Shown one piece after another: positions 1 through 64,000 of a stretch of 64,000 nucleotides of DNA (position 1 is its first letter; each line of letters starts with the position of its first letter). A program made the position numbers and the translations under genes. The stretch comes from a virus, in IMG/VR virus record IMGVR_UViG_3300032334_001433, positions 62,001 to 126,000 of that record; one strand, given 5' to 3'. Below the pieces are notes generated by a model that saw only the letters and a program-made list of their open reading frames with translations, was not told the DNA's origin and made no database searches.

Positions 1-2
1 AT

Positions 3-1238
3 AATAAAGATCTTCAACGAGCAATTAAACTTGCGCTTGATCCTTTGATTAGTTTTTACATTCGCAAGATTCCATCCTATACTGCAAAAGGCAAAAAAAC
101 TTTGTCTTGGGCAATGGATCAAATTGAGAATGAACTGGCTACTCGTAATGTTACTGGCCATGCCGGTATTGACCTATTGACTAATGTATTGGAATCATTA
201 AATGAAGCAAACGCCAGCGTTATTGAAAAAATCATCAAGAAAGATCTTCGATGCGGAGTATCTGAGGCAACAGCAAATAAAATCTGGCCAAAGCTTGTCT
301 CAACCTATCCGGTTATGTTGGCTTCTGGATTCGAGCAAAAACTTGTCGACAAAATTAAATTCCCTGCGTACTGTCAGTTAAAATTGGATGGTATGCGTTT
401 TAACGCAATTGTGCGTAACGGCACAGTAGAATATAGGAGCCGAAATGGCCGAGAACTTTCTATTCCGAGTAAGTTGTTTAGTGACGCAATACTCAAACTT
501 GCTAGTTATTATGGTTCCGATTATGTGTTTGATGGCGAACTACTTGTTGTAGATTCTGCAGGTAAACCGTTAGATCGTAAAACAGGCAACGGTATTCTTA
601 GCAAAGCTGTTAAGGGTACTATGTCTGATAAAGAAGCGACAATGGTTCGTGTAACATTATGGGATGCAATTCCTTTTACTGCCTTTCAAATAGGCAAATA
701 TACTACACCGTATAACGATCGCTTTATGGAATTGATACAAAATATTGATTTCCTTAAAGGTGCATCTGCAATAGGACATCTTGTAGATATTGTGTGGACT
801 AAGGAAGTTAATAATCAGTATGATGCACAAAAGATTTTTGAGAAGTTTCTTGCTGAAGGTCAAGAAGGAACTATCCTAAAATCCAAGACAAATATCTGGG
901 AAGACAAACGTTCTAAAGAACAGATCAAGTTTAAAGGCGAACTCGATTGCGATCTTAAAGTTGTTGATTGGGTTGAAGGTACAGGTAAAAATGTAGGTCG
1001 TCTCGGAGCACTTGTATGTGAATCCGAAGATGGCAAAATTCAAGTGAATGTTGGATCAGGATTTACTGATGATGAGCGAGATTCAATTGGTAAAGATGTT
1101 ATTGGTAAAATTGTGTCAGTAAAATATAATGCTCGTATTAAGGATCGTGGCGATAATGTTGAACGATTGTTCTTGCCAATTTTTATTGAGCTTCGTTTAG
1201 ATAAAACAAAAGCAGATATGGAAAATAAAATCAAATGA
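3..1238 (+). CDS. gp30: ATP-dependent DNA ligase, 5'-truncated by window edge
   Basis: Seals nicks in phage DNA during replication and recombination through a covalent ligase-AMP intermediate. The adenylation motif KLDGMR is visible, with its nucleophilic lysine codon at about 381-383. Further nucleotidyltransferase motifs follow: FDGELL, EGTILKSK and the QIKFK motif V, then a C-terminal OB domain. The reading frame is open to the left window edge, and the residues before the TTG at 45 (ending in LALDP) continue naturally into the conserved helical N-terminal domain. The TTG is therefore not the start and the gene begins outside the window. Length and order match T4 gp30-type ligases. It overlaps the next gene by 4 bases (ATGA). 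Confidence 0.95.
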   Translation, partial: NKDLQRAIKLALDPLISFYIRKIPSYTAKGKKTLSWAMDQIENELATRNVTGHAGIDLLTNVLESLNEANASVIEKIIKKDLRCGVSEATANKIWPKLVSTYPVMLASGFEQKLVDKIKFPAYCQLKLDGMRFNAIVRNGTVEYRSRNGRELSIPSKLFSDAILKLASYYGSDYVFDGELLVVDSAGKPLDRKTGNGILSKAVKGTMSDKEATMVRVTLWDAIPFTAFQIGKYTTPYNDRFMELIQNIDFLKGASAIGHLVDIVWTKEVNNQYDAQKIFEKFLAEGQEGTILKSKTNIWEDKRSKEQIKFKGELDCDLKVVDWVEGTGKNVGRLGALVCESEDGKIQVNVGSGFTDDERDSIGKDVIGKIVSVKYNARIKDRGDNVERLFLPIFIELRLDKTKADMENKIK

Positions 1239-1405
1239 AAAAATGGTCTGTTAAAATAGAAGAAGATCCTGAAACAGGAGAAGCTATACTAAACTTTCCT
1301 TTTGATTTTTTAGAAGAAACAGGTTGGAAAGAAGGCGATACTCTTATATGGGAAGATCTTAAAGATGGCACTTGGGCTTTAAGTAAAAAAGGTGATAAAA
1401 ATTAA
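1235..1405 (+). CDS. Small AbrB/MazE-like conserved phage protein (56 aa)
   Basis: A short reading frame whose ATG overlaps the ligase stop (ATGA), so it is probably translationally coupled. The protein has a LEETGWKEGDTLIWEDL stretch followed by a short WALSKK strand. This resembles the swapped-hairpin AbrB/MazE fold: beta strand, LGxxxGD-type turn, beta strand. Small proteins of this look are common in marine T4-like phages, where the function is unknown; DNA binding or antitoxin-like roles are only inference. It overlaps the next gene by 14 bases. Confidence 0.7.
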   Translation: MKKWSVKIEEDPETGEAILNFPFDFLEETGWKEGDTLIWEDLKDGTWALSKKGDKN

Positions 1406-1949
1406 TATCTTTTATCTACATAATGACACTATTGAATGTGCAAAACTACATACCGACAAGCATGTCGTAAAAATGATTCTTGAATATGCCCAGCTTCTTT
1501 CTACTGCCCATCGTTTTCTCGATGGTATTCTTTATGTGGGTCGTTCAGCATCTGGACGAAAGAAAACTTCATATATTCTTATGGATCAGCGTGATTCTGT
1601 TCTTTATGCTTCTACTCATATCAATCATCCTTCAGCTATTTGGGTAAGAAAGTCAAAAGAAAATTATATTTGGCTATCTAATATGTTAGTTGCACTATGT
1701 GGGGAATATACATATAGATATGGGAAGACACATAAAGTAGAACGAGACGGACTTTGCTTTGTTTTGCTGAAAAATATTCCAAAAAATATTGGTAATCAGG
1801 GCTGGTCAGAACCTACTCCTGCAATGCCTGATACATATAAAGTGGATGCAAATTCCATTAAATCATATATAAATTATTACGTAGGTGCAAAGCAACATCT
1901 TGCATCATGGAAAAAACGAGAAAAACCTGATTGGTACATTTATGCCTAG
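1392..1949 (+). CDS. Conserved phage protein with DKHVVKMILE motif
   Basis: 185 aa starting at a GTG inside the end of the previous gene. The start is chosen because the family begins with a short hydrophobic NIFYL strand just before DKHVVKMILE, and the next ATG would remove both. Recognisable blocks are DKHVVKMILEYAQLLSTAHR (residues about 22-41), NHPSAIWVR, EYTYRYGKTHKV, AMPDTYKV and a terminal W-rich tail. This family is widespread in phages and I recall it sometimes labelled pyrimidine-dimer glycosylase-like. I cannot confirm catalytic residues, so the biochemical role is left open. DNA repair would fit the ligase neighbour. Confidence 0.75.
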   Translation: MIKINIFYLHNDTIECAKLHTDKHVVKMILEYAQLLSTAHRFLDGILYVGRSASGRKKTSYILMDQRDSVLYASTHINHPSAIWVRKSKENYIWLSNMLVALCGEYTYRYGKTHKVERDGLCFVLLKNIPKNIGNQGWSEPTPAMPDTYKVDANSIKSYINYYVGAKQHLASWKKREKPDWYIYA

Positions 1950-2196
1950 TTATACTTTAAAATGTTTAGATTGTGAAACTGTTTTTGATGTTTTATGTTC
2001 ATATGCATCTCGACCAGAACAACAATGTACTAATTGTCAGTCAACAAATCACGAATCTATTATTGGTGCTCCGGCACTAGGAGATGCTGTTCGTCTAGGT
2101 GTAACTAAACCAGATGGCGGCTTCAAAGAAGTCTTATCTAAAATTCATTCAAATAACTACAAAAGTAACTTAGGAGATAAGTTATCTAGGAGTTAG
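1942..2196 (+). CDS. FmdB-like zinc-ribbon protein
   Basis: 84 aa starting at the ATG at 1942, which overlaps the preceding stop. An in-frame upstream start at 1885 would add residues with no family likeness. The MPSYTLKCLDC start and the two CxxC pairs (CLDC and CTNC, about 25 residues apart) form the FmdB-type zinc ribbon found in many phages, sometimes labelled putative regulatory protein. The C-terminus is polar and unstructured. A nucleic-acid-binding or regulatory role is inferred from the fold only. Confidence 0.75.
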   Translation: MPSYTLKCLDCETVFDVLCSYASRPEQQCTNCQSTNHESIIGAPALGDAVRLGVTKPDGGFKEVLSKIHSNNYKSNLGDKLSRS

Positions 2197-2254
2197 ACTT
2201 ATATTATGAGGGTGGGATAGAAATATCCTAAATATAAACTAACCGAGACTTTGC

Positions 2255-3025
2255 ATGGCGACTAAACGTTCAAACAATACGACAGCGGCGTATTCTGAAA
2301 ACTTATCAACAACTAAAGATCATAAACAAGGAACAAGAACAAATAATACTTTAAAATTGAGATTAGACGATCTCAAAACTTTTGCTCCGTTAACGGATAA
2401 TCAAAAGGATTTCTTTAATGCATATAAAAGAGGTGATTATTTTGTAGCATTGCACGGAGTTGCAGGTACAGGTAAAACATTTATTGCATTATATAAAGCA
2501 TTAGAAGAAGTACTAGATAAAAGTAATCCTTTTAATAAGATTATTATAGTACGTTCTGCAGTACAATCAAGAGAAATAGGCCATCTGCCTGGAGATGTTT
2601 CTGAAAAAATGGAAATCTACCAGCAACCATATCGTCAGATATGCGAAACATTTTTCGGCCGTAAAGACGCTTGGGATAGATTAGAAGAACAAGGTCACAT
2701 AGAATTCATTTCAACAAGTTTCATTAGAGGCATGAGTTTCGATGATGCAATCATCATTGTAGATGAAATGCAAAATATGAATTTTGAAGAGATTGATACT
2801 GTAATGACTCGCGTAGGATACCGATCTAAAATTATTTGGTGCGGTGATTATAGACAAACCGATTTAAGAAAAGCTGGCGATAAAACAGGAATTTTAAAGT
2901 TCTTCGATATTGCGGCAAAGATGCAAGCATTCACTCGTATAGAATTTACTGCAGATGACATTGTTCGTTCATCACTAGTAAAAGACTATATCTTAGCAAA
3001 ACTTGATTACGAGGACAATATATAA
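2255..3025 (+). CDS. phoH: PhoH-like P-loop ATPase
   Basis: 256 aa PhoH-family ATPase, a hallmark gene of marine phages. Walker A GVAGTGKT lies at residues 68-75 and Walker B AIIIVDEMQ at about 165-173. Sensor-like GDYRQTD follows, then the terminal EFTADDIVRS typical of the family. About 45 polar residues precede the ATPase core. PhoH proteins are ATPases with an RNA-related helicase/nuclease link in bacteria; the phage role is unsettled. The start ATG follows a 58-base gap with no strong promoter, although ATATAAAC at about 2230 weakly resembles a late promoter. Confidence 0.92.
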   Translation: MATKRSNNTTAAYSENLSTTKDHKQGTRTNNTLKLRLDDLKTFAPLTDNQKDFFNAYKRGDYFVALHGVAGTGKTFIALYKALEEVLDKSNPFNKIIIVRSAVQSREIGHLPGDVSEKMEIYQQPYRQICETFFGRKDAWDRLEEQGHIEFISTSFIRGMSFDDAIIIVDEMQNMNFEEIDTVMTRVGYRSKIIWCGDYRQTDLRKAGDKTGILKFFDIAAKMQAFTRIEFTADDIVRSSLVKDYILAKLDYEDNI

Positions 3026-3070
3026 CGTATTAATTATGTCTCATGCGAATAACAATTATAAGGAGACAAA

Positions 3071-3709
3071 ATGGCTGACAGTTTTGATTTTAATTTTACA
3101 GAGGATCATCTAAGACATCTATTGCCAAAAGTTAAAAATATCTCAGAATGGTATACTGCAATTGTAGAAACACTTCCGCAGTATGATATTTACGACATAG
3201 GTAGAGTTGCGGCATTTATTGCCCAGTGTGCTCATGAATCGGGTGGGTTTACTCTTGTTCAAGAAAACTTGAACTATAGCGCAGATGGTTTGCAGAAAAT
3301 ATTTGGGAAGTATTTTCCAAATCACGAAATTGCTGCTCAATATGCAAGACAACCTGAAAAAATTGCTAATAGAGTGTATGCAAACAGAATGGGTAATGGA
3401 GATGAGGCAAGTGGCGATGGTTGGAAATATAGAGGACGTGGTCTAATTCAACTAACAGGAAAGTCTAATTATACAAAATGCTCAGAAGCATTCTTTGATG
3501 ATCATACTTTGTTAGACAATCCCGATATATTATTACAACCATACTATGCTTTAAATTCTGCATGCTGGTTCTGGAATGCAAATAATTTAAATGAATTAGC
3601 TGATACTCAAGATTTAAAAATGATGACTAAAAAAATTAATGGCGGTTTTATTGGTCTTGAAGATCGTATTGCCCATTACAATCATGCGGTGGACGTATTA
3701 CAAGGATAA
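3071..3709 (+). CDS. GH19 chitinase-type endolysin
   Basis: 212 aa glycoside hydrolase family 19 protein, expected to cut the glycan strands of host peptidoglycan at lysis. The first catalytic Glu is in CAHESGG (H55, E56) and the second candidate Glu is in VQENLNYS (about E65). The family block WKYRGRGLIQLTGKSNY and the late segment LNSACWFW follow. There is no signal peptide, so release would need a holin; the candidate holin is on the minus strand at 11650-12237. A good AGGAG ribosome site lies 6-7 bases before the ATG. Confidence 0.9.
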   Translation: MADSFDFNFTEDHLRHLLPKVKNISEWYTAIVETLPQYDIYDIGRVAAFIAQCAHESGGFTLVQENLNYSADGLQKIFGKYFPNHEIAAQYARQPEKIANRVYANRMGNGDEASGDGWKYRGRGLIQLTGKSNYTKCSEAFFDDHTLLDNPDILLQPYYALNSACWFWNANNLNELADTQDLKMMTKKINGGFIGLEDRIAHYNHAVDVLQG

Positions 3710-3712
3710 TTG

Positions 3713-4372
3713 ATGATATTTAATCATGTTAAGGTGAAAGAGTTTGAAAAATTAGAGCAAGTTACCTTACCAAATGGTACAAGGCATTACGTAACACCGA
3801 AGGGCAAAAAATATCCTTCGGTGACTACGGTTCTTGGTGCTCAAAGCAAACAAGGTATTCTCGAGTGGCGTAAAAAAGTCGGCGAAGAAGAAGCAAACCG
3901 GATTTCTCGTGCAGCTACAAGTCGAGGAACTAAATTGCATACGCACGTTGAAAATTATTTGAACAATGTAAATGCAATAGATTCAATGTCAATGTTTCAA
4001 AGAGAATTATTTGACAGTATTCTTAATGATTTACATAGAATTGATAATATTCATTTGCAGGAAGAAAGATTATACTCGGATCATTTGCGAATGGCGGGTA
4101 CAGTTGACTGTATTGGTGAGTTTGATGGCAAATTAGCAGTCATTGACTTCAAAACTGCAGGTCGACAAAAGGAAAAACAGTGGATTCATAGCTATTTTAT
4201 GCAATGCGCGGCATATGCAATCATGTATGAGGAAAGAACCGGCATTCCAATCAACAAATTGGTGGTATTGATAGCAGTAGAAGGGGATTCTCCTCAAGTT
4301 TTCATTGAAAAACGTGATAACTGGGTCGCAGAGCTGCTAAAATGTCGGGATTCTTACGAAAATGGACAATAA
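3713..4372 (+). CDS. PD-(D/E)XK exonuclease, Cas4/MGME1-like
   Basis: 219 aa from the ATG at 3713; a TTG one codon earlier is less likely. The N-terminal YPSVTTVLG and the RGTKLHTHVE helix are followed by the nuclease core GTVDCIGEFDGKLAVIDFKTA with the D and D-x-K catalytic positions, then a Q-containing helix (MQCAAYAIMY). This layout is the one annotated as exonuclease in T4-like marine phages and related to the RecB/MGME1 superfamily. Probable roles are host DNA breakdown or recombination end processing. The gene ends just before a strong promoter. Confidence 0.85.
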   Translation: MIFNHVKVKEFEKLEQVTLPNGTRHYVTPKGKKYPSVTTVLGAQSKQGILEWRKKVGEEEANRISRAATSRGTKLHTHVENYLNNVNAIDSMSMFQRELFDSILNDLHRIDNIHLQEERLYSDHLRMAGTVDCIGEFDGKLAVIDFKTAGRQKEKQWIHSYFMQCAAYAIMYEERTGIPINKLVVLIAVEGDSPQVFIEKRDNWVAELLKCRDSYENGQ

Positions 4373-4376
4373 AAGC

Positions 4377-4405
4377 TTGACATTTTTCTAAATTTCTGTT
4401 ATAAT
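4377..4405 (+). promoter_or_regulatory. Consensus sigma70-type promoter
   Basis: TTGACA at 4377-4382 and TATAAT at 4400-4405 are both exact, with a 17-base spacer. It begins 4 bases after the exonuclease stop and lies 20 bases before the next ATG. It should be read by unmodified host RNA polymerase, i.e. an early gene promoter, and may also feed the tmRNA gene downstream. Confidence 0.9.
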
Positions 4406-4425
4406 ATATAAAATAGGAGAAAAAA

Positions 4426-4722
4426 ATGAAAAAACTACTTTTTCTAGCAATTTTTGCATTCACAGTTTTGGCAAATGCTCAATGGCACCACAGACATTGG
4501 GAGCCAAGGACAGTTATTGTTGAACGCAGTGATTGGGTAGCACCACTAATTATCGGTGGTATTGCCGGCGCAGTAATTGCAAACCAAAATCAACCACAAC
4601 CTGTGGTTGTTCAACAGCAACCAGTAATTGTACAACAACCTCAAACCGTTTGTACTGACTGGAAAGAAATTCAAACACCTGATGGCAAAATTTATCGCGA
4701 AAGAAATTGCTATCAACGATAA
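4426..4722 (+). CDS. Exported small protein with glycine-zipper-like segment
   Basis: 98 aa with a clear signal peptide: MKK, then a hydrophobic run, then ANA-Q as the likely cleavage site near residue 18. The mature part has a hydrophobic Gly/Ala segment (LIIGGIAGAVIA, about residues 41-52) like glycine-zipper envelope proteins. A repetitive QPVVVQQQPVIVQQP stretch follows, then two cysteines near the C-terminus. It is likely periplasmic or membrane-attached in the infected cell. AGGAGA lies 6 bases before the ATG. The function is unknown; early expression at the envelope could suggest a role in superinfection or lysis control, which is speculation. Confidence 0.8.
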   Translation: MKKLLFLAIFAFTVLANAQWHHRHWEPRTVIVERSDWVAPLIIGGIAGAVIANQNQPQPVVVQQQPVIVQQPQTVCTDWKEIQTPDGKIYRERNCYQR

Positions 4723-4736
4723 AATTATATACTTAT

Positions 4737-4826
4737 GATCTCGGACACGGCTAGGCTGTGCAATTAGACAAGATCCCGCTTCTTAGTGGGTACGGGAGGG
4801 CAGATCTCCCTAAGTATATTTTTATT
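4737..4826 (+). other. Structured leader or acceptor-piece pseudoknot region upstream of tmRNA
   Basis: This segment can form several stems: GATCT 4737-4741 with AGATC 4771-4775; CACGG 4746-4750 with CTGTG 4756-4760; CCCGC 4775-4779 with GTGGG 4786-4790; GGGAG 4794-4798 with CTCCC 4806-4810. AGATC 4771-4775 can instead pair with GATCT 4803-4807, which would exclude the first and last stems. It is either the 5' part of the tmRNA acceptor piece or a separate cis-regulatory leader. I looked for the glutamine-riboswitch core (GGAAGUAGG-like) and did not see it. Confidence 0.4.
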
Positions 4827-5058
4827 GCTGTATGAAGCAAAGAGAAAAGTGTTCTGGACGCGGGTTCGACTCCCGCCAGGTCCACCATAAAGAGTATTGT
4901 TCGCACCAAATAATAGCGAAAAAAATAGTGGCGTAGTTCCGGACTATGGATCATTAGCAGTATTCTTTATAATGGGCCTGCCCTGGTTTCGACAGAGCAA
5001 AGAGTAACAGAGTGGACAGCACATCAGCAACGATGTAAAAAGAAGAAAAACCGTAAAC

Positions 5059-5091
5059 GCAAACGACGAATTGTTCGCATTAGCAGCCTAA
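5059..5091 (+). other. tmRNA tag reading frame, ANDELFALAA-stop
   Basis: GCA AAC GAC GAA TTG TTC GCA TTA GCA GCC TAA encodes ANDELFALAA, preceded in the final tag by the alanine charged on the tmRNA. The resume codon GCA and the start GCAAACGACGAA are identical to the E. coli tag region. The C-terminal ALAA is the classic ClpXP/ClpAP degron. The phage tag should therefore direct products to host proteases. Confidence 0.92.
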
Positions 5092-5108
5092 ACACTGCTT
5101 AGGGTTTC

Positions 5109-5139
5109 GGTAGGTTTCCTCGTAACAGAATAACCTACC
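5109..5139 (+). repeat. Hairpin repeat copy 1 (end of tmRNA coding piece)
   Basis: GGTAGGTT 5109-5116 pairs perfectly with AACCTACC 5132-5139 around a 15-base loop. The same 8-bp stem followed by AATAT recurs at 5617-5648 with a different loop. No U-run follows, so it is not a typical intrinsic terminator. It may be the 3' structure or processing signal of the tmRNA coding piece. Confidence 0.75.
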
Positions 5140-5165
5140 AATATGTTTAACAACAGGAGAAAATT

Positions 5166-5603
5166 TTGATTAAAAAACTTGTACTTGTAGCAGCACTCAT
5201 CGGTGCAGCAACTGTAGCACAATCTACAGAAGTTGGTATCAATGGTGGTACTAACATTAGCTCAAGCGAAAATGTTTGGGGCGTAACTATCGGTCGTAAG
5301 ATCGGTTTTGCGGATGTAACCGGTGGCTTTACTCGCAATATTTCATCAGACACATATAGTGTCGGTACTTACAAAACTCTTACAAAAATTGGTCCAGTAT
5401 CAGTTGCAGTAAAAGGAAGTGGTGCATTTGTTGATAACAAAGTTGATCCAGATGGATATGCAGTAATTGTCGGCGCAGGTGCTTCAGTGCCTTTGGCAAA
5501 TAAGCTATCCGCTACTGTAGACTATTCCTATCAAGCAGGCCAAGATGTTATCAAAGCACAAAATGGTAGCAGAATTACTGCAGGTGTAAAACTTAGTTTC
5601 TAA
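5166..5603 (+). CDS. Small outer-membrane beta-barrel protein
   Basis: 145 aa starting at TTG 5166, seven bases after an AGGAG site; no in-frame ATG is placed better. A signal peptide (MIKKLVLVAALIGAATVAQS) precedes alternating amphipathic strands rich in G, S, T, V and aromatics, and the chain ends in KLSF with a terminal Phe, the outer-membrane barrel signature. The size suits a barrel of about eight strands. It is flanked by the two copies of the GGTAGGTT/AACCTACC hairpin. Phage outer-membrane proteins are unusual. Possible roles are receptor masking or envelope change; none can be shown here. Confidence 0.75.
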   Translation: MIKKLVLVAALIGAATVAQSTEVGINGGTNISSSENVWGVTIGRKIGFADVTGGFTRNISSDTYSVGTYKTLTKIGPVSVAVKGSGAFVDNKVDPDGYAVIVGAGASVPLANKLSATVDYSYQAGQDVIKAQNGSRITAGVKLSF

Positions 5604-5616
5604 GTTATAGAGGTTT

Positions 5617-5648
5617 GGTAGGTTGACCAGCATAGCAAATAACCTACC
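5617..5648 (+). repeat. Hairpin repeat copy 2 (after outer-membrane gene)
   Basis: GGTAGGTT 5617-5624 and AACCTACC 5641-5648 around a 16-base loop, followed by AATAT as in copy 1. It lies 14 bases after the stop of the outer-membrane protein gene and before the next ORF. The stem and the 3' AATAT are conserved between copies while the loops differ, which suggests selection on structure. Confidence 0.75.
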
Positions 5649-5671
5649 AATATTAATTACATATACGAATA

Positions 5672-6202
5672 ATGAAAACTTATACAAAACCATTTCTATT
5701 ATTTCTATCCACACTATTATTGATAACAGTATTTGTTCAAGTAACAACAGAAAAATTAAATAATTTAAGAGAATCAAAGTTTAAGGATAGTGATATAACC
5801 GTCGCCGTAAGGGAACAACAATTAGATTGCCTGGCACATAATATTTACTATGAAGCAGCAACAGAACCATTTGAGGGCAAAGTTGCAGTTGCTCAAGTAA
5901 CACTTAATAGAGCAGCATCTAGCAAATTTCCAAATGATATTTGCAAGGTAGTATATCAACGCAATATTATTTACGATAAAGTAATTTGTCAATTTAGTTG
6001 GTACTGCGAGACTTCTGCAAAAGCAAAACCAATTTATGCCGCAGCATATAAAGAATCATACGAAGTCGCAAAGAAAGTTCTTTTAGAAGGATTTAGATTA
6101 AAGAGTCTAAATGATGCCATGTATTATCATGCCTCATACGTGTCTCCTAATTGGAATAAACAACAAATTGCAAAAATTGGCAACCATATCTTTTACAAAT
6201 AA
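5672..6202 (+). CDS. SleB-type cell-wall hydrolase, membrane-anchored or exported
   Basis: 176 aa. An N-terminal hydrophobic segment (residues about 7-24) acts as signal anchor or signal peptide. It is followed by a Hydrolase_2/SleB domain: CLAHNIYYEA with the predicted catalytic Glu at 61, then VAVAQVTLNRA, FPNDICKVVYQ and QFSWYC. Four cysteines suggest a periplasmic fold with disulfides. It would cleave peptidoglycan from the periplasmic side. Together with the GH19 enzyme at 3071 the phage has two wall-degrading enzymes in this region, one with its own export signal. Confidence 0.82.
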   Translation: MKTYTKPFLLFLSTLLLITVFVQVTTEKLNNLRESKFKDSDITVAVREQQLDCLAHNIYYEAATEPFEGKVAVAQVTLNRAASSKFPNDICKVVYQRNIIYDKVICQFSWYCETSAKAKPIYAAAYKESYEVAKKVLLEGFRLKSLNDAMYYHASYVSPNWNKQQIAKIGNHIFYK

Positions 6203-6205
6203 ATT

Positions 6206-6514
6206 ATGATTAAATTACCTACACTACAAAATGTTATTGAATACTGCAAGACTACACTAACAGTTGCAACTGCAGAAACTATTGCTTGGATTGGTATTGT
6301 ACTAATTCATGCAGCAACAGTACCGACAATGATTTCATTAATGTCTGGTCTATCAGATAAGATGCCCCCTGTAGATTTTGTCCTATTTGTTTGGGCTGGA
6401 TTGTCTCTTCTATTTGCCCGAGCAGTAATTCTCAAAGATATGTTGACTATTGTTACTATCGGAGCAGGATTTATTGTACATTCTTGTTTTCTTGCCCTAA
6501 TACTATTTAAATAA
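6206..6514 (+). CDS. Small membrane protein with three predicted helices
   Basis: 102 aa with three hydrophobic segments at about residues 22-45, 56-74 and 77-100. The start lies 3 bases after the previous stop and the gene is followed 1 base later by heme oxygenase, so it is in the same transcript. I do not recognise the family. A conserved-looking MPPVDFVLFVWAG stretch and a single His in each of two helices are visible. A link to heme handling is suggested only by position. A holin-like role is an alternative given the wall hydrolase upstream. Confidence 0.65.
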   Translation: MIKLPTLQNVIEYCKTTLTVATAETIAWIGIVLIHAATVPTMISLMSGLSDKMPPVDFVLFVWAGLSLLFARAVILKDMLTIVTIGAGFIVHSCFLALILFK

Positions 6515-6515
6515 A

Positions 6516-7040
6516 ATGAGTCTAAAAGATCTAACCCATGCAAAACATAAAGAAGCAGAAACGCAACCGTTTATTAAAGCTATCTTTAAAAAATCAGTAA
6601 CAAGAGAAGAATACGCAGATTACTTATTTCAACTTGGTTTTATATACCATGTATTGGAAGAAGATGTCGGAAACAAATTTGGCTTATTTAACGATATGCC
6701 GGAATTGAAACGATCATCGTATATTAGAGATGACATTAATGAGCTTACCACTCCTACAACTTTATATTCGCCTAAAAAATCTACAGTAGATTATGTAAAT
6801 TATTTACTTGGTATAGACAATGCACAAGATGCAATGGCCCATGTATATGTTCGTCATATGGGAGATTTATTTGGTGGCCAGGCTCTTGCAAAACTTGTGC
6901 CTGGTTCTGGAAAAATGTACAAGTTTGAGAATAAAGAAGAATTAATTAGTAAAGTTAGATCTAAACTAGTTATTGAAATGGCAGACGAAGCAAACATTGC
7001 ATTTGACCACAATATTAATATGGTTAAGGAATATAATTAA
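6516..7040 (+). CDS. ho1: Heme oxygenase
   Basis: 174 aa, somewhat shorter than plant and cyanobacterial enzymes. Opens heme to biliverdin IX-alpha, CO and Fe2+ using reduced ferredoxin. The proximal heme-ligand region THAKHKEAETQPF (His about 11) is present, as is the distal-helix signature YVRHMGDLFGGQALAK, matching the family R-[YH]-x-G-D-x-[FS]-G-G-Q. Its stop overlaps the start of the bilin reductase (TAATG), so the two products are likely made together. No ferredoxin gene is in the window, so host ferredoxin or flavodoxin would supply electrons. Confidence 0.93.
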   Translation: MSLKDLTHAKHKEAETQPFIKAIFKKSVTREEYADYLFQLGFIYHVLEEDVGNKFGLFNDMPELKRSSYIRDDINELTTPTTLYSPKKSTVDYVNYLLGIDNAQDAMAHVYVRHMGDLFGGQALAKLVPGSGKMYKFENKEELISKVRSKLVIEMADEANIAFDHNINMVKEYN

Positions 7041-7714
7041 TGTCTATGGTGTGGGATAAGATGATTCCATTATCGGAATCAATTATTGATAGATTCAAAG
7101 AGTGTGATATTTTACCAATAGATAGTAAATATGAACATTCCGATATTGATTTCACTTGGAAAAATTATCTATTCAAATCTAATAAATTTCGTCGAGCACA
7201 TATCGAAATTGTAGATGCCAGAGAATCTAAAAAGATGTGGGTTATGCACATGACAATATTTCCACATCTAAATGATCCTGCACCAATATTTGGTTTTGAT
7301 GTAGTTTGTGGCGCAAATAAGATTACTGGTGCATTCCATGATTTTTCTAAATCTGGCGACAGTGAAATTTATAATTGGTATCAAGATAAAATGTCTTCTA
7401 TAAATTGGAGCAAACCAAGAGAATTGCCAGATTGGGCAAAACGTATTTTTAGTCCAATGATGCTTGCGGCAGGAAATGTTAGTACAGAAGAAGAATTGGA
7501 CAAATTAATTGCTGTTGCTATAGACAATCTAGACTATTACCTTTATAATGTAGGAAATGAAAGCGAAGATAATAGTTATGTTGAGGCATATAACAACTAT
7601 TGTAGCAATCAAAAGTTAAATCATCACACACTAGCAATGATGGTTAATTTAGGTGTAGACGAGACCAATTTTAAAAACTTTATGGATGAAATTTTATTTC
7701 CAGAAATTAAATGA
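7040..7714 (+). CDS. pcyX: Ferredoxin-dependent bilin reductase (PcyA/PcyX clade)
   Basis: 224 aa. Family blocks: FRRAHIEI (Glu56), WVMHMTIFPH (His70) and PIFGFDVVCG (Asp87), then AFHDFSKSG, LPDWAKRIFSPMM and a terminal helix ending ILFPEIK. Alignment by eye to PcyA places E56, H70 and D87 on PcyA Glu76, His88 and Asp105; the H-to-D spacing of 17 is identical and E-to-H is two longer. It would reduce biliverdin from the adjacent heme oxygenase to a phycobilin. Phage PcyX makes phycoerythrobilin. As I recall, PcyX has Asp where this protein has Glu56, so phycocyanobilin or phycoerythrobilin are both possible. It overlaps gp33 by 4 bases. Confidence 0.88.
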   Translation: MSMVWDKMIPLSESIIDRFKECDILPIDSKYEHSDIDFTWKNYLFKSNKFRRAHIEIVDARESKKMWVMHMTIFPHLNDPAPIFGFDVVCGANKITGAFHDFSKSGDSEIYNWYQDKMSSINWSKPRELPDWAKRIFSPMMLAAGNVSTEEELDKLIAVAIDNLDYYLYNVGNESEDNSYVEAYNNYCSNQKLNHHTLAMMVNLGVDETNFKNFMDEILFPEIK

Positions 7715-7971
7715 ACGAACAAGAAATTTTAACCGATAGTTTAATTATTACAAAAAGATTTAGATCTCCAAACGAGTTTTCTTTGTATATCGAAGAACTT
7801 GTTGCAAAGGAACATATTAGTTATATGGATGCAGTAATTCAGTATTGTAATGAAATTGATATTGATGTTGAATCTGTAGCCAACCTAATTAATAAGTCTT
7901 TAAAAGATAAAATTCAGTATGAAGCCGAAGAACAAAACTATATGAAACCAAGGGGCAAACTGCCACTATGA
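7711..7971 (+). CDS. gp33: Late-transcription co-activator gp33
   Basis: 86 aa. In T4, gp33 binds the RNA polymerase beta-flap and links the sliding clamp to gp55-dependent late transcription. The central segment EHISYMDAVIQYCNEIDIDVESVANLI and the LKDKIQYEAEEQNYMKP tail match the marine T4-like gp33 group as I know it. Position supports this: gp33, gp59 and gp32 are neighbours in the same order as in T4. It is coupled by overlap to both neighbours. TATAAATA late promoters occur elsewhere in this window, so the substrate sites exist. Confidence 0.8.
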   Translation: MNEQEILTDSLIITKRFRSPNEFSLYIEELVAKEHISYMDAVIQYCNEIDIDVESVANLINKSLKDKIQYEAEEQNYMKPRGKLPL

Positions 7972-8579
7972 CAATGGATGAATTTTCAGTTTATAAAATG
8001 TATATTGCATTGAAGTTACATTTTACAACAGACAAATATGATGTAGTTAAACAACGGGGTAAGGTCAAAGCAAGCCGACAAGCTTTCGCAAAAAGAACTG
8101 ATCTTTTCTCTATTAGAAAAATTTCCAAAACTTATTCCGACGAAGAAGTTGCTAATTTTTTAGTCGCAAATTTTGTTTCTGGCGATCGCTGGGGAGGGAT
8201 GTTTGATATTGATGCAGGCGAAAGATATCAACTTTGGAAAAAGAAAATTGAAAGTTTATCTTATAATTTTTCTCAAGACTTAGATGCACTTATTGCAGAA
8301 ATGAAAGATAAAAATTTAAGTTTATCGGAAATCTTTAATGTGCAATCGGGACAACACCCATATATAATTAAAGCGTTTTTAAGAAAAACAATTAGCATTG
8401 AGACCTTGGTTATATTGGAAAAGCTTAACAAGTACGTGGAAGTTTTTGATAAAGAAATAACTGACACTATAGTTTGGCCCGATATATCTAGATTGATTAA
8501 AAAGTATAAACCATTTTTATCTATAGATACGGAAAAATTTAATGGAATCTTTAGACAACGAATTAGAAACGCAGGGTAG
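7968..8579 (+). CDS. gp59: Replicative helicase loader gp59
   Basis: 203 aa, near the T4 length. Loads the gp41 helicase onto gp32-coated forked DNA. Conserved marks: FSVYKMYIALKLHF near the N-terminus, YDVVKQRGKVKASRQAF, ANFVSGDRWGG in the middle and LSIDTEKFN near the end, parallel to T4 gp59. Starts at ATG 7968, overlapping gp33 by 4 bases; overlaps the next small ORF by 38 bases. The gp59/gp32 neighbourhood is conserved from T4. Confidence 0.9.
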   Translation: MTMDEFSVYKMYIALKLHFTTDKYDVVKQRGKVKASRQAFAKRTDLFSIRKISKTYSDEEVANFLVANFVSGDRWGGMFDIDAGERYQLWKKKIESLSYNFSQDLDALIAEMKDKNLSLSEIFNVQSGQHPYIIKAFLRKTISIETLVILEKLNKYVEVFDKEITDTIVWPDISRLIKKYKPFLSIDTEKFNGIFRQRIRNAG

Positions 8580-8760
8580 GTTTAAAAAACTAGAGGAAGA
8601 TCTTGTTAGAATGCAAGAACTACTAGCTTACCAACAAGAAGCGATAAAGGATACGCAACGATATTTAATTAAAGTTGCGCACGGTCAACAGGAACTTAGC
8701 AAGCGTTTGCTTGCTTGGCCGTATATCAAAGTTCCGACAAAAAAGACGAAAGATGTTTAA
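8542..8760 (+). CDS. Small coiled-coil protein of unknown function
   Basis: 72 aa, overlapping the end of gp59 by 38 bases. Residues about 12-55 form a charged heptad-like helix (RFKKLEEDLVRMQELLAYQQ and onward). The tail LAWPYIKVPTKKTK is basic. Conserved-looking small gene in the 33-59-32 block; I cannot assign a function. The overlap and helical composition support a real gene rather than a shadow. Confidence 0.6.
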   Translation: MESLDNELETQGRFKKLEEDLVRMQELLAYQQEAIKDTQRYLIKVAHGQQELSKRLLAWPYIKVPTKKTKDV

Positions 8761-8777
8761 TATTTTTATTTTGCAAA

Positions 8778-8966
8778 ATGGACAATTACAGGAAAAAAGA
8801 TAATTACGAGCGTGAAAAGAAGATTCGCCGGGTAGAAAAGGGCAGTCACAAACTTGACAAGCATCGAAAGATTATATATAATATGACACCATCGAGTAAA
8901 GACGATGATGTATTTGATGAATATCTAGATTATGCATACGAAAATCAAAAAATTAAACGACGTTAA
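8778..8966 (+). CDS. Small highly charged protein upstream of gp32
   Basis: 62 aa from ATG 8778; a longer in-frame start at 8715 lies wholly within the preceding gene and adds an unrelated hydrophobic stretch. The protein is rich in K, R, E and D (REKKIRRVEKGSHKLDKHRK) with an acidic end. It contains the gp32 promoter in its coding sequence. Small basic proteins at this position are common in marine T4-like phages. Nucleic-acid binding is plausible from charge only. Confidence 0.6.
   Translation: MDNYRKKDNYEREKKIRRVEKGSHKLDKHRKIIYNMTPSSKDDDVFDEYLDYAYENQKIKRR
8854..8882 (+). promoter_or_regulatory. Consensus sigma70-type promoter for gp32
   Basis: TTGACA at 8854-8859 and TATAAT at 8877-8882, both exact, 17-base spacer, inside the small gene at 8778-8966. 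The predicted start is near 8889, leaving a leader of about 115 bases before gp32. In T4, gp32 mRNA is translationally autoregulated through its leader; a long leader here would allow the same, but no pseudoknot was established. Confidence 0.85.
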
Positions 8967-9005
8967 TACTACGCACATACTACGCCAATACGAAAGGAAA
9001 TTATC

Positions 9006-9929
9006 ATGGCATTCACATCACTAGCAGATCTACGCAAATCTCGCGGCGGCTTCGATTCTTTAATGAAAGAAGTTGAAAAGATTGCAAATCCCCAATCAGA
9101 ATCTAACAGCAAAAACGACGACCGCTACTGGCAACCAGAAGTTGACAAAGCAGGTAATGGTTATGCTGTTATCCGATTCTTAGCGCCACCAAAAGGCGAA
9201 GAACTTCCATGGGTTCGCATTTGGAATCATGGTTTTCAGGGACCTACTGGAAAATGGTATATTGAGAATTCTTTAACAACTCTTGGTAAACAAGATCCTG
9301 TTTCAGAACTTAATACTGAACTATGGAATTCCGGTTCAGAAGCAAATAAAGAAGTTGCTCGAAAACAAAAACGTAAACTAACTTATATCACAAACATTCT
9401 TGTTGTTCAGGATACTAAACATCCAGAGAATGAGGGTAAAGTATTCTTGTATAAGTTTGGTAAGAAAATCTTTGATAAGATTAAAGACGTTGCAGAGCCA
9501 CAATTTGAGGACGAAAAACCACTTAACCCGTTTGATTTCTGGGAAGGTGCAAACTTCAAGTTGAAGATTCGCAATGTAGAAGGATATCGCAATTATGACA
9601 AATCAGAATTCGATACTCCAAGTCCAGTTTCTAATGATGATTCCATCATCGAGGCAATTTGGTCCAAACAACATTCATTGACAGCGTTCTTGGAACCTAA
9701 GAACTTTAAATCATATGATGAGTTGAAAAAGAAACTTACTATGGTTCTTTCTAATGGTGCACCTCCGGTTAAACCTGCAGAAAGTGTTGATTTAGATGAA
9801 GACGCATCATTCACACGACCAGCAGCTCAAGTTACTCGGACACCAGCACCTACTCCTAAACAGGATGTAAATTTTGACGATGACGACGAGTCTTTGTCAT
9901 ATTTCTCAAAGTTGGCGAGTGACGACTAA
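9006..9929 (+). CDS. gp32: Single-stranded DNA-binding protein gp32
   Basis: 307 aa; coats ssDNA at forks and recombination intermediates. The N-terminus MAFTSLADLRKSRGGFDSL is the basic LAST-type cooperativity region. The OB core runs to about residue 235. The acidic C-terminal tail (FDDDDESLSYFSKLASDD) docks replication partners. T4 gp32 has a zinc site with three Cys and one His; here the equivalent segment reads WYIENSLTTLGKQDP with no Cys, a loss I also associate with marine relatives. GGAAA precedes the ATG. Confidence 0.95.
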   Translation: MAFTSLADLRKSRGGFDSLMKEVEKIANPQSESNSKNDDRYWQPEVDKAGNGYAVIRFLAPPKGEELPWVRIWNHGFQGPTGKWYIENSLTTLGKQDPVSELNTELWNSGSEANKEVARKQKRKLTYITNILVVQDTKHPENEGKVFLYKFGKKIFDKIKDVAEPQFEDEKPLNPFDFWEGANFKLKIRNVEGYRNYDKSEFDTPSPVSNDDSIIEAIWSKQHSLTAFLEPKNFKSYDELKKKLTMVLSNGAPPVKPAESVDLDEDASFTRPAAQVTRTPAPTPKQDVNFDDDDESLSYFSKLASDD

Positions 9930-9942
9930 TAAAGGAAATAAA

Positions 9943-10134
9943 ATGAGTTTAAAAGAAAATGTAATTATATTATTTGCATCTTTGGCTATGGCTCATTCTG
10001 GGGTTGCTTTTGCAGCGACTCCAGTTAAGAAAAACAATCTTGAAATTCGAAAGATTGAAAATAAGCATAAGAATGAAAAGAAGGTTAAAAAACCTAAACC
10101 AAAGGTTAAACGACCTTCAGAATTGAAGAAGTAA
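9943..10134 (+). CDS. Exported lysine-rich small protein
   Basis: 63 aa from ATG 9943, with AAAGGAA upstream. An in-frame start at 9874 lies inside gp32 and adds no sensible sequence. A signal peptide (LKENVIILFASLAMAHSGVAFA) is followed by a strongly basic tail with repeated KKxKPK motifs. It would be periplasmic and highly cationic in the host. Function unknown. It is the last gene before a terminator shared with the convergent minus-strand operon. Confidence 0.65.
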   Translation: MSLKENVIILFASLAMAHSGVAFAATPVKKNNLEIRKIENKHKNEKKVKKPKPKVKRPSELKK

Positions 10135-10140
10135 AAGAAA

Positions 10141-10161
10141 AGCCCAGGAAACTGGGCTTTT
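10141..10161 (+). terminator. Intrinsic terminator between convergent operons
   Basis: AGCCCAG 10141-10147, loop GAAA, CTGGGCT 10152-10158, then TTT and further T/A. The flanking A-run before the stem and T-run after it allow it to work in both directions, ending the gp32 operon and the minus-strand lysis/baseplate operon. Confidence 0.9.
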
Positions 10162-10168
10162 TTATTGA

Positions 10169-11650
10169 TTATCTATCCGTATATGCTGCTCTTTTATCTT
10201 GCCATCTATTAAATGAACTATAACTAGAATGAGGGGTAGGAGAAGATCCTATAATTGTTTGTTCTGTATTGTTAACAACTTTATTAGATACGATAGGTGC
10301 AATTGTGTTTGTTTGTGTTGTTTGTGGACTTAGTTTTAAATCTGTATTTGTATCTGTTACGTTTTGTAGAACATTTTTTAACGCCGGTGATTCTTTTGGT
10401 GACACCATTTCTTTAGCTTGATCTGGCAATTTTAATGTCTTATTGCTTGGTGTTATTGTTTCAGATTTTTTTATTATATCTTTAAGTTTCTCTTCTCCGC
10501 CCCAATTTTTTATTTCTTCTTGGGTTCCCTTTTGTAGAATATATCTGGCTTCATCTGGATTAGGATCTTGTATAGCTTCAACTTTTGATTTATTTTCTTT
10601 TGGTGCTGCTTCAGTATTAGGTTTTCTATCTTCGTTGTCTCTGCTTTGTCTAATTATTGCTGCGGCCATACCAGTGTCATCACCTGCTCCTGAATTTGAC
10701 AACATATCAAGTTGTTCATTACTTGCATTTGATATTGCGTTGGTTGCGCCTGCAGCTAATGCAAGTCCACCTACTCCTACCGCAGCAGGTACTGCTACGC
10801 TTGAAAGTACACTTGCGGTTGCAGCCGCCTTGCCTGCTTTGCCGCCAGGAATTTCTGGTATATTAATACCTCCAGATAGAGAAGATAAAACATCGGATAA
10901 TTTATCTGCAATTGCTTCTGCTAATTTTTCTCTATCTTCGCTTTTTGCACTTTCATTATTTGGTTCAACTCCCTTTGATTTATCTGAAGGAGACACTATA
11001 TTTTCAGAAATAATTTTTTTAATGTTTATTGCTTCCTCAAGTATTTGTTTTTGTGTCTTATCATCTTTTAAATCTATAAGTACTTCAACCATGTCAGATA
11101 ACACTTTGTTTGTAGAGTCCGAGGAAACATGAGGAGGTGCAACTGCAGTTAATGGTGCAGAAATTTCTTTTGCTTGAATTTCCGGCATTGGCGTAGCAAT
11201 TTCTCTAGGCAGTTCTTTTGGAATATCTTGAACTGATTCTTCTCTAGGAACTATGTTGCCTATATCTCCTAATTTATTTTCCACAACTGGATTTTCATTT
11301 GGCGCCTGCAACATTGGTTCAATTTGTTGAGGTTCTTCTGTTTCCGAAGTTACTTTACTAATATTTTCAGGTAAAGAAGATTTTCCAAAACCAAGATATT
11401 GTGGTAGATCTTTTGTAAATGGTGAGGCAAATCCCTTACCAAAATCTTTTATATCTCCAATCAAAGTTCTTGAAGGTTTTTCAGAATCCTCTTGTTCTTT
11501 TTTAGATTTACCTGCACGTTTTTCTAATGTTTTAGTAAGCGAATCCAATGAGCTTTTTAGATCATTTATATCTTTATGCGCCATCCCATCCTTGCCGAAT
11601 AATTGAATTAATTCGGCTAAGGGATTTTCGGAATTGGATGTTTTATCCAT
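10169..11650 (-). CDS. Low-complexity structural-type protein of unknown function
   Basis: 493 aa. N-terminal coiled-coil-like helix (residues about 10-50), then long polar stretches rich in E, K, P, S and T. Around residues 265-305 lies a hydrophobic Ala/Gly segment (PGGKAGKAAATASVLSSV and onward) that could be membrane-active. The rest is disordered. I do not recognise the family. It is translationally coupled to the holin gene (stop and start overlap as TAATG on the minus strand) and ends the minus-strand operon. It could be a virion-internal or lysis-accessory protein. A 229-residue antisense frame lies over it but looks like a shadow. Confidence 0.7.
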   Translation of the reverse strand: MDKTSNSENPLAELIQLFGKDGMAHKDINDLKSSLDSLTKTLEKRAGKSKKEQEDSEKPSRTLIGDIKDFGKGFASPFTKDLPQYLGFGKSSLPENISKVTSETEEPQQIEPMLQAPNENPVVENKLGDIGNIVPREESVQDIPKELPREIATPMPEIQAKEISAPLTAVAPPHVSSDSTNKVLSDMVEVLIDLKDDKTQKQILEEAINIKKIISENIVSPSDKSKGVEPNNESAKSEDREKLAEAIADKLSDVLSSLSGGINIPEIPGGKAGKAAATASVLSSVAVPAAVGVGGLALAAGATNAISNASNEQLDMLSNSGAGDDTGMAAAIIRQSRDNEDRKPNTEAAPKENKSKVEAIQDPNPDEARYILQKGTQEEIKNWGGEEKLKDIIKKSETITPSNKTLKLPDQAKEMVSPKESPALKNVLQNVTDTNTDLKLSPQTTQTNTIAPIVSNKVVNNTEQTIIGSSPTPHSSYSSFNRWQDKRAAYTDR

Positions 11651-12237
11651 TATAGGGTAGGTCTTCTAACCACCGGTTTTATTGCTGAACTTTGTTGTGG
11701 TTGGGAGGTATCTCCAAATCCACCCGAGGATCCAAACGTAGACGCTCCAGTGCTTGGACTGCTACCAAAGCCGCCTGCGGTTGGTGTATCAAAACCGCCG
11801 GGGGAACCGAATCCTCCTGGCGAAGGCGCGCCAAATGCTGCTGGGCTGCTTGTTGGTGTACTGAATCCGCCATTAGTTAAACCTCCCTGTGTAGGTGTAG
11901 ATGGCGGTGGAACATACGTTGTCCCTGAACCGAGACCACCATTATTTGCGCCGTTTAATTTCTCTTGAGTTCTACCATGTGCAGCAATACCAAGTACAGC
12001 TCCCATCGCTACGTGAAATAATCCTGCGCCTTGTAGGGTTAATGGTTGCCATTGTACGTTAACTGATCCTTTACTTAATGATTGTAGTAAACTCCAAAAA
12101 ATAGGAGCAACTACAAAATCAAAAGTACATACAGCCATGTACATCCAACCCATCATTGGACGCCATTTACTGTTCATCCAATCTTCTTTTTTCTTTTCAC
12201 TGGCACTCATTTTATATTCTTTTTCTTCTTCGGCCAT
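11650..12237 (-). CDS. Holin, GTA-type three-helix family, with Gly/Pro-rich tail
   Basis: 195 aa. After a charged start (MAEEEKEYKM) comes WRPMMGWMYMAVCTFDFVVAPIFW (helix 1), then WQPLTLQGAGLFHVAMGAVLGIAAHG with further hydrophobic segments. The WRP...W block and the HxAMGAVLGIAAHGR block match the 3TM holin family first defined in gene transfer agents. The last 90 residues are a disordered repeat of GGFGS/PTPTGG. Forms inner-membrane lesions to time lysis and would release the GH19 endolysin. Long disordered tails on holins are unusual. Confidence 0.75.
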   Translation of the reverse strand: MAEEEKEYKMSASEKKKEDWMNSKWRPMMGWMYMAVCTFDFVVAPIFWSLLQSLSKGSVNVQWQPLTLQGAGLFHVAMGAVLGIAAHGRTQEKLNGANNGGLGSGTTYVPPPSTPTQGGLTNGGFSTPTSSPAAFGAPSPGGFGSPGGFDTPTAGGFGSSPSTGASTFGSSGGFGDTSQPQQSSAIKPVVRRPTL

Positions 12238-12239
12238 TT

Positions 12240-12434
12240 TTAACCCTTTGCTGCTTTTTTAGCTTTTATTTTTTCATTTTCATCATTTATATAATTTACT
12301 AATAACGATACGTATATTTCTCTTTCCCATGGCAACATATTTTCTATTTCTGTTAATGAGTATTTATGGTGCTGCATTAACGAAAAATTTAACTGAAAAT
12401 AGTTTATAAGACTTTCATGAGAAAGAGTTAGACG
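12240..12434 (-). CDS. gp51: gp51-like baseplate hub assembly domain, probably read by -1 frameshift from gp26
   Basis: 64 codons in the -1 frame after gp26, from the slip site to TAA at 12240. Protein: RLTLSHESLINYFQLNFSL, then MQHHKYSLTEIENMLPWER and a charged terminal helix. The segment before the only ATG (12377) looks genuinely protein-like and continues smoothly from the gp26 end ...KFF. This supports entry by frameshift rather than, or as well as, independent initiation of a 45-aa product. The LPWEREIYVSLL motif is what I associate with gp51-type hub-assembly proteins of marine T4-like phages. The assignment is from position and motif only. Confidence 0.6.
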   Translation of the reverse strand, partial: RLTLSHESLINYFQLNFSLMQHHKYSLTEIENMLPWEREIYVSLLVNYINDENEKIKAKKAAKG

Positions 12435-13120
12435 AAAAAATTTTGGAGGCCCTCCAAATCTACAACATTCAAATGATTACATTGCGGACATTCTGCCTCA
12501 ATATGATGTACAAGTTTAGGAATGTTTCTAAAAAATTCTTCCAACAAATCAAATTGTTTCTTTGTAAATGAACTAACAAAATTATTTAATTCCTCCGGAG
12601 AATATGATTTTTTATCATAATAGTCCTCAGGAGTAAATACTGCGTCTATACAATTTGTAATTAATTCTACAATTTTTGCACTGTTTACATTATTATGTAT
12701 ATCTAACATTTCTTCAAATTTTGGATAACGTAAAACTACGCCAACAGTATCATTCAACATTATTTTATTGTCTACAGAATCTTTAGTAACTTTAAGATCC
12801 ATTATATTAATTGAATGATCTATTTTATTACCGCAAACACAATTCACAATTATATCTGCACTTTCACTTATAGATTTTGCTCTAATATTTAAGAACAAGT
12901 ATTCCACATCAAAGTGAGCAAGTTTATCAATATCTAATTTTTTAAACGTACAATTATCCACTAACTCTGTAACTATTCTAGAAATTTCTCCGACATCTGC
13001 TTCTACATTAGTTAAAAGTATTTTATATTCTTTAACTAAGAATGGTCTATATTTAACAGTTTTCCCCGTTGAAGGTAATGTCAATTCGTATAATGGTGTC
13101 TCTAATATTGGTAAAGCCAT
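12428..13120 (-). CDS. gp26: Baseplate hub subunit gp26
   Basis: 230 aa T4 baseplate-protein family (gp26). Starts MALPILETPLYELTLPSTGK with strong FRPFLVKEYK-type motif (YRPFLVKEYKILL), followed by helices. Two cysteine pairs, CVCG (C94, C96) and CPQC (C211, C214), look like a split zinc ribbon. It ends DLEGLQNFFV. Its stop codon lies 4 bases beyond an AAAATTTTTTC slippery run, and a -1 shift would extend it by 64 residues. The gene sits between a tail-tube-fold protein and the gp51-like frame, consistent with hub assembly. Confidence 0.85.
   Translation of the reverse strand: MALPILETPLYELTLPSTGKTVKYRPFLVKEYKILLTNVEADVGEISRIVTELVDNCTFKKLDIDKLAHFDVEYLFLNIRAKSISESADIIVNCVCGNKIDHSINIMDLKVTKDSVDNKIMLNDTVGVVLRYPKFEEMLDIHNNVNSAKIVELITNCIDAVFTPEDYYDKKSYSPEELNNFVSSFTKKQFDLLEEFFRNIPKLVHHIEAECPQCNHLNVVDLEGLQNFFV
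12434..12440 (-). other. Candidate -1 ribosomal frameshift site T_TTT_TTC
   Basis: Read on the minus strand, the last gp26 codons are CAA AAT TTT TTC GTC TAA. T_TTT_TTC fits X_XXY_YYZ: both tRNAs can re-pair after slipping back one base. The overlapping A_AAT_TTT is a second possible slip site. Slippage moves the ribosome into the 64-codon gp51-like frame. The stop two codons later would pause ribosomes near the site. Confidence 0.65.
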
Positions 13121-13136
13121 AATATATCCTTTATAA

Positions 13137-13763
13137 TTAAATTATTGTTCCAATGGCCTGCATAGGATCTGTTATTGTAGGTGTAGTTAATGTATCGTAA
13201 TTATAACTACTAGAAGTAGGCACCCATTTTCTATAACCAAAAGTTACAATTAATTTATGCGTTTGGTTTAGCGCGGCCATATTTAAATCCATCATATTAA
13301 TTGCTTTTGGAAAAGCATCTATTAGTTTTATAGTGTATGTTTCATTATCTTTATCATCTAATTGTTTTATAATAATGTCTGCAGTATTTTCTGGTCTATT
13401 ATTTTTAAATTGATACTGCGCATTAAATGAATTTGGATTTATGATACTAAATATCCATGCGTCAAAAAATGCTTTAGTTGCAAATTTAGTGTCAACATAA
13501 AAAGTCATACTAATTGCTTCGCCGCCATATTCTAAAGATACCGGTTTCTGATAAGCAGGTCCGTAAATTCGTTGACCTTTTGTTGTGACCGCAATACCAG
13601 GAAGATTTGATATTTCGCAAAATAAAGTAACCAATCTCCCGTCATCAGTAAATTTTTGCAATGCAGGTGGCGGATTTATTTGTACTTCAAATCTATTAAC
13701 CTTTGCAAGGCCTTTGGCTTTAACTGCACTAATAAAATTTGACAAGTTAAACTGAGATTTCAT
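13137..13763 (-). CDS. Tail-tube-fold baseplate protein, gp54/gp19-like
   Basis: 208 aa. N-terminal FISAVKAKGLAKVNRFEVQI, then LFCEISNLPG, RIYGPAYQKP, SMTFYVDTKF and AFFDAWI, and C-terminal INMMDLNMAALNQTHKLIVTF. These are the strands and helix of the gp19 tube fold shared by tube, initiator and cap proteins. Near gp26 and the divergent gp48, it is a good candidate for tube initiator gp54, though shorter than T4 gp54. A second such protein lies at 48990-49574, so which one acts as gp54 is unresolved. Confidence 0.7.
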   Translation of the reverse strand: MKSQFNLSNFISAVKAKGLAKVNRFEVQINPPPALQKFTDDGRLVTLFCEISNLPGIAVTTKGQRIYGPAYQKPVSLEYGGEAISMTFYVDTKFATKAFFDAWIFSIINPNSFNAQYQFKNNRPENTADIIIKQLDDKDNETYTIKLIDAFPKAINMMDLNMAALNQTHKLIVTFGYRKWVPTSSSYNYDTLTTPTITDPMQAIGTII

Positions 13764-13771
13764 TTTAATCC

Positions 13772-14350
13772 TTAGTATAGATACTTTAATGCATCTTTTT
13801 GTGCTTCGCGCCAGACATTTGTTTTCTGTTCACCTACAAATTTTTCTACAGGCAGCTGCGAAGCGGTAATCCAATCATTATATTGAATTTTATAAAATCT
13901 AGATCTAATCTGAGAATTTAAATAATGTTTAACTGCAAACTTTGCAGGGCCAAGTCTAGATGTTGATTCCAACAATTTCCATGACAATCGTATTCTAGTA
14001 TCTCCGTTATTATTTACAGTATAGTCCGACAATAGTTGCAAAATTTTAAATCGCATCATATAGGGCAAGTAATGCAAATTAATACCATAGAATCCTCCAG
14101 GTACTTTTCTAAAAGGCAATACTAACGGTAATCTATCATAGTATGGTAATGTATCTTTGTGCTTAGGATCATAGTAAAATAGATACATTTCTCCAGGCAT
14201 TATACTTGTAACTAAAGGAGTGTCTTTTAACACCTCATTTACTGAAGTTATTTTACCAAGATTTGCAACTTGTTGCTTATACCATTGGTATGATTTTTCT
14301 TGACCCGCAGCATTAATTCTGATGGTTTCAAACGGATTCTTATTTACCAT
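13772..14350 (-). CDS. Conserved structural protein next to gp4 (gp2 position)
   Basis: 192 aa. Motifs: QWYKQQVANLG, GEMYLFYYDPKHKDTLPYYDRLPLVLPF split by turns, GINLHYLPYMMRFKILQLL and an aromatic, basic C-terminus. I have seen the YYDPK...LPYYDRFPLV pattern in many myoviruses, where it stays annotated as hypothetical or structural. In T4 gene order, the DNA end protector gp2 neighbours gp4, but this sequence does not obviously resemble gp2. Start is 1 base from the gp4 stop. Probably head completion or tail joining. Confidence 0.65.
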   Translation of the reverse strand: MVNKNPFETIRINAAGQEKSYQWYKQQVANLGKITSVNEVLKDTPLVTSIMPGEMYLFYYDPKHKDTLPYYDRLPLVLPFRKVPGGFYGINLHYLPYMMRFKILQLLSDYTVNNNGDTRIRLSWKLLESTSRLGPAKFAVKHYLNSQIRSRFYKIQYNDWITASQLPVEKFVGEQKTNVWREAQKDALKYLY

Positions 14351-14800
14351 TTAATTCTTTATTCCTAAATCTTTTTCGGTTAGAATAATAAATTTCATAC
14401 TGCGATCCTTACAAAATTCAAACGCTGCTTTCCATTTTGCGTCATTTACTCCATATTGAAAAACCTCATCTATAAATCTTTTGGTTTTTCTTTCAGGGAT
14501 TGCCGGTGGTTTCGTAAATCTTTCCGGTTTTATCTCAACTAAATATTTTTCAATTCCATTTGAATTTGTTTTCACTTTTATATAAAAATCAACAAAATAT
14601 CTATGGACTTTATTGTCAATCGGAGAAATATAAGGTACAACGACTGTTTCCGACCCCCATTCTACGACAGATACGTTTGAATCGCACCATTTCATGAATC
14701 TGAGTTCCCATAAGGACCGATACACAATATTAGTAATATCTCCCCTATACTTTGCAGCATTTGTCACTCGATACTTGCCCTTATAGGTTTTGGTGTACAT
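14351..14800 (-). CDS. gp4: Head completion protein gp4
   Basis: 149 aa, matching T4 gp4 (also called gp50) in length. Conserved: KYRGDITNIVYRSLWELRFMKWCD near the N-terminus, WGSETVVVPY, HRYFVDFYI and YLVEIKPERF, a TnsA-like PD-(D/E)XK nuclease core with D, then E-x-K. It acts in completing packaged heads before tail joining. First gene of the minus-strand operon; the late promoter at 14835-14828 (minus) lies just upstream. Confidence 0.88.
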   Translation of the reverse strand: MYTKTYKGKYRVTNAAKYRGDITNIVYRSLWELRFMKWCDSNVSVVEWGSETVVVPYISPIDNKVHRYFVDFYIKVKTNSNGIEKYLVEIKPERFTKPPAIPERKTKRFIDEVFQYGVNDAKWKAAFEFCKDRSMKFIILTEKDLGIKN

Positions 14801-14806
14801 AACTTA

Positions 14807-14814
14807 TATAAATA
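14807..14814 (+). promoter_or_regulatory. Late promoter TATAAATA for gp48
   Basis: Exact T4-type late element TATAAATA, 30 bases before the gp48 ATG. It lies in the 43-base gap between divergent gp4 and gp48 and faces a second late element on the other strand 14 bases away. Confidence 0.85.
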
Positions 14815-14827
14815 ATTAATAACTATA

Positions 14828-14835
14828 TATTTATA
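14828..14835 (-). promoter_or_regulatory. Late promoter TATAAATA for the minus-strand operon
   Basis: TATTTATA on the plus strand, i.e. exact TATAAATA on the minus strand, 28 bases upstream of the gp4 start at 14800. It should drive gp4 through the holin and the 493-aa gene, ending at the terminator near 10150. It faces the gp48 promoter, so the two transcripts would overlap at their 5' ends. Confidence 0.85.
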
Positions 14836-14843
14836 GGAAAAAA

Positions 14844-15917
14844 ATGGCACAAAACATTAGAGGGCAAGGAAAATATGATGTGGTAGGATACCATTATCCC
14901 GATGGCGTAGGGGTAAATCAAGACCTATTACATTATGTTCAATTTTTCATTGCTGTGCGCGGAAAATCAAAATTTAAGAAATCTGGCAGATATCAGACAA
15001 CTGGCGTAATATCTACTAATGATGCATATACTCGCAGAGATAATAGTAATACCGGCGCAAAAAATGCAGCTGCGGCGGCAGTAGGATTAGTAGTAGGGGG
15101 AGCAGTTGCTAGTTCAGTTAAAGGCCTCATTCCAAATACTGGAGGATCTGCGGCATTCAAGGCAGGTAAAGCACTTGCGGTAACTGCAGCTGTTGGTATC
15201 CCTGCAGGTATTGCAGGATACGAAGCCGCAAAATCTGCAATTTCTGGACTTGAGAATGATAATAAATCTAGATTAAAAAGCGTTATTACTTTAGCAATGC
15301 AGGAAAGACCTACTGTATCTTACGGAGTAAATTACCAAGATAAAGATATGGGAATACTTGGTGGATTTTTAACAGGCGATACCTCTATTTCCGATACAAT
15401 TGGTAGCAAAGCTGGCGGAGAAATTGCACAATCAATTGGTTTAGAATTTGCAAAAATTCCTTCGATTCTTCCTGGATTTGGAAACGCCTCTCTCGGTGAC
15501 ATTGTACAATTGGGAGCAAAAGTAAAAACTAATCCATTTAGAGAAGTATTTTTTGAAGGGGTTGATTATAGAAAGTTTAACTTTAGATATAAATTTATGC
15601 CAAAAAGCGAAAATGAATCTAAACAAGTTAAAGAAATAATACAGCTATTTAAAGAACATATGCACCCTGAATTATCAGATGGCGGATATTTTTATATCTA
15701 CCCTTCTGAATTTTCTATAGAATATATTTACAATGATAAAGTGAATGGATATTTTAATAAAATTGCAAATTGTGCATTAACTGATATGACTGTTGATTAT
15801 GGCGGAGAACAATTTTCCTCTTTTGATAACGGCGCGCCAACAGAAATAAATCTTACATTGAGTTTTAGAGAATTAGAATTAGTGACAAAAGATTCCATAA
15901 TAGCAGAGGGGTATTAA
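14844..15917 (+). CDS. gp48: Baseplate tail-tube cap gp48
   Basis: 357 aa, close to T4 gp48 (364). Caps the hub and starts tube growth. The middle has a hydrophobic Ala/Gly stretch (NAAAAAVGLVVGGAVASSV, residues about 74-92), and the C-terminal half has the tube-like fold. The end INLTLSFRELELVTKDSI parallels the T4 gp48 end. Placed directly before gp53, as expected for the baseplate block. An A-rich region with AGGAAA serves as ribosome site. Confidence 0.8.
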   Translation: MAQNIRGQGKYDVVGYHYPDGVGVNQDLLHYVQFFIAVRGKSKFKKSGRYQTTGVISTNDAYTRRDNSNTGAKNAAAAAVGLVVGGAVASSVKGLIPNTGGSAAFKAGKALAVTAAVGIPAGIAGYEAAKSAISGLENDNKSRLKSVITLAMQERPTVSYGVNYQDKDMGILGGFLTGDTSISDTIGSKAGGEIAQSIGLEFAKIPSILPGFGNASLGDIVQLGAKVKTNPFREVFFEGVDYRKFNFRYKFMPKSENESKQVKEIIQLFKEHMHPELSDGGYFYIYPSEFSIEYIYNDKVNGYFNKIANCALTDMTVDYGGEQFSSFDNGAPTEINLTLSFRELELVTKDSIIAEGY

Positions 15918-16514
15918 ATGTTCTTTGAAAAATTCCCGTTGACTCAGTATACTTTAGATAATGGAAAAACTAGACAAACTATTCCCGACATATTACGAAG
16001 AATAACATTGTCAAATGAATTAGTAAAAAATGACGCATTTTTTGAGCAATATTCTATAAAGGATGGAGAAACTCCAGAGATTGTTGCAGATTACTGGTAT
16101 GGCGATTCCGAATTACATTGGGTTATACTTTTAACAAACAATATTATAGATCCTAGATTTGATTGGCATTTAAGTTACAATGATTTAATTAAATACTGTA
16201 ACGGAAAATACGGAGCAGCAAATATTAATAAATTGCACCACTATGTAAATATGGAAGGGTATGTTATTAACGGATACCGATCTATGCGAGAAGATTCTAC
16301 ATTTGCAAATCCGGGATCAATAGAATTAGAACAAACAAATCAAAATATACAGGTTAATTTAGTTTTGCAGAATTTTCCATCCGGAGCATTATACCCGGTA
16401 ACAAATTTTATGTATGAAGATGCGTTAAATGAGAAAAGAAGACAGATTAATATTTTAAAACCTGAAATTGTATCTTCTATAGATTCAAACTTTACTGAAT
16501 TAATTACTCAATGA
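15918..16514 (+). CDS. gp53: Baseplate wedge gp53
   Basis: 198 aa; T4 gp53 is 196. Joins wedges around the hub. Conserved: DYWYGDSELHWVILLTNNIIDPRFDWHLSY matches the T4 pattern of YGNPQLYWVLLMCN...DPYYGW. The C-terminal helix EDALNEKRRQINIL is also typical. It begins directly after the gp48 stop and overlaps the next gene by 4 bases (ATGA). Confidence 0.88.
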   Translation: MFFEKFPLTQYTLDNGKTRQTIPDILRRITLSNELVKNDAFFEQYSIKDGETPEIVADYWYGDSELHWVILLTNNIIDPRFDWHLSYNDLIKYCNGKYGAANINKLHHYVNMEGYVINGYRSMREDSTFANPGSIELEQTNQNIQVNLVLQNFPSGALYPVTNFMYEDALNEKRRQINILKPEIVSSIDSNFTELITQ

Positions 16515-17866
16515 CACAGTCTGTACAGAATGCGATTCAATCGCCAGGTGAAGTATCTATAGATCAATTAATACTTGTATCTAACAACACATATATTTCT
16601 TTATTAGATTATTTGGTTGAATTAAATATTTTTGAAAGCATTTTTAACAATATTTTATCTGGCGATATTGTAATTTCTGATAGTAGGAATTTAATAAAAA
16701 GTATACCTATTATAGGAGATGAATATCTTATAGTAAATTTTACTACTCCGGGGTTTGATGCAAAGATACATAAAACTTTTAAAATAACTTCTGTAGAAGA
16801 TAGACAAATAATAAGAGATCAAAATACTCAACTATACACGTTAAAATTTATATCTCAAGAAGGAGTGATAGATTCCCTGTCTCCAATGTATAATGCTTTT
16901 TCTGGAGATATTAGTGCACTTGTAGAAAAAATATTTACAGAAAATATACAGACTGTTAGAAATTTAGTATTTGAAAATGGGAATGTATCTGGAGCAGTTA
17001 TTCCCGGATTAGATAAAACACCGGTTGTTATTTTTTCAGAAACAGAAAATAATGTTAAATTCGTTAGTCCTGGATGGACACCTTTTGATTGTATTAACTG
17101 GTTATCTAAAAAATCAATACCAAAATCTGGCAAATCATGTAATTTTTTATTCTGGGAAACAAACAAATCTTTCTATTTTGGTAGTATAGAGAAATTATTT
17201 GATTTGCAAAATACAATAGGCAATTATAAATACGCTGCCACAAGTGTTATGCGAGGAACTGATGATATATCCGAAAAAATGGGATTAATTCAGTCTGTTA
17301 ATATTGTTAACAGCTTTGACTATCTTTCAAATCTAGATAATGGATATTTTGCAAGTAAATTCATAGGTGTAGATTTAATACATAAGAAAAGAAATAATAC
17401 TTATTATGACCATGTAACAGAATTTAATAAGTATACTCACATAGTAAAATCAAATCCAAAACCAATATTTAATGAAAATACAGTAATACGTAATTTTGAT
17501 AGTCATGTAAGAGTATATCCAGTACATCCTGGAATACATAATTATATTGCTAGTAATTATTCCGAAAAAATGAATAATATTTACGGCAATCGTTTATCAA
17601 ATATGTTAGATTTAAATTCTTTAAAATTAGATATAACAATATATGGTAGAACAGATATCGAAGCAGGAAGAACAATATCAATAGATTTTCCAGATGTTTC
17701 TCCTGCAAGGGAACAAGATATAACGTCATCTCACTTAGATCAAAAATATTCTGGCAATTACTTAATAACTTCAATACATCACAAAATTAATATTGCAAAA
17801 CATATGATTACAATGGAAGTTATTAGAGATTCTCAACCCACAGAAATTAATTGGGATTATATTTAA
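16511..17866 (+). CDS. Baseplate hub protein, gp27-like
   Basis: 451 aa, lying between gp53 and the gp5-like spike, which is the position of the hub ring protein. Visible pieces: barrel-like strands in the first 120 residues (EYLIVNFTTPGF, KTFKITSVED), a WTPFDCINWLSKKSIP helix and a C-terminal GRTDIEAGRTISIDFPD...YLITSIHHKI barrel typical of gp27 and other hub rings. Sequence match to T4 gp27 is weak by eye, so the symbol is withheld. Confidence 0.7.
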   Translation: MTQSVQNAIQSPGEVSIDQLILVSNNTYISLLDYLVELNIFESIFNNILSGDIVISDSRNLIKSIPIIGDEYLIVNFTTPGFDAKIHKTFKITSVEDRQIIRDQNTQLYTLKFISQEGVIDSLSPMYNAFSGDISALVEKIFTENIQTVRNLVFENGNVSGAVIPGLDKTPVVIFSETENNVKFVSPGWTPFDCINWLSKKSIPKSGKSCNFLFWETNKSFYFGSIEKLFDLQNTIGNYKYAATSVMRGTDDISEKMGLIQSVNIVNSFDYLSNLDNGYFASKFIGVDLIHKKRNNTYYDHVTEFNKYTHIVKSNPKPIFNENTVIRNFDSHVRVYPVHPGIHNYIASNYSEKMNNIYGNRLSNMLDLNSLKLDITIYGRTDIEAGRTISIDFPDVSPAREQDITSSHLDQKYSGNYLITSIHHKINIAKHMITMEVIRDSQPTEINWDYI

Positions 17867-17867
17867 T

Positions 17868-19772
17868 ATGCAAAATATGTACGGAAATCCAAACTTCATT
17901 TGGTGGTTTGGTGTTGTTGAGGATAGGAATGATCCTGAAAAATTAGGCAGATGTCGAGTTAGGATTGTAGGATATCATCCAGAGGATGTTACAATATTGC
18001 CTACCAGAGATTTGCCATGGGCATTAGCAATGACGCCTATAACATCAGCAAGTACCTCTGGTATAGGTATCACTCCTATAGGACCAGTTGAAGGTACTTG
18101 GGTTGTTGGTTGGTTTTTAGATGGTGATGAAAAACAACAACCTATAATGATGGGCACCATAACAGGGTCTCCTGATCCAAATACAAATGAAGGAACAAAT
18201 GCAAGCAACCCAAATTTTGATCCTACAGGCCCATTAAACAGTTCAATCTTATCGCAGCAACAAGGATTTATTGATCCCAATAGGCTTTATCCTAAGAAAG
18301 AGTATGACGGCAAACCCGACACAAATAAATTAGCGGTAACAGATAAAACTCATGCATATTTTTCAGTTAAATCTAAAAATAGAAAAACAGGAGTAAAAAA
18401 AGCAAGTTCAAATTCTACTTGGAGCGAACCAACTCCTGCATATAACGCAAGATATCCTAGCAATCAAGTAATAGAAACTGAAGCTGGCCATGTAGTTGAA
18501 TTTGATAATACTCCAAATGCAGAAAGAATACACGTATACCATAAAAAAGGTACTTATATTGAAATTGATATAAACGGAACTATGGTTAAAAAAGTAGTGG
18601 GTGATAACTACGAAGTATGTGACAGAAATGGATATGTTTACGTCAAGGGAGCATACAATTTAACTGTAGGCGGCGCAACAAAAATATTAGTTGAAAATAA
18701 TGCAGATATTGAAGTTAACGGCGCACTTAATGTCACAAGTCACGGATCTACGTTGGTGCAATCTGCAAAAACGGTACAAGTAATAGCAGAAGATATTATT
18801 GTTTCTGGCAAATCTAGTTTACAATTAACAAGTGACGGGCCAGTAAATATACAAGGAAGTAGCATTGCAATAAATGCAAAAGACGGAACATTCTCAGCAA
18901 AATCTAGCGGAGATTTGGCATTGCAATCTGGTAGTGCATCGACTGCCAGTTTCAAAGGCGGGTTACTTACACAAATTGATGCTACCTCAATTACGACTCA
19001 CGGAGGATCAATTTCTGTTGCAGGTACTAAACTACCAGTATACCCTACACCTACAGAAGTTACAGTATACTCTGCAAATGCAGATGCGGGAGATTTAATA
19101 AGACCAGATGCTCCCGGAAGTATTTTCTTAGGTGATAGTTTAGAACCAGATGCAGATGCACTGTCTAAAGAACGGATAACGGCAGGAGAAATTGATTCAA
19201 ATGTCGAATTGCCACAAGGAGAAAGTAGTACTTCTACAAAAAACATTGCACCAAAGGCAGTAGATACTGCAGAATTTAAAAAATATTCTAAATTCCCCCA
19301 TTCTTTACAACTATCAAAATATTATACGTTGGGAGATTTAACTACAAAACCAACAGCAACGTCGTTTGAATTGCAAGCTCAAGAAGGATTATCTGAAGCG
19401 GATATTGTTGGAAATCTAAAGCATCTTGCCGTAAATATGCTGGATCCAATATTTGAAAATTACTCAGATGTTGTAATAACCAGCGGATTTAGGGTAGGGA
19501 CTGGATCTAGTCATAATAAGGGAAGCGCTGCAGATTTACAATTCCCTGGACATTCTTTTTCTGAATATTACTCTATTGCTAAATGGATTGCGGATAACTT
19601 GCCATATAAACAAATTTTGCTAGAATACGCCACACGCCCTTCCGGTACAATTTCTTGGATTCATATTGCATCTGCTCAAGACGGTTCAAAATCTGCAATG
19701 CCATATGGTACAATGTATAATCACAGTACATCCTCCCCAGGAGCCAAAAATCTGTTTGTAAAACTACTATAA
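17868..19772 (+). CDS. gp5: Central spike/hub protein gp5-like, with C-terminal M15 peptidase domain
   Basis: 634 aa. An N-terminal OB fold (FIWWFGVVEDRNDPEKLGRCRVRIVGYHPE) comes first, as in T4 gp5. A beta-helix spike follows at about residues 200-380 (HVVEFDNTPNAERIHVYHKKG and repeating V/I-G-N strands). T4 gp5 has a lysozyme domain; none is seen. Instead residues about 460-634 form a peptidase M15-type domain: TSGFRVGTGSSHNKGSAADLQ with H549 and D556 (HxxxxxxD) and WIHI with H599, the usual zinc ligands. It would cleave peptidoglycan peptides during infection. A Ser/Thr-rich linker separates spike and enzyme. Confidence 0.85.
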   Translation: MQNMYGNPNFIWWFGVVEDRNDPEKLGRCRVRIVGYHPEDVTILPTRDLPWALAMTPITSASTSGIGITPIGPVEGTWVVGWFLDGDEKQQPIMMGTITGSPDPNTNEGTNASNPNFDPTGPLNSSILSQQQGFIDPNRLYPKKEYDGKPDTNKLAVTDKTHAYFSVKSKNRKTGVKKASSNSTWSEPTPAYNARYPSNQVIETEAGHVVEFDNTPNAERIHVYHKKGTYIEIDINGTMVKKVVGDNYEVCDRNGYVYVKGAYNLTVGGATKILVENNADIEVNGALNVTSHGSTLVQSAKTVQVIAEDIIVSGKSSLQLTSDGPVNIQGSSIAINAKDGTFSAKSSGDLALQSGSASTASFKGGLLTQIDATSITTHGGSISVAGTKLPVYPTPTEVTVYSANADAGDLIRPDAPGSIFLGDSLEPDADALSKERITAGEIDSNVELPQGESSTSTKNIAPKAVDTAEFKKYSKFPHSLQLSKYYTLGDLTTKPTATSFELQAQEGLSEADIVGNLKHLAVNMLDPIFENYSDVVITSGFRVGTGSSHNKGSAADLQFPGHSFSEYYSIAKWIADNLPYKQILLEYATRPSGTISWIHIASAQDGSKSAMPYGTMYNHSTSSPGAKNLFVKLL

Positions 19773-19775
19773 ATA
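19768..19775 (+). promoter_or_regulatory. Late promoter TATAAATA for gp25
   Basis: Exact TATAAATA spanning the end of the spike gene, 59 bases before the gp25 ATG. A minus-strand TATAAATA (plus TATTTATA 19784-19791) lies 8 bases further on, as in the gp4/gp48 gap. Confidence 0.75.
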
Positions 19776-19833
19776 AAAGGTATTATTTATAATAAAATGC
19801 ATCTAGAAAAACGAATTCTTAATAAATATTAAA

Positions 19834-20235
19834 ATGGCCACCATTAATAAAGTCGTTAGACGATTTACGGACCTAAATCTGATTTTTAATCCGCATCCGT
19901 ATACAAAAGACATTCTAGTTCTAAAAAACATAGATGCCGTCAAAACGTCTATACAAAATCTGTTATTAACAAAGAATTATGAACGACCATTTCATCCCGA
20001 AATAGGTAGCCAAGTTAGTAATTTATTGTTTGAAAATGCAGGACCTAGTACTACATCTGCATTGCAAAAATCTATAAAAGATACGATTTCAAAGTTTGAA
20101 CCAAGAGCAACTGTAACTAATGTAAATATTGTAGATAATTACGATAGCAATGAAGTTGGTATAGAGATATCTTTTACTATTAATAATGTTTCAGATCCAG
20201 TAACAGTAACAACAACACTTAATAGAGTAAGATAA
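19834..20235 (+). CDS. gp25: Baseplate wedge gp25
   Basis: 133 aa, T4 gp25 being 132. Lysozyme-related fold without activity; sheath initiator in contractile systems. Conserved: FTDLNLIFNPHPYTKDILVLKNIDAVKTSIQNLL (start of the wedge), ERPFHPEIGSQVSNLLFEN with the EPR-like core and EIEISFTINN-type end. Translationally linked to gp6 by a 1-base overlap (TAATG). Confidence 0.93.
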   Translation: MATINKVVRRFTDLNLIFNPHPYTKDILVLKNIDAVKTSIQNLLLTKNYERPFHPEIGSQVSNLLFENAGPSTTSALQKSIKDTISKFEPRATVTNVNIVDNYDSNEVGIEISFTINNVSDPVTVTTTLNRVR

Positions 20236-22100
20236 TGGCAAATTTAAGAATCGCAGAGTTAGATTTTGATACAATAAAAACAAATCTAAAAGAATTTTTA
20301 AAGAACTATACTGCAGATGACGGGGCACCATACTTTACAGATTTTGATTTTGAGGGATCTGGGCTATCAATTTTATTAGATCTATTATCGTACAACACTC
20401 ACTATAATGCATATTTGGCCAGTATGGTTATTAATGATATGTTTTTGGATTCTGCAGTAAAAAGATCGTCTGCAGTATCGATTGCAAAACATTTGGGTTA
20501 TACTCCCGTCTCTGCCCGAGGCGCAAGAGCAATGTTAACATTTGATGTAAGCGCCCCAACAAATTCTCCGAATTTTTTAACTTTAGAAAAATATACTCCG
20601 TTTACCACAACAATTGATAATGCAACATTAACATTTGTCAATCTTAAATCCGTAACAATACAACCAAAAGCTGGAACATATACTTTTACAGATGTTGAAT
20701 TAGTTGAGGGAATACCAATTCAGTATACTTATACGGTTGATGTTCCGGGTCCTGCAGAAAAATATATCATTCCAAATGATGATATTGATACGTCAACAAT
20801 ACAAGTAATTGTTCAAAATTCATTTACAGATACTACACAATCAATTTATACACTTGCAGAAGATACTTTAGATGTAACAGATACTTCTAAAGTTTTCTTT
20901 CTTGAAGAAACTGCAATTGGAAGATATCAAATATACTTTGGCGACGGAGTGGTCGGTAAAAAATTAACTAGAAATAATTTAGTTATTATTAATTATCTAA
21001 TTACTAGCGGAACTGCAGGAAACGTTGCAGGAACGATTGCACAATCTTTTACGTGCGCTACAACTATTGGCGGCGGTTCAGTATTAGGCGCTGTTACTGC
21101 TACTACAAATTCTAGAGGCGGCAAATCAAAAGAAAGTATTGAGAGTATAAAATTTAGGGCTCCAAAATTTTCAGCATCGCAAAATAGAGCAGTTACCGAT
21201 GCAGATTATAAAGCATTAATAGAAAAAGATTTTCCTTTAGTAGAATCTATTGCAGTATGGGGTGGCGAAAATAATGATCCTCCAAAATATGGAAAAGTTA
21301 TTATCTCATTAAAACCATATGATGGATATGTGGTAAATCAAGATACAAGAAATAATATTTCAAAAGTAATATTACAAAGTAAACAAGTATTAGGGATTGC
21401 CCCGGAATTTATTGATCCTGAATATTTTTATGTAAATTTATCAATTAATGTTAAATATGATTCTGCAAAAAGTACTTTATCTGCTACAGAAATTAATAAT
21501 TTCGTTATAACAGAAGTTAATAATTATTTCTATAATAATTTACAACAATTTGATAAAGATTTTGTATTCTCAAAATTATCAAAAAATATTGACAGTATAG
21601 ATGATAATATTATCGGAAATTTAATGACAGTTAAATTGCAAAGAAGAATTGAACCTGTCGCAAATTCTAATAACAACTATATAAGCGACAATGTTATAAC
21701 TTTTAAAAATGGATTAAAACCCGGAACATTAACTAGTACAAATTTTATAGTTTCGTATCAAGGAATTTCTAAAAATGCAACATTAAATGATTTTCCGGAT
21801 GATACGTTTCCTAATAATTTAGGAAAAGGGACAATTAAACTAATGGATGCAGATACTGGCGTAGTTTTAAATGATAACTATGGTAGTATTGATTATGGTA
21901 CGGGCATATTAACAATTTATAATTTACAATATACTGGATATGTTTCCGATCTTATAGACATAAGAATAAATGCAGAAGTACAAGATTCATATCTTGATAT
22001 CAATGTTAGTAGAAATCAAATTTTATTATTAGATGATAGTACATTAAATAGTAATGGTAATAGAGTACCGGGACTTACAGTTAATGTAATTGCAGTATGA
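20235..22100 (+). CDS. gp6: Baseplate wedge gp6
   Basis: 621 aa, similar in size to T4 gp6 (660). Forms the iris-like ring of the baseplate. Conserved: LSYNTHYNAYLASMVINDMFLDSAVKRSSAVSIAKHLGYTP near the N-terminus, FGDGVVGKKL, and APKFSASQNRAVTDADYKALIEKDFP of the J-like/gp6 family. It directly follows gp25, a pairing conserved in contractile tails. The next gene overlaps by 4 bases. Confidence 0.92.
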   Translation: MANLRIAELDFDTIKTNLKEFLKNYTADDGAPYFTDFDFEGSGLSILLDLLSYNTHYNAYLASMVINDMFLDSAVKRSSAVSIAKHLGYTPVSARGARAMLTFDVSAPTNSPNFLTLEKYTPFTTTIDNATLTFVNLKSVTIQPKAGTYTFTDVELVEGIPIQYTYTVDVPGPAEKYIIPNDDIDTSTIQVIVQNSFTDTTQSIYTLAEDTLDVTDTSKVFFLEETAIGRYQIYFGDGVVGKKLTRNNLVIINYLITSGTAGNVAGTIAQSFTCATTIGGGSVLGAVTATTNSRGGKSKESIESIKFRAPKFSASQNRAVTDADYKALIEKDFPLVESIAVWGGENNDPPKYGKVIISLKPYDGYVVNQDTRNNISKVILQSKQVLGIAPEFIDPEYFYVNLSINVKYDSAKSTLSATEINNFVITEVNNYFYNNLQQFDKDFVFSKLSKNIDSIDDNIIGNLMTVKLQRRIEPVANSNNNYISDNVITFKNGLKPGTLTSTNFIVSYQGISKNATLNDFPDDTFPNNLGKGTIKLMDADTGVVLNDNYGSIDYGTGILTIYNLQYTGYVSDLIDIRINAEVQDSYLDINVSRNQILLLDDSTLNSNGNRVPGLTVNVIAV

Positions 22101-23872
22101 GTAGAATAAAAGAAAAATTATCTTCGATATTTGCAGCACAAATACCCGAGTTTATTCGGGTAGGAGAATCAGTTGCTGAGAATAGACAAGTAATATCTGT
22201 AGATTCTACAAAACATCCTAAGATTGTAAATGTTCGATCTACTTTAGATATTGTTGCAGGGGATAAGTTAATATATCCTGCAATTACAAATACAGTTTTC
22301 GTAACTAAAATATTATCTTCGTCTTCTGTAGAAGTTAGTGATAATATAAATGTAACATTAAGTAATGTTTCTGCAAAATTTGTAAGAACAGATACTACTT
22401 CGAATTTTGTAAAATTTTTAGAAGCATATTACAAATTTTTAGAACAAGATCAGCATCCTCAAGAGTTATTACAAAATTCAAGATTATATGCAGATATTGA
22501 TTATACTATTGATTCATTAATTGAAAACTTTTTTGTAAATTATGGCAATGATTTGCCAAGAAATATCGTTGCAGATAAAAGAACTTTTGTCAAACATTTT
22601 AAAGATATCTATAAAACAAAAGGTACAGAAGAAGCATATAAATTATTATTCAGAGTATTATTTAATACAGGAGCTACATTTAAATATCCTAAAGATGTTA
22701 TATTGAAAGCATCCGATGGTATTTGGATTAAAGATTATACTATTAGAGTAATTGCTAGTTCTACAGGAAATCCTTTTGATTTAATTAATACAAAAATTGT
22801 AGGACAAACATCTGGAGCAACTGCGGTTGTAGAAAACGTATTAAAATTAAGAATAAAAAATACCGATATCTATGAATTATATTTGTCAAAAATTAAAGGT
22901 ACTTTTGTTAAAGAAAATATTGTTTCTAGAAAACTAATTACTGCGCCAAACGTATATTCTACAATACAAGTTACTTCTATTCCTATATTAACTAAAATAG
23001 ATGTTATAGAAGGTGCGGTAGGATACAATGCAAATAGTAATATAATTATATCGGGCGTTTACGCAAAAATTACCGAATTAACTAGTACTGGCAAGATTAA
23101 AAATATAACAATTGTAGAACCTTCAATTTATATTAATACTCCGTTAGTTACATATAATGTTGGCAGTGTTATAAGTTCTGAAATAGATTATCCTGCAACA
23201 TATATTACTGGTAATATTACAATTTCTCAAAATATTGGTACTTTCACTTCGGATAATTCTCATGGATTGATAAAAGGAAAATTTGCAAATATTATTGGAT
23301 ATGGAAATACTTCTAGTTATTTAAATAATTGTGAAAACACAATTTCAATTTCAACAGTTCTTGACGATAAAAGATTTAGATTTGCAATATCTCCAGGATC
23401 AAATAATACAAGTTTATCTGCAATATTAAAATATACAGAAAAAGCAGTTATATCTCCAAAATTAGGAATTGTTAAAGAATCTTCGGGATATTGGTCTACA
23501 AATAGAGGCAAACTGTCTGAACTAAATTATATTCAAGGACCTTCTCCAAATAGTCCAGATAAAAATAAAATATATTATCAACCATATTCTTATGTTGTAC
23601 AAAGCGACGTTACTGTTGATAATTGGAAAAATATTGCATCCGCCACAGTTCATCCTGCAGGAACAGAAGTTTTTGGCGAGATATTAATTAATAATAATAT
23701 ATCAGGCAATCTAGAAACTTCTGGAAATGCGGAAATTTGGGATTATTTTAGTTTGACTACTGATAGTAATCTATACCCATTTTACGCTGATATGACAACA
23801 TATACAAATAGCAGAGTTACTAATTTATCAGTAACTACAGATGCAATATATTCTATACTTGGATATCTGTAA
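22097..23872 (+). CDS. Baseplate/virion structural protein (gp7 position)
   Basis: 591 aa. The N-terminal part has NFVKFLEAYYKFLEQ followed by DYTIDSLIENFFVNYGNDLP and TFVKHFKDIYKTKGTEEAYKLLFRVLFN, a helical block common in marine T4-like wedge proteins. The rest is strand-rich. It lies between gp6 and gp8, where T4 has gp7 (1032 aa); it is much shorter, so orthology is inferred from position only. Confidence 0.7.
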   Translation: MSRIKEKLSSIFAAQIPEFIRVGESVAENRQVISVDSTKHPKIVNVRSTLDIVAGDKLIYPAITNTVFVTKILSSSSVEVSDNINVTLSNVSAKFVRTDTTSNFVKFLEAYYKFLEQDQHPQELLQNSRLYADIDYTIDSLIENFFVNYGNDLPRNIVADKRTFVKHFKDIYKTKGTEEAYKLLFRVLFNTGATFKYPKDVILKASDGIWIKDYTIRVIASSTGNPFDLINTKIVGQTSGATAVVENVLKLRIKNTDIYELYLSKIKGTFVKENIVSRKLITAPNVYSTIQVTSIPILTKIDVIEGAVGYNANSNIIISGVYAKITELTSTGKIKNITIVEPSIYINTPLVTYNVGSVISSEIDYPATYITGNITISQNIGTFTSDNSHGLIKGKFANIIGYGNTSSYLNNCENTISISTVLDDKRFRFAISPGSNNTSLSAILKYTEKAVISPKLGIVKESSGYWSTNRGKLSELNYIQGPSPNSPDKNKIYYQPYSYVVQSDVTVDNWKNIASATVHPAGTEVFGEILINNNISGNLETSGNAEIWDYFSLTTDSNLYPFYADMTTYTNSRVTNLSVTTDAIYSILGYL

Positions 23873-23902
23873 TAAATAATAAATTAGATGGAATAAAAAC
23901 TA

Positions 23903-25234
23903 ATGTCTCAAATTATTACAAACAATTTTAAACTATATAATGCGGCAACCTTTGTAGATGGCACTTCTGGCAGCGATACGTTATATCTTTCTGTAGGTAG
24001 ACCTCAAAGATGGGTAAATGAAAATTCTCCGCCAACTCCTACAAATACACAATATCAAGATGTTGTTTATTCTTCAGAAAATATTGCATTAAAACGAATA
24101 GTATCTGCAGATGTAAAACAAGTTGTCAAAAGATATGATTGGTCTCCGGGAGTAGTTTATTCTCAATATGATAATGCAAATAATAATTTATTTAATTCTA
24201 ATTTTTATGTATTAACATTGCCAGAATATAACGTATATAAATGTATTTCAAATAATAATGGAGCCACATCAACAGATAAACCTAGTGGCAAATCAACTTC
24301 AATAGTTACAACTGCGGACGGATATCGTTGGAAATATTTGTATTCTTTAACGGATACAGATTTATTAAAATTTTTAACAAACGATTTTATGGCGGTCAAT
24401 AATAATGCCGATGTGACCGCAACTGCTATTCCTGGAACAATTGATAGTATAGTAATAGAAAATCCGGGAACAGGATATTCAAATTCTATAGTTGGATCTA
24501 CTATAGTTGCATCTATATTGGGCAATGGAACAGGAGCTAGTATAGGGAATGTAAATTCCTCATCAGTTGGGGGATTAAATTTAATACAAATATTAGACAC
24601 GGGAACCAATTATACTTATGCAAATGTTGTTCTATCAAGTACAAATGGTGCGAATGCAGTTACTAGACCGATTATAAGTCCATTGCGTGGCCACGGATAT
24701 GATAATAAAGAAGAATTGGGCGGTTATTATGTAATGATAAATACAAGGTTAGATTATGCAGAAGGCGGAGGAGATTTTCCAATTGTCAATGATTACAGAA
24801 GAATTGCAGTAATAAAAAATCCAGTTTCAAATACAACTAATTCGGTTGCAACAGAATTAACCATGGATGCAACATATACGTTAAAATTAACAAGTGTTAC
24901 CGGAACATTTGTATTAGATGAAATAATAACAGGTTCAAATTCATCAATAACTAATACTAAAGGTTTTATTATATCTGCAAATGCAAATGTAATAACAGGC
25001 AATACAATAATAAAATATATTGTTCCTATTGATTATAAATTAAATCAAAATGCCAGATTTTTATTAGGTGAGACCATAACAGGCAATACATCTTTGGCAA
25101 CTGGTATTGTATCTTCTATAATTTTGCCCGAAGTAAAAGAAAATACAGGCAAAGTATTATACGTTGAAAATCGTAAAAAAATAACAAGAAGTTCTGACCA
25201 AGCAGAAAATATTCACATAGTTATAGAGTTCTAA
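23903..25234 (+). CDS. gp8: Baseplate wedge gp8
   Basis: 443 aa (T4 gp8 334). Conserved N-terminus with FKLYNAATFVDG, LYLSVGRPQRW, ENIALKRIVSADVKQVVKRYDWSPGVVYSQYD and NFYVLTLPEYNVYKCI, then TADGYRWKYLYSLT, the best-known gp8 motif in marine phages. An inserted strand-rich region follows, and the end ILYVENRKKITRSSDQ-type (LYVENRKKITRSSDQAENI) is family-typical. AATAAATA shortly upstream may be a weak late promoter. Confidence 0.9.
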   Translation: MSQIITNNFKLYNAATFVDGTSGSDTLYLSVGRPQRWVNENSPPTPTNTQYQDVVYSSENIALKRIVSADVKQVVKRYDWSPGVVYSQYDNANNNLFNSNFYVLTLPEYNVYKCISNNNGATSTDKPSGKSTSIVTTADGYRWKYLYSLTDTDLLKFLTNDFMAVNNNADVTATAIPGTIDSIVIENPGTGYSNSIVGSTIVASILGNGTGASIGNVNSSSVGGLNLIQILDTGTNYTYANVVLSSTNGANAVTRPIISPLRGHGYDNKEELGGYYVMINTRLDYAEGGGDFPIVNDYRRIAVIKNPVSNTTNSVATELTMDATYTLKLTSVTGTFVLDEIITGSNSSITNTKGFIISANANVITGNTIIKYIVPIDYKLNQNARFLLGETITGNTSLATGIVSSIILPEVKENTGKVLYVENRKKITRSSDQAENIHIVIEF

Positions 25235-25248
25235 TTGTAGGATAAAAA

Positions 25249-28200
25249 ATGGATATAAATTTACAAGCCGCACCGTACTATGATGATTTTGATAGTACAA
25301 AGAATTTTTACAGAATACTGTTTAAACCAGGCACACCAGTTCAGGCAAGAGAACTTACTCAATTACAATCTATCCTACAAGATCAGATAAAAAAATTCGC
25401 AAATCACATTTTTGTTGATGGTAGCCGAGCATTAAAAGACAATCCGGTATCTGTTACAATTAATCAAAACGTAAAATCTGTTAAATTGCAACCTAGCGCA
25501 ATTCTTGTAGAGTCTGCAACATATTTAAATAAGTATGTTACTAGTGGATCTAGTACTTTAATAGGTAAAGTTAATTTTGTATATGATGCAGACAATCCTA
25601 ATTTAGGCGACCCGCAAACATTAATTATTAATATTGTTACGCCCAATGACAGTACAAATGAATTCTTGCCAAATGATACTTTATATTTTTATGATACCCA
25701 CGCAGATGCATTTGCGAAGAAAGCAACAACAATAACTGGAACAACTGCTGCAGATGTCACTATTACTGCAGTTGCATCTACGGATTCTTTATCAGATGAG
25801 ATTATAATTTCTTCAAAGACAGGTACAATTGCTTTAGGAGATTATGTTACAGGTGTTACCGGAATTCCTCCAGATTTATACGTAGTAAAAATAATTTCTG
25901 ATACTAGAATACTATTGAATAAGAATTTTGGAGTTACTGATAATTCTGCAAATTTGACATTCATAAGAAAAAATACTTCGCCATCATTAATTTTAGGTAT
26001 TAGTAGTGGCGCATACTATAAGAATGGGTTCTTTATACAAGTCCCCTATCAATCTATTGTAGTACAAAAATATACAGCATTTCCACACAAATCTGTAATT
26101 TTAAAATATCAAGAAACAGTCATTAATTATAATGACGATACTTCATTACTAGATCCTGCATTTGGTAGTTCAAATTATTTAGGACCTGGTGCAGATAGGT
26201 TAAAAATAGAATTAGTAATTGATAGCATTGATCTAGATAGCAATGATAAACCAAATTATGTTGGCAATTATATTGAAATTGCTAGATTTGTAAATGGTAA
26301 GATAGATTTAATTGAATCATCTGTTGATAGTACATATGCTACACTTGGAACAATTCTTGCAGAAAGAACATATGCCGAATCTGGAAATTATATTGTAGAT
26401 CCATTTTCTTTATCTCCGTCGGGGTCAACCTCAGATGCATTAGGAAATAAATTTTACATATCAAAAGGTAGAGCATTTGTTGGCGGGTATGATATTTCAA
26501 CTACGGATAGAACAGAACTAATAGTTCCAAAATCAAAGGAATATGTTACAACTGAAAGTGTGACAATTAATACTCCTGCCGGTCCTTATATTTTAATTGA
26601 TGCTCCAAATTTTGGATTGCCTTCAGAACAAACTCTTTCACAATATAATTGGTTTGAATGTCATTCAACTACCGATAGAAATGCAATGCTTGGAGGAAAC
26701 TATGGTGCAAATTCAACACTTGTAGGATATATTGCTTTTTCGCATATGCAGTATGATAGCGGATATAGAGATTCTGCATCTTTTAAATTCTATTGGGATT
26801 TTTATACACACTGGTCGCAATCAAAACAACCAGGAGATATTCGATCAATAGTTGGTAATAGAAATTGGTTCTCGGATCCTGCAGGAAATAAAGGTAGTAA
26901 TACAAATCCTACATTTTTTGCCAATGTTAGCGTAACTAAAGGATTTGAATCAAATGGAGCTGGCGGAAAACAATTAAAAATATTTGATTCAACAAAAGTT
27001 GGTAGATTAGTGTTTCCAACAGGATCTTCTTATATAAAAGATGTAAGAAGAAACAATACAACTTATACTAAAACATATAGTGGCGTAACTATTGCTGCAG
27101 GTGTAGCTACTATAACAACAAATTCTCCAAATAGATTTGTTGGATATAGTGGAGAATTGTCTTCCTCAATTAAAAGACAATATTATATGTCTATAATTAA
27201 ACAGCCTACAGGTATTGATGGTCAATACATCTATGGTTATGGCAATACCGATCCATGGAAGGTCTCATCCAACGTATTTGTTCCTTTAGAATCTGTAGTG
27301 ATGACACTCGATAGTACAGGAACTTCCCTAACAATTAATTTTGGAAATACATATATTAATTCGAGCATGGATGTAAATGCCACTATTTACAATGATATAT
27401 TAACAAGAAAAACAAAGACTTTAGTATCAAACTATACAAGACAATCAAATATTTGGACTTCGGACCAATCATATTCTTTGTTCAAATCTGACGTATATGC
27501 ACTTAAAGGTGTTTATAAGATAGGTAGTAATACTTTTGCGGGAGATTACAATTCTTCGACAACATATACTACAAATTCTATGGTACAAGATTCTGGTTTA
27601 ATATATCAGGCAAAAGTATCAAGTAGCGGTGCAGCATTAACAGATTCTACAAAATGGACTAAGGTACCCGGAGAGTCCTTATTACTATATACTTTAGATA
27701 ATGGGCAATCTGATTTATTTTATAATCATGGGTCAATAAAATTCATAGGCAATCAATCTAAAGTACCAGGAAAAACTGTTGTAGTATTTGATTATTTTAC
27801 ACATTCTGGTTCGGGATATTTTGATGCAGTATCATATCCTGTAAATATGTATGATAGAATACCAAAATTTAAATCTCCTAAAGATGGAAGAGAATTTGAT
27901 TTGCGAGATTGTTTAGATTATAGATCTCGCAGACAAGATGATACAGGATATTTTAATCCTGGAGTATTTGAAAGCCAACAATTATCTGATATTTTCTTAT
28001 TTGATGATTGGTACAAACCAGTAATAGATACTGCAACGGGCACACAAGCAGATCTTGATTTTTATACAAGCAGAATTGATAGATTATATGTACAGAATAG
28101 AGACGCAAACACATCTGTAAATAGTAAATTCTATCTTGATAAAGGATTGCCTGCAATAAATCCTAAACCAAATCAGGATAAAACAGATAAAAACTTGCAA

Positions 28201-28875
28201 TTAATTGCAACTTTGGTAAATCCTCCATATACTGCAAGTGCAAGTGATGTAAAAATTATCTATAATAGTTCTCCTAGATATACAATGAAGGATATATCTT
28301 TGATAGATAATAAATTGCAGGATTTAGAAAAAAGAGTAAAGAAACAAGGTATTGAGATTTATGCACTAAACAATGCAGTTTTTGATAGAGCAGGAACTTC
28401 GGGAAATGTGCTATTTAAGACAGGAATTTTAATAGAAGATTTTTCTAGTTTAAATGTTGCAGATATTACAAATCCGCATCATACAGTTGCAATAGATACT
28501 GTTAAACATGAATGTCGACCTTCTTTCTCCGCAGATTGGCATAATTTATTCTTTGTATCCGACCCAGATGTAAGTATGAAGGACAATTTTGTTACTATGA
28601 ATTATACTGAGGAAGCATATGTTGATGTTTCGTCCACAACTACTTCAGCAAATACATATTTTAAAGTAAATCCTACAGGAATAGTTACCGATTCGGGAAG
28701 AGGTTCGTCTTTCAATGGTTGGTCTGTTGCAGCGGCCGCGGCAATTGGTTGGTTTGTTGCACCAGAACTGGCAATTGCTGCAGCAGTAGGTGCGGTTGTG
28801 GGAGGAGCAATTGAAGTGGTTACCGGAGTGGTAAATAAAATTGGCGACGCAATTGCGAGTATTTTTCACTGGTAA
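25249..28875 (+). CDS. Large virion structural protein, DUF4815 type
   Basis: 1208 aa. N-terminal block APYYDDFDSTKNFYRILFKPGTPVQARELTQLQSILQDQIKKFANHIF is the hallmark of the DUF4815 baseplate/fibre-network proteins of cyanophages. YAESGNYIVDPFSL and KGRAFVGGYDI follow. A central carbohydrate-module-like strand region (YNSSTTYTTNSMVQDSGLIYQAK) resembles a chitin-binding or CBM5/12-like motif. The last 50 residues are a hydrophobic Ala/Gly helix region (VAAAAAIGWFVAPELAIAAAVG). It probably joins the baseplate to fibres, taking the T4 gp10/gp9 place. Confidence 0.8.
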   Translation: MDINLQAAPYYDDFDSTKNFYRILFKPGTPVQARELTQLQSILQDQIKKFANHIFVDGSRALKDNPVSVTINQNVKSVKLQPSAILVESATYLNKYVTSGSSTLIGKVNFVYDADNPNLGDPQTLIINIVTPNDSTNEFLPNDTLYFYDTHADAFAKKATTITGTTAADVTITAVASTDSLSDEIIISSKTGTIALGDYVTGVTGIPPDLYVVKIISDTRILLNKNFGVTDNSANLTFIRKNTSPSLILGISSGAYYKNGFFIQVPYQSIVVQKYTAFPHKSVILKYQETVINYNDDTSLLDPAFGSSNYLGPGADRLKIELVIDSIDLDSNDKPNYVGNYIEIARFVNGKIDLIESSVDSTYATLGTILAERTYAESGNYIVDPFSLSPSGSTSDALGNKFYISKGRAFVGGYDISTTDRTELIVPKSKEYVTTESVTINTPAGPYILIDAPNFGLPSEQTLSQYNWFECHSTTDRNAMLGGNYGANSTLVGYIAFSHMQYDSGYRDSASFKFYWDFYTHWSQSKQPGDIRSIVGNRNWFSDPAGNKGSNTNPTFFANVSVTKGFESNGAGGKQLKIFDSTKVGRLVFPTGSSYIKDVRRNNTTYTKTYSGVTIAAGVATITTNSPNRFVGYSGELSSSIKRQYYMSIIKQPTGIDGQYIYGYGNTDPWKVSSNVFVPLESVVMTLDSTGTSLTINFGNTYINSSMDVNATIYNDILTRKTKTLVSNYTRQSNIWTSDQSYSLFKSDVYALKGVYKIGSNTFAGDYNSSTTYTTNSMVQDSGLIYQAKVSSSGAALTDSTKWTKVPGESLLLYTLDNGQSDLFYNHGSIKFIGNQSKVPGKTVVVFDYFTHSGSGYFDAVSYPVNMYDRIPKFKSPKDGREFDLRDCLDYRSRRQDDTGYFNPGVFESQQLSDIFLFDDWYKPVIDTATGTQADLDFYTSRIDRLYVQNRDANTSVNSKFYLDKGLPAINPKPNQDKTDKNLQLIATLVNPPYTASASDVKIIYNSSPRYTMKDISLIDNKLQDLEKRVKKQGIEIYALNNAVFDRAGTSGNVLFKTGILIEDFSSLNVADITNPHHTVAIDTVKHECRPSFSADWHNLFFVSDPDVSMKDNFVTMNYTEEAYVDVSSTTTSANTYFKVNPTGIVTDSGRGSSFNGWSVAAAAAIGWFVAPELAIAAAVGAVVGGAIEVVTGVVNKIGDAIASIFHW

Positions 28876-28892
28876 ATAACTAAAGGCAAAAA

Positions 28893-29576
28893 ATGGATAC
28901 TACTCAAATATCAGATTATACTAATATTCTCAATGCGGCAATGTCGCAAACTTCAACGCCGGTACAATTAGATAATTTAAAAATAGACGGTGTAAGACAA
29001 GGTGCTGTGGATTTCTTTGGCAATGTTCTGTATGATTTATATACAAATTTACATGGAAATGCAAATAGTACCTCATTTTTAAATGTTGTAAATAAATTTA
29101 ATGACATTGTCCATGCAGATAATTTAAGAACTCTTGGCATGGATAGTACTGATACTATAAAATATCAAAGTTTAAGTACCTTGAATAAAAAACAAGGGAT
29201 TTATGTAGATTTAACTCAAGTACAAACCGCAACAGGAGTTGTTCCTACTAATATTAATTCTGCAAATGGAATTTTTATAAAATCATTTGAACCAATATTA
29301 TACGAAAAAGTTTTTACTTCAAATAATTATACATCAAATTCTATTTTAGTTACAAATTTTATTAATACTACTTTGAATACAAATAACACGTATTCAAATG
29401 CAGGAGTAACCACTGCATTGCAATACGCAATAAACAATGGTTATACCTCTAATTGGTCTACTTTAAATTCTGCAAGTTTTGATACATCTTCTATTTCTAA
29501 GGAAATACAGAATTCTGCAGAAGTACATGATTCAATTACAAAATCAAAATTTTTAGAAAATAATTTCTTAGCATAA
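28893..29576 (+). CDS. Virion structural protein of unknown function
   Basis: 227 aa in the baseplate/fibre block, separated by 17 bases from the large protein before and 12 bases from that after. The N-terminal half is helical (NLKIDGVRQGAVDFFGNVLYDLY), the C-terminal part is Asn/Thr-rich and low-complexity. I do not recognise the family. Co-location and late-gene context suggest a minor tail or fibre-joining protein. Confidence 0.6.
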   Translation: MDTTQISDYTNILNAAMSQTSTPVQLDNLKIDGVRQGAVDFFGNVLYDLYTNLHGNANSTSFLNVVNKFNDIVHADNLRTLGMDSTDTIKYQSLSTLNKKQGIYVDLTQVQTATGVVPTNINSANGIFIKSFEPILYEKVFTSNNYTSNSILVTNFINTTLNTNNTYSNAGVTTALQYAINNGYTSNWSTLNSASFDTSSISKEIQNSAEVHDSITKSKFLENNFLA

Positions 29577-29588
29577 CGGACAAATATA

Positions 29589-31448
29589 ATGGCACTCTCA
29601 CAATCAATTGTCTTAGATTTTACAATTTCTGGCGTTGCTGCCTATACAAAACTTACGCCATATATTTTTGGAGTAGATTATTCTGGTTTAGTAATTCCAG
29701 AATATACTATTGCTAGAGCAGTTTCTCGAAGCGACGTTACTTCTCAAAGAGCAGGATTGCCCGGTGATCCTTTGATTACTAATAGTGCCGGTTCAGTAAA
29801 TGGAAAAATTATTTTACCAAGATCTGTTGTTGCTGGATATAGTGAAGAAAATTTACCAATCAAATTTTATGCAACTGTAACTACTTCGCGCGGGCAAGGC
29901 GGTGCATCTCTTACAGAAACAAAAGAATATAGTAGAGTTAGCGCAACAATTAATGTAAAATATTCATCAGTAGAAGATACTCAAACAAATACTTCAGCGG
30001 CAACTACTAGAGATAATAAAACTATTTCGGATACAGTTGGTACTGCCGCAATTCCATCTATAGGAACACGAGGGACTATTGGAGGATCCGATTCTCTTAT
30101 TCCTTTAGCACAAACATTTTATGTAGATGCAACTAGATATCCTCAAGGTATTTTTGTAACTTCAGTAGATTTATTTTTTGCAGAAAAAGATCCTTCAGCT
30201 GCAATTTCTATAGAATTAAGAAATGTGGTAAATGGATTACCAGATTCAAGTCAATACATATCTGGTACAGTAGCGTCAATGGTTCCTGCAGATGTAAACA
30301 TACCAACTGATATTATTGGCGGGCCGATTGTTGCTACTAAATTTAATATGACGCATCCTATACATTTGAGTCCAGGAGAATATGCAATTTGTATCCATAG
30401 TACTTCTGAAAAATATAGTTTATACTATGCAAAATTGGGAGAATATGTTTTAGGTACAAATAAAATATTGGATAAAGAGGCGTATTCTGGAAGATTATTT
30501 AAATCGCAAAATACAAATCTTTGGTTAGAAGAAACTAATACCGATATATGTTTTAGAGTAAATAAAGCAGTTTTTGAAACTGGTACACGACAATTTGAAT
30601 TACAAACATTAGATTGCCCTAATGATTTTTATCATAATTTATATCTTGATAGTAGACAATATAATTTTGGAGATTTAACTTCTGTATTCTATGATTTTAA
30701 AGGTAGATATGATGAAGCTGGCAATTTTACTGGATATGGAAGAATTAAAGAACAAACTCCAGTAAGAACTTCTGTACCACTTATAGTTCACAATACTGGC
30801 GATATTAAATTTCAAGTATCTTTTGTAAATACATCAAAAGATATTAGTCCTATATTTGATATGCAAAATAGTTCTATGTATACCTTTAAAAATAACATAG
30901 ATCCATATGATGCAGATACTTCCAATAGTGAAACTTACTCAAATGATGGAGTTGCTAGATCAAAATATATAAGTAAGGTAGTTACTCTTCAACCAGGATT
31001 TGATTCTACAGGATTGGAAGTTAAAGTTGCTGTAAATAGACAAATTGGTACAGACATTGAAGTATTTTGCAGAGTATTAAGTGCATATGATAATGGATCT
31101 AATTCTAAAATTGAGAATAGAACATGGCGCAAAATGCCATTGTTTAATCAAACAGCAAATGTAGATTCTTCTTATAATATTACTTCTGCCAAATCATATG
31201 CAGGTGCAGATGAAAATTCTTATTCTTTAGAAACTTATAAGATATTAGAAGGTGATAGTGCAGCAACAACTGGAACTAATAATTTATCATATACTGCAGT
31301 TGTTTCAAATGGAACAGATAGAACAGATATTTCTCCAACAACATTTAATAATTTTAATAAATTCCAAATAAAAGTAGTTATGTATGCATCTAGTGTTGAT
31401 ACATATATTCCTAAAATAAAAGGTATAATTGCAACTGCGGTAATTTAA
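29589..31448 (+). CDS. Virion structural protein, fibre/baseplate type
   Basis: 619 aa, strand-rich throughout. Recognisable marine-phage pieces: LIPLAQTFYVDATRYPQGIFVTSVDLFFAEKDP, GEYAICIHSTSEKYSLYYAKLGE and the late KYISKVVTLQPGFDSTGLEVKV, which are found in cyanophage structural proteins next to tail fibres. Probably a fibre-base or baseplate-rim protein. No enzymatic motif seen. Confidence 0.7.
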   Translation: MALSQSIVLDFTISGVAAYTKLTPYIFGVDYSGLVIPEYTIARAVSRSDVTSQRAGLPGDPLITNSAGSVNGKIILPRSVVAGYSEENLPIKFYATVTTSRGQGGASLTETKEYSRVSATINVKYSSVEDTQTNTSAATTRDNKTISDTVGTAAIPSIGTRGTIGGSDSLIPLAQTFYVDATRYPQGIFVTSVDLFFAEKDPSAAISIELRNVVNGLPDSSQYISGTVASMVPADVNIPTDIIGGPIVATKFNMTHPIHLSPGEYAICIHSTSEKYSLYYAKLGEYVLGTNKILDKEAYSGRLFKSQNTNLWLEETNTDICFRVNKAVFETGTRQFELQTLDCPNDFYHNLYLDSRQYNFGDLTSVFYDFKGRYDEAGNFTGYGRIKEQTPVRTSVPLIVHNTGDIKFQVSFVNTSKDISPIFDMQNSSMYTFKNNIDPYDADTSNSETYSNDGVARSKYISKVVTLQPGFDSTGLEVKVAVNRQIGTDIEVFCRVLSAYDNGSNSKIENRTWRKMPLFNQTANVDSSYNITSAKSYAGADENSYSLETYKILEGDSAATTGTNNLSYTAVVSNGTDRTDISPTTFNNFNKFQIKVVMYASSVDTYIPKIKGIIATAVI

Positions 31449-31449
31449 A

Positions 31450-31668
31450 ATGTTTGTACAATTAGAAAACGAAAATAGATTTATTAAAAACCTAAAGAAT
31501 GGTGCGTTAATTAATAACGACATTCAAGGCATAAAAGAATACAAACAAAAAAAAGAAAATTCTGAAAAAATACAGGTAATTTCCGAAGAGATAAATAATA
31601 TGAAAAACGAAATGTCTGAGATAAAGAATCTTTTACAACAATTGGTAAATCAAAATTCTTTGAAATAA
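31450..31668 (+). CDS. Small coiled-coil protein before the tail fibre
   Basis: 72 aa. MFVQLENENRFIKNLKNGALINND then a Lys/Glu-rich coiled coil (NSEKIQVISEEINNMKNEMSEIKNLL) to the end. Small helical proteins at this position recur in marine T4-like genomes. It might trimerise with or chaperone the fibre; unknown. The start is 1 base after the preceding stop. Confidence 0.65.
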   Translation: MFVQLENENRFIKNLKNGALINNDIQGIKEYKQKKENSEKIQVISEEINNMKNEMSEIKNLLQQLVNQNSLK

Positions 31669-31679
31669 GAGAGCAATAA

Positions 31680-34600
31680 ATGGCAACAACGTATACCGTA
31701 AGTAATGTAAATGTAGGTACCTATCCTAATGATGGACAGGGCGAATCTTTACGAAGTGCTTTTACACGGGTTAATAAAAATTTCTCAAATTTGTATCAAT
31801 TAGCATTGCTTGGAGGTAGCAATACCGTAGGCTCCGCAAATATTGCAGTACAAGATGAGGGAACTTATTTAACAAATTCGGTATCCATATTAAATTTTGT
31901 TGGATCGGGTGTTACCGCAAACGCAAATGGTAGCGTTATTACAATTACAATTAATGGCGGGAATGGCGGTGGCGGAGCAAATGTAATTTATTATAGTAAT
32001 GTATACAACAATACAACTATAGCTAGCAATGTAGATTTGGGTGCGTTAAATAGTGCTCTTGCAAATTTAAGCTATGTTAGTTTGGGTGCATTAAATAATG
32101 CCCTTGCAAATTTAAGCTATGTTAGTTTAGGATATTTAAATAATGCTCTTGCAAATTTACAACCAACAAATTTAAGTGGTTTGGGAAATGCACTTGCAAA
32201 TTTAACATATACTGATCTATCAAGATTAGGAAATGCTTTAGCAAATGTTCAACCAGTAAATTTAGATTCTTTAAATAATGCTTTAGCGCGAGTTAATGTC
32301 AATACACTTGGCAACTTTACAAACGTATTTAATACCATTGCAGCAAATGCAGCAAATGTTTCTAAAGTAGGCATTGTATCTGGATTGCCTGCATCCGGAG
32401 CAAATGGTCAATCAGTTTATAATTCTGCAGATGGCGGTTTATATATTTGGCAAGGTAACGCATGGGTAAAACCTGCGGCGGCATTTACACCAACTGCGGC
32501 TTCAATTGCAACAGTTGAAATATGGACCACTACTCCAAAACCAACAACAAACTTAATTAACGGTAGAACAATTCTTTATACTGCAGATAGTAATCTGTAC
32601 ATATATGTAGGCGGTGCTTGGAATAGTTATAATAGTTATATTCAAGGCTCCGGTACTCCTACAGTTGGAGCAAACACAATTAATGCTGCGGCACTTCAGG
32701 CCGGAATTATTACTGCAGATAAAATTGCATCTGGAGCAATTATAGCCGGCAAGATTGCAGCCGGTGCAATTAATGCCTCAGAAATTGCGGCAGGAACAAT
32801 TACTTCTGGAATGATTGCAACAAACTCAATCATAGCAGGCAAGATTGCAGCCGGAGTAATAACTGCTTCAGAAATTGCTACGGGAACAATTACAGCAACT
32901 CAAATTGCTGCAAATACTATTACCGCAGATCAGATTGCTGCACAGGCAGTAACGGCATCAGAAATCGCGGCAAATGCTGTGTATGCTGCTGCTATACAAG
33001 CGTATGCAATTACCGCAGATAAAATTGCAGCAAATGCAGTTACTGCAGTATCAGTTGCGGCAAATTCAATCTATGGTAACTCCATTATGGCGTATACCTT
33101 AACCGGCGATAGGATTCGAGCAAATACAATTACAGGTATGAGTATTGTAGGCAATACTATTTACGGCAATGCTATTATGGCATACACATTGACAGGTGAC
33201 AGAATTATGGCAAATTCTGTTTCAGGTATGGTATTGATAGGCAATACAATATTTGGTAATGCTATTGTTGGCAATTCTATTACCGGTGATCAAATTAGAG
33301 CAAATTCTGTTTCAGGTATGGTATTGATAGGCAATACAATATTTGGTAATGCTATTGTTGGCAATTCTATTACTGGCGATCAAATTAGAGCAAATTCTGT
33401 TTCCGGCATGGTAATTACTGCAAACACGTTATTTGCGAATGCAATTCTAACTAATAGTATCACAGCTGCGCAAATTAAAGCAAATACTATTACGGGCAAT
33501 GAAATTTTAGTTAATTCTATAACTGCTGATAAAATTGATACCAGAGGATTAACAATAAAGGCAGCTGACGGAACAGTATTATTTGGTTCAGGACAACTTT
33601 CAAGTTCAGTAACATTTTTTGATGGAACAAGTAATGTATCAGTTGTTTCTGCATTGTCTCAAAATCCCGTTGTATTCATTGGTACATATGCAACAGCACC
33701 AAGCAGCGGAATAAAAGAAAATAACGTATATAAAAATTCAACAGATGGCAATACTTATGTTTATAAAAGCGGAACATGGACGACATTTGTTACTGGCGGC
33801 ACAGGATCACAAGGACCGGCAGGCCCACAAGGACCAGCTGGCGCAGCAGGAGCAAGTGGTTCACCTGGAGAAAGAGGATATAAAGAATTCATATATGGAG
33901 TCGCCGGATTATCTTCTTGGAATGATACCTATGCAGAAACAGCAATAACAAATGTAGGATTGACAAAAGTAATACTTGATAGAGTTACTTTATATAATTC
34001 AAGTTCTCCAGGATCATTCTCACAATCAAGATTTTGGTCAGGGTCTGCATGGTCTCCGGTATCAGCATATATTAATGGTGGATTATTAGTTAGCGGAACT
34101 ATTGGTGCAGATGCAATTGCAACAAATGCAGTAACTGCAAATAAGATTTTAGCAGGAGCAATTACTGCAGATAAAATTAATGTTGGATCGTTATCTGCAT
34201 TATCTGCAAATATTGGTGTTATTACTACAGGTAAAATACAAGGGGACGTAGTATTCAGTGGTAATATTTACGGAGCCAACGGTACATTTAGTGGCTCATT
34301 AACCGCCGCCGCAATTAATGCGGTAGATACTGTCAATATTACAAATAGTGCGGTTACTTCAGTATTATCTGTAAAACTTAATACTCCTTTTGTATTAAAT
34401 GGTTATGCTGCAGGCGGAGGCTCAATTAATCCTGGAGGAGCTATATTTAAAATAGATGTACTTACTACAGGATGGGTTAAGATTCCAAATCAATCATCGG
34501 TTACTATGTTCTTTACTATGAATAGTTATGGTCAAGATACATGGCAATATTTGTCTCCTTCAATTACTCCAGAAGTACGCAGAGAAACACAATATTATAG

Positions 34601-35126
34601 AATAAGAGCAACTTATGGCGGAAACGGGGCATCTCCTTCTGCTGCCGTAATTGCTAATCCATGGTCGTCATATACTACGCCTGTAGATCAACCATTTAGA
34701 ATAGTAGATAGATTTACTCCTCCAAGTGATGCAATAAAAGTAAATCAAACAACATTAGGGGATGGCGCATCTGGTTCATTGACTGCTCCTGGATGGTATC
34801 AATTTGTTGTTGATATGATTGTATTGCCAGGCCCAGGATCTCTAGATGAGCAATCATTTGTATATGCACACGGAGGAGACATATCAATTGTAGGTACAAC
34901 TGATGCAGTTACTGCAATTTCAAATAACCAATGGACAGATAGATATGGATTATCCGGAGGCGGTCCGTCAACAACATATAATTATAATAATCCAAATGAT
35001 GTTTGGGGGTACGGAGTATTTTTAGTTTCTAATAGACCAATTTATAATGCTTGGTATACAGGTTTCCCTTATTTGTACCATAGATTTAGTTCAGGATCAT
35101 TAACAGTTATTATAGCAAAAAAATAA
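31680..35126 (+). CDS. Tail fibre protein with tandem repeats and collagen-like segment
   Basis: 1148 aa. The N-terminal attachment block VGTYPNDGQGESLRSAFTRVNKNFSNLY is shared by marine T4-like fibres. Residues about 121-210 hold six 15-residue repeats of the ALANL type. Residues about 340-620 hold many short repeats around I-x-A-x-x-I (ADKIAAGAI, TGDQIRANS), including two near-identical 30-residue units. A collagen-like Gly-x-y stretch (GSQGPAGPQGPAG) lies near residues 708-733. The C-terminal 250 residues form a non-repetitive globular tip, presumably receptor-binding. Forms a long trimeric fibre. Confidence 0.88.
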   Translation: MATTYTVSNVNVGTYPNDGQGESLRSAFTRVNKNFSNLYQLALLGGSNTVGSANIAVQDEGTYLTNSVSILNFVGSGVTANANGSVITITINGGNGGGGANVIYYSNVYNNTTIASNVDLGALNSALANLSYVSLGALNNALANLSYVSLGYLNNALANLQPTNLSGLGNALANLTYTDLSRLGNALANVQPVNLDSLNNALARVNVNTLGNFTNVFNTIAANAANVSKVGIVSGLPASGANGQSVYNSADGGLYIWQGNAWVKPAAAFTPTAASIATVEIWTTTPKPTTNLINGRTILYTADSNLYIYVGGAWNSYNSYIQGSGTPTVGANTINAAALQAGIITADKIASGAIIAGKIAAGAINASEIAAGTITSGMIATNSIIAGKIAAGVITASEIATGTITATQIAANTITADQIAAQAVTASEIAANAVYAAAIQAYAITADKIAANAVTAVSVAANSIYGNSIMAYTLTGDRIRANTITGMSIVGNTIYGNAIMAYTLTGDRIMANSVSGMVLIGNTIFGNAIVGNSITGDQIRANSVSGMVLIGNTIFGNAIVGNSITGDQIRANSVSGMVITANTLFANAILTNSITAAQIKANTITGNEILVNSITADKIDTRGLTIKAADGTVLFGSGQLSSSVTFFDGTSNVSVVSALSQNPVVFIGTYATAPSSGIKENNVYKNSTDGNTYVYKSGTWTTFVTGGTGSQGPAGPQGPAGAAGASGSPGERGYKEFIYGVAGLSSWNDTYAETAITNVGLTKVILDRVTLYNSSSPGSFSQSRFWSGSAWSPVSAYINGGLLVSGTIGADAIATNAVTANKILAGAITADKINVGSLSALSANIGVITTGKIQGDVVFSGNIYGANGTFSGSLTAAAINAVDTVNITNSAVTSVLSVKLNTPFVLNGYAAGGGSINPGGAIFKIDVLTTGWVKIPNQSSVTMFFTMNSYGQDTWQYLSPSITPEVRRETQYYRIRATYGGNGASPSAAVIANPWSSYTTPVDQPFRIVDRFTPPSDAIKVNQTTLGDGASGSLTAPGWYQFVVDMIVLPGPGSLDEQSFVYAHGGDISIVGTTDAVTAISNNQWTDRYGLSGGGPSTTYNYNNPNDVWGYGVFLVSNRPIYNAWYTGFPYLYHRFSSGSLTVIIAKK
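32040..32309 (+). repeat. Six 45-bp repeats coding for 15-residue units
   Basis: Units share the pattern G/S-x-L-N/G-x-A-L-A-N-L/V followed by a variable five-residue turn (SYVSL, QPTNL, TYTDL, QPVNL). The first two units are almost identical in DNA; later ones diverge. The period suits a trimeric beta or coiled shaft. Confidence 0.8.
33211..33390 (+). repeat. 90-bp tandem duplication in tail fibre shaft
   Basis: Copies 33211-33300 and 33301-33390 differ at only two visible positions (ACC GGT versus ACT GGC), much closer than neighbouring repeat units, so this is a recent in-frame duplication adding 30 residues. A further partial unit follows. Confidence 0.9.
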
Positions 35127-35127
35127 A

Positions 35128-35577
35128 ATGGCAAATATTACTTATCACAAATTTGACGAGAATGGTCAATATACGCATTCTTTTTCTTCACCTGAAGAAA
35201 ACTTAGAATTTGAAGATCTTACTAAAATTTATGTAGGAACATTTGATGATAGCAATAAAAATGTAAACGATTATTATCATGATTTTAATACAAATTCTCC
35301 AGTATTAAAACCGGAAAATCCAAATCCTTTAGAATATAAAGAGTTTGATTATGTTACAAAACAATGGAAAATTCTAGAAAATAATATAACTACAGAGTTA
35401 AAATGGCAAGACGTAAGATCCGCTAGAACATTTTTAATAGCAAAAACAGATTGGACTCAATTGCCAGATGTACCACTTGCAACTAAAGAAGCTTGGGCAA
35501 CATATCGTCAGGCACTAAGAGATATTACTTCACAATCAGATCCGTTCAATATAACTTGGCCAACAAAGCCGGAATAA
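35128..35577 (+). CDS. Tail-fibre assembly-type protein
   Basis: 149 aa, 1 base after the fibre gene. The C-terminal half (VRSARTFLIAKTDWTQLPDVPL, EAWATYRQALRDIT and ITWPTKPE) matches the phage tail-fibre assembly/XkdW-type domain where R...DWTQ and W..YRQ.LRD..WP are conserved. The N-terminal half is acidic and strand-rich. It may chaperone fibre folding or remain at the tip. Confidence 0.7.
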   Translation: MANITYHKFDENGQYTHSFSSPEENLEFEDLTKIYVGTFDDSNKNVNDYYHDFNTNSPVLKPENPNPLEYKEFDYVTKQWKILENNITTELKWQDVRSARTFLIAKTDWTQLPDVPLATKEAWATYRQALRDITSQSDPFNITWPTKPE

Positions 35578-35578
35578 A

Positions 35579-35908
35579 ATGGCAGCAACAAAAAATTTAG
35601 TAATAGATCAAGGCGCAACTTTTTCTGCCAATATTCAATATTTGGATAATAGCAAAAATCCGATATCCCTTGCTGGATATGACATAAATAGTCAAATGCG
35701 AAGATCATACTATAGTGCAAATGCAGTTTCATTTACTGCAAATATTACAAATGCATCTACGGGAAATATTAATATAGCATTGGATTCAACACAAACTGCA
35801 AATCTTATTGCAGGAAGATATGTTTATGATGTTGAGGCTAATATAGGTTCTACAGTATTGAGAATCGTTGAAGGCATAATCACAGTAACTCCAGGAGTAA
35901 CAAGATAA
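35579..35908 (+). CDS. Small beta-sandwich virion protein (BppU-N-like)
   Basis: 109 aa made of short strands: LVIDQGATFSANIQYLD, PISLAGYDINSQMR, GNINIALDSTQTANL, GRYVYDVEANIG, RIVEGIITVTPGVTR. This is the pattern of the baseplate upper protein/immunoglobulin-like domains used as fibre or capsid add-ons. Overlaps gp13 by 1 base (TAATG). Role inferred from fold only. Confidence 0.65.
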   Translation: MAATKNLVIDQGATFSANIQYLDNSKNPISLAGYDINSQMRRSYYSANAVSFTANITNASTGNINIALDSTQTANLIAGRYVYDVEANIGSTVLRIVEGIITVTPGVTR

Positions 35909-36651
35909 TGGCAACAGTAACATCCAGACAAGGTCTTAAAGAATACTGTCTACGTAGACTTGGTTCTCCTGTAATCGAAATAAACGTAGATGACGATCAA
36001 GTTGAAGATCGTTTAGATGATGCGTTTCAATTCTACAGAGAATATCACTATGATGCTGTAGAAAAAGTTTACCTTAAGCACCAAATAACAGCAAACAATA
36101 TTTCAAATCAATACATTGAAGTATCGGATGCAGTTGTTGGGGTTGAGAGAGTATTTCCGTTTATGAATAAATCTACAGGTACAAATATCTTTGATATTAA
36201 GTACCAGATTTTAATTAATGATTTGTATACATTGATGTCTACAGATTTGATCTATTATACAGAAGTAAGACAAGAATTAGAATTAATTAACCAATTGTTA
36301 GTTGGTCAAAAACCAATTCGATTTAACCGTCACATGAATAGATTATTCATTGATATGGATTGGGCAGCTGACGTGGTTCCTGGAACATATGTAATTGTAG
36401 AATGCTGGAGAATATTAGATCCGGATGTATTTACGGATGTTTATAATGATATGTTTCTTAAGAGATATGCAACTGCCCTAATCAAAAGACAATGGGGAGA
36501 TAATATGAAGAAATTCTCAGGTGTACAACTTCCTGGAGGTGTAACACTTAATGGAGAGATAGTGTATCAAGAGGCAGTGGAAGAAATAAGACAAATTGAA
36601 ACAGAAATACAATCTAGATTTGAATTGCCTGTAGATATGTTTGTTGGATAA
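35908..36651 (+). CDS. gp13: Neck protein gp13
   Basis: 247 aa; head completion/neck. Conserved: SRQGLKEYCLRRLGSPVIEINVDDDQVEDRLDDAFQFYREYH at the N-terminus, and VIVECWRILDPD..DVYNDMFLKRYATALIKRQWG in the C-terminal half. First of the gp13-14-15-16-17 series, in T4 order. A 70-base gap follows. Confidence 0.93.
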   Translation: MATVTSRQGLKEYCLRRLGSPVIEINVDDDQVEDRLDDAFQFYREYHYDAVEKVYLKHQITANNISNQYIEVSDAVVGVERVFPFMNKSTGTNIFDIKYQILINDLYTLMSTDLIYYTEVRQELELINQLLVGQKPIRFNRHMNRLFIDMDWAADVVPGTYVIVECWRILDPDVFTDVYNDMFLKRYATALIKRQWGDNMKKFSGVQLPGGVTLNGEIVYQEAVEEIRQIETEIQSRFELPVDMFVG

Positions 36652-36690
36652 TATTCTTATCACCTAGGCTCATAGAAGATAATAACATCG

Positions 36691-36711
36691 TGTCAATAGA
36701 TTGTCAATAGA
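36691..36711 (+). repeat. Short direct repeat in the gp13-gp14 gap
   Basis: TGTCAATAGA occurs twice (36691-36700 and 36702-36711) in the 70-base gap, with a period of 11 bases. No exact late promoter is visible in the gap. Could be a protein-binding site or chance. Confidence 0.4.
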
Positions 36712-36721
36712 ATAATATAAA

Positions 36722-37471
36722 ATGGCAACCGTAAACCCATACTTTCATTCCGGCGTACCAATGGGTAGGCAATCGGAGCAAAATCTCTATGAGGATTTGG
36801 TAATCGAATGCTTAAAGATTTATGGTTTCGAATTATACTATTTGCCTAGAAAAACGTTTAATGAGGATCGCATTTTAGGCGAAGATCCGTTAAACAATTA
36901 TGAACATGCTTACCCAATTGAGATGTATTTGGAAAATTCTAATGGGTTTGAAGGCCCCGGAGATTTCTTATCTAAATTTGGTGTGCAGACAGTACAAGAT
37001 GCAACATTTATAGTTTCAAGAAAACGTTGGACACAAGTTGCGGGAAATACTGGTAATACTATTCTGCCTAGACCAGCAGAGGGAGATTTAATCTATTTCC
37101 CATTAACACATTCATATTTTGAAATTCGCAAAGTTGAAGGAAGTCAGCCTTTCTATCAGGTTGGTAAGTTATACATATATAAATTATTCTGTGAATTAAT
37201 GCAATTCTCCAGCGAAGTTATTAAAACCGGAGTTTCTGAGATTGATACCTATCCGGATATTATTAATGAAGACGTCCAGAATTTTGAGATAACTCAAGAA
37301 GATGGTAGTGAGTTATTATTTGAATACAACACGGAAAGTCCAATAATTCAAGAATCATATTCTACATTGCACTCGGATGATGGAGCTGCTAGAAATGAGG
37401 ATTTTGATACTAATATTACTGACATATTAGATTTTAGCGAAAAGAATCCTTTTGGAGAGGTTTTTAGATAA
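36722..37471 (+). CDS. gp14: Neck protein gp14
   Basis: 249 aa (T4 gp14 256). Conserved: NPYFHSGVPMGRQSEQNLYEDLVIECLKIYGFELYYLPR, then LEDP-type loop, GPGDFLSKFGVQTVQDATFIVSRKRW and the RPAEGDLIYFPL motif. Joins head and tail with gp13. Its stop overlaps the gp15 ATG. Confidence 0.94.
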   Translation: MATVNPYFHSGVPMGRQSEQNLYEDLVIECLKIYGFELYYLPRKTFNEDRILGEDPLNNYEHAYPIEMYLENSNGFEGPGDFLSKFGVQTVQDATFIVSRKRWTQVAGNTGNTILPRPAEGDLIYFPLTHSYFEIRKVEGSQPFYQVGKLYIYKLFCELMQFSSEVIKTGVSEIDTYPDIINEDVQNFEITQEDGSELLFEYNTESPIIQESYSTLHSDDGAARNEDFDTNITDILDFSEKNPFGEVFR

Positions 37472-38223
37472 TGTTAGATCAAAGATTTTATTGGGGAACT
37501 ATACGAAAAGCTATTATTGCTTTTGGTAATATGTTCAATAGTATTACTATTGAGCGCCGAGATGCTGATGGAAACATAGTACAAGTATTAAAGGTGCCTG
37601 TTTCTTATGCCTCAAAACAAAAGGCATTGGCAAGAATTCAACAAAGACCCAATGTCGATGACATGAATGTTCAGGTGATTGTGCCTAGAATGTCTTTTGA
37701 GATGACAACTCTACAATATGATTTCAACAGAAAAATTAGTCCTATTCAACAAAATAGAGCAGTAAATTCTACATCATCTACTTTGGATTCTCAGTACGCG
37801 CCGACTCCGTATAATATTAATGTATCTCTTTTTGTGTATGTAAAAAATCAAGATGATGGTTTGCAGATAATTGAGCAAATACTTCCGTATTTTAATCCAG
37901 ATTATAATCTAACAGTAAAAGCAATTCCTCAGTTAGGGATTAAAAATGATTTACCTATACTTTTAGATAATGTTAGTTTTGAAGATACATATGAAGGTGG
38001 ATTTGAACAACAAAGAACAATTGTTTGGACTTTAAATTTTACAATGAAACTTAATTTTTATGGGCCCGTTAACAAACAAGGAATCATTAAAAAAGTTATT
38101 ACAAATACTTTTAATGATCCAGGATTGACTCAACAACAAACTAAAATCACGGTTGAGCCTTCTCCGTTAACCGCAAAACCCGGCGATGACATTGGGTTTA
38201 CAGATACCTTTGAAAACTTTTAA
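37471..38223 (+). CDS. gp15: Tail sheath terminator gp15
   Basis: 250 aa; caps the sheath and tube at the head end. Conserved: FYWGTIRKAIIAFGNMFNSI, RIQQRPNVDDMNVQVIVPRMSFEM, PTPYNINVSLFVYVKNQDDGLQIIEQILPYFNPD and TIVWTLNFTMKLNFYGP. In T4 order; ends overlapping gp16. Confidence 0.93.
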   Translation: MLDQRFYWGTIRKAIIAFGNMFNSITIERRDADGNIVQVLKVPVSYASKQKALARIQQRPNVDDMNVQVIVPRMSFEMTTLQYDFNRKISPIQQNRAVNSTSSTLDSQYAPTPYNINVSLFVYVKNQDDGLQIIEQILPYFNPDYNLTVKAIPQLGIKNDLPILLDNVSFEDTYEGGFEQQRTIVWTLNFTMKLNFYGPVNKQGIIKKVITNTFNDPGLTQQQTKITVEPSPLTAKPGDDIGFTDTFENF

Positions 38224-38654
38224 TGAAAAATATTCCTGAACTTGATAAATTATTTGATTTGCCTTTAACGGAAGCAGAAAAAACACAAGACGTACCGGCA
38301 ATTGTAAATGATTCTACACAAAGAGATTTAGATCAAGATGAAGATTATCAGCTTGCAAGAAATACTTTGCGCGGATTAATTCATAAAAGCGGAGATACAT
38401 TGGATCAAATGATAGAACTTGCAAAAAGTTCTGAGCATCCAAGAACATACGAAGTTGCTGGACAGTTAATTAAAACTGTATCCGACGTTGCAAAAGATTT
38501 ATTAGAATTGCAGAAAAAAGCAAAAGATTTGCAGCCAGGTAAAACTGAAGGACCTAGAAGTGTCACTAATAACAATGTAGTTTTTGCAGGTTCTACTGCG
38601 GAACTAATGAAGATGTTAAAAAATAATAACGACGGCAATACAATTGAGCAGTAA
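38223..38654 (+). CDS. gp16: Small terminase subunit gp16
   Basis: 143 aa. Forms the ring that regulates packaging by gp17. Visible: acidic start, DYQLARNTLRGLIHKSGDTLDQMIELAKSSEHPRTYEVAGQLIKTVSDVAKDLLELQKK, the helical central domain of gp16. Overlaps gp15 by 1 base and gp17 by 11. Confidence 0.9.
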   Translation: MKNIPELDKLFDLPLTEAEKTQDVPAIVNDSTQRDLDQDEDYQLARNTLRGLIHKSGDTLDQMIELAKSSEHPRTYEVAGQLIKTVSDVAKDLLELQKKAKDLQPGKTEGPRSVTNNNVVFAGSTAELMKMLKNNNDGNTIEQ

Positions 38655-40347
38655 AACAGTATCATATAACGGAAATCCTAATCTTAAACCAATTGGGATT
38701 GTAGAGTCATATACGCATGAGCAGGTAAAAGAACTTATGCGTTGTATGCAGGATCCTGTTTACTTTATAGAAACCTATTGCAAAATTGTTTCATTAGATA
38801 AGGGTCTTATTCCCTTTAAATTATATGATTGCCAAAAGGAAAAAGTTGATGTCATATTAAATAATCGTAAGGTTATTTTAATGGAAGGGCGTCAACAAGG
38901 AAAAACAATTACTTCCGCCGCTTGTATTCTTTGGTATACATTATTTCAAGAAAATAAAACAGTCGCCATCTTAGCAAATAAATCATCAGCTGCTCGAGAA
39001 GTTCTTTCAAGATACGAATTAATGTATGAAATGCTTCCTATGTGGATGCAGCAAGGAGTAAAGACTTTCAATAAGGGCGATATTGAACTTGAAAATGGGT
39101 CCAAAGTATTTACTGCTGCAACCAGCGGCTCTGGTATTCGAGGTAAATCTGTAAACTGGTTGTATATTGACGAAGCAGCAATTATTCCAAATAATGTTGC
39201 AGAAGATTTCTTCACATCTGTGTATCCAACAATTTCCGCAGGTAATACTACAAAGATTCTGTTAACTTCTACTCCGTTAGGATACAATCATTTCTGGAAG
39301 TTTTGGAATGAAGCAGAACAAGGATTGAACGGATTTACTACTCTGTTTATTCCATATAGTAGAATTCCGGGCAGAGACGAAAAATGGGCCGAAGAACAAA
39401 AAGCAATGCTTGGAGAATTAAAATTCAACCAAGAAGTATTGTGCCGATTCCTTGGGTCATCAAATACCCTAATTTCTCCAGATACTATTTCTCAAATGTC
39501 CACAAAACAATTTGTGTTCACTAAGGATGGATTGGATGTATTGGTAGAACCTATCAGGGCAAAGAAAAAAGATGATGGAACTTTTGAGGGCATAAATCAT
39601 ATCTATATGTTGGTGGCGGATACTTCGCGAGGAGTAGGAGGAGATTACTCCGCATTTACAATCTTGGATATTACGCAATATCCCTATTCTGTAGTGGCTA
39701 AATATAGAAGTAATAAGGTTAGTCCATTGATGTTTCCAAACATCATATATAAAGTAGCAAAAGATTATAATAATGCATATTGTTTAGTTGAAATTAATGA
39801 TAATGGGCAACAGGTGGCGGATTCATTGTATATGGATTTAGAATACGAAAACGTATTCTTTGTTGGTCATAATAGCAAATCTGGGCAATATTTGTCTGGC
39901 GGATTCACCCAGGGCGCTGGTCTTGGAATTAGAACCACAAAACAAGTAAAACGTCTTGGATGTACGACATTTAAGAGTTTGGTTGAGGGAAAGAAGTTAT
40001 TAATACACGATCCTGAAATAATTGAGGAAATTTCTACATTTATTGAGGTTAGGGGTACTCATAAAGCGGATGAAGGATACCATGACGATTTGGTTATGTG
40101 TTTGGTTTTGTTTTCTTGGGCAACGAACGAGCCATTCTTTAAAGATTTAACTGATACTAATTTGAGGAAAGTACTATATGAAGATCAGTTTAAACAAATT
40201 GAAGAGAATTTGACTCCATTTGGTATCATAAATACGGGGATTCCAGAAAAGGAAGCGCCTGAAATTATTGGTGACGATGTTTGGTTTTCGCAAGATCCTG
40301 CAAAAGAACTTGAAAAACTTAAAACAAAATGGATGGAAAATGTCTAG
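38644..40347 (+). CDS. gp17: Large terminase subunit gp17
   Basis: 567 aa; ATP-driven packaging motor and headful nuclease. Start is TTG 38644 inside gp16; the first ATG would delete conserved N-terminal sequence. Walker A EGRQQGKT at 81-88, Walker B LYIDEAA (D176, E177), coupling motif LTSTPLG. Nuclease domain with D326 (VADTSRG), E383 (LVEIND) and YHDDLVM. Shorter than T4 gp17 (610), mainly at the ends. Confidence 0.96.
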   Translation: MSSKTVSYNGNPNLKPIGIVESYTHEQVKELMRCMQDPVYFIETYCKIVSLDKGLIPFKLYDCQKEKVDVILNNRKVILMEGRQQGKTITSAACILWYTLFQENKTVAILANKSSAAREVLSRYELMYEMLPMWMQQGVKTFNKGDIELENGSKVFTAATSGSGIRGKSVNWLYIDEAAIIPNNVAEDFFTSVYPTISAGNTTKILLTSTPLGYNHFWKFWNEAEQGLNGFTTLFIPYSRIPGRDEKWAEEQKAMLGELKFNQEVLCRFLGSSNTLISPDTISQMSTKQFVFTKDGLDVLVEPIRAKKKDDGTFEGINHIYMLVADTSRGVGGDYSAFTILDITQYPYSVVAKYRSNKVSPLMFPNIIYKVAKDYNNAYCLVEINDNGQQVADSLYMDLEYENVFFVGHNSKSGQYLSGGFTQGAGLGIRTTKQVKRLGCTTFKSLVEGKKLLIHDPEIIEEISTFIEVRGTHKADEGYHDDLVMCLVLFSWATNEPFFKDLTDTNLRKVLYEDQFKQIEENLTPFGIINTGIPEKEAPEIIGDDVWFSQDPAKELEKLKTKWMENV

Positions 40348-40358
40348 AACGCTATACT

Positions 40359-40366
40359 TATAAATA
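40359..40366 (+). promoter_or_regulatory. Late promoter TATAAATA for gp18
   Basis: Exact TATAAATA, 12 bases after the gp17 stop and 51 bases before the gp18 ATG. The leader has a perfect 6-bp hairpin (ATAGTT 40377-40382, AACTAT 40387-40392) and a TAAGGAG ribosome site. Confidence 0.9.
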
Positions 40367-40416
40367 AATAGTAATCATAGTTATAAAACTATATAAAAAT
40401 CTTTAAGGAGAATAAG

Positions 40417-42144
40417 ATGGCATTTCAGCTTTCACCTGGCGTACTAGTACAAGAAAAGGATTTAACCGCAATAGTCCCTTCTGTTGCTACTTCAGCTGGC
40501 GGTTTTGCTGGCGCCTTCCAATGGGGACCTGTTGGCCTAGTTACCACTGTCGATTCTGAGAATAATTTAGTAAAATATTTCGGCGGACCTAATGATGCGA
40601 CGTATACATCTTTCTATACTGCAGCAAATTTCTTATCTTATGGTAATAATCTAAAACTTGTTCGTGTTGTAAACGAGGGAACAGCTAAAAATGCAATTGC
40701 CAATACAAGTGCAAATGCAATATTGATTAAAAATATTGATGATTATATCAGTACTAGAGCAAATGGCGGAAACGGTGTAGGAGAGTTTGCTGCGAAGTAC
40801 CCTGGAGATATAGGAAATACCTTAAAGGTTTCAATGGTTGATGGAAACACTTGGAATGCTTATAATGGATTTTCTGGAAACGCATGGGCATATCAATCCG
40901 AATTTAATTCTGCTCCTGGAACATCTACAACTACAGCTTCGCTTGGCGGATCAAACGACGAATTGCACGTTGTAATTATTGATGAAGAAGGTGTTCTAAC
41001 TGGTGTAAGAAATACTGTTTTAGAAAAATTTGCATTTGTATCCAAAGGTTCTGATGCTAAGAAAACAGACGGATCTTCAAATTATTATAAAGATGTAATT
41101 AACAATCAATCTGCGTATGTTTGGTCTATGGACCACCCATTAACTTCAGTTGCAAATACTGCAACATGGGGTACAACAGTTATTGGTAAAGCATTCGGAA
41201 ATCTTAGCACAAATGTATCAGTTTCGTTTAGCAAAGGCGTTTCTGACGAAGCAAATATTTCTGCAGGTAACGTAATTGCAGGATTTAATAACTTCTCAAA
41301 TGATGAGTTGTATGATATTAATCTAATTCCTGCAGGTCCTTGGTCAAATACAGCATCAGTTGTTTCTAATCTAGTTGCAATTGCGGAAGATAGAAAAGAT
41401 TGTGTAGTATTTGTATCACCTAGTTTTGAATCTGTTGTAAATGTTTCTCCTTCTACTCAAGCAAGCGGCGTTGTTTCTTGGAGAAATAATACATTAAATA
41501 TTAATTCTAGTTATGCTGTTATGGATTCCGGATGGAAATATCAGTATGATAGATATAACGACAAATATCGTTGGGTGCCATTAAATGGCGACATTGCTGG
41601 TCTATGTGTGAGAACTGATTCTCTAACAGATCCTTGGTTTAGCCCAGGCGGATTCTCTAGAGGTCAAATTAGAAATGTTGTTAAACTAGCATTTAATCCT
41701 TCTAAGACGGATAGGGATACATTATACAAAGCAGGTGTTAATCCTGTAGTATCCTTCCCCGGTCAAGGAACAATTCTATACGGCGACAAAACTATGTTGT
41801 CAAAACCTAGCGCATTTGATAGAATTAATGTTCGTAGATTGTTTATTGTATTGGAAAAAGCAATTGCAACTGCTGCAAAATTCCAATTATTTGAATTTAA
41901 CGATCCGTTTACAAGAGCACAATTTAGAAATCTAATAGAGCCTTTCTTAAGAGATGTTCAAGGTCGACGTGGCATTACGGATTTCAAAGTTGTTTGCGAT
42001 GACACAAACAACACCGGTGATGTAATTGATAGAAATGAATTTAGAGCAGACATATTTGTCAAGCCAGCACGTTCTATTAATTTCATATCATTGACATTTA
42101 TTGCTACAAGATCGGGCATTTCGTTTGAAGAAGTTGGCGCATAA
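40417..42144 (+). CDS. gp18: Tail sheath protein gp18
   Basis: 575 aa (T4 659). Contractile sheath subunit. N-terminus FQLSPGVLVQEKDLTAIVPSVATSAGGFAGAFQWGPVG is classic, with FGGPNDATYTSFYTAANFL next. C-terminal core LNVRRLFIVLEKAIATAAKFQLFEFNDPFTRAQFRNLIEPFLRDVQGRRGITDF is the conserved handshake domain (short pieces seen in order). Own late promoter and strong ribosome site point to high expression. Confidence 0.96.
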   Translation: MAFQLSPGVLVQEKDLTAIVPSVATSAGGFAGAFQWGPVGLVTTVDSENNLVKYFGGPNDATYTSFYTAANFLSYGNNLKLVRVVNEGTAKNAIANTSANAILIKNIDDYISTRANGGNGVGEFAAKYPGDIGNTLKVSMVDGNTWNAYNGFSGNAWAYQSEFNSAPGTSTTTASLGGSNDELHVVIIDEEGVLTGVRNTVLEKFAFVSKGSDAKKTDGSSNYYKDVINNQSAYVWSMDHPLTSVANTATWGTTVIGKAFGNLSTNVSVSFSKGVSDEANISAGNVIAGFNNFSNDELYDINLIPAGPWSNTASVVSNLVAIAEDRKDCVVFVSPSFESVVNVSPSTQASGVVSWRNNTLNINSSYAVMDSGWKYQYDRYNDKYRWVPLNGDIAGLCVRTDSLTDPWFSPGGFSRGQIRNVVKLAFNPSKTDRDTLYKAGVNPVVSFPGQGTILYGDKTMLSKPSAFDRINVRRLFIVLEKAIATAAKFQLFEFNDPFTRAQFRNLIEPFLRDVQGRRGITDFKVVCDDTNNTGDVIDRNEFRADIFVKPARSINFISLTFIATRSGISFEEVGA

Positions 42145-42159
42145 TAACGGAGAAACCAA

Positions 42160-42720
42160 ATGGCATTAGAAACGATTCCTTTTAATATAGATCAATTTAA
42201 AGCAAGATTGGGCGACGGCGGTGCCCGTCCAAATCAATTTAGAATTGACATACACTTCCCTTCGGTTGCTCAACCTGCAGGTATTCAATCTGATATATCA
42301 AGTTATTTGGTTAATATTGCAGAATTGCCTGGCCAGACAATTGGAGTTACTCCTGTTTATTACAGGGGCCGCGAAATTAAATTGGCCGGAGATAAAGTAT
42401 TTGCGCCGTTTACTTGTACTATTATTAATGACAGTGATTTTACTTTAAGAAATGCTTTAGAAAGATGGATGAATCTTATGGAAAGCAATACTGCAAAGAC
42501 TGGCGAAATGGCACCTTTGTTATATCAACAAACTATTGATGTTGTACAATTGAATAGAAAAGGCGTTGCAATTCGTCAATACAATTTAAGAGATGCATTC
42601 CCAACAGATATTTCTCCAATTGGATTAGATTTTGCGGCTAACGATCAATTATCTACATTCTCTGTGACATTCCAATATCAATCGTTTACCGTACAATCTT
42701 TGACTAGCAGCATTGTATAA
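42160..42720 (+). CDS. gp19: Tail tube protein gp19
   Basis: 186 aa (T4 163). FKARLGDGGARPNQFRIDIHFPS, then VNIAELPGQTIGVTPVYYRGREIKLAGDKVFAPFTCTIIND and the end STFSVTFQYQSF are the tube-fold landmarks. It follows gp18 by 15 bases with a GGAG site, forming the sheath-tube pair. Confidence 0.94.
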   Translation: MALETIPFNIDQFKARLGDGGARPNQFRIDIHFPSVAQPAGIQSDISSYLVNIAELPGQTIGVTPVYYRGREIKLAGDKVFAPFTCTIINDSDFTLRNALERWMNLMESNTAKTGEMAPLLYQQTIDVVQLNRKGVAIRQYNLRDAFPTDISPIGLDFAANDQLSTFSVTFQYQSFTVQSLTSSIV

Positions 42721-42740
42721 TTTATTTTTGGATTTAAATA

Positions 42741-44276
42741 ATGGAAATTAATATATTCGGCTATACAATTAGCCGTGATAATGATGTGAGTAAATTGGCA
42801 CGAACACAATCGTTTGTGCCACCTACTACTGAAGATGGAACCGCAACTGTACAAGGCGGCGGTTACTTCGGAACATACTTAGAAATGGATGCAACTGCGA
42901 AATCGGAGGCAGAATTAATTACCCGATATCGCGAAGCATCTATGTATGCTGATTGTTCTACAGCAATTGATGAAATTGTAACCGAGGCAATTGCAGCGGT
43001 TGAGGACGAGGCGGTTGTACAAATTAATTTAGATGCTCTTGATGTTCCTGATAACATTAAGAAGGCAATCGAAGATCAGTTTAGCATAATTGTTAGACTT
43101 CTTGGATTTAACCTAAAAGGATTTGACATATTTCGCAGATGGTATGTAGATGGTAGAATTTATTATCAAAAGATTATTGATGAGAAAAATCCTAAAAAGG
43201 GAATTATTGAGTTAAGACAAATTGACCCACGAAAAATTCGTAAGGTCAGAGAAATTAAAAAAGATAAAGATCAAAAGACGGGCATTGATCTTATTAAATC
43301 TATTGAAGAATTTTTCATCTATAATGAAAAAGGTATAAATTATCAGCCAAATTATCAAACTGCAGCGACAGGTGCAAATCAAGGTCTACGTATATCTTTG
43401 GATTCTGTTAGTTATGTGCCATCTGGGTTGAATGATTCTGAGAAGAATGTTGTTTTAAGTTATTTACATAAAGCAATCAAACCGGTGAATCAGTTAAAGA
43501 TGATGGAAGATGCGTTGGTAATCTATAGATTGTCAAGAGCCCCTGAAAGAAGAATATTTTATATTGATGTTGGTAATTTACCTAAATTAAAAGCTGAGCA
43601 ATATCTTAAGGATATTATGGCTCGCTATCGTAATAAGATTGTTTATGATTCTGCAACAGGCGAAATCAGAGATGATCGTAAATTTATGTCAATGCTTGAG
43701 GATTTTTGGTTACCTAGAAGAGAAGGCGGCCGCGGCACTGAGATTACTACATTGCCGGGCGGAGAAAATCTAGGACAAATTGACGATATTCATTATTTTC
43801 AAAATAAATTATATCAGGCATTAAATGTTCCTTTATCAAGAATGCAACCACAACAGGGTATTTCTTTTGGTAGAGCAACAGAGATTACTAGAGATGAATT
43901 AAAATTTGCAAAATTTGTTGGCAGACTTCGTAAGAAGTTTAGTCAATTATTTCATGATATATTGAAAACGCAGTTAATTTTAACTGGTGTTATTACTGAA
44001 CAAGATTGGGTTGAATTTAAAGAAGTTATCCAATTTAAATTTGCACAAGATCAATATTTTGCTGAAATGAAAGATGCGGAAAATCTTCGTAATAGAATTG
44101 ACGTATTAAATCAGATGCAACCATATGTTGGAACGTATTTTAGTAAGGAATATATAATGAGGAATGTTTTGAGAATGACCATTGAGGAAATTCAAACAAT
44201 GGAAAAACAAATGGCAGCAGAGCCTCCACCTACATTAGGTATGGATGGACAACCTTTAGAACAACCGCAGGGGTAA
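42741..44276 (+). CDS. gp20: Portal vertex protein gp20
   Basis: 511 aa (T4 524). Dodecameric portal for packaging. Motifs: REASMYADCSTAIDEIVTEAIA near the N-terminus, RRWYVDGRIYYQKIIDEKNPKKGI, RLSRAPERRIFYIDVGNLPKLKAEQYL, then EGGRGTEITTLPGGENLGQIDDIHYFQNKLYQALNVPLSRM in the crown/stem region. Strongly conserved gene used as a marine T4-like marker. Confidence 0.96.
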   Translation: MEINIFGYTISRDNDVSKLARTQSFVPPTTEDGTATVQGGGYFGTYLEMDATAKSEAELITRYREASMYADCSTAIDEIVTEAIAAVEDEAVVQINLDALDVPDNIKKAIEDQFSIIVRLLGFNLKGFDIFRRWYVDGRIYYQKIIDEKNPKKGIIELRQIDPRKIRKVREIKKDKDQKTGIDLIKSIEEFFIYNEKGINYQPNYQTAATGANQGLRISLDSVSYVPSGLNDSEKNVVLSYLHKAIKPVNQLKMMEDALVIYRLSRAPERRIFYIDVGNLPKLKAEQYLKDIMARYRNKIVYDSATGEIRDDRKFMSMLEDFWLPRREGGRGTEITTLPGGENLGQIDDIHYFQNKLYQALNVPLSRMQPQQGISFGRATEITRDELKFAKFVGRLRKKFSQLFHDILKTQLILTGVITEQDWVEFKEVIQFKFAQDQYFAEMKDAENLRNRIDVLNQMQPYVGTYFSKEYIMRNVLRMTIEEIQTMEKQMAAEPPPTLGMDGQPLEQPQG

Positions 44277-44279
44277 ATT

Positions 44280-44450
44280 ATGGATACATCAGAAGTTATT
44301 AGACATATGGTAGACGACATTTTAGCAGACCGTTCAAATGACGCAGTTAACAGATTCAACGATGCTATAGGATTTAAGTTATCTACCGCATTGGATGATA
44401 AAAAACAAGAAATTGCTGCTAGCATAGGCAAGGAAAATGAAGAAGTTTAA
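44280..44450 (+). CDS. gp67: Prohead core protein, gp67-like (56 aa)
   Basis: Begins 3 bases after the gp20 stop and overlaps the next gene by 14. Sequence MDTSEVIRHMVDDILADRS then NDAVNRFNDAIGFKLSTALDDKKQEIA. Marine T4-like phages carry a short protein here with the same F-x-A-x-x-x-K-[VL]-S-x-A-[LI]-D-x-K/R-K-Q-E-I-A pattern, in the place of T4 gp67. A minor scaffold component is expected. Assigned by position and pattern. Confidence 0.75.
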   Translation: MDTSEVIRHMVDDILADRSNDAVNRFNDAIGFKLSTALDDKKQEIAASIGKENEEV

Positions 44451-45270
44451 TCAATTCAGAGAAGATTCTTTATTAGAAGTCTTAAAGGCTTCTGATCCAA
44501 CGGGTAAATGGATAGACGATTTCGTTCATTCAGACAATCCAAAATTTGCTGGTAAAAGCAAAAAAGAACGTATTCGTATGGCCCTTGGTGCTGCGTACTC
44601 TGCAAAAAGAAATGAAAGTGTAGATGAAGCCATTAATGCTGCACAACAAGCTGCCATTGCTATTGCTAAGAAAAAGAAAAAAGAAAAAGTAGCAGAAGCC
44701 AAAGATGAAGGCGAATATAATTATGAAGGCGCCATGGCAAAAACACAACTACAAACAATTTGTAGAAATGCTGCAGACTTAAGAGACATGCTTGAAGATG
44801 ATGAAAATCTTCCAGAGTGGGTACAAGCAAAAATAACAAAAGCAGAAGATTATATTACAACATCATTGGATTATATGAAATCTTCTGAAGAATTAGGTGA
44901 AGAAGTTGAAGAGTTAGATGAATTATCAAAAACTACCTTAGCCGACTACGCAAAGAAAGCAGCTAGAAGCGCTACAACTAAACGCAAAATAGCAGCAGAT
45001 TTTGAAAATAAAAGCGCGCGCGCAAAAACCCCAGGCATGAAACAGGCAAGTGCTAGATTGTCACAAGACTATAAAGAACAATCTTGGAAAAGACACGACA
45101 ATGTTAATAAGGCGATTGACCGTTTAGCAAAAGAAGATACCGAAGTTGCAGAAGCACGTATGAGTGCTGCTCAAAGATTATGGAATGCAGAAAATAAACA
45201 GCGTGCCAAAAGCGATGCTAGTTTAGCTCGTACGCCAAGTAGTATTCCGAAACCCGAAGAGAAAAAATAA
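44437..45270 (+). CDS. Prohead core/scaffold-associated protein (gp68 region)
   Basis: 277 aa, Lys/Glu/Ala-rich and helical. The block WIDDFVHSDNPKFAGKSKKERIRMALGAAYSAK is common in head genes of T4-like phages, and AMAKTQLQTICRNAADLRDMLEDDENLPEWVQAKITKAEDYITTSLDYMKS (spread over 50 residues) is another recurring one. It lies between gp67-like and gp21, where T4 has gp68 (141 aa). Its two modules suggest a fusion of small core proteins. Probably digested or retained inside the head. Confidence 0.7.
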   Translation: MKKFNQFREDSLLEVLKASDPTGKWIDDFVHSDNPKFAGKSKKERIRMALGAAYSAKRNESVDEAINAAQQAAIAIAKKKKKEKVAEAKDEGEYNYEGAMAKTQLQTICRNAADLRDMLEDDENLPEWVQAKITKAEDYITTSLDYMKSSEELGEEVEELDELSKTTLADYAKKAARSATTKRKIAADFENKSARAKTPGMKQASARLSQDYKEQSWKRHDNVNKAIDRLAKEDTEVAEARMSAAQRLWNAENKQRAKSDASLARTPSSIPKPEEKK

Positions 45271-45279
45271 GAGGACAAA

Positions 45280-45696
45280 ATGGCGGTAACAACCACAATA
45301 CTTAAAAATGTAAGACAACAAGCAGTTGTTAAATTCATTGGTAGCGGAACTGCTAACGTAGATTTGAGAGCAGATCTTACACAGCCTGAAGAAACTTTCT
45401 TAGGTTTTGCTAATACAAATGTTTCAATTAAAACGGTAATGTGGAGTACCACTGATTCAATTTCTTCTCCTATTTTAGTACAAAGAGGAGTTACTGCAGC
45501 TTCTGCATCAAATGTATTAATATTATACGGCGGAGCATCTGATTGGGAATTAGATCAAGGTGCAGGTTTTGTTGATGATGTTAGTGCAAATGCAAATATT
45601 ACAGTTCAATTGCCTGCAACTGGCGGAATGTTATATTTAGTATTAGGTAAAAAAACGGGATATGAAGGTCCTAATTTCCAAACTGCTCCAAATTAA
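45280..45696 (+). CDS. Putative head decoration or minor capsid protein
   Basis: 138 aa, beta-rich with no charged clusters: VTTTILKNVRQQAVVKFIGSGTANVDL, IKTVMWSTTDSISSPILVQRG, WELDQGAGFVDD and a terminal GMLYLVLGKKTGYEGPNFQTA. I have seen this pattern in marine T4-like genomes between core and protease genes. Capsid decoration is likely from location; unproven. Confidence 0.65.
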   Translation: MAVTTTILKNVRQQAVVKFIGSGTANVDLRADLTQPEETFLGFANTNVSIKTVMWSTTDSISSPILVQRGVTAASASNVLILYGGASDWELDQGAGFVDDVSANANITVQLPATGGMLYLVLGKKTGYEGPNFQTAPN

Positions 45697-45709
45697 TATA
45701 GGAATTTAA

Positions 45710-46360
45710 ATGAGATTAATTACAGAAGTAGCACAAGACCTGCAATATTTGGTTGAAGATAAAGCAGGCGGCGGAAAAAATGTCTTTATTGAAGGCATTT
45801 TTATGCAAACTGAACAACCAAATCGTAATGGTCGCTTATACAAACGCGACATTATGGAAAAAGAATTAAGTAGATACCAAAAGCTTATTGATGAAAAAAG
45901 ATCATTAGGCGAATTGGGTCACCCTGCAAACCCAACATTAAATTTGGATAAATGCTCTCACCTTATTACTCACTTAAGATTTGAGGGCAATAATGTTATG
46001 GGTAAAGCAAAAATTTTAGAAACACCAATGGGAAACATTGCTCGTAACTTAATCGAGAATGGCGTAAGACTCGGTGTTTCTTCTAGAGGATTAGGTTCAT
46101 TAAAACTTAATAAAGAAGGTGTAAATGAAGTACAAGATGATTTTCATCTTGCAACCGTAGACATTGTTGCTGATCCATCGGCCCATGATGCTTTTGTTCA
46201 AGGCATTTATGAATCTGCTGAATGGATATGCGAAAACGGTCTTTGGAGATCAGTTGATGTCGAAAAAGCACAAAGAACATTAAAGGGCGCATCTAAGGGA
46301 CAGTTAGAATCTGTTAAACTAAAGATGTTTGAAGAGTTTATGTCTAGAATGTCTAGGTAA
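45710..46360 (+). CDS. gp21: Prohead protease gp21
   Basis: 216 aa (T4 212). Herpesvirus-assemblin-type serine protease that trims head proteins during maturation. Conserved: MQTEQPNRNGRLYKRDIMEKELSRYQ, LGELGHPANPTLNLD with the catalytic His, TPMGNIARNLIENGVRLGVSSRGLG with the catalytic Ser and ATVDIVADPSAHDA. Directly before the scaffold and capsid genes it processes. Confidence 0.95.
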   Translation: MRLITEVAQDLQYLVEDKAGGGKNVFIEGIFMQTEQPNRNGRLYKRDIMEKELSRYQKLIDEKRSLGELGHPANPTLNLDKCSHLITHLRFEGNNVMGKAKILETPMGNIARNLIENGVRLGVSSRGLGSLKLNKEGVNEVQDDFHLATVDIVADPSAHDAFVQGIYESAEWICENGLWRSVDVEKAQRTLKGASKGQLESVKLKMFEEFMSRMSR

Positions 46361-46367
46361 GTAAACT

Positions 46368-46375
46368 TATAAATA
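46368..46375 (+). promoter_or_regulatory. Late promoter TATAAATA for gp22
   Basis: Exact TATAAATA 7 bases after the gp21 stop and 29 bases before the gp22 ATG; AGGAG ribosome site follows. Provides extra expression of scaffold and capsid genes. Confidence 0.88.
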
Positions 46376-46404
46376 ATTTGAAACAATCCATTTAGGAGAC
46401 ACTA

Positions 46405-47532
46405 ATGTCAGTAGAAAGCAAAATCAAACAATTGCTAGAGCAAGTAAATGCTAAAGCTAGCTTAGAAGAAGCAGATGCAATGAGCCCTAGCTCCCCAAAA
46501 GATTCTTCAATCAAAGCAGCAGTTAGCGGCGACGCTTCTATGCCAAGACAAGGCGGATCCCAAGACGCTGGACCCGAAGAAGATCGCGATGAGAAAGAAG
46601 AAAACCAAGGTGCTATTGCAGCTAAAAGTATTAAACAAAATACTTTAACAGCAAACGGCCCTGGCGCTACTCCTAATTTCCAAACAGTTGGCGATGCAGC
46701 TTCCGTAGTTAATCAGCAAAGTTCTGCAGGCAACACCCCTGTTGGTGAAGAGTCTGAAGAGGAAGGCGAAACAATTGCTGAAGAGGAAACATCCGGCATT
46801 ATTGATTTATCCCCAATTTTTGGCGATGATCTATCTGAAGATTTCAAAGCCAAAGCAACATCTATTTTTGAAGCAGCAGTTATTGCTCGCGTAAATTCAG
46901 AAATGGATAAAGTAGCTGCATCGTTGGAAGAAAAATATGCAGCAGATGTTGCAGAATACAAAGATGGCATTGTTGAAAAAATTGATTCATATCTTAACTA
47001 TGTAGTTGAGAACTGGATGAAAGAGAATGAACTAGCTCTAGAAAATGGTCTTCGCACAGAGATTGCAGAAGATTTCATGTCTGGACTAAAGGTACTATTC
47101 AAAGAACACTACGTTGAAGTGCCTGAAGAAAAATACGATGTAATCGGTGAACTACAGGAGAAGGCTGAAGAACTAGCTGCAAAACTAGATGAAGCTATTA
47201 GCCACAGTGTAGAACTTAATAAAGAAGTCACTTCTTTAAAGCGTGCTGCAATTATAGAAGAATTGTCCAAAGATCTAGCTAATACAGAAGCTGCAAAATT
47301 GGGCAAATTGTTAGAAGGTGTTGATTTTGAAAATGAAGATCTTTACAGAGAAAAAGTTTCTGTAATTAAAGAAAATTATTTTCCAAAGAACGTTGTAACA
47401 GAAGGTAAAGTATCTGTTCAATCTCAGCAAACTCTAACAGAAGACAATGATGTTCCTACTGAAATTTCAGAAGGATCTTCTACTGTTTCTGTATATGCGC
47501 AAGCGCTTTCAAGATCAATTAAAAGAGCGTAA
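46405..47532 (+). CDS. gp22: Prohead scaffold protein gp22
   Basis: 375 aa, acidic and helical. The N-terminal MSVESKIKQLLEQVNAKASLEEADAMSPSSPK style and the long coiled coil at residues about 150-290 (with NYVVENWMKENELALENGLRTEIAEDFMSGLKVLFKEHYVEVPE as the conserved centre) are characteristic. About 110 residues of disordered, S/G/E-rich sequence precede the core. Main scaffold, cut by gp21. Confidence 0.93.
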   Translation: MSVESKIKQLLEQVNAKASLEEADAMSPSSPKDSSIKAAVSGDASMPRQGGSQDAGPEEDRDEKEENQGAIAAKSIKQNTLTANGPGATPNFQTVGDAASVVNQQSSAGNTPVGEESEEEGETIAEEETSGIIDLSPIFGDDLSEDFKAKATSIFEAAVIARVNSEMDKVAASLEEKYAADVAEYKDGIVEKIDSYLNYVVENWMKENELALENGLRTEIAEDFMSGLKVLFKEHYVEVPEEKYDVIGELQEKAEELAAKLDEAISHSVELNKEVTSLKRAAIIEELSKDLANTEAAKLGKLLEGVDFENEDLYREKVSVIKENYFPKNVVTEGKVSVQSQQTLTEDNDVPTEISEGSSTVSVYAQALSRSIKRA

Positions 47533-47561
47533 TTTTCACGCTACTCATCAAGGAGAAAAAA

Positions 47562-48857
47562 ATGTTTTTATCGGAAAACCTACAACAAAAATGGCAAGCC
47601 ATTCTTGAGCACCCAGATCTTCCAGAGATCAAGGATAGCTACAAGAAGGCTGTTACTTCTGTTCTTTTAGAGAACCAAGAGCGTTCATTACGTGAAGAGC
47701 GTAATGCATTGTTCGAGGCAGCTCCAGGCAACAATATCAGCGCAACTGGCGGTATTGACAAGTATGACCCAATCATGATTGGTTTAGTTCGCCGTGCAAT
47801 GCCTAACTTAATGGCATATGACATTTGCGGTGTTCAGCCAATGACTGGTCCAACAGGCTTGATCTTTGCAATGAGATCTATGTATAGCGGCGAGCGTGCT
47901 AATACTTCAACACGTACAGAAGCATTGTTCAACGAAGCAAATACATCGTTCTCTGGTAACGCAGTTAGCACAACAGGTAATAACCCAGTTTCTGGTACTT
48001 ATACAACTGGTGCAGGTACATCTACAGCAACGGCTGAAGCTCAAGGTACATCTGGCGGTCAAGCATTCAACGAAATGTCTTTCAGCATTGATAAGACAAC
48101 AGTTACTGCTAAGTCACGTGCGTTAAAAGCAGAGTACACAGTTGAATTAGCACAAGACTTGAAAGCAATTCATGGTCTTGACGCTGAAGCAGAATTGTCA
48201 AACATTCTATCCCAAGAATTCATGTTTGAAATTAACCGCGAAGTTGTTCGTACAATCTATGGTGTAGCTAAACCAGGTTCTCCTGCAACAGCGACCGCAG
48301 GTACATTTGACTTAGACGTTGATTCTAACGGACGTTGGTCTGTAGAGCGTTTCAAAGGTCTATTGTTCAACATTGAACGTGATGCTAACCACATTGCACA
48401 AGACACACGTCGTGGCAAAGGTAACTTCATCGTTTGCTCTGCAGACGTTGCAAGTGCATTAGCTATGTCCGGTGTTCTAGACTATGCTCCAGCATTGAGC
48501 ACAGGTCTAAATGTTGACGATACAGGCAATACATTCGCAGGTGTTCTAAATGGACGTTACAGAGTTTATATTGATCCGTATTCTGCAAATCTAGGCGCAT
48601 CAAGCCAATTCTACATGGTTGGTTATAAGGGTTCTTCTCCTTATGATGCAGGTATGTTCTATTGCCCATATGTTCCTCTACAAATGGTTCGCGCAGTTGA
48701 TCCTAACAGCTTCCAGCCAAAGATTGGCTTTAAGACACGTTATGGTCTAATTGCTAACCCATATGTTGTTAACTCAGCAGGCGCAAATGACGCAGATAGC
48801 TTCACAGCTAACCGTAATCAATACTATCGTCGTACGCAAGTATTGAACTTAATGTAA
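47562..48857 (+). CDS. gp23: Major capsid protein gp23
   Basis: 431 aa (T4 precursor 521). HK97-type fold. N-terminal delta region to about residue 55, then GIDKYDPIMIGLVRRAMPNLMAYDICGVQPMTGPTGLIFAMRSMY, the block used for marine g23 surveys. EMSFSIDKTTVTAKSRALKAEYTVELAQDLKAIHGLDAEAELSNILSQEFMFEINREVV follows (in pieces). Strong AAGGAG site. Codon choice is visibly richer in C-ending codons than in neighbouring genes, consistent with high expression. Confidence 0.97.
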   Translation: MFLSENLQQKWQAILEHPDLPEIKDSYKKAVTSVLLENQERSLREERNALFEAAPGNNISATGGIDKYDPIMIGLVRRAMPNLMAYDICGVQPMTGPTGLIFAMRSMYSGERANTSTRTEALFNEANTSFSGNAVSTTGNNPVSGTYTTGAGTSTATAEAQGTSGGQAFNEMSFSIDKTTVTAKSRALKAEYTVELAQDLKAIHGLDAEAELSNILSQEFMFEINREVVRTIYGVAKPGSPATATAGTFDLDVDSNGRWSVERFKGLLFNIERDANHIAQDTRRGKGNFIVCSADVASALAMSGVLDYAPALSTGLNVDDTGNTFAGVLNGRYRVYIDPYSANLGASSQFYMVGYKGSSPYDAGMFYCPYVPLQMVRAVDPNSFQPKIGFKTRYGLIANPYVVNSAGANDADSFTANRNQYYRRTQVLNLM

Positions 48858-48895
48858 TCAAAAATTACATTGATAAAGCCGGCATTAAGACCGGC
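48852..48895 (+). other. Two hairpins at the gp23 3' end
   Basis: ATGTAAT 48852-48858 and ATTACAT 48864-48870 form a perfect 7-bp hairpin that includes the stop codon. GCCGG 48878-48882 and CCGGC 48891-48895 form a second. They precede the terminator at 48925 and may protect the 3' end of the abundant capsid mRNA. Confidence 0.6.
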
Positions 48896-48924
48896 GTATA
48901 TCTACAGTCTACAGGCTGTTCTTT

Positions 48925-48950
48925 AAAAGGGGGGATTTTTCTCCCCTTTT
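48925..48950 (+). terminator. Intrinsic terminator after gp23
   Basis: AAAAGGGG 48925-48932 pairs with CCCCTTTT 48943-48950; the 3' arm supplies the T-run. It closes the head-gene transcript. The next late promoter starts 7 bases after it. Confidence 0.88.
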
Positions 48951-48956
48951 CTGCCT

Positions 48957-48964
48957 TATAAATA
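48957..48964 (+). promoter_or_regulatory. Late promoter TATAAATA
   Basis: Exact TATAAATA 26 bases before the ATG of the tube-fold protein gene, directly after the gp23 terminator, restarting late transcription. Confidence 0.85.
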
Positions 48965-48989
48965 TAAGTATCAGTAGAAGGTGTTTTAA

Positions 48990-49574
48990 ATGTATACTTC
49001 AAATATAAGTGTGTTACAGCAAAATTATGCAAATACTTTGCCAACAACCCACGATTATCTTAGACCAAATGCTTTTAGATTCTCTGTAAAAGATATACCA
49101 AATGTATCGTTTACTTGTCAATCTGCAAACTTGCCGCAGCTAGCTTTGGGGTATGCATCTCAACCGACACCGTTTACCGATATTCCTCGCATTGGAGACA
49201 AATTGCAATTTGGAGATCTTAGTATTAGATTTTTGATCGCAGAAGATATGTCAAATTATATGGAATTATATAAATGGTTAGTTGCATTGGGGTTTCCAAA
49301 AGATTACAACCAATTCAACGCATTCGTTAAAGATAGACCTAGTTCATTTCCATTTAAAGTAACTCCTAAGGGAATTACTGAAGTTTCGGCATACTCGGAT
49401 GCAACTTTATGTATTTTAGACTCGACAAATACGCCTAAAGTAAATATAATGTTTAAGAACATATTCCCTGTGTCCTTAGAAGCTTTGGACTTTGATATTG
49501 CATCTGCAAGTGTTGAATATTTTACCGCGATTGCCTCATTTAAGTATACATTGTTTGAGGTGGAGAAACTTTAA
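48990..49574 (+). CDS. Tail-tube-fold protein (gp19/gp54 superfamily)
   Basis: 194 aa. LRPNAFRFSVKDIPNVSFTCQSANLPQLALGYASQPTPFTDIPRIGDKLQFGDLSIRFLIAEDMSNYMELYKWL is the tube-fold order of strands and helix. The end EYFTAIASFKYTLFEV is typical. Third member of this fold in the window besides gp19 and 13137-13763. It could be the tube initiator gp54 or another tail-completion component; this cannot be settled from sequence alone. Expressed late from its own promoter. Confidence 0.75.
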   Translation: MYTSNISVLQQNYANTLPTTHDYLRPNAFRFSVKDIPNVSFTCQSANLPQLALGYASQPTPFTDIPRIGDKLQFGDLSIRFLIAEDMSNYMELYKWLVALGFPKDYNQFNAFVKDRPSSFPFKVTPKGITEVSAYSDATLCILDSTNTPKVNIMFKNIFPVSLEALDFDIASASVEYFTAIASFKYTLFEVEKL

Positions 49575-49590
49575 TTAATATGGAGATAGT

Positions 49591-50478
49591 ATGGCTAGTA
49601 ATAAAAACCCTTTGAAAAACATTCCGAAAGTACCGGTGCCAAAATTTAATAAACCTGCGGCACCAGCAGAAACCCAACAAGGTCAACTTCAAATTAACAT
49701 TGAAGATCTTCGCAAAGAACGACTTTTTATCGCAACCCCTTGTTATGGTGGCATGCTAACAGAAGCATATTTCCGTTCAATGGTTCGCACATTGACATTC
49801 TTCAATCAGCACCAGATTCCTGTTGCATTTGGAACAATTGCAAACGAGTCTCTTGTTACTCGTGCTCGTAATGTATTGGTTGCATATTTCTTGCAAAGCA
49901 ATTATACTCGTCTATTATTTATTGATGCCGATATTGAATTTCAAGTTGAAGATGTCTTGAAACTTATTGCACATAATAAAGAAGTATGTGTAGGTGCATA
50001 TCCTAAGAAGGGTGTAAATTGGCAACGTATCCGCGATGCAGTTTTATCAAATGGCCAGGCCCCAATGGATGACCGAATGATCGCAGCATCAGGAAGTGAT
50101 TATGCTATCAATTTTAAATTTGTTAATGCAGATATGAAACAGATTGCCATTGAAAGCGGTGTTATTAAATTGCATGATGGCGCTACAGGCTTCATGATGA
50201 TTAAACGCGAAGCAATTGATAAGATGATTGCAGCATATCCGGAACTCAAATATAATAACGATTTGAATACTCCTCCAGATTTGCAAGACTTTTTCTATGC
50301 ATTCTTTGACACAATGATTGATCCTAAAGATCGTCGTTATTTGTCTGAGGATTATACCTTTAGTCGTCGTTGGCAAGATATTGGCGGTGATATTTGGCTT
50401 GATCCTTCAATCTCGCTAAACCACTTCGGTTCTTTCAACTTCCAAGGTAATCCTAATCAAATTATCAAAATTGGTTAA
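49591..50478 (+). CDS. GT-A-fold glycosyltransferase-like protein
   Basis: 295 aa. After a disordered Pro/Lys-rich start (35 residues), RLFIATPCYGGMLTEAYFRS begins a GT-A domain. RARNVLVAYFLQ and LLFIDADIEFQVEDVLKLI (DxD metal site D-A-D, about residues 111-113) follow, and later DGATGFMMIKREAID and LSEDYTFSRRW with the acceptor-side ED motif. A glycan or DNA target is not known. It lies between tail and recombination genes rather than with the deazaguanine cluster. Confidence 0.8.
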   Translation: MASNKNPLKNIPKVPVPKFNKPAAPAETQQGQLQINIEDLRKERLFIATPCYGGMLTEAYFRSMVRTLTFFNQHQIPVAFGTIANESLVTRARNVLVAYFLQSNYTRLLFIDADIEFQVEDVLKLIAHNKEVCVGAYPKKGVNWQRIRDAVLSNGQAPMDDRMIAASGSDYAINFKFVNADMKQIAIESGVIKLHDGATGFMMIKREAIDKMIAAYPELKYNNDLNTPPDLQDFFYAFFDTMIDPKDRRYLSEDYTFSRRWQDIGGDIWLDPSISLNHFGSFNFQGNPNQIIKIG

Positions 50479-50481
50479 TCT

Positions 50482-50922
50482 ATGAAATTGTCTGACCTAC
50501 AGTCAATGTGGGCAGATGATTGCAAGATTAATGAAACTAATCTAGGGCAAGAATCTGCTCGCACTCCTTTATTACATTCAAAGTATTTGAATTTTTTATC
50601 ATCTACTCGTCTTAATTTACGAAAAGCCGAGTCTGACTATTTAAACCTCCGACGTAAGAAATATAAGTATTACAGAGGAGAAATGACACAAGCCGAATTA
50701 GCTGCAGAAGAATGGGAACAATGGCAGGGAAACAAACCATTAAAAAATGAAATGGATGAGTTCCTGCAGGTAGATAACGATCTTATTTTATTAGAAGATA
50801 AGGTTGAATATTTTAAAATTGTTCAGTACCAATTGGAGCAAATTATTCGGTCATTGAATAGTAGAACATGGGATATTAAGAACTGTTTAGAATGGACAAA
50901 ATTCACTAACGGTATGATGTAA
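50482..50922 (+). CDS. uvsY: Recombination mediator UvsY
   Basis: 146 aa (T4 137). Loads UvsX recombinase on gp32-covered DNA. Conserved: MKLSDLQSMWADDCKINETNLGQES, LHSKYLNFLSSTRLNLRKAESDYLNLRRKKYKYYRG and the final DIKNCLEWTKFTNGM. Followed with a 1-base overlap by uvsW, as in many T4 relatives. Confidence 0.94.
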   Translation: MKLSDLQSMWADDCKINETNLGQESARTPLLHSKYLNFLSSTRLNLRKAESDYLNLRRKKYKYYRGEMTQAELAAEEWEQWQGNKPLKNEMDEFLQVDNDLILLEDKVEYFKIVQYQLEQIIRSLNSRTWDIKNCLEWTKFTNGMM

Positions 50923-52406
50923 TGGCCGATATAAAAATAAGAAAAAAGAATGAAGTATATTTGAATATTGATGCTGAGCCTTCAATTGCTCAGGAATTAA
51001 ATAATCATTTTTCCTTCGAAGTACCTGGTGCAAAATTTCACCCTTTGTATAGATCAAAGATGTGGGATGGCCGTGTCAGGCTTTTTTCTATGTTTACTAA
51101 AGAGCTTTATGTTGGCTTAAAAGAGTATGTTGAACATTTTGCAAAAGAACGGGAATATACTGTAGATTTATCTGAGTATGAAAAGACTGCAGATGAGTGT
51201 ACGTTTGAATCGGTAAAAGAATTTTGTAAAAAATTAAACATTGGATCTAAAGGGGAACCTCTTGAAATTAGAGATTACCAAATAGAGGCAGTATATAAAG
51301 CAATAAACGACGGTAGAAGGTTATTACTTTCTCCTACCGGATCTGGTAAATCTTTAATAATCTATTGTATAATTCGTTGGCACTATGAATTTGACAGAAG
51401 GCAATTAATTATTGTACCTACAACATCTTTGGTAGAACAGATGTTTTCAGATTTTCGAGATTATTCTTGTTTAAATGGATGGGATGCTGCATCCCATTGC
51501 CATCGCATTTATGGCGGGCATGAAAAATCTACAGATTGTAATGTTGTTATTAGTACCTGGCAATCTATCTATAAATTACCAAAACAATTTTTTGAAAAAT
51601 TCCAAGTTGTTTTTGGAGACGAAGCTCATCAATTTAAAGCAAAATCTTTAACTGGAATTTTAAATAAATGCCCAGACGCTCCTTATAGAGTAGGGACTAC
51701 TGGTACATTGGATGGTACACAAACGCATAAGTTAGTTCTTGAAGGTATCTTTGGTCCTGTTTATAAAGTCACAACAACTAAGAAACTTATTACAAGCAAA
51801 ACATTATCTGATTTAAAAATCTATAATTTGATATTAGATTATCCGGATGAAATTAAAAAAGCTATGAAGGGTAAAACGTATCAAGAAGAAATGGATTTTC
51901 TTGTTCAATACGAACCAAGAAACAAATTTATTAGAAATTTGACTCTTAAACAAGAAGGTAACAGTCTTGTATTATTTCAGTATGTAGAAAAACATGGCAA
52001 AAATCTATATGAAATGATTAATGCCAAAGCAGAAAATAGAAAAGTATTTTTTGTTTATGGGGGAACAGATACGGAGCAAAGAGAAAAAATTCGAGCATTG
52101 ACAGAACTCGAAAATAATGCTATAATAGTGGCTTCATATGGAACATTCTCTACCGGGATTAACATTAAGAATTTGCATAATATTGTATTTGCATCTCCTT
52201 CTAAATCTCGGATAAGAAATTTGCAATCTATTGGACGTGGTTTGAGAACAACAAAAGACAAAGATAGTTGTAATCTATATGATATAGGCGATGATTTAAC
52301 CTGGAAATCTAAAAAGAATTATACATTACTTCATATGATTGAAAGGATAAAAATATATAATGATGAACATTTTGATTATAAATTAGTGAAAGTTCAATTA
52401 CAATGA
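50922..52406 (+). CDS. uvsW: Recombination helicase UvsW
   Basis: 494 aa (T4 503). SF2 helicase that remodels branched DNA and R-loops. N-terminal UvsW domain (FEVPGAKFHPLYRSKMWDGRVRLF), Walker A SPTGSGKS, Walker B as GDEAH, motif III TGTLDG, and motifs V/VI ASYGTFSTGINIK and QSIGRGLRT. Contains a consensus promoter in its coding region (52098-52126). Confidence 0.95.
   Translation: MADIKIRKKNEVYLNIDAEPSIAQELNNHFSFEVPGAKFHPLYRSKMWDGRVRLFSMFTKELYVGLKEYVEHFAKEREYTVDLSEYEKTADECTFESVKEFCKKLNIGSKGEPLEIRDYQIEAVYKAINDGRRLLLSPTGSGKSLIIYCIIRWHYEFDRRQLIIVPTTSLVEQMFSDFRDYSCLNGWDAASHCHRIYGGHEKSTDCNVVISTWQSIYKLPKQFFEKFQVVFGDEAHQFKAKSLTGILNKCPDAPYRVGTTGTLDGTQTHKLVLEGIFGPVYKVTTTKKLITSKTLSDLKIYNLILDYPDEIKKAMKGKTYQEEMDFLVQYEPRNKFIRNLTLKQEGNSLVLFQYVEKHGKNLYEMINAKAENRKVFFVYGGTDTEQREKIRALTELENNAIIVASYGTFSTGINIKNLHNIVFASPSKSRIRNLQSIGRGLRTTKDKDSCNLYDIGDDLTWKSKKNYTLLHMIERIKIYNDEHFDYKLVKVQLQ
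52098..52126 (+). promoter_or_regulatory. Consensus sigma70-type promoter inside uvsW
   Basis: TTGACA 52098-52103 and TATAAT 52121-52126, both exact, 17-base spacer. It would transcribe the last 270 bases of uvsW, then the Sm-like gene and gp55, giving the late sigma factor its own early promoter. Confidence 0.75.
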
Positions 52407-52822
52407 CCTTAGGTTTTAAAGTATTGAAGTTAAATAGTGGCGAAGATATAGTATGTAAAACAGATGAAGCAATAAATCTGAAAGACAATTTTAGTATTTT
52501 TATAAAAGATCCTTTGGTACTAAATCAAATAAGATCAAATTATGGAAGTGCAATAGTAGAATCATATACATTATCTCCTTGGTTCGCATTAGCTGAGGAA
52601 GAATTTTATGAAATTCCTGTAAGAAATATTGTAACATATGCATCCGCAAAAGAAGAACTCAAAGAAAATTATATTAAATATCTCGATGCTCGTAAAGAAG
52701 CAGAAGAAAACGCAGTTGATGTAACAAATGAATTAAATGATTCAAATTTAGAAAATGAAAGCACAGATGAAGAACACGATTACGGACATAGCAGATTTCG
52801 AAGAAGAAAAACTTTTCATTAA
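52403..52822 (+). CDS. Sm/Hfq-like conserved phage protein
   Basis: 139 aa. The first 70 residues look like an Sm fold: FKVLKLNSGEDIVCKTDE, then I-x-I-x-D-P-L-V strand, LSPWFALAEEEFYEIPVRNIVTYASA. The tail is acidic and ends in basic HSRFRRRKTFH. Widespread beside gp55 in marine T4-like phages; RNA binding is possible but not shown. Overlaps uvsW by 4 and gp55 by 68 bases. Confidence 0.75.
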   Translation: MTLGFKVLKLNSGEDIVCKTDEAINLKDNFSIFIKDPLVLNQIRSNYGSAIVESYTLSPWFALAEEEFYEIPVRNIVTYASAKEELKENYIKYLDARKEAEENAVDVTNELNDSNLENESTDEEHDYGHSRFRRRKTFH

Positions 52823-53378
52823 GGAAAAGAAACCTTCGGTTACTGCACATTATGTAAATAATAAAGAATTTTTAGATGCATTAATAGCATATAAGGAACA
52901 AGTTGATGCTGCTAAAGAACGAGGCGAAGAACCGCCCGTTGTAACTAGATACATCGGCGAATGTTTTATAAAAATTGCTACACACCTTTCATACAAATCT
53001 AATTTTATTAATTATACCTTTAAAGATGATATGATCTCGGATGGTATTGAAAATTGTCTAACTGCAGTACAAAAATTTGATCCAACTAAATCTTCAAATC
53101 CATTTGCATATTATACTCAAATTATTTACTTTGCTTTTATTCGTAGAATACAAAAGGAAAAGAAACAACAGGCCACTAAGTATAAAATGATTGAGAATAT
53201 GGATATTGATTCTTTAATCTTGCAAGATCATGACAACGGCGAATTCAGCCACCAATTTTTGGATTACTTAAAACGGCAAATGGATAACATTGATATTGAG
53301 AAACGTAACATCACTATCCCGAAAAAGGTTAAAAAAGTTGAAATAGATTCGGATAATCCTCTTGACATGGATGACTGA
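52755..53378 (+). CDS. gp55: Late sigma factor gp55
   Basis: 207 aa (T4 185). Directs RNA polymerase to TATAAATA late promoters. Conserved: YVNNKEFLDALIAYKEQV, FKDDMISDGIENCLTAVQKFDPTKSSNPFAYYTQIIYFAFIRRIQKEKKQQATKY, as in T4. Starts at ATG 52755 or 52767 (four residues shorter); the choice cannot be settled. The C-terminal acidic DNPLDMDD fits the gp45-clamp binding tail. Its final codons carry the -35 of the queE promoter. Confidence 0.93.
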   Translation: MKAQMKNTITDIADFEEEKLFIKEKKPSVTAHYVNNKEFLDALIAYKEQVDAAKERGEEPPVVTRYIGECFIKIATHLSYKSNFINYTFKDDMISDGIENCLTAVQKFDPTKSSNPFAYYTQIIYFAFIRRIQKEKKQQATKYKMIENMDIDSLILQDHDNGEFSHQFLDYLKRQMDNIDIEKRNITIPKKVKKVEIDSDNPLDMDD

Positions 53379-53391
53379 TTTACTATATAAT
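53362..53391 (+). promoter_or_regulatory. Consensus sigma70-type promoter for queE
   Basis: TTGACA 53362-53367 and TATAAT 53386-53391, both exact with an 18-base spacer. The -35 is within gp55 codons. It heads the 7-deazaguanine cluster; queE starts 29 bases after the -10. Confidence 0.88.
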
Positions 53392-53419
53392 ATATGTTAA
53401 TTTAATTATTGGAGTCTTG

Positions 53420-54277
53420 ATGGCAAAACTTAAAGTTGCAGAATTGTTTTATAGTATTCAAGGTGAAGGCCGTTATATGGGCGTACCTAGTGTGTTTCTT
53501 CGCACATTCGGTTGTAACTTTACCTGCAGTGGTTTTGGTATGCCTAAAGGGGAGTTTAGTCATGAAGTTGATTATATCGCGGCTGACGTACATAAGTTTC
53601 TTACCTATAAAGATTTACCTCTTGTTAGTACAGGGTGCGATTCTTACGCTAGCTGGGATCCTCGTTTTAAGCATCTCAGCCCTGTACTTGATACTGATAA
53701 CATTGCCGATTCAATTATGGATATACTTCCGTACAAGAAATGGGAAGACGAACATCTTGTAATTACAGGCGGCGAACCATTGCTTGGATGGCAAAGATCG
53801 TATCCAGATCTTCTAAACAATGAGAAGATGAAATCTTTAAAAGATATTACGTTTGAAACAAATGGTACTCAAACATTGTCATCCGAATTTAGACAGTATC
53901 TTCTTAATTGGTCTCTTGGTCGTAAAGACAGAGGATATAATGCACTAACATTTTCTGTTAGTCCAAAATTAAGTGTCAGTGGAGAAAAATGGGAAGAAGC
54001 AATCTGTCCAGATATTGTTGCATCATATCAAGACGTTGGATATACTTATCTTAAATTTGTAGTTGCAACTGAAGAAGATGCAGAAGAAGCAATGACTGCT
54101 ATTGATCTATATAAATCTGCAGGATTTAAAGGTCCTGTTTATTTGATGCCAGTAGGTGGTGTCGAAAGTGTTTATGCTATGAACAATCGAAAGGTTGCAG
54201 AAATGGCAATGAAGAACGGTCTTCGATATAGCGATCGTTTACAAGTGCCCTTATTTAAAAACGAATGGGGAACATAA
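53420..54277 (+). CDS. queE: 7-carboxy-7-deazaguanine synthase QueE, phage type
   Basis: 285 aa from ATG 53420 with GGAG upstream. Radical SAM enzyme turning carboxy-tetrahydropterin into CDG. YSIQGEGRYMGVPSVFLRTFGCNFTC is the QueE start; ITGGEP (115-120) is the SAM-binding motif. The cluster motif is odd: C32 and C36 are present, but the third position (39) is Phe (CNFTCSGF). The next Cys is C73 in a GCDSYASWD insertion that I associate with marine phage QueE proteins. C73 may supply the third ligand. Needed with FolE and QueD for a 7-deazaguanine base. Confidence 0.88.
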   Translation: MAKLKVAELFYSIQGEGRYMGVPSVFLRTFGCNFTCSGFGMPKGEFSHEVDYIAADVHKFLTYKDLPLVSTGCDSYASWDPRFKHLSPVLDTDNIADSIMDILPYKKWEDEHLVITGGEPLLGWQRSYPDLLNNEKMKSLKDITFETNGTQTLSSEFRQYLLNWSLGRKDRGYNALTFSVSPKLSVSGEKWEEAICPDIVASYQDVGYTYLKFVVATEEDAEEAMTAIDLYKSAGFKGPVYLMPVGGVESVYAMNNRKVAEMAMKNGLRYSDRLQVPLFKNEWGT

Positions 54278-54341
54278 ATAATAATGTTACACAAAGGTAA
54301 CAAAATTTTCAATCATCATATCCGTGTAAGGAAGGATTCAA

Positions 54342-55031
54342 ATGTCATATAACAAGACAAAAACAGACCCAGAATTGGGGCAAAAAGTTCATCAGCATTT
54401 AGTTGCAATGGGAGTCGAGACTCCTACCCGATTAGATCCTACTACCCGATTAGATCTTGATCGTAAAACAAAGATTGAAATAATCGAGTCTCACTTTTCG
54501 GAAATTATGCGAGTGTTGGGCCTTGATTTAGAAGATGATAGTTTAATTGAAACACCAAAGCGTGTTGCTAAGATGTATGTTAACGAAATCTTTTGGGGGT
54601 TGGATTATGACGCATTTCCAAAATGTACTACAGTTAACAATAAGATGAAATACAACGAAATGGTTGTTGAACGCAATGTCAATGTCCAAAGTAATTGCGA
54701 ACATCATTTTGTAGTCATTGATGGATTGGCAACAGTTGCGTATGTTCCAAAGGATAAAGTTCTTGGACTAAGTAAAATTAATCGTATTGTAGAATACTTC
54801 AGTAAGCGTCCTCAGATTCAAGAACGTCTAACAGAACAAATTTATTATGCGTTGCAGTTTATTTTGGAAACAGATAATGTTGCAGTTATGATTGATGCTC
54901 AGCATTATTGTGTTAAGAGCCGAGGCGTAGAAGATACAGGCAGTTCTACCGTTACAAGTAAGCTAGGTGGAGGATTTAAAACAGATCCCTCTCTTAGAAA
55001 TGAATTCTTAAGCATCGCCCGTTCAAAATGA
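54342..55031 (+). CDS. folE: GTP cyclohydrolase I
   Basis: 229 aa. First step from GTP to 7,8-dihydroneopterin triphosphate. C119-E-H-H122 and HYC190 give the zinc ligands (C119, H122, C190), with H121 beside them. [29 protein letters not shown] and [18 protein letters not shown] are the family core. The signature is classical FolE, not QueF. An extra disordered N-terminal 40 residues includes a repeated TRLD. Followed with a 4-base overlap by an exonuclease gene. The 64-base gap before it has a weak hairpin (TGTTAC/GTAACA, 54285-54302). Confidence 0.94.
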
Positions 55032-55537
55032 CTATAAACGTAATGGTTGATTTGGAGACAATGTCAACAAGATCAAATGCGGCAATTTGTTCCATTGGTG
55101 CAGTAAAATTTGAAGGGGATAAAATACTGGATACGTTTTACTGCACTATTGATATAAAGTCATGCAAAGAAGCAGGCCTGCATATTGCCAAGGATACTGT
55201 TGAATGGTGGTCAAAGCAAAACAAAGAAGCATTCCGAGAGTTAACAAAAAACAACATCTCACTACAAGAAGCACTAGACAAATTCGAAATTTGGTTTGGT
55301 CCAAAGAGTCTTCCTTTGTGGGGCAATGGTGCAGTATTTGATAATACTATTCTTGGAAATGCTTATTTCAATACAGGCAGAAAACCACCATGGCATCCAT
55401 GGGATGACCGATGCTATAGAACTGTTAAAGCATTATTTAAATGGATTCCTGCTGATGAACGGCAAGGAACATATCACAATGCATTGGATGACGCAATGCA
55501 TCAAACAAAACACTTAATTAAAATCTTGGGTAATTGA
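55028..55537 (+). CDS. dexA: DnaQ-fold 3'-5' exonuclease, DexA-like
   Basis: 169 aa. DEDD exonuclease: [10 protein letters not shown] with D8 and E10, [20 protein letters not shown] with the second Asp, and a [11 protein letters not shown] end with His and Asp (DEDDh). The order resembles T4 DexA (FETMG, STIEWWKNQ) but is shorter (T4 227). Degrades single-stranded 3' ends. Lies inside the deazaguanine cluster, overlapping folE by 4 bases; a joint role is unclear. Confidence 0.82.
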
Positions 55538-55538
55538 T

Positions 55539-56906
55539 ATGAATATTTACAACAGGAGAATTGCTTTTTGTATTAGCGATCAGCATTTAATTCCATATGG
55601 TGGCATCGGACAATTTGCAAAATCCTTTGTAGAGACTTGTTCTGTTATTGGAATAAAAATTGATATTATATTGGATAAACCTGCATCCAATAAAGACTTT
55701 AGTGCATACCTTCAATCTAGAGGGGCTAATATTATTGTACCTAAAGAGCCACTTAGTTATAGTAAGCATGCTAAAACTTTTATGTTTGAGGATTCTTATA
55801 ACTTTGAAAAGATGATTAATTTTAGAGAATGCTTTATGTCTGCTCTAAATGATAATCTATATGATGTAGTTATTTGTAACACCGTAGAATCATTTCCCGC
55901 AATCTATTCATTGTCTATTCAAGATTCAGTACAAATTGTATACTATACTCATCACGAGAATCTTGTCTTTATGGATGAAAATACTCAGAAAAGTAAATTC
56001 TCAAATTCATTCAATGAATTTTTTATTAAATTGATGGATGTAAAAGGCATTTATATTGGTACACAAACACGTAGAAATGTTGCTGAGATTAAATTATCTG
56101 GTAAAGATGCATACTATACGCCAATACAAATGACAGAAAAAGATTTGCTTTCTCCTCATACAAAGCCAAGAGAAGGTGTACTATGGATTGGTCGTTGGGA
56201 ACCAAGAAAGAACCCTGAAGAATTTGTTCGCATGATTGCAGAAACAAAATTGCCTGCAAAAATTATTACAAATGATACTGGTGCGAAAAAATTTGAAGCA
56301 GCATTAAAAGAAATTAATGCAAAATTTGAAATTCGTTCAGAAATCTATGGTCAAGAAAAAGTTGATTTTATAACATCTGCCCGGGTTGCATATAACCCTG
56401 CAATACGAGAAAGCTTTGGTTTAGCATTTTATGAATGTATTGGGCATATGCCAACGGTTGCACTTAAAGGAATGTCTTGGTTAGAAAACTTTAATGGTAC
56501 GGATTTCTTTAGTGTAGATAAAAAAGATGTAAGTAGCACTATATTAAAATTATATGAACAATACAAAAGTCCATTTGATTGGTACAATACTGGCGCATTG
56601 GAGCGAGTTGTAAATATGGATTTAAGTGGTATTGCAGAATGGTTTAATTTATTTGATTTGTTTAAACCAACACAATCCAATTCTAGTAAAGCAAAAATTA
56701 ATGAATATGAAACGACGCAGTATAAAAAATACATAAACGATCTAAATAGGAAAGATTTATCTATTGATGATATCCGTTCTGTATTGACAAACAAGCACAA
56801 ATATAATATAATTTACACAGACAATCACACCTATCTATCAAAAGATAAAAATTTTGTTCCTGATGAACAAAATTCCTCAAGCACTTTAGAAAGTTTATTC
56901 AAATGA
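55539..56906 (+). CDS. GT-B glycosyltransferase (GT4-like)
   Basis: 455 aa. The N-terminal Rossmann half starts RIAFCISDQHLIPYGGIGQFAKSFV, with the GGIG donor loop. The C-terminal half has GVLWIGRWEPRKNPEEFVRMI, then VDFITSARVAYNPAIRESFGLAFYECIGH, where E-S-F-G-x-x-x-x-E is the GT4 nucleotide-sugar motif. The last 90 residues are a charged extension. It is coupled by a 4-base overlap (ATGA) to the DpdA-like gene, suggesting the sugar may be added to the modified base or its DNA. Surface glycan targets are an alternative. Confidence 0.82.
   Translation: MNIYNRRIAFCISDQHLIPYGGIGQFAKSFVETCSVIGIKIDIILDKPASNKDFSAYLQSRGANIIVPKEPLSYSKHAKTFMFEDSYNFEKMINFRECFMSALNDNLYDVVICNTVESFPAIYSLSIQDSVQIVYYTHHENLVFMDENTQKSKFSNSFNEFFIKLMDVKGIYIGTQTRRNVAEIKLSGKDAYYTPIQMTEKDLLSPHTKPREGVLWIGRWEPRKNPEEFVRMIAETKLPAKIITNDTGAKKFEAALKEINAKFEIRSEIYGQEKVDFITSARVAYNPAIRESFGLAFYECIGHMPTVALKGMSWLENFNGTDFFSVDKKDVSSTILKLYEQYKSPFDWYNTGALERVVNMDLSGIAEWFNLFDLFKPTQSNSSKAKINEYETTQYKKYINDLNRKDLSIDDIRSVLTNKHKYNIIYTDNHTYLSKDKNFVPDEQNSSSTLESLFK
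56784..56812 (+). promoter_or_regulatory. Consensus sigma70-type promoter for dpdA
   Basis: TTGACA 56784-56789 and TATAAT 56807-56812, both exact, 17-base spacer. A second TATAAT overlaps at 56802-56807 but would have a 12-base spacer. Inside the glycosyltransferase gene, 91 bases before the transglycosylase start. Confidence 0.82.
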
Positions 56907-58189
56907 GCAGACAAATGGAATATGTAATTTCTGGACCGGCGTACTTGCGTCTTGGTGCAGAACAATGTAATGATCCTGAAGTATTACAGATGATTAATGA
57001 CCTTATTGGTAAGACTGTTCATAATATGAATAATCATCAGTTCTCATTATTGTACAATGGGTTTACTGAAAAACAATTTGGTAAACGTCTACAAAAATTT
57101 AGACCGGCAATTAAAAATATCCATGCTGATTCTGGTGGTCTGCAGATTATTACTCGAGGTATTCAGAATTCCCCTGAGGTCCGTAATGGGGTTTATGAGA
57201 ATCAAGCATCGCATGCTGATATTGGAATGTCCTTTGATGAAATTCCGGTAATTATTACTAATGCAAGTGGTAAATCTGCAAAGCTTGATACTAAAGGTAG
57301 ATATTTTGATCGAGATAACTTTGCAAGTTATGCAAAGCAAACAGGACAAAATATTAAAGCACAGATTGAAAAATTTATTGAAATGAAAAGTGATTGCCGA
57401 CCCTTCGCAATCATTCAAGGTGCTTGTCACGAAACTTATGCAGAGTGGGCAAATATTTTGCTTGAAGAAATTACCGCACCATATCATGATCGTATTGGTG
57501 GCGTATCAATGGCATCTGCTGCATTAGGTACTGGTCAACTTGAAGATGTTAAACGAGCATTTTATGTTAAGGTAATGCCTTTTAAGAAACCATTTCATCT
57601 GCACATTCTAGGAGTTGGTGCTCTGCGTCGAATGCTTCCTTATATGGTGTTTAGTCAGACTGGAATGTATGAGAACATTGAAATCTCTTATGATTCTACA
57701 ACACATTCTATGTCATTGGATAATGGATTGTTTTATTTCTCATATAGTAAGAAAACACGACATGGGTATGGCGGGTCATCTGTAAAAATGGGTAGAGAAT
57801 ATTCAAATATCTATAGAACAGTTGTAGATGAAATCAATAGTGTTTGTGGTACAGAATATACCCCAGAAGAATATCATAAATTGATGAATATTGCAGTAGG
57901 CAAATATCTTGAGAATGGTGGCAAATTCATTGACATTATGAAAGCACGTCTATGTTTTATATTGACAAATGTTCATAATTTTACATTGGATGTCACAACT
58001 TTGTTAGAATCTAAAGATGAATTACTTAAATTCTGCAGAGATAAAGGTTGCGAAAATGAATATGCAACATTGTTTGAAGTTAAAGATATTGGCGACTTTT
58101 CTCATTGGGAAAAGCACGTTGGTAAATATATGGAATCAGAATCTGTGGGCCATCAGCCTAGGATGTCTTTAGAAGATTTATTTGCATAA
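56903..58189 (+). CDS. dpdA: TGT-like DNA 7-deazaguanine transglycosylase (DpdA type)
   Basis: 428 aa. Fold of queuine tRNA-ribosyltransferase: NIHADSGGLQ (D76, general base as in TGT ADSGGFQ), MSFDEIP, FAIIQGA, GGVSMASAALG, HILGVGA and ISYDSTTHSMSLDNG with D264 in the nucleophile place. The CxCxxC zinc site of tRNA TGTs is not visible, and the DSTTHS segment replaces PTRxAR, so it is not a standard tRNA enzyme. With FolE, QueD and QueE nearby it most likely exchanges guanine for a 7-deazaguanine in phage DNA, as DpdA proteins do. A tRNA target cannot be excluded. Confidence 0.8.
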   Translation: MSRQMEYVISGPAYLRLGAEQCNDPEVLQMINDLIGKTVHNMNNHQFSLLYNGFTEKQFGKRLQKFRPAIKNIHADSGGLQIITRGIQNSPEVRNGVYENQASHADIGMSFDEIPVIITNASGKSAKLDTKGRYFDRDNFASYAKQTGQNIKAQIEKFIEMKSDCRPFAIIQGACHETYAEWANILLEEITAPYHDRIGGVSMASAALGTGQLEDVKRAFYVKVMPFKKPFHLHILGVGALRRMLPYMVFSQTGMYENIEISYDSTTHSMSLDNGLFYFSYSKKTRHGYGGSSVKMGREYSNIYRTVVDEINSVCGTEYTPEEYHKLMNIAVGKYLENGGKFIDIMKARLCFILTNVHNFTLDVTTLLESKDELLKFCRDKGCENEYATLFEVKDIGDFSHWEKHVGKYMESESVGHQPRMSLEDLFA

Positions 58190-58199
58190 GGATTATATT

Positions 58200-58625
58200 A
58201 TGTCTATAATTAAAAAGAGTAGTTTTATTTGGGTTACCTTTCAAAAAGAAGGTATTCATCGTTATCCTGCAGCGGCAACTGACGTTAAGTTAGCTACACG
58301 CAGATTTGGTATACCTGAAGAACATTGGCTGGATGTTAGTTTTCTTGCGGATCCGCATCGGCACATTTTCCACTTTCGTGTCGAAATGGAAGTATTTCAT
58401 GATGACAGAGACGTAGAATTTATCCAAGCAAAAAGAATCATGGAGCGTTGGTATAATGATGGTACCCTGCAACTAGATTATAAATCATGTGAGATGATGG
58501 CAAATGATCTATATGATAAATTGATCGCAAAATGGCCAGGTAGGGATTATGTAGTTGAAGTATCCGAAGATGGTGAAAACGGATGCAGAATTCATTTTGA
58601 ATATATTAAAGATATAGATGTCTAA
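58200..58625 (+). CDS. Conserved marine phage protein of the deazaguanine cluster
   Basis: 141 aa from ATG 58200 (a TTG at 58182 overlaps dpdA). Conserved: MSIIKKSSFIWVTFQKEGIHRYPAA, VSFLADPHRHIFHFRVEMEVFHDDRDVEFIQAKR, LDYKSCEMMANDLYDKL and VEVSEDGENGCRIHFEY. I have seen this family beside QueD and FolE in T4-like phages. PHRHIFHFRV followed by a charged strand recalls the T-fold His-x-His strand of QueD, but that is inference. Overlaps the next gene by 8 bases. Confidence 0.75.
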   Translation: MSIIKKSSFIWVTFQKEGIHRYPAAATDVKLATRRFGIPEEHWLDVSFLADPHRHIFHFRVEMEVFHDDRDVEFIQAKRIMERWYNDGTLQLDYKSCEMMANDLYDKLIAKWPGRDYVVEVSEDGENGCRIHFEYIKDIDV

Positions 58626-59691
58626 AATTTTTATTGTAGATTTAGAATCGGTAGATACGCGATACACAGGACAATGGAAACGATATGTACCCAAATTACT
58701 TAAAAAGGAATGTCATGACATCGAAGTTATATGTGGGCCTGCTGATATTCCTAGTGCCACTACTCCTGGCGCCTTTCTTAATTTTGGTGGCACTAATATC
58801 TATAAGTCTGCACAAGTTGAGCAAATGGGCCGTTTATTTGTTAGTGGATCCGTTAATGCTAATGATCATTTTTTATTTACTGACGCTTGGCATCCTGGCA
58901 TTATTAACTTAAAATATATGAGTGAATTGTTGCAGATCCCTGTAACGATTCACGCACTATGGCATGCCGGCAGTTATGACCCTCAAGATTTTTTAGGTCG
59001 CCTTATCGGAGATGCTCAGTGGGTTAGACACGCCGAGCAAAGTTTCTTTCACGCTATTGACCATAACTATTTTGCTACAAATTTTCATATTGATTTGTTT
59101 GCTGATACATTTAGCGAAACAGTAGATGATGAGTGGAAATTAACTATGATTGAGCAAGGTAAGATTGTTCGTTCAGGTTGGCCAATGGAATATATGGTTG
59201 ATACATTAGATAATTATAATACTACAAAACAAGATATTATTTTATTCCCGCATCGTATTGCTCCTGAGAAACAAGTTGAAATTTTTAGAGATCTTGCAAA
59301 GCAATTGCCTCAATATGAATTTATTGTTTGTCAAGATAAACAATTGACTAAACATGAATATCATGAGTTATTGGGTAGAGCTAAAATTGTGTTCAGTGCT
59401 AACTTGCAGGAAACACTAGGCATTAGTTGCTACGAAGGCGCATTAGTTGATGCTATTCCTATGGTGCCAAATCGTTTGTCTTATAGTGAAATGTATAATG
59501 ATATATTCAAATATCCAAGTGAGTGGACAGAATCATTTGAAGCATACGAATTACATCGACAAGATTTATGCTACAAAATTATTCAATACATGAATAATCA
59601 CGATCAATATAAGTATCAAGTTCGTAAACAAGCATCAGACTTAACGGAAAAATTCTTTTCTGCTAATGTATTGACATCAATGTTTAAGTAA
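58618..59691 (+). CDS. GT-B-like glycosyltransferase
   Basis: 357 aa. Start MSKIFIVDLESVDTRYTGQWK; C-terminal half with DIILFPHRIAPEKQVEIFRDLAKQLPQYEFIVCQDK and GRAKIVFSANLQETLGISCYEGALVDAIPMVPNRLSY. The E-T-L-G-I-S-x-x-E motif is the GT4-type sugar-nucleotide site. The N-terminal half is unusual (GGTNIYKSAQVEQ, HALWHAGSYDPQDF). Second glycosyltransferase in the cluster and immediately upstream of the queD promoter. May glycosylate phage DNA; target unknown. Confidence 0.78.
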   Translation: MSKIFIVDLESVDTRYTGQWKRYVPKLLKKECHDIEVICGPADIPSATTPGAFLNFGGTNIYKSAQVEQMGRLFVSGSVNANDHFLFTDAWHPGIINLKYMSELLQIPVTIHALWHAGSYDPQDFLGRLIGDAQWVRHAEQSFFHAIDHNYFATNFHIDLFADTFSETVDDEWKLTMIEQGKIVRSGWPMEYMVDTLDNYNTTKQDIILFPHRIAPEKQVEIFRDLAKQLPQYEFIVCQDKQLTKHEYHELLGRAKIVFSANLQETLGISCYEGALVDAIPMVPNRLSYSEMYNDIFKYPSEWTESFEAYELHRQDLCYKIIQYMNNHDQYKYQVRKQASDLTEKFFSANVLTSMFK

Positions 59692-59699
59692 TATATAAT
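59671..59699 (+). promoter_or_regulatory. Consensus sigma70-type promoter for queD
   Basis: TTGACA 59671-59676 and TATAAT 59694-59699, both exact, 17-base spacer, overlapping the end of the glycosyltransferase gene. Predicted start near 59706, giving a structured leader of about 70 bases. A TATAAATT at 59735-59742 resembles a late element but is imperfect. Confidence 0.9.
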
Positions 59700-59705
59700 A
59701 CATCA

Positions 59706-59774
59706 CATAGCGGTCTATCGGCATCGTCCCGCTTTATAAATTCCGCCGCCTATGATTAACATAGGAGAATAACC
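59706..59774 (+). promoter_or_regulatory. queD leader with competing hairpins (candidate translational switch)
   Basis: CCTATG 59749-59754 and CATAGG 59760-59765 form a perfect 6-bp hairpin with a 5-base loop that covers the AGGAG ribosome site (59763-59767). The 5' segment CATAGCGG 59706-59713 can instead pair with CCGCCTATG 59746-59754 (one bulge), freeing the ribosome site. AGCGG 59709-59713 can alternatively pair with CCGCT 59729-59733, which would allow the sequestering hairpin. This three-state layout is typical of translational riboswitches. It does not match the preQ1-I consensus by eye. Confidence 0.55.
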
Positions 59775-60248
59775 ATGGCAAAATACATTTCTACAAAAAC
59801 TTATAACCAGATTGGTCCCGTAGCATATAGACAATGGCGTGCAGATAGTCATTGTAATTTGATTCACGGATATGCACTCTCATTCCATTTAGAATTTGAA
59901 TGTGATACATTAGATGCTCGCAATTGGTGCATGGACTTCGGTGGATTAAAACCTCTTAAAGGTCTACTTGAGGATTGGTTTGACCACACATTATTAGTTG
60001 CTCAAGATGATCCAATGCGAGAGCATCTATTACATCTAGGCACATTAAAATTAGCAAAGATTACAGAAGTTGAAAAGACTGGATGTGAAGGTATTGCTGA
60101 TTTTCTTTATGAATATATTAACACAATTTTCTTACCCAACTATGGCGAAAAAGATCGTGTTTGGTGTTGCAAAGTACAAGTACGAGAAACAGATGCTAAC
60201 ATGGCAATGCGTGTTGGACATAGAGAAGATAACGAATTTAAAGATTGA
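59775..60248 (+). CDS. queD: 6-carboxytetrahydropterin synthase QueD, phage type
   Basis: 157 aa. Converts dihydroneopterin triphosphate to the QueE substrate. Landmarks: ADSHCNLIHGYALSFHLEFE, with catalytic Cys27 and His26/His31; MDFGGLKPLKGLLEDWFDHTLL with Asp70-His71; RETD with Glu138. The usual HGH zinc pair is HGY (Y33), so one canonical zinc ligand is replaced. Start ATG follows ATAGGAGAATAACC. It ends 3 bases before gp47. Confidence 0.85.
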   Translation: MAKYISTKTYNQIGPVAYRQWRADSHCNLIHGYALSFHLEFECDTLDARNWCMDFGGLKPLKGLLEDWFDHTLLVAQDDPMREHLLHLGTLKLAKITEVEKTGCEGIADFLYEYINTIFLPNYGEKDRVWCCKVQVRETDANMAMRVGHREDNEFKD

Positions 60249-60250
60249 AT

Positions 60251-61306
60251 ATGAAGATTTGTTTGTTGGGAGATACACACTTTGGAGTTAGAAATGACTC
60301 CAAAGCATTTCATGCGTATTATGAAAAATTCTATACCAATGTACTATTCCCATATCTAAAAGATAACAAGATTGATACTGTTATTCAATTGGGCGATCTA
60401 TTTGATCGAAGGAAGTATATTAATTTTAATTCGCTTGCAGAGTCAAGACGTTATTTCTTTGATCCAATGGAAGCGAATGGAATTAAATTAATTACATTAG
60501 TTGGCAATCATGATATATTCTGGAAAGAAACTCTTAGTGTAAATTCTCCAGATTTATTGTTACGAGATTATGGTAACATTACTATTTTCCAAGAGCCAGG
60601 CCAAATGCAATTTGATGGTGTTCAATTTGATATTATTCCTTGGATTTGTAAAGACAACGAAACACAAATTGCAGCATTCATGGATGCAAGCACCTCTGAT
60701 TATTGTATCGGACATTTTGAAATTTCCGGATTTCAAATGATGAAAGGTATTGATAACCATGAAGGATTTGATCGTAGTTATTTTAAACAATATAAACACG
60801 TATTAAGTGGGCATTTTCATACTAAATCTAGTGAAGGAAATATCTCATATCTTGGCACTCCTTATGAATTAACATGGAATGATGAAAGCGATCCAAAAGG
60901 ATTTTTCATCTTTGATACTGAAGATCATTCTTTAGAGTTTATACAAAATCCATATACTATTTTTACAAAGTATTATTATAACGACGAAACAATGGATCCT
61001 GATGGTATTGATACTGCATCTTTTGAATCTCAACATATAAAAATTGTTGTCGTTAAAAAAAGAGACTTCCATAAGTTTGATAAATTTATAGAACGTATCT
61101 ACAGACGAGACCCTCTTGAAGTTAAGATTATTGAAGACTTTTCTGAGTTTGAATCTGAGGCATTAGATGATGCTATTGATTTAGAAGATACTATGACATT
61201 GCTTACAGGGTATGTTGATAGTATTGAAACAGACGCAGACAAAGAACGATTGAAGACACTGCTTAAGACATTATATGTCGAAGCACAACACTACGACGAA
61301 GCATGA
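60251..61306 (+). CDS. gp47: Recombination nuclease subunit gp47 (Mre11/SbcD)
   Basis: 352 aa from ATG 60251 (T4 339); an in-frame TTG at 60245 is less likely. Metallophosphoesterase motifs: GDTHFG, QLGDLFDRR, VGNHD, and GHFH with flanking strand. Forms the gp46/47 complex that resects ends and degrades host DNA. Overlaps gp46 by 4 bases. Confidence 0.95.
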   Translation: MKICLLGDTHFGVRNDSKAFHAYYEKFYTNVLFPYLKDNKIDTVIQLGDLFDRRKYINFNSLAESRRYFFDPMEANGIKLITLVGNHDIFWKETLSVNSPDLLLRDYGNITIFQEPGQMQFDGVQFDIIPWICKDNETQIAAFMDASTSDYCIGHFEISGFQMMKGIDNHEGFDRSYFKQYKHVLSGHFHTKSSEGNISYLGTPYELTWNDESDPKGFFIFDTEDHSLEFIQNPYTIFTKYYYNDETMDPDGIDTASFESQHIKIVVVKKRDFHKFDKFIERIYRRDPLEVKIIEDFSEFESEALDDAIDLEDTMTLLTGYVDSIETDADKERLKTLLKTLYVEAQHYDEA

Positions 61307-63021
61307 GTATAAGATTTACAAAAATACGATGGAAAAATTTCTTATCAACCGGCGGACAATTTACAGAAATAAATTTTGAAGCATCTCCTTCTACTTTAAT
61401 TGTTGGTGAGAATGGTGCTGGTAAAAGTACAATTCTTGATGCTATTTGTTTTGGTCTTTTTAATAAACCATTCCGCAGTATTAATAAACCGCAATTAATG
61501 AATACTATCAACGGCAAGAATCTTGTTGTTGAGGTTGAATTTTCTATTGGCAAAAAGGATTACCGAATAGTTCGGGGCATGAAACCGAATGTATTTGAAA
61601 TCTATTGCGATGGTACGATTCTAAATCAGGATGCAGCATCAAGAGATTATCAGAAATACTTAGAAGAAAGTATTTTAAAATTAAATTATAAATCTTTTAC
61701 TCAGATTGTAATTTTGGGATCTGCATCATTTACGCCCTTTATGCAATTGTCTTTAGGGTATAGAAGAGAAATTATTGAGGATATTCTTGATATCCAAATT
61801 TTCTCTGTTATGAATACTGTATTAAAGGATAAGATCAATTCTTTAAAAGATTCAATTAAAGATTTAGATGGCAAGATTGAAATAGGAAAGCACAAAGTAA
61901 AAGTCCAACAAGGATACATTCTTCAATTGGAAGAAGATAAAAAGAAACGTGAAAACGATGTCCAAACTAAAATTGACGAATCTAATTTAGAAATTGCATC
62001 GTTATCTAAACAATTGGAAGAGCTACAAGATGTATATGCTGTTCATGAACTAAGTATTTCTGATTCCGACGAACAAACAAAAAAGAAAACAGAATTAAAT
62101 ACCCTGTATAAAAATCTTACTGATAGAATTAAAAAAGCTAAAAACGAAATTAATTTCTACGAAGAACATGATAATTGCCCAACCTGTAATCAAAATATTT
62201 CTGATGATTTAAAGACGCAAACTGTCGAGAAGCATACTCATAAGATTGAGGAAGTTACATCTGCATTAGATCAGATCAATACAAAAATTACAGAAGTAGA
62301 AACTCGTCTTACTGAAATTGAAGATATTAAAAAGGCAATGTCTGAGGTTCAAGTATCAATTTTAAGAGTAAACAATTCAATGATTGCTTCTCAGAATTAT
62401 ATTAAAAAGTTGATGGCGGACTTGGAACAAAAGGATGATACTTTAACATCATTAACTAATGAAAAGTTAAATCTAAAGTCAATGGCTAAGGATATCGTTG
62501 ATTTAGTTTCTGATAGGTCAAAAATCAATGAGGATAAATTTTATCATGAAGCAGCGGGGTCTTTATTAAAAGACACCGGCATTAAAACTAAGATCATTCG
62601 ACAATATCTTCCAGTAATAAATAAGTTGGTAAATAAGTACTTGACGGCAATGGATTTCTTTGTCCACTTTGAACTAGATGAATCGTTTAATGAAACAATT
62701 AAATCTAGACATAGAGATGAATTTAGTTATGCATCTTTTAGTGAAGGTGAAAAGCAAAGAATTGATTTGGCGTTATTATTTACATGGCGAACAATTGCAA
62801 AGATGAAGAATAGCGCAAGTACTAATCTATTACTATTAGATGAAGTATTTGATTCCTCATTAGATGCAAATGGCACAGATTATGTTATGAATTTGTTGAA
62901 TACAATAAGTGATGATACAAATGTGTTTGTAATATCGCACAAAGGCGATCAATTAATTGATAAATTTAAATCAGTAATTAAATTTCAAAAGTATCAAAAT
63001 TTTAGTAGAATAGTAGTATGA
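61303..63021 (+). CDS. gp46: Recombination nuclease ATPase gp46 (Rad50/SbcC)
   Basis: 572 aa (T4 560). Walker A VGENGAGKST near residue 34, zinc-hook CPTC (NCPTCNQ) in the middle of long coiled coils, ABC signature SFSEGEKQRIDLAL and Walker B LLLLDEVFDSSLD. Partner of gp47. Stop overlaps the deformylase start (ATGA). Confidence 0.95.
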   Translation: MSIRFTKIRWKNFLSTGGQFTEINFEASPSTLIVGENGAGKSTILDAICFGLFNKPFRSINKPQLMNTINGKNLVVEVEFSIGKKDYRIVRGMKPNVFEIYCDGTILNQDAASRDYQKYLEESILKLNYKSFTQIVILGSASFTPFMQLSLGYRREIIEDILDIQIFSVMNTVLKDKINSLKDSIKDLDGKIEIGKHKVKVQQGYILQLEEDKKKRENDVQTKIDESNLEIASLSKQLEELQDVYAVHELSISDSDEQTKKKTELNTLYKNLTDRIKKAKNEINFYEEHDNCPTCNQNISDDLKTQTVEKHTHKIEEVTSALDQINTKITEVETRLTEIEDIKKAMSEVQVSILRVNNSMIASQNYIKKLMADLEQKDDTLTSLTNEKLNLKSMAKDIVDLVSDRSKINEDKFYHEAAGSLLKDTGIKTKIIRQYLPVINKLVNKYLTAMDFFVHFELDESFNETIKSRHRDEFSYASFSEGEKQRIDLALLFTWRTIAKMKNSASTNLLLLDEVFDSSLDANGTDYVMNLLNTISDDTNVFVISHKGDQLIDKFKSVIKFQKYQNFSRIVV

Positions 63022-63593
63022 TTATATTAAGAAAAGACAAATTAACTTTAGTTGAACCTACTGCGGAGGTTATGACAAAAACTCCAAATCTTTTTGATTT
63101 TAAGAAGGATGGCAAAAGTGCTACTAATGTTTCAAATGTTCTATTTGAAAGAATGAAACAATTGGGAGGCGTTGGTCTAAGTGCTAACCAAGTAGGACTT
63201 GATATGCGAGTATTTGTAATGGGTTTAGGTGATACAAAAATTGCAATATTCAATCCAGAAATTGTTGAATATAATGTTAAAGAAGAAAATTATAACGAAG
63301 GCTGTTTATCATATCCAGGTATAATGCTAAATATTAAACGCCCAACAACCGTTAAAGTTAAATATCAAAATGAAAAAGGCGAAGTTGTTGAGAATGAATT
63401 CAAAGGACTAACAGCTAGAATTTTCCAACATGAATTTGATCATATGAATGGAACAGACTTTACACATCGAGTTTCTAAATTTAAATTAGATTTTGCAAAA
63501 AAGAAATTTGAAAATAAACGTAAAAAGATAATTAAAAAATACGCAGTTAAAACAATGGTAGAGGCACTAAATGAGCACAAAGATTCCAACTGA
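63018..63593 (+). CDS. def: Peptide deformylase
   Basis: 191 aa. Removes formyl groups from new proteins. Motif 1 GVGLSANQVG (Q58), motif 2 EGCLS (C96) and motif 3 QHEFDH (H138, E139, H142) are intact, so metal binding and catalysis are expected. A basic C-terminal extension (KKKFENKRKKIIKKY) adds about 25 residues. Deformylase is a known marine phage auxiliary gene. The last 23 bases overlap the next gene. Confidence 0.95.
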   Translation: MIILRKDKLTLVEPTAEVMTKTPNLFDFKKDGKSATNVSNVLFERMKQLGGVGLSANQVGLDMRVFVMGLGDTKIAIFNPEIVEYNVKEENYNEGCLSYPGIMLNIKRPTTVKVKYQNEKGEVVENEFKGLTARIFQHEFDHMNGTDFTHRVSKFKLDFAKKKFENKRKKIIKKYAVKTMVEALNEHKDSN

Positions 63594-63975
63594 ATATACT
63601 GAAATATTTGATTTTGGGTTTACTGCTGTAGATTCGGAAGAATCCATAGTTGAAAAACCTGTACAAGTAGCTGCTCCTGTTGTAGATACCTCGGGTATTG
63701 AAAATAAAATTGCGGCACTTTTAAATAAGGTTGATAATTTGGAAGAACTTGTAAAAGCTGGTTCTGGTGCAAATTTTGATACCGATGCATATCGACAATT
63801 AATTGAAAAAGATGTTGCTGAAAAATTAAGCAAAGTTGAAGCCTTAATCATGCCCCTTTTGGCAAATCTTTTGAAGAATCCCGATAAAGATTTTATCAAA
63901 TGGCCGAACAGAAAACCCATTATAGAAGCTCAAATATCTAAAATTTTGGCTATCACACGTCCGCCCGCGGCGTAA
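63571..63975 (+). CDS. Conserved phage protein of unknown function
   Basis: 134 aa. Start YTEIFDFGFTAVDSEES, a helical coiled region (GIENKIAALLNKVDNLEELV), then LIMPLLANLLKNPDKDFIKWPNRKPIIEAQISKILAITR. The closing NPDKxYIxWPNR block is common to a family found in cyanophages. Function unknown. Confidence 0.75.
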   Translation: MSTKIPTEYTEIFDFGFTAVDSEESIVEKPVQVAAPVVDTSGIENKIAALLNKVDNLEELVKAGSGANFDTDAYRQLIEKDVAEKLSKVEALIMPLLANLLKNPDKDFIKWPNRKPIIEAQISKILAITRPPAA

Positions 63976-64000
63976 AAAGTGCTTGACTTCTTTACTAAAA

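Follow-up and report, generated by a model that had tools for sequence, protein, structure and literature searches.

Organization of the gp26/gp51 locus

The 64-kb window analyzed here, which is part of a virus record of 202,665 bases (202.7 kb), carries a homologue of T4 gp26 on its minus strand (Table 1). In profile searches, the gp26 product matches PF12322 (T4_baseplate, 1e-57) and phrog_150 (7.5e-62), and its AlphaFold model (pLDDT 85.8) recovers many T4-like baseplate hub proteins from BFVD, with E-values down to 2e-19. The gene ends with the codons GAG GGC CTC CAA AAT TTT TTC GTC TAA. The -1 frame is open from position 12443, where it continues upstream within gp26, to a stop at 12240, and thus extends 62 codons beyond the gp26 stop. 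Translated, this extension is matched by phrog_634 (T4 gp51, annotated 'baseplate hub assembly catalyst'; 1.6e-29) and also by the C-terminal part of the phrog_150 profile (1.3e-7). The original prediction had proposed a T_TTT_TTC slip into a gp51-like stretch of 64 codons. A re-reading of the sequence bears out the 3′ end of gp26, the slip, the coordinates and the 64 codons, and the phrog_634 match agrees with the proposed identity. The prediction erred in taking the ATG at 12377 for the only one in the -1 frame, as a further ATG is present at 12338.

Table 1. Positions of genes and candidate signals at the gp26/gp51 locus of the window
Feature	Position	Strand	Remarks
Tail tube protein gene	13137-13763	-	Directly upstream of gp26; phrog_45 1.4e-31, phrog_3629 1.8e-21
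gp26 homologue, predicted short tail-assembly (baseplate-hub) chaperone	12428-13120	-	230 aa; 0 frame
Shine-Dalgarno (SD)-like GAGGG, candidate frameshift stimulator	12450-12454	-	Inside gp26, 9 nt before T_TTT_TTC
Overlapping canonical heptamer A_AAT_TTT	12437-12443	-	Present in the window; without counterpart in several relatives
Slippery heptamer T_TTT_TTC	12434-12440	-	In-frame Phe-Phe just before the gp26 stop
-1 extension, gp51 C-terminal domain	12240-12434	-	64 codons plus stop; CGT reuses the final base of TTC
gp26 0-frame stop TAA	12428-12430	-	One codon (GTC) past the heptamer
Candidate downstream hairpin TAACTCTTTCTCATGAAAGTCTTA (core CTTTC/TCAT/GAAAG)	12407-12430	-	Starts 3 nt past the heptamer
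First ATG of the -1 frame	12375-12377	-	Type of internal start that public annotations give stand-alone gp51

The tail tube gene adjoins gp26 upstream, as expected of a G/GT locus, which has the major tail tube gene on one side and the tape measure gene on the other. No tape measure was recognized by homology downstream of gp26/gp51, where a holin-like gene and a 493-aa ORF follow. The holin-like gene (11650-12237, minus strand; GTA_holin_3TM, 8.7e-8) lies right after the gp51 extension and has a long, Gly/Pro-rich C-terminal half. The 493-aa ORF (10169-11650, minus strand) is without a family match in profile searches and occupies the position at which relatives have a tape-measure or peptidase-like gene. 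Its assignment as a tape measure was rejected, as BLAST found no similarity to the 492-aa gene at the same position in phage C48C1. The gene that follows gp51 in cyanophage S-PM2 (3886-6714 of its locus sequence) gives an ADP-ribosyltransferase-like PF01129 match (8e-6) and a sub-threshold match to phage tail lysozyme.

The slip site is conserved among relatives

Two slippery heptamers overlap at the end of gp26, and a slip at either one would yield the identical product ..Q-N-F-F-R-L-T-L.. (..LQNFFRLTLSHESLINYFQLNFSLMQHHKYSLTEIENMLPWEREIY..). Conservation was found only for T_TTT_TTC. Relatives without A_AAT_TTT read CAG AAT TTT TTC or TCT TTT TTC, which suggests that A_AAT_TTT is probably an auxiliary slip site.

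Within the window, we scanned all 73 ORFs that reach 100 aa for an X_XXY_YYZ heptamer no more than 12 codons from the stop, combined with a -1 overhang of at least 60 codons. Both features are found together in gp26 alone (1 of 73), and in-frame T_TTT_TT[CT] occurs at two sites in total across these ORFs. The next case, and the sole other ORF to pair an in-frame heptamer close to the stop with a -1 overhang, is the ORF at 31680-35126 (plus strand), where the slip codon of an A_AAA_AAA heptamer sits 6 nt ahead of the stop and the overhang is just 26 codons.

Relatives were compared in two sets, both picked without regard to the slip site. The close set holds 80 IMG/VR loci of 91-51% identity and gives 65 distinct loci with the window included. 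The diverse set holds 82 loci, mostly 36-43% identical to the query and including two KVP40-type phages; 80 diverse loci were chosen by an N-terminal motif only, and two contigs are shared with the close set. In all 80 close loci, T_TTT_TTC lies at the same codon and the -1 frame encodes the gp51 domain. The heptamer is invariant in the distinct loci (65 of 65), although the Arg codon of the -1 frame also constrains its last C, such that this base does not count as independent evidence. Other Phe-Phe pairs in gp26 read T_TTT_TTC in 2 of 65 cases. Among the diverse loci, T_TTT_TT[C/T/A] is located shortly before the gp26 stop in 82 of 82. Across relatives, that stop starts 6-30 nt past the first slip codon.

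Named phages present a similar picture. The heptamer is found in the Kyanoviridae S-PM2, P-HM1, Mosig, Melnitz, S-SRM01, S-CRM01 and C48C1, in the non-Tevenvirinae Straboviridae phi-pp2 (KVP40-type), LPCS28, Ci1 and AS-zj, and in phages pf16, Ps15 and ACP17. The conservation proposed as a check on the prediction therefore extends to all close and diverse environmental relatives and to most named phages. Loss of the slip was a second point at issue. The more distant phages Vibrio D509, SUMAE and Salmonella SenM-2 have no T6, yet all three keep the -1 extension and a T_TTC tetramer. Their slips are imperfect (A_CTT_TTC or A_ATT_TTC), and good re-pairing at these sequences would be possible for the A-site tRNA only.

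The -1 frame evolves as protein from the slip onward

The original prediction held that the -1 frame resembles protein from its start, ahead of any ATG, and substitution patterns agree with this claim. In pairwise counts over 64 distinct loci, -1 codons 3-18, which precede the first ATG, have a pN/pS of 0.20. When the nucleotides of codons 3-31 are read in all three frames, pN/pS is 0.22 in the -1 frame, and the remaining frames give 0.98 and 2.2. Furthermore, 15 distinct close loci have no ATG, GTG or TTG ahead of -1 codon 32, and pN/pS for the -1 codons before codon 32 in these startless loci is 0.24. An independent start therefore cannot account for the -1 frame, and one upstream of the LTLSHES segment, which the prediction had set against frameshifting, is impossible in these 15 relatives. 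These measures of selection point to translation of the -1 frame from the slip onward.

One alternative is that gp51 stands alone, starting from the ATG at 12377 (or 12338) and being translationally coupled to gp26. The window and many relatives do have an ATG, and public records use such internal ATGs. The ATG at 12377 is not conserved, but an ATG at codon 32 is retained in all close loci. However, this alternative leaves the protein selection on the pre-ATG codons unexplained, and the 15 loci that are startless before codon 32 would begin translation about half way into the domain. In addition, the T4 homologue carries the pre-ATG segment within a continuous protein, and the first of the three helices in the model of the extension (residues 12-26; pLDDT 81) begins upstream of the ATG. 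We consider a stand-alone gp51 very improbable on these grounds. A fold search with the extension domain gave no significant match.

Candidate stimulatory elements and a proposed mechanism

Sequences on both sides of the heptamer might stimulate frameshifting. Upstream, GAGG occupies positions -14 to -11 relative to the heptamer, leaving a spacing of 9-10 nt. The Glu codon at this site is GAG in 50 of 65 loci, versus 166 of 1403 elsewhere in the same genes. The mean anti-SD pairing among the close loci is -7.1 kcal/mol at the site versus -0.5 kcal/mol in the rest of gp26, and the 82 diverse loci exhibit a sharp pairing peak at -18 to -12. Ps15, D509 and SenM-2 show weak pairing or none, and pairing is modest or weak in several others, including Straboviridae. 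The phages without T6 (D509, SUMAE and SenM-2) have little or no SD.

Downstream, the mean folding z-score relative to shuffled sequences peaks right after the heptamer in both the 65 close and the 82 diverse loci. With 60-nt folding windows, the diverse set reaches a mean z of -1.91 at +12 versus -0.79 to +0.33 at the other positions sampled, and with 40-nt folding windows the close set has a mean z of -1.61 at +7. Cyanophage S-PM2 has a long hairpin (about 14 bp) downstream of its heptamer. For the locus studied here, the 105 nt downstream give a folding z of -1.97, and its own hairpin is weak (-3.6 kcal/mol). The sole outcome of RNAalifold was a weak pairing between the SD region and a downstream block, with no covariation and no compensatory base pair. 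Given this small hairpin and the absence of covariation, a downstream hairpin as stimulator is suggestive only. A search of Rfam returned a single sub-threshold chance match on the other strand.

These candidate elements are relevant to a second alternative, in which RNA polymerase rather than the ribosome slips on the T6 run and adds an extra U. Such slippage would yield the same fused protein from a homopolymer run that is invariant, and T runs are longer in some relatives. However, a run of six Ts is short for transcriptional slippage in bacteria, most loci keep T6 followed by C rather than a lengthened run, and a constantly spaced SD and a hairpin after the heptamer are signals that act on ribosomes. 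Polymerase slippage is thus very improbable, and we infer that the slippage is ribosomal. The third alternative, that decay or a sequencing error left the downstream frame as a remnant of a gp26-gp51 fusion gene, which is intact in T4-type phages, is refuted by conservation and has a negligible probability, as the same frame relation and heptamer recur in about 160 environmental loci under purifying selection.

Programmed -1 frameshifting is supported by all of the sequence checks put forward with the original prediction, and gp26 and the downstream -1 ORF very probably constitute one tail-assembly chaperone gene that is expressed by a predicted -1 frameshift. According to the proposed mechanism, most ribosomes would end at the TAA (12430-12428) to produce the short chaperone gp26 of 230 aa. 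A minority, paused by pairing of the SD-like GAGG with 16S rRNA and by the downstream hairpin, would slip -1 on T_TTT_TTC and read on into the gp51 domain. The resulting long chaperone of about 293 aa would consist of the gp26 body followed by ..FFRLTLSHES.., with the junction ..LQNFFRLTLSHES... By analogy with lambda G/GT, coating of the tape measure or hub may fall to the short form and recruitment of tail tube or hub subunits to the long form. In T4 and its near relatives, the same pair would be made from genes 26 (short) and 51 (long fusion).

The two-gene arrangement of T4

The T4 gp51 protein (249 aa) combines a PF12322 match over residues 1-201 (3.9e-52) with a phrog_634 C-terminus, and it matches phrog_150 over its full length. 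Judging from this domain composition, T4 gp51 is a gp26 paralogue fused in frame to a phrog_634 domain. Its build of a gp26-like body plus an extension makes T4 gp26 the short form and gp51 the long form. Short and long proteins are encoded by two divergent genes in T4, Acj133, Aes508, a Jiaodavirus, Merlin and PS2. When aligned with the predicted frameshift products, all six of these T4-type long proteins have the junction at the same Phe, and they hold the pre-ATG segment in one continuous frame. The two-gene arrangement is absent from the whole 202,665-base record, which has exactly one PF12322 match and one phrog_634 match, and thus no second long gene is present in its sequence.

A tree built from 39 bodies places the T4 short proteins in one group and the T4 long proteins in another, both apart from the single-gene group (99/92). 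The long branches in this tree make the history uncertain. Direct proof that the T4 pair arose within the Straboviridae was not obtained, as monophyly of the Straboviridae was not rejected (AU p 0.365). For a reading in which the composite signal of SD, T_TTT_TTC and hairpin is ancestral in T4-like phages, and in which the Tevenvirinae escaped it via duplication and in-frame fusion to create gene 51, we see the chances as evenly balanced. The ancestral signal would apply to cyanophage-type and many other T4-like phages, and the escape to the Tevenvirinae and close relatives. If true, this reading would explain T4 as the known exception to the G/GT rule.

Relation to known frameshifting systems and public annotations

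The predicted arrangement resembles lambda G/G-T in having a short chaperone and a low-level -1 extension that is without its own start, adjoining the tail tube gene. The heptamer in lambda is G_GGA_AAG, whereas T_TTT_TTC is used here, together with SD-like and hairpin elements and in contractile T4-like phages, and we found no sequence relation between the two systems. In a Foldseek comparison, the match of the gp26 model to the solved HK97 chaperone (gp13; 2ob9) was not significant (E 1.8, probability 0.11), and therefore membership in the lambda chaperone fold is not shown. A sequence search of solved structures gave nothing convincing. The layout of the candidate signals is like that of E. 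coli dnaX, in which an SD precedes the heptamer A_AAA_AAG by about 10 nt and a strong hairpin follows; the differences are the T_TTT_TTC heptamer and the weak hairpin in the window. With T4 gp26/gp51, the locus shares the same two protein families and the same fusion point, but T4 has two divergent genes where the present locus has one gene and a predicted slip.

Frameshifting in phage tail-chaperone genes is a general phenomenon that has long been known, as the original prediction recognized. Vladimirov et al. 2022 (Virology 566:9-15) reportedly identified the tail-chaperone genes of T4-like phages. The passage of the PRFect paper that cites this study describes 'some T4-like phages' with one short and one long fused gene (PMC10885494), and the corresponding passage of a paper on phage Adele refers to it on poly-T slippery sequences in the chaperone genes of T4-like phages (PMC12846349). 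Given these citing passages, the gp26/gp51 frameshift has probably been at least partly described already, and the prediction, which knew of no precedent for the gp26/gp51 pair in T4-like phages, requires amendment on this point. In the literature searched, in which Vladimirov et al. 2022 is represented by the papers citing it, we found no account of the SD-like element, the localized downstream structure or the breadth of conservation. Phage Adele (Vandenendeviridae/Andersonviridae) is itself similar in having a poly-T slip at the end of its short chaperone and a -1 extension, and differs in belonging to other phage families. Its authors report a conserved GTTTTT slip and a -1 extension of over 200 bp that is routinely mis-annotated (PMC12846349). 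A 2016 review described the tail chaperone frameshift as widely conserved 'except T4' (PMC5009743).

The gp26 and gp51 proteins have long been listed as T4 hub-assembly chaperones. The predicted frameshift, together with the fusion in T4, would make them a short and a long version of a single chaperone, like the lambda pair. In public records, the gp51 extension is often cut short or left out, and the signal described here shows that many public annotations of cyanophages have a truncated gp51 or lack it. In S-CAM4, P-SSM7 and three further records, the extension is either unannotated or begun at an internal ATG.
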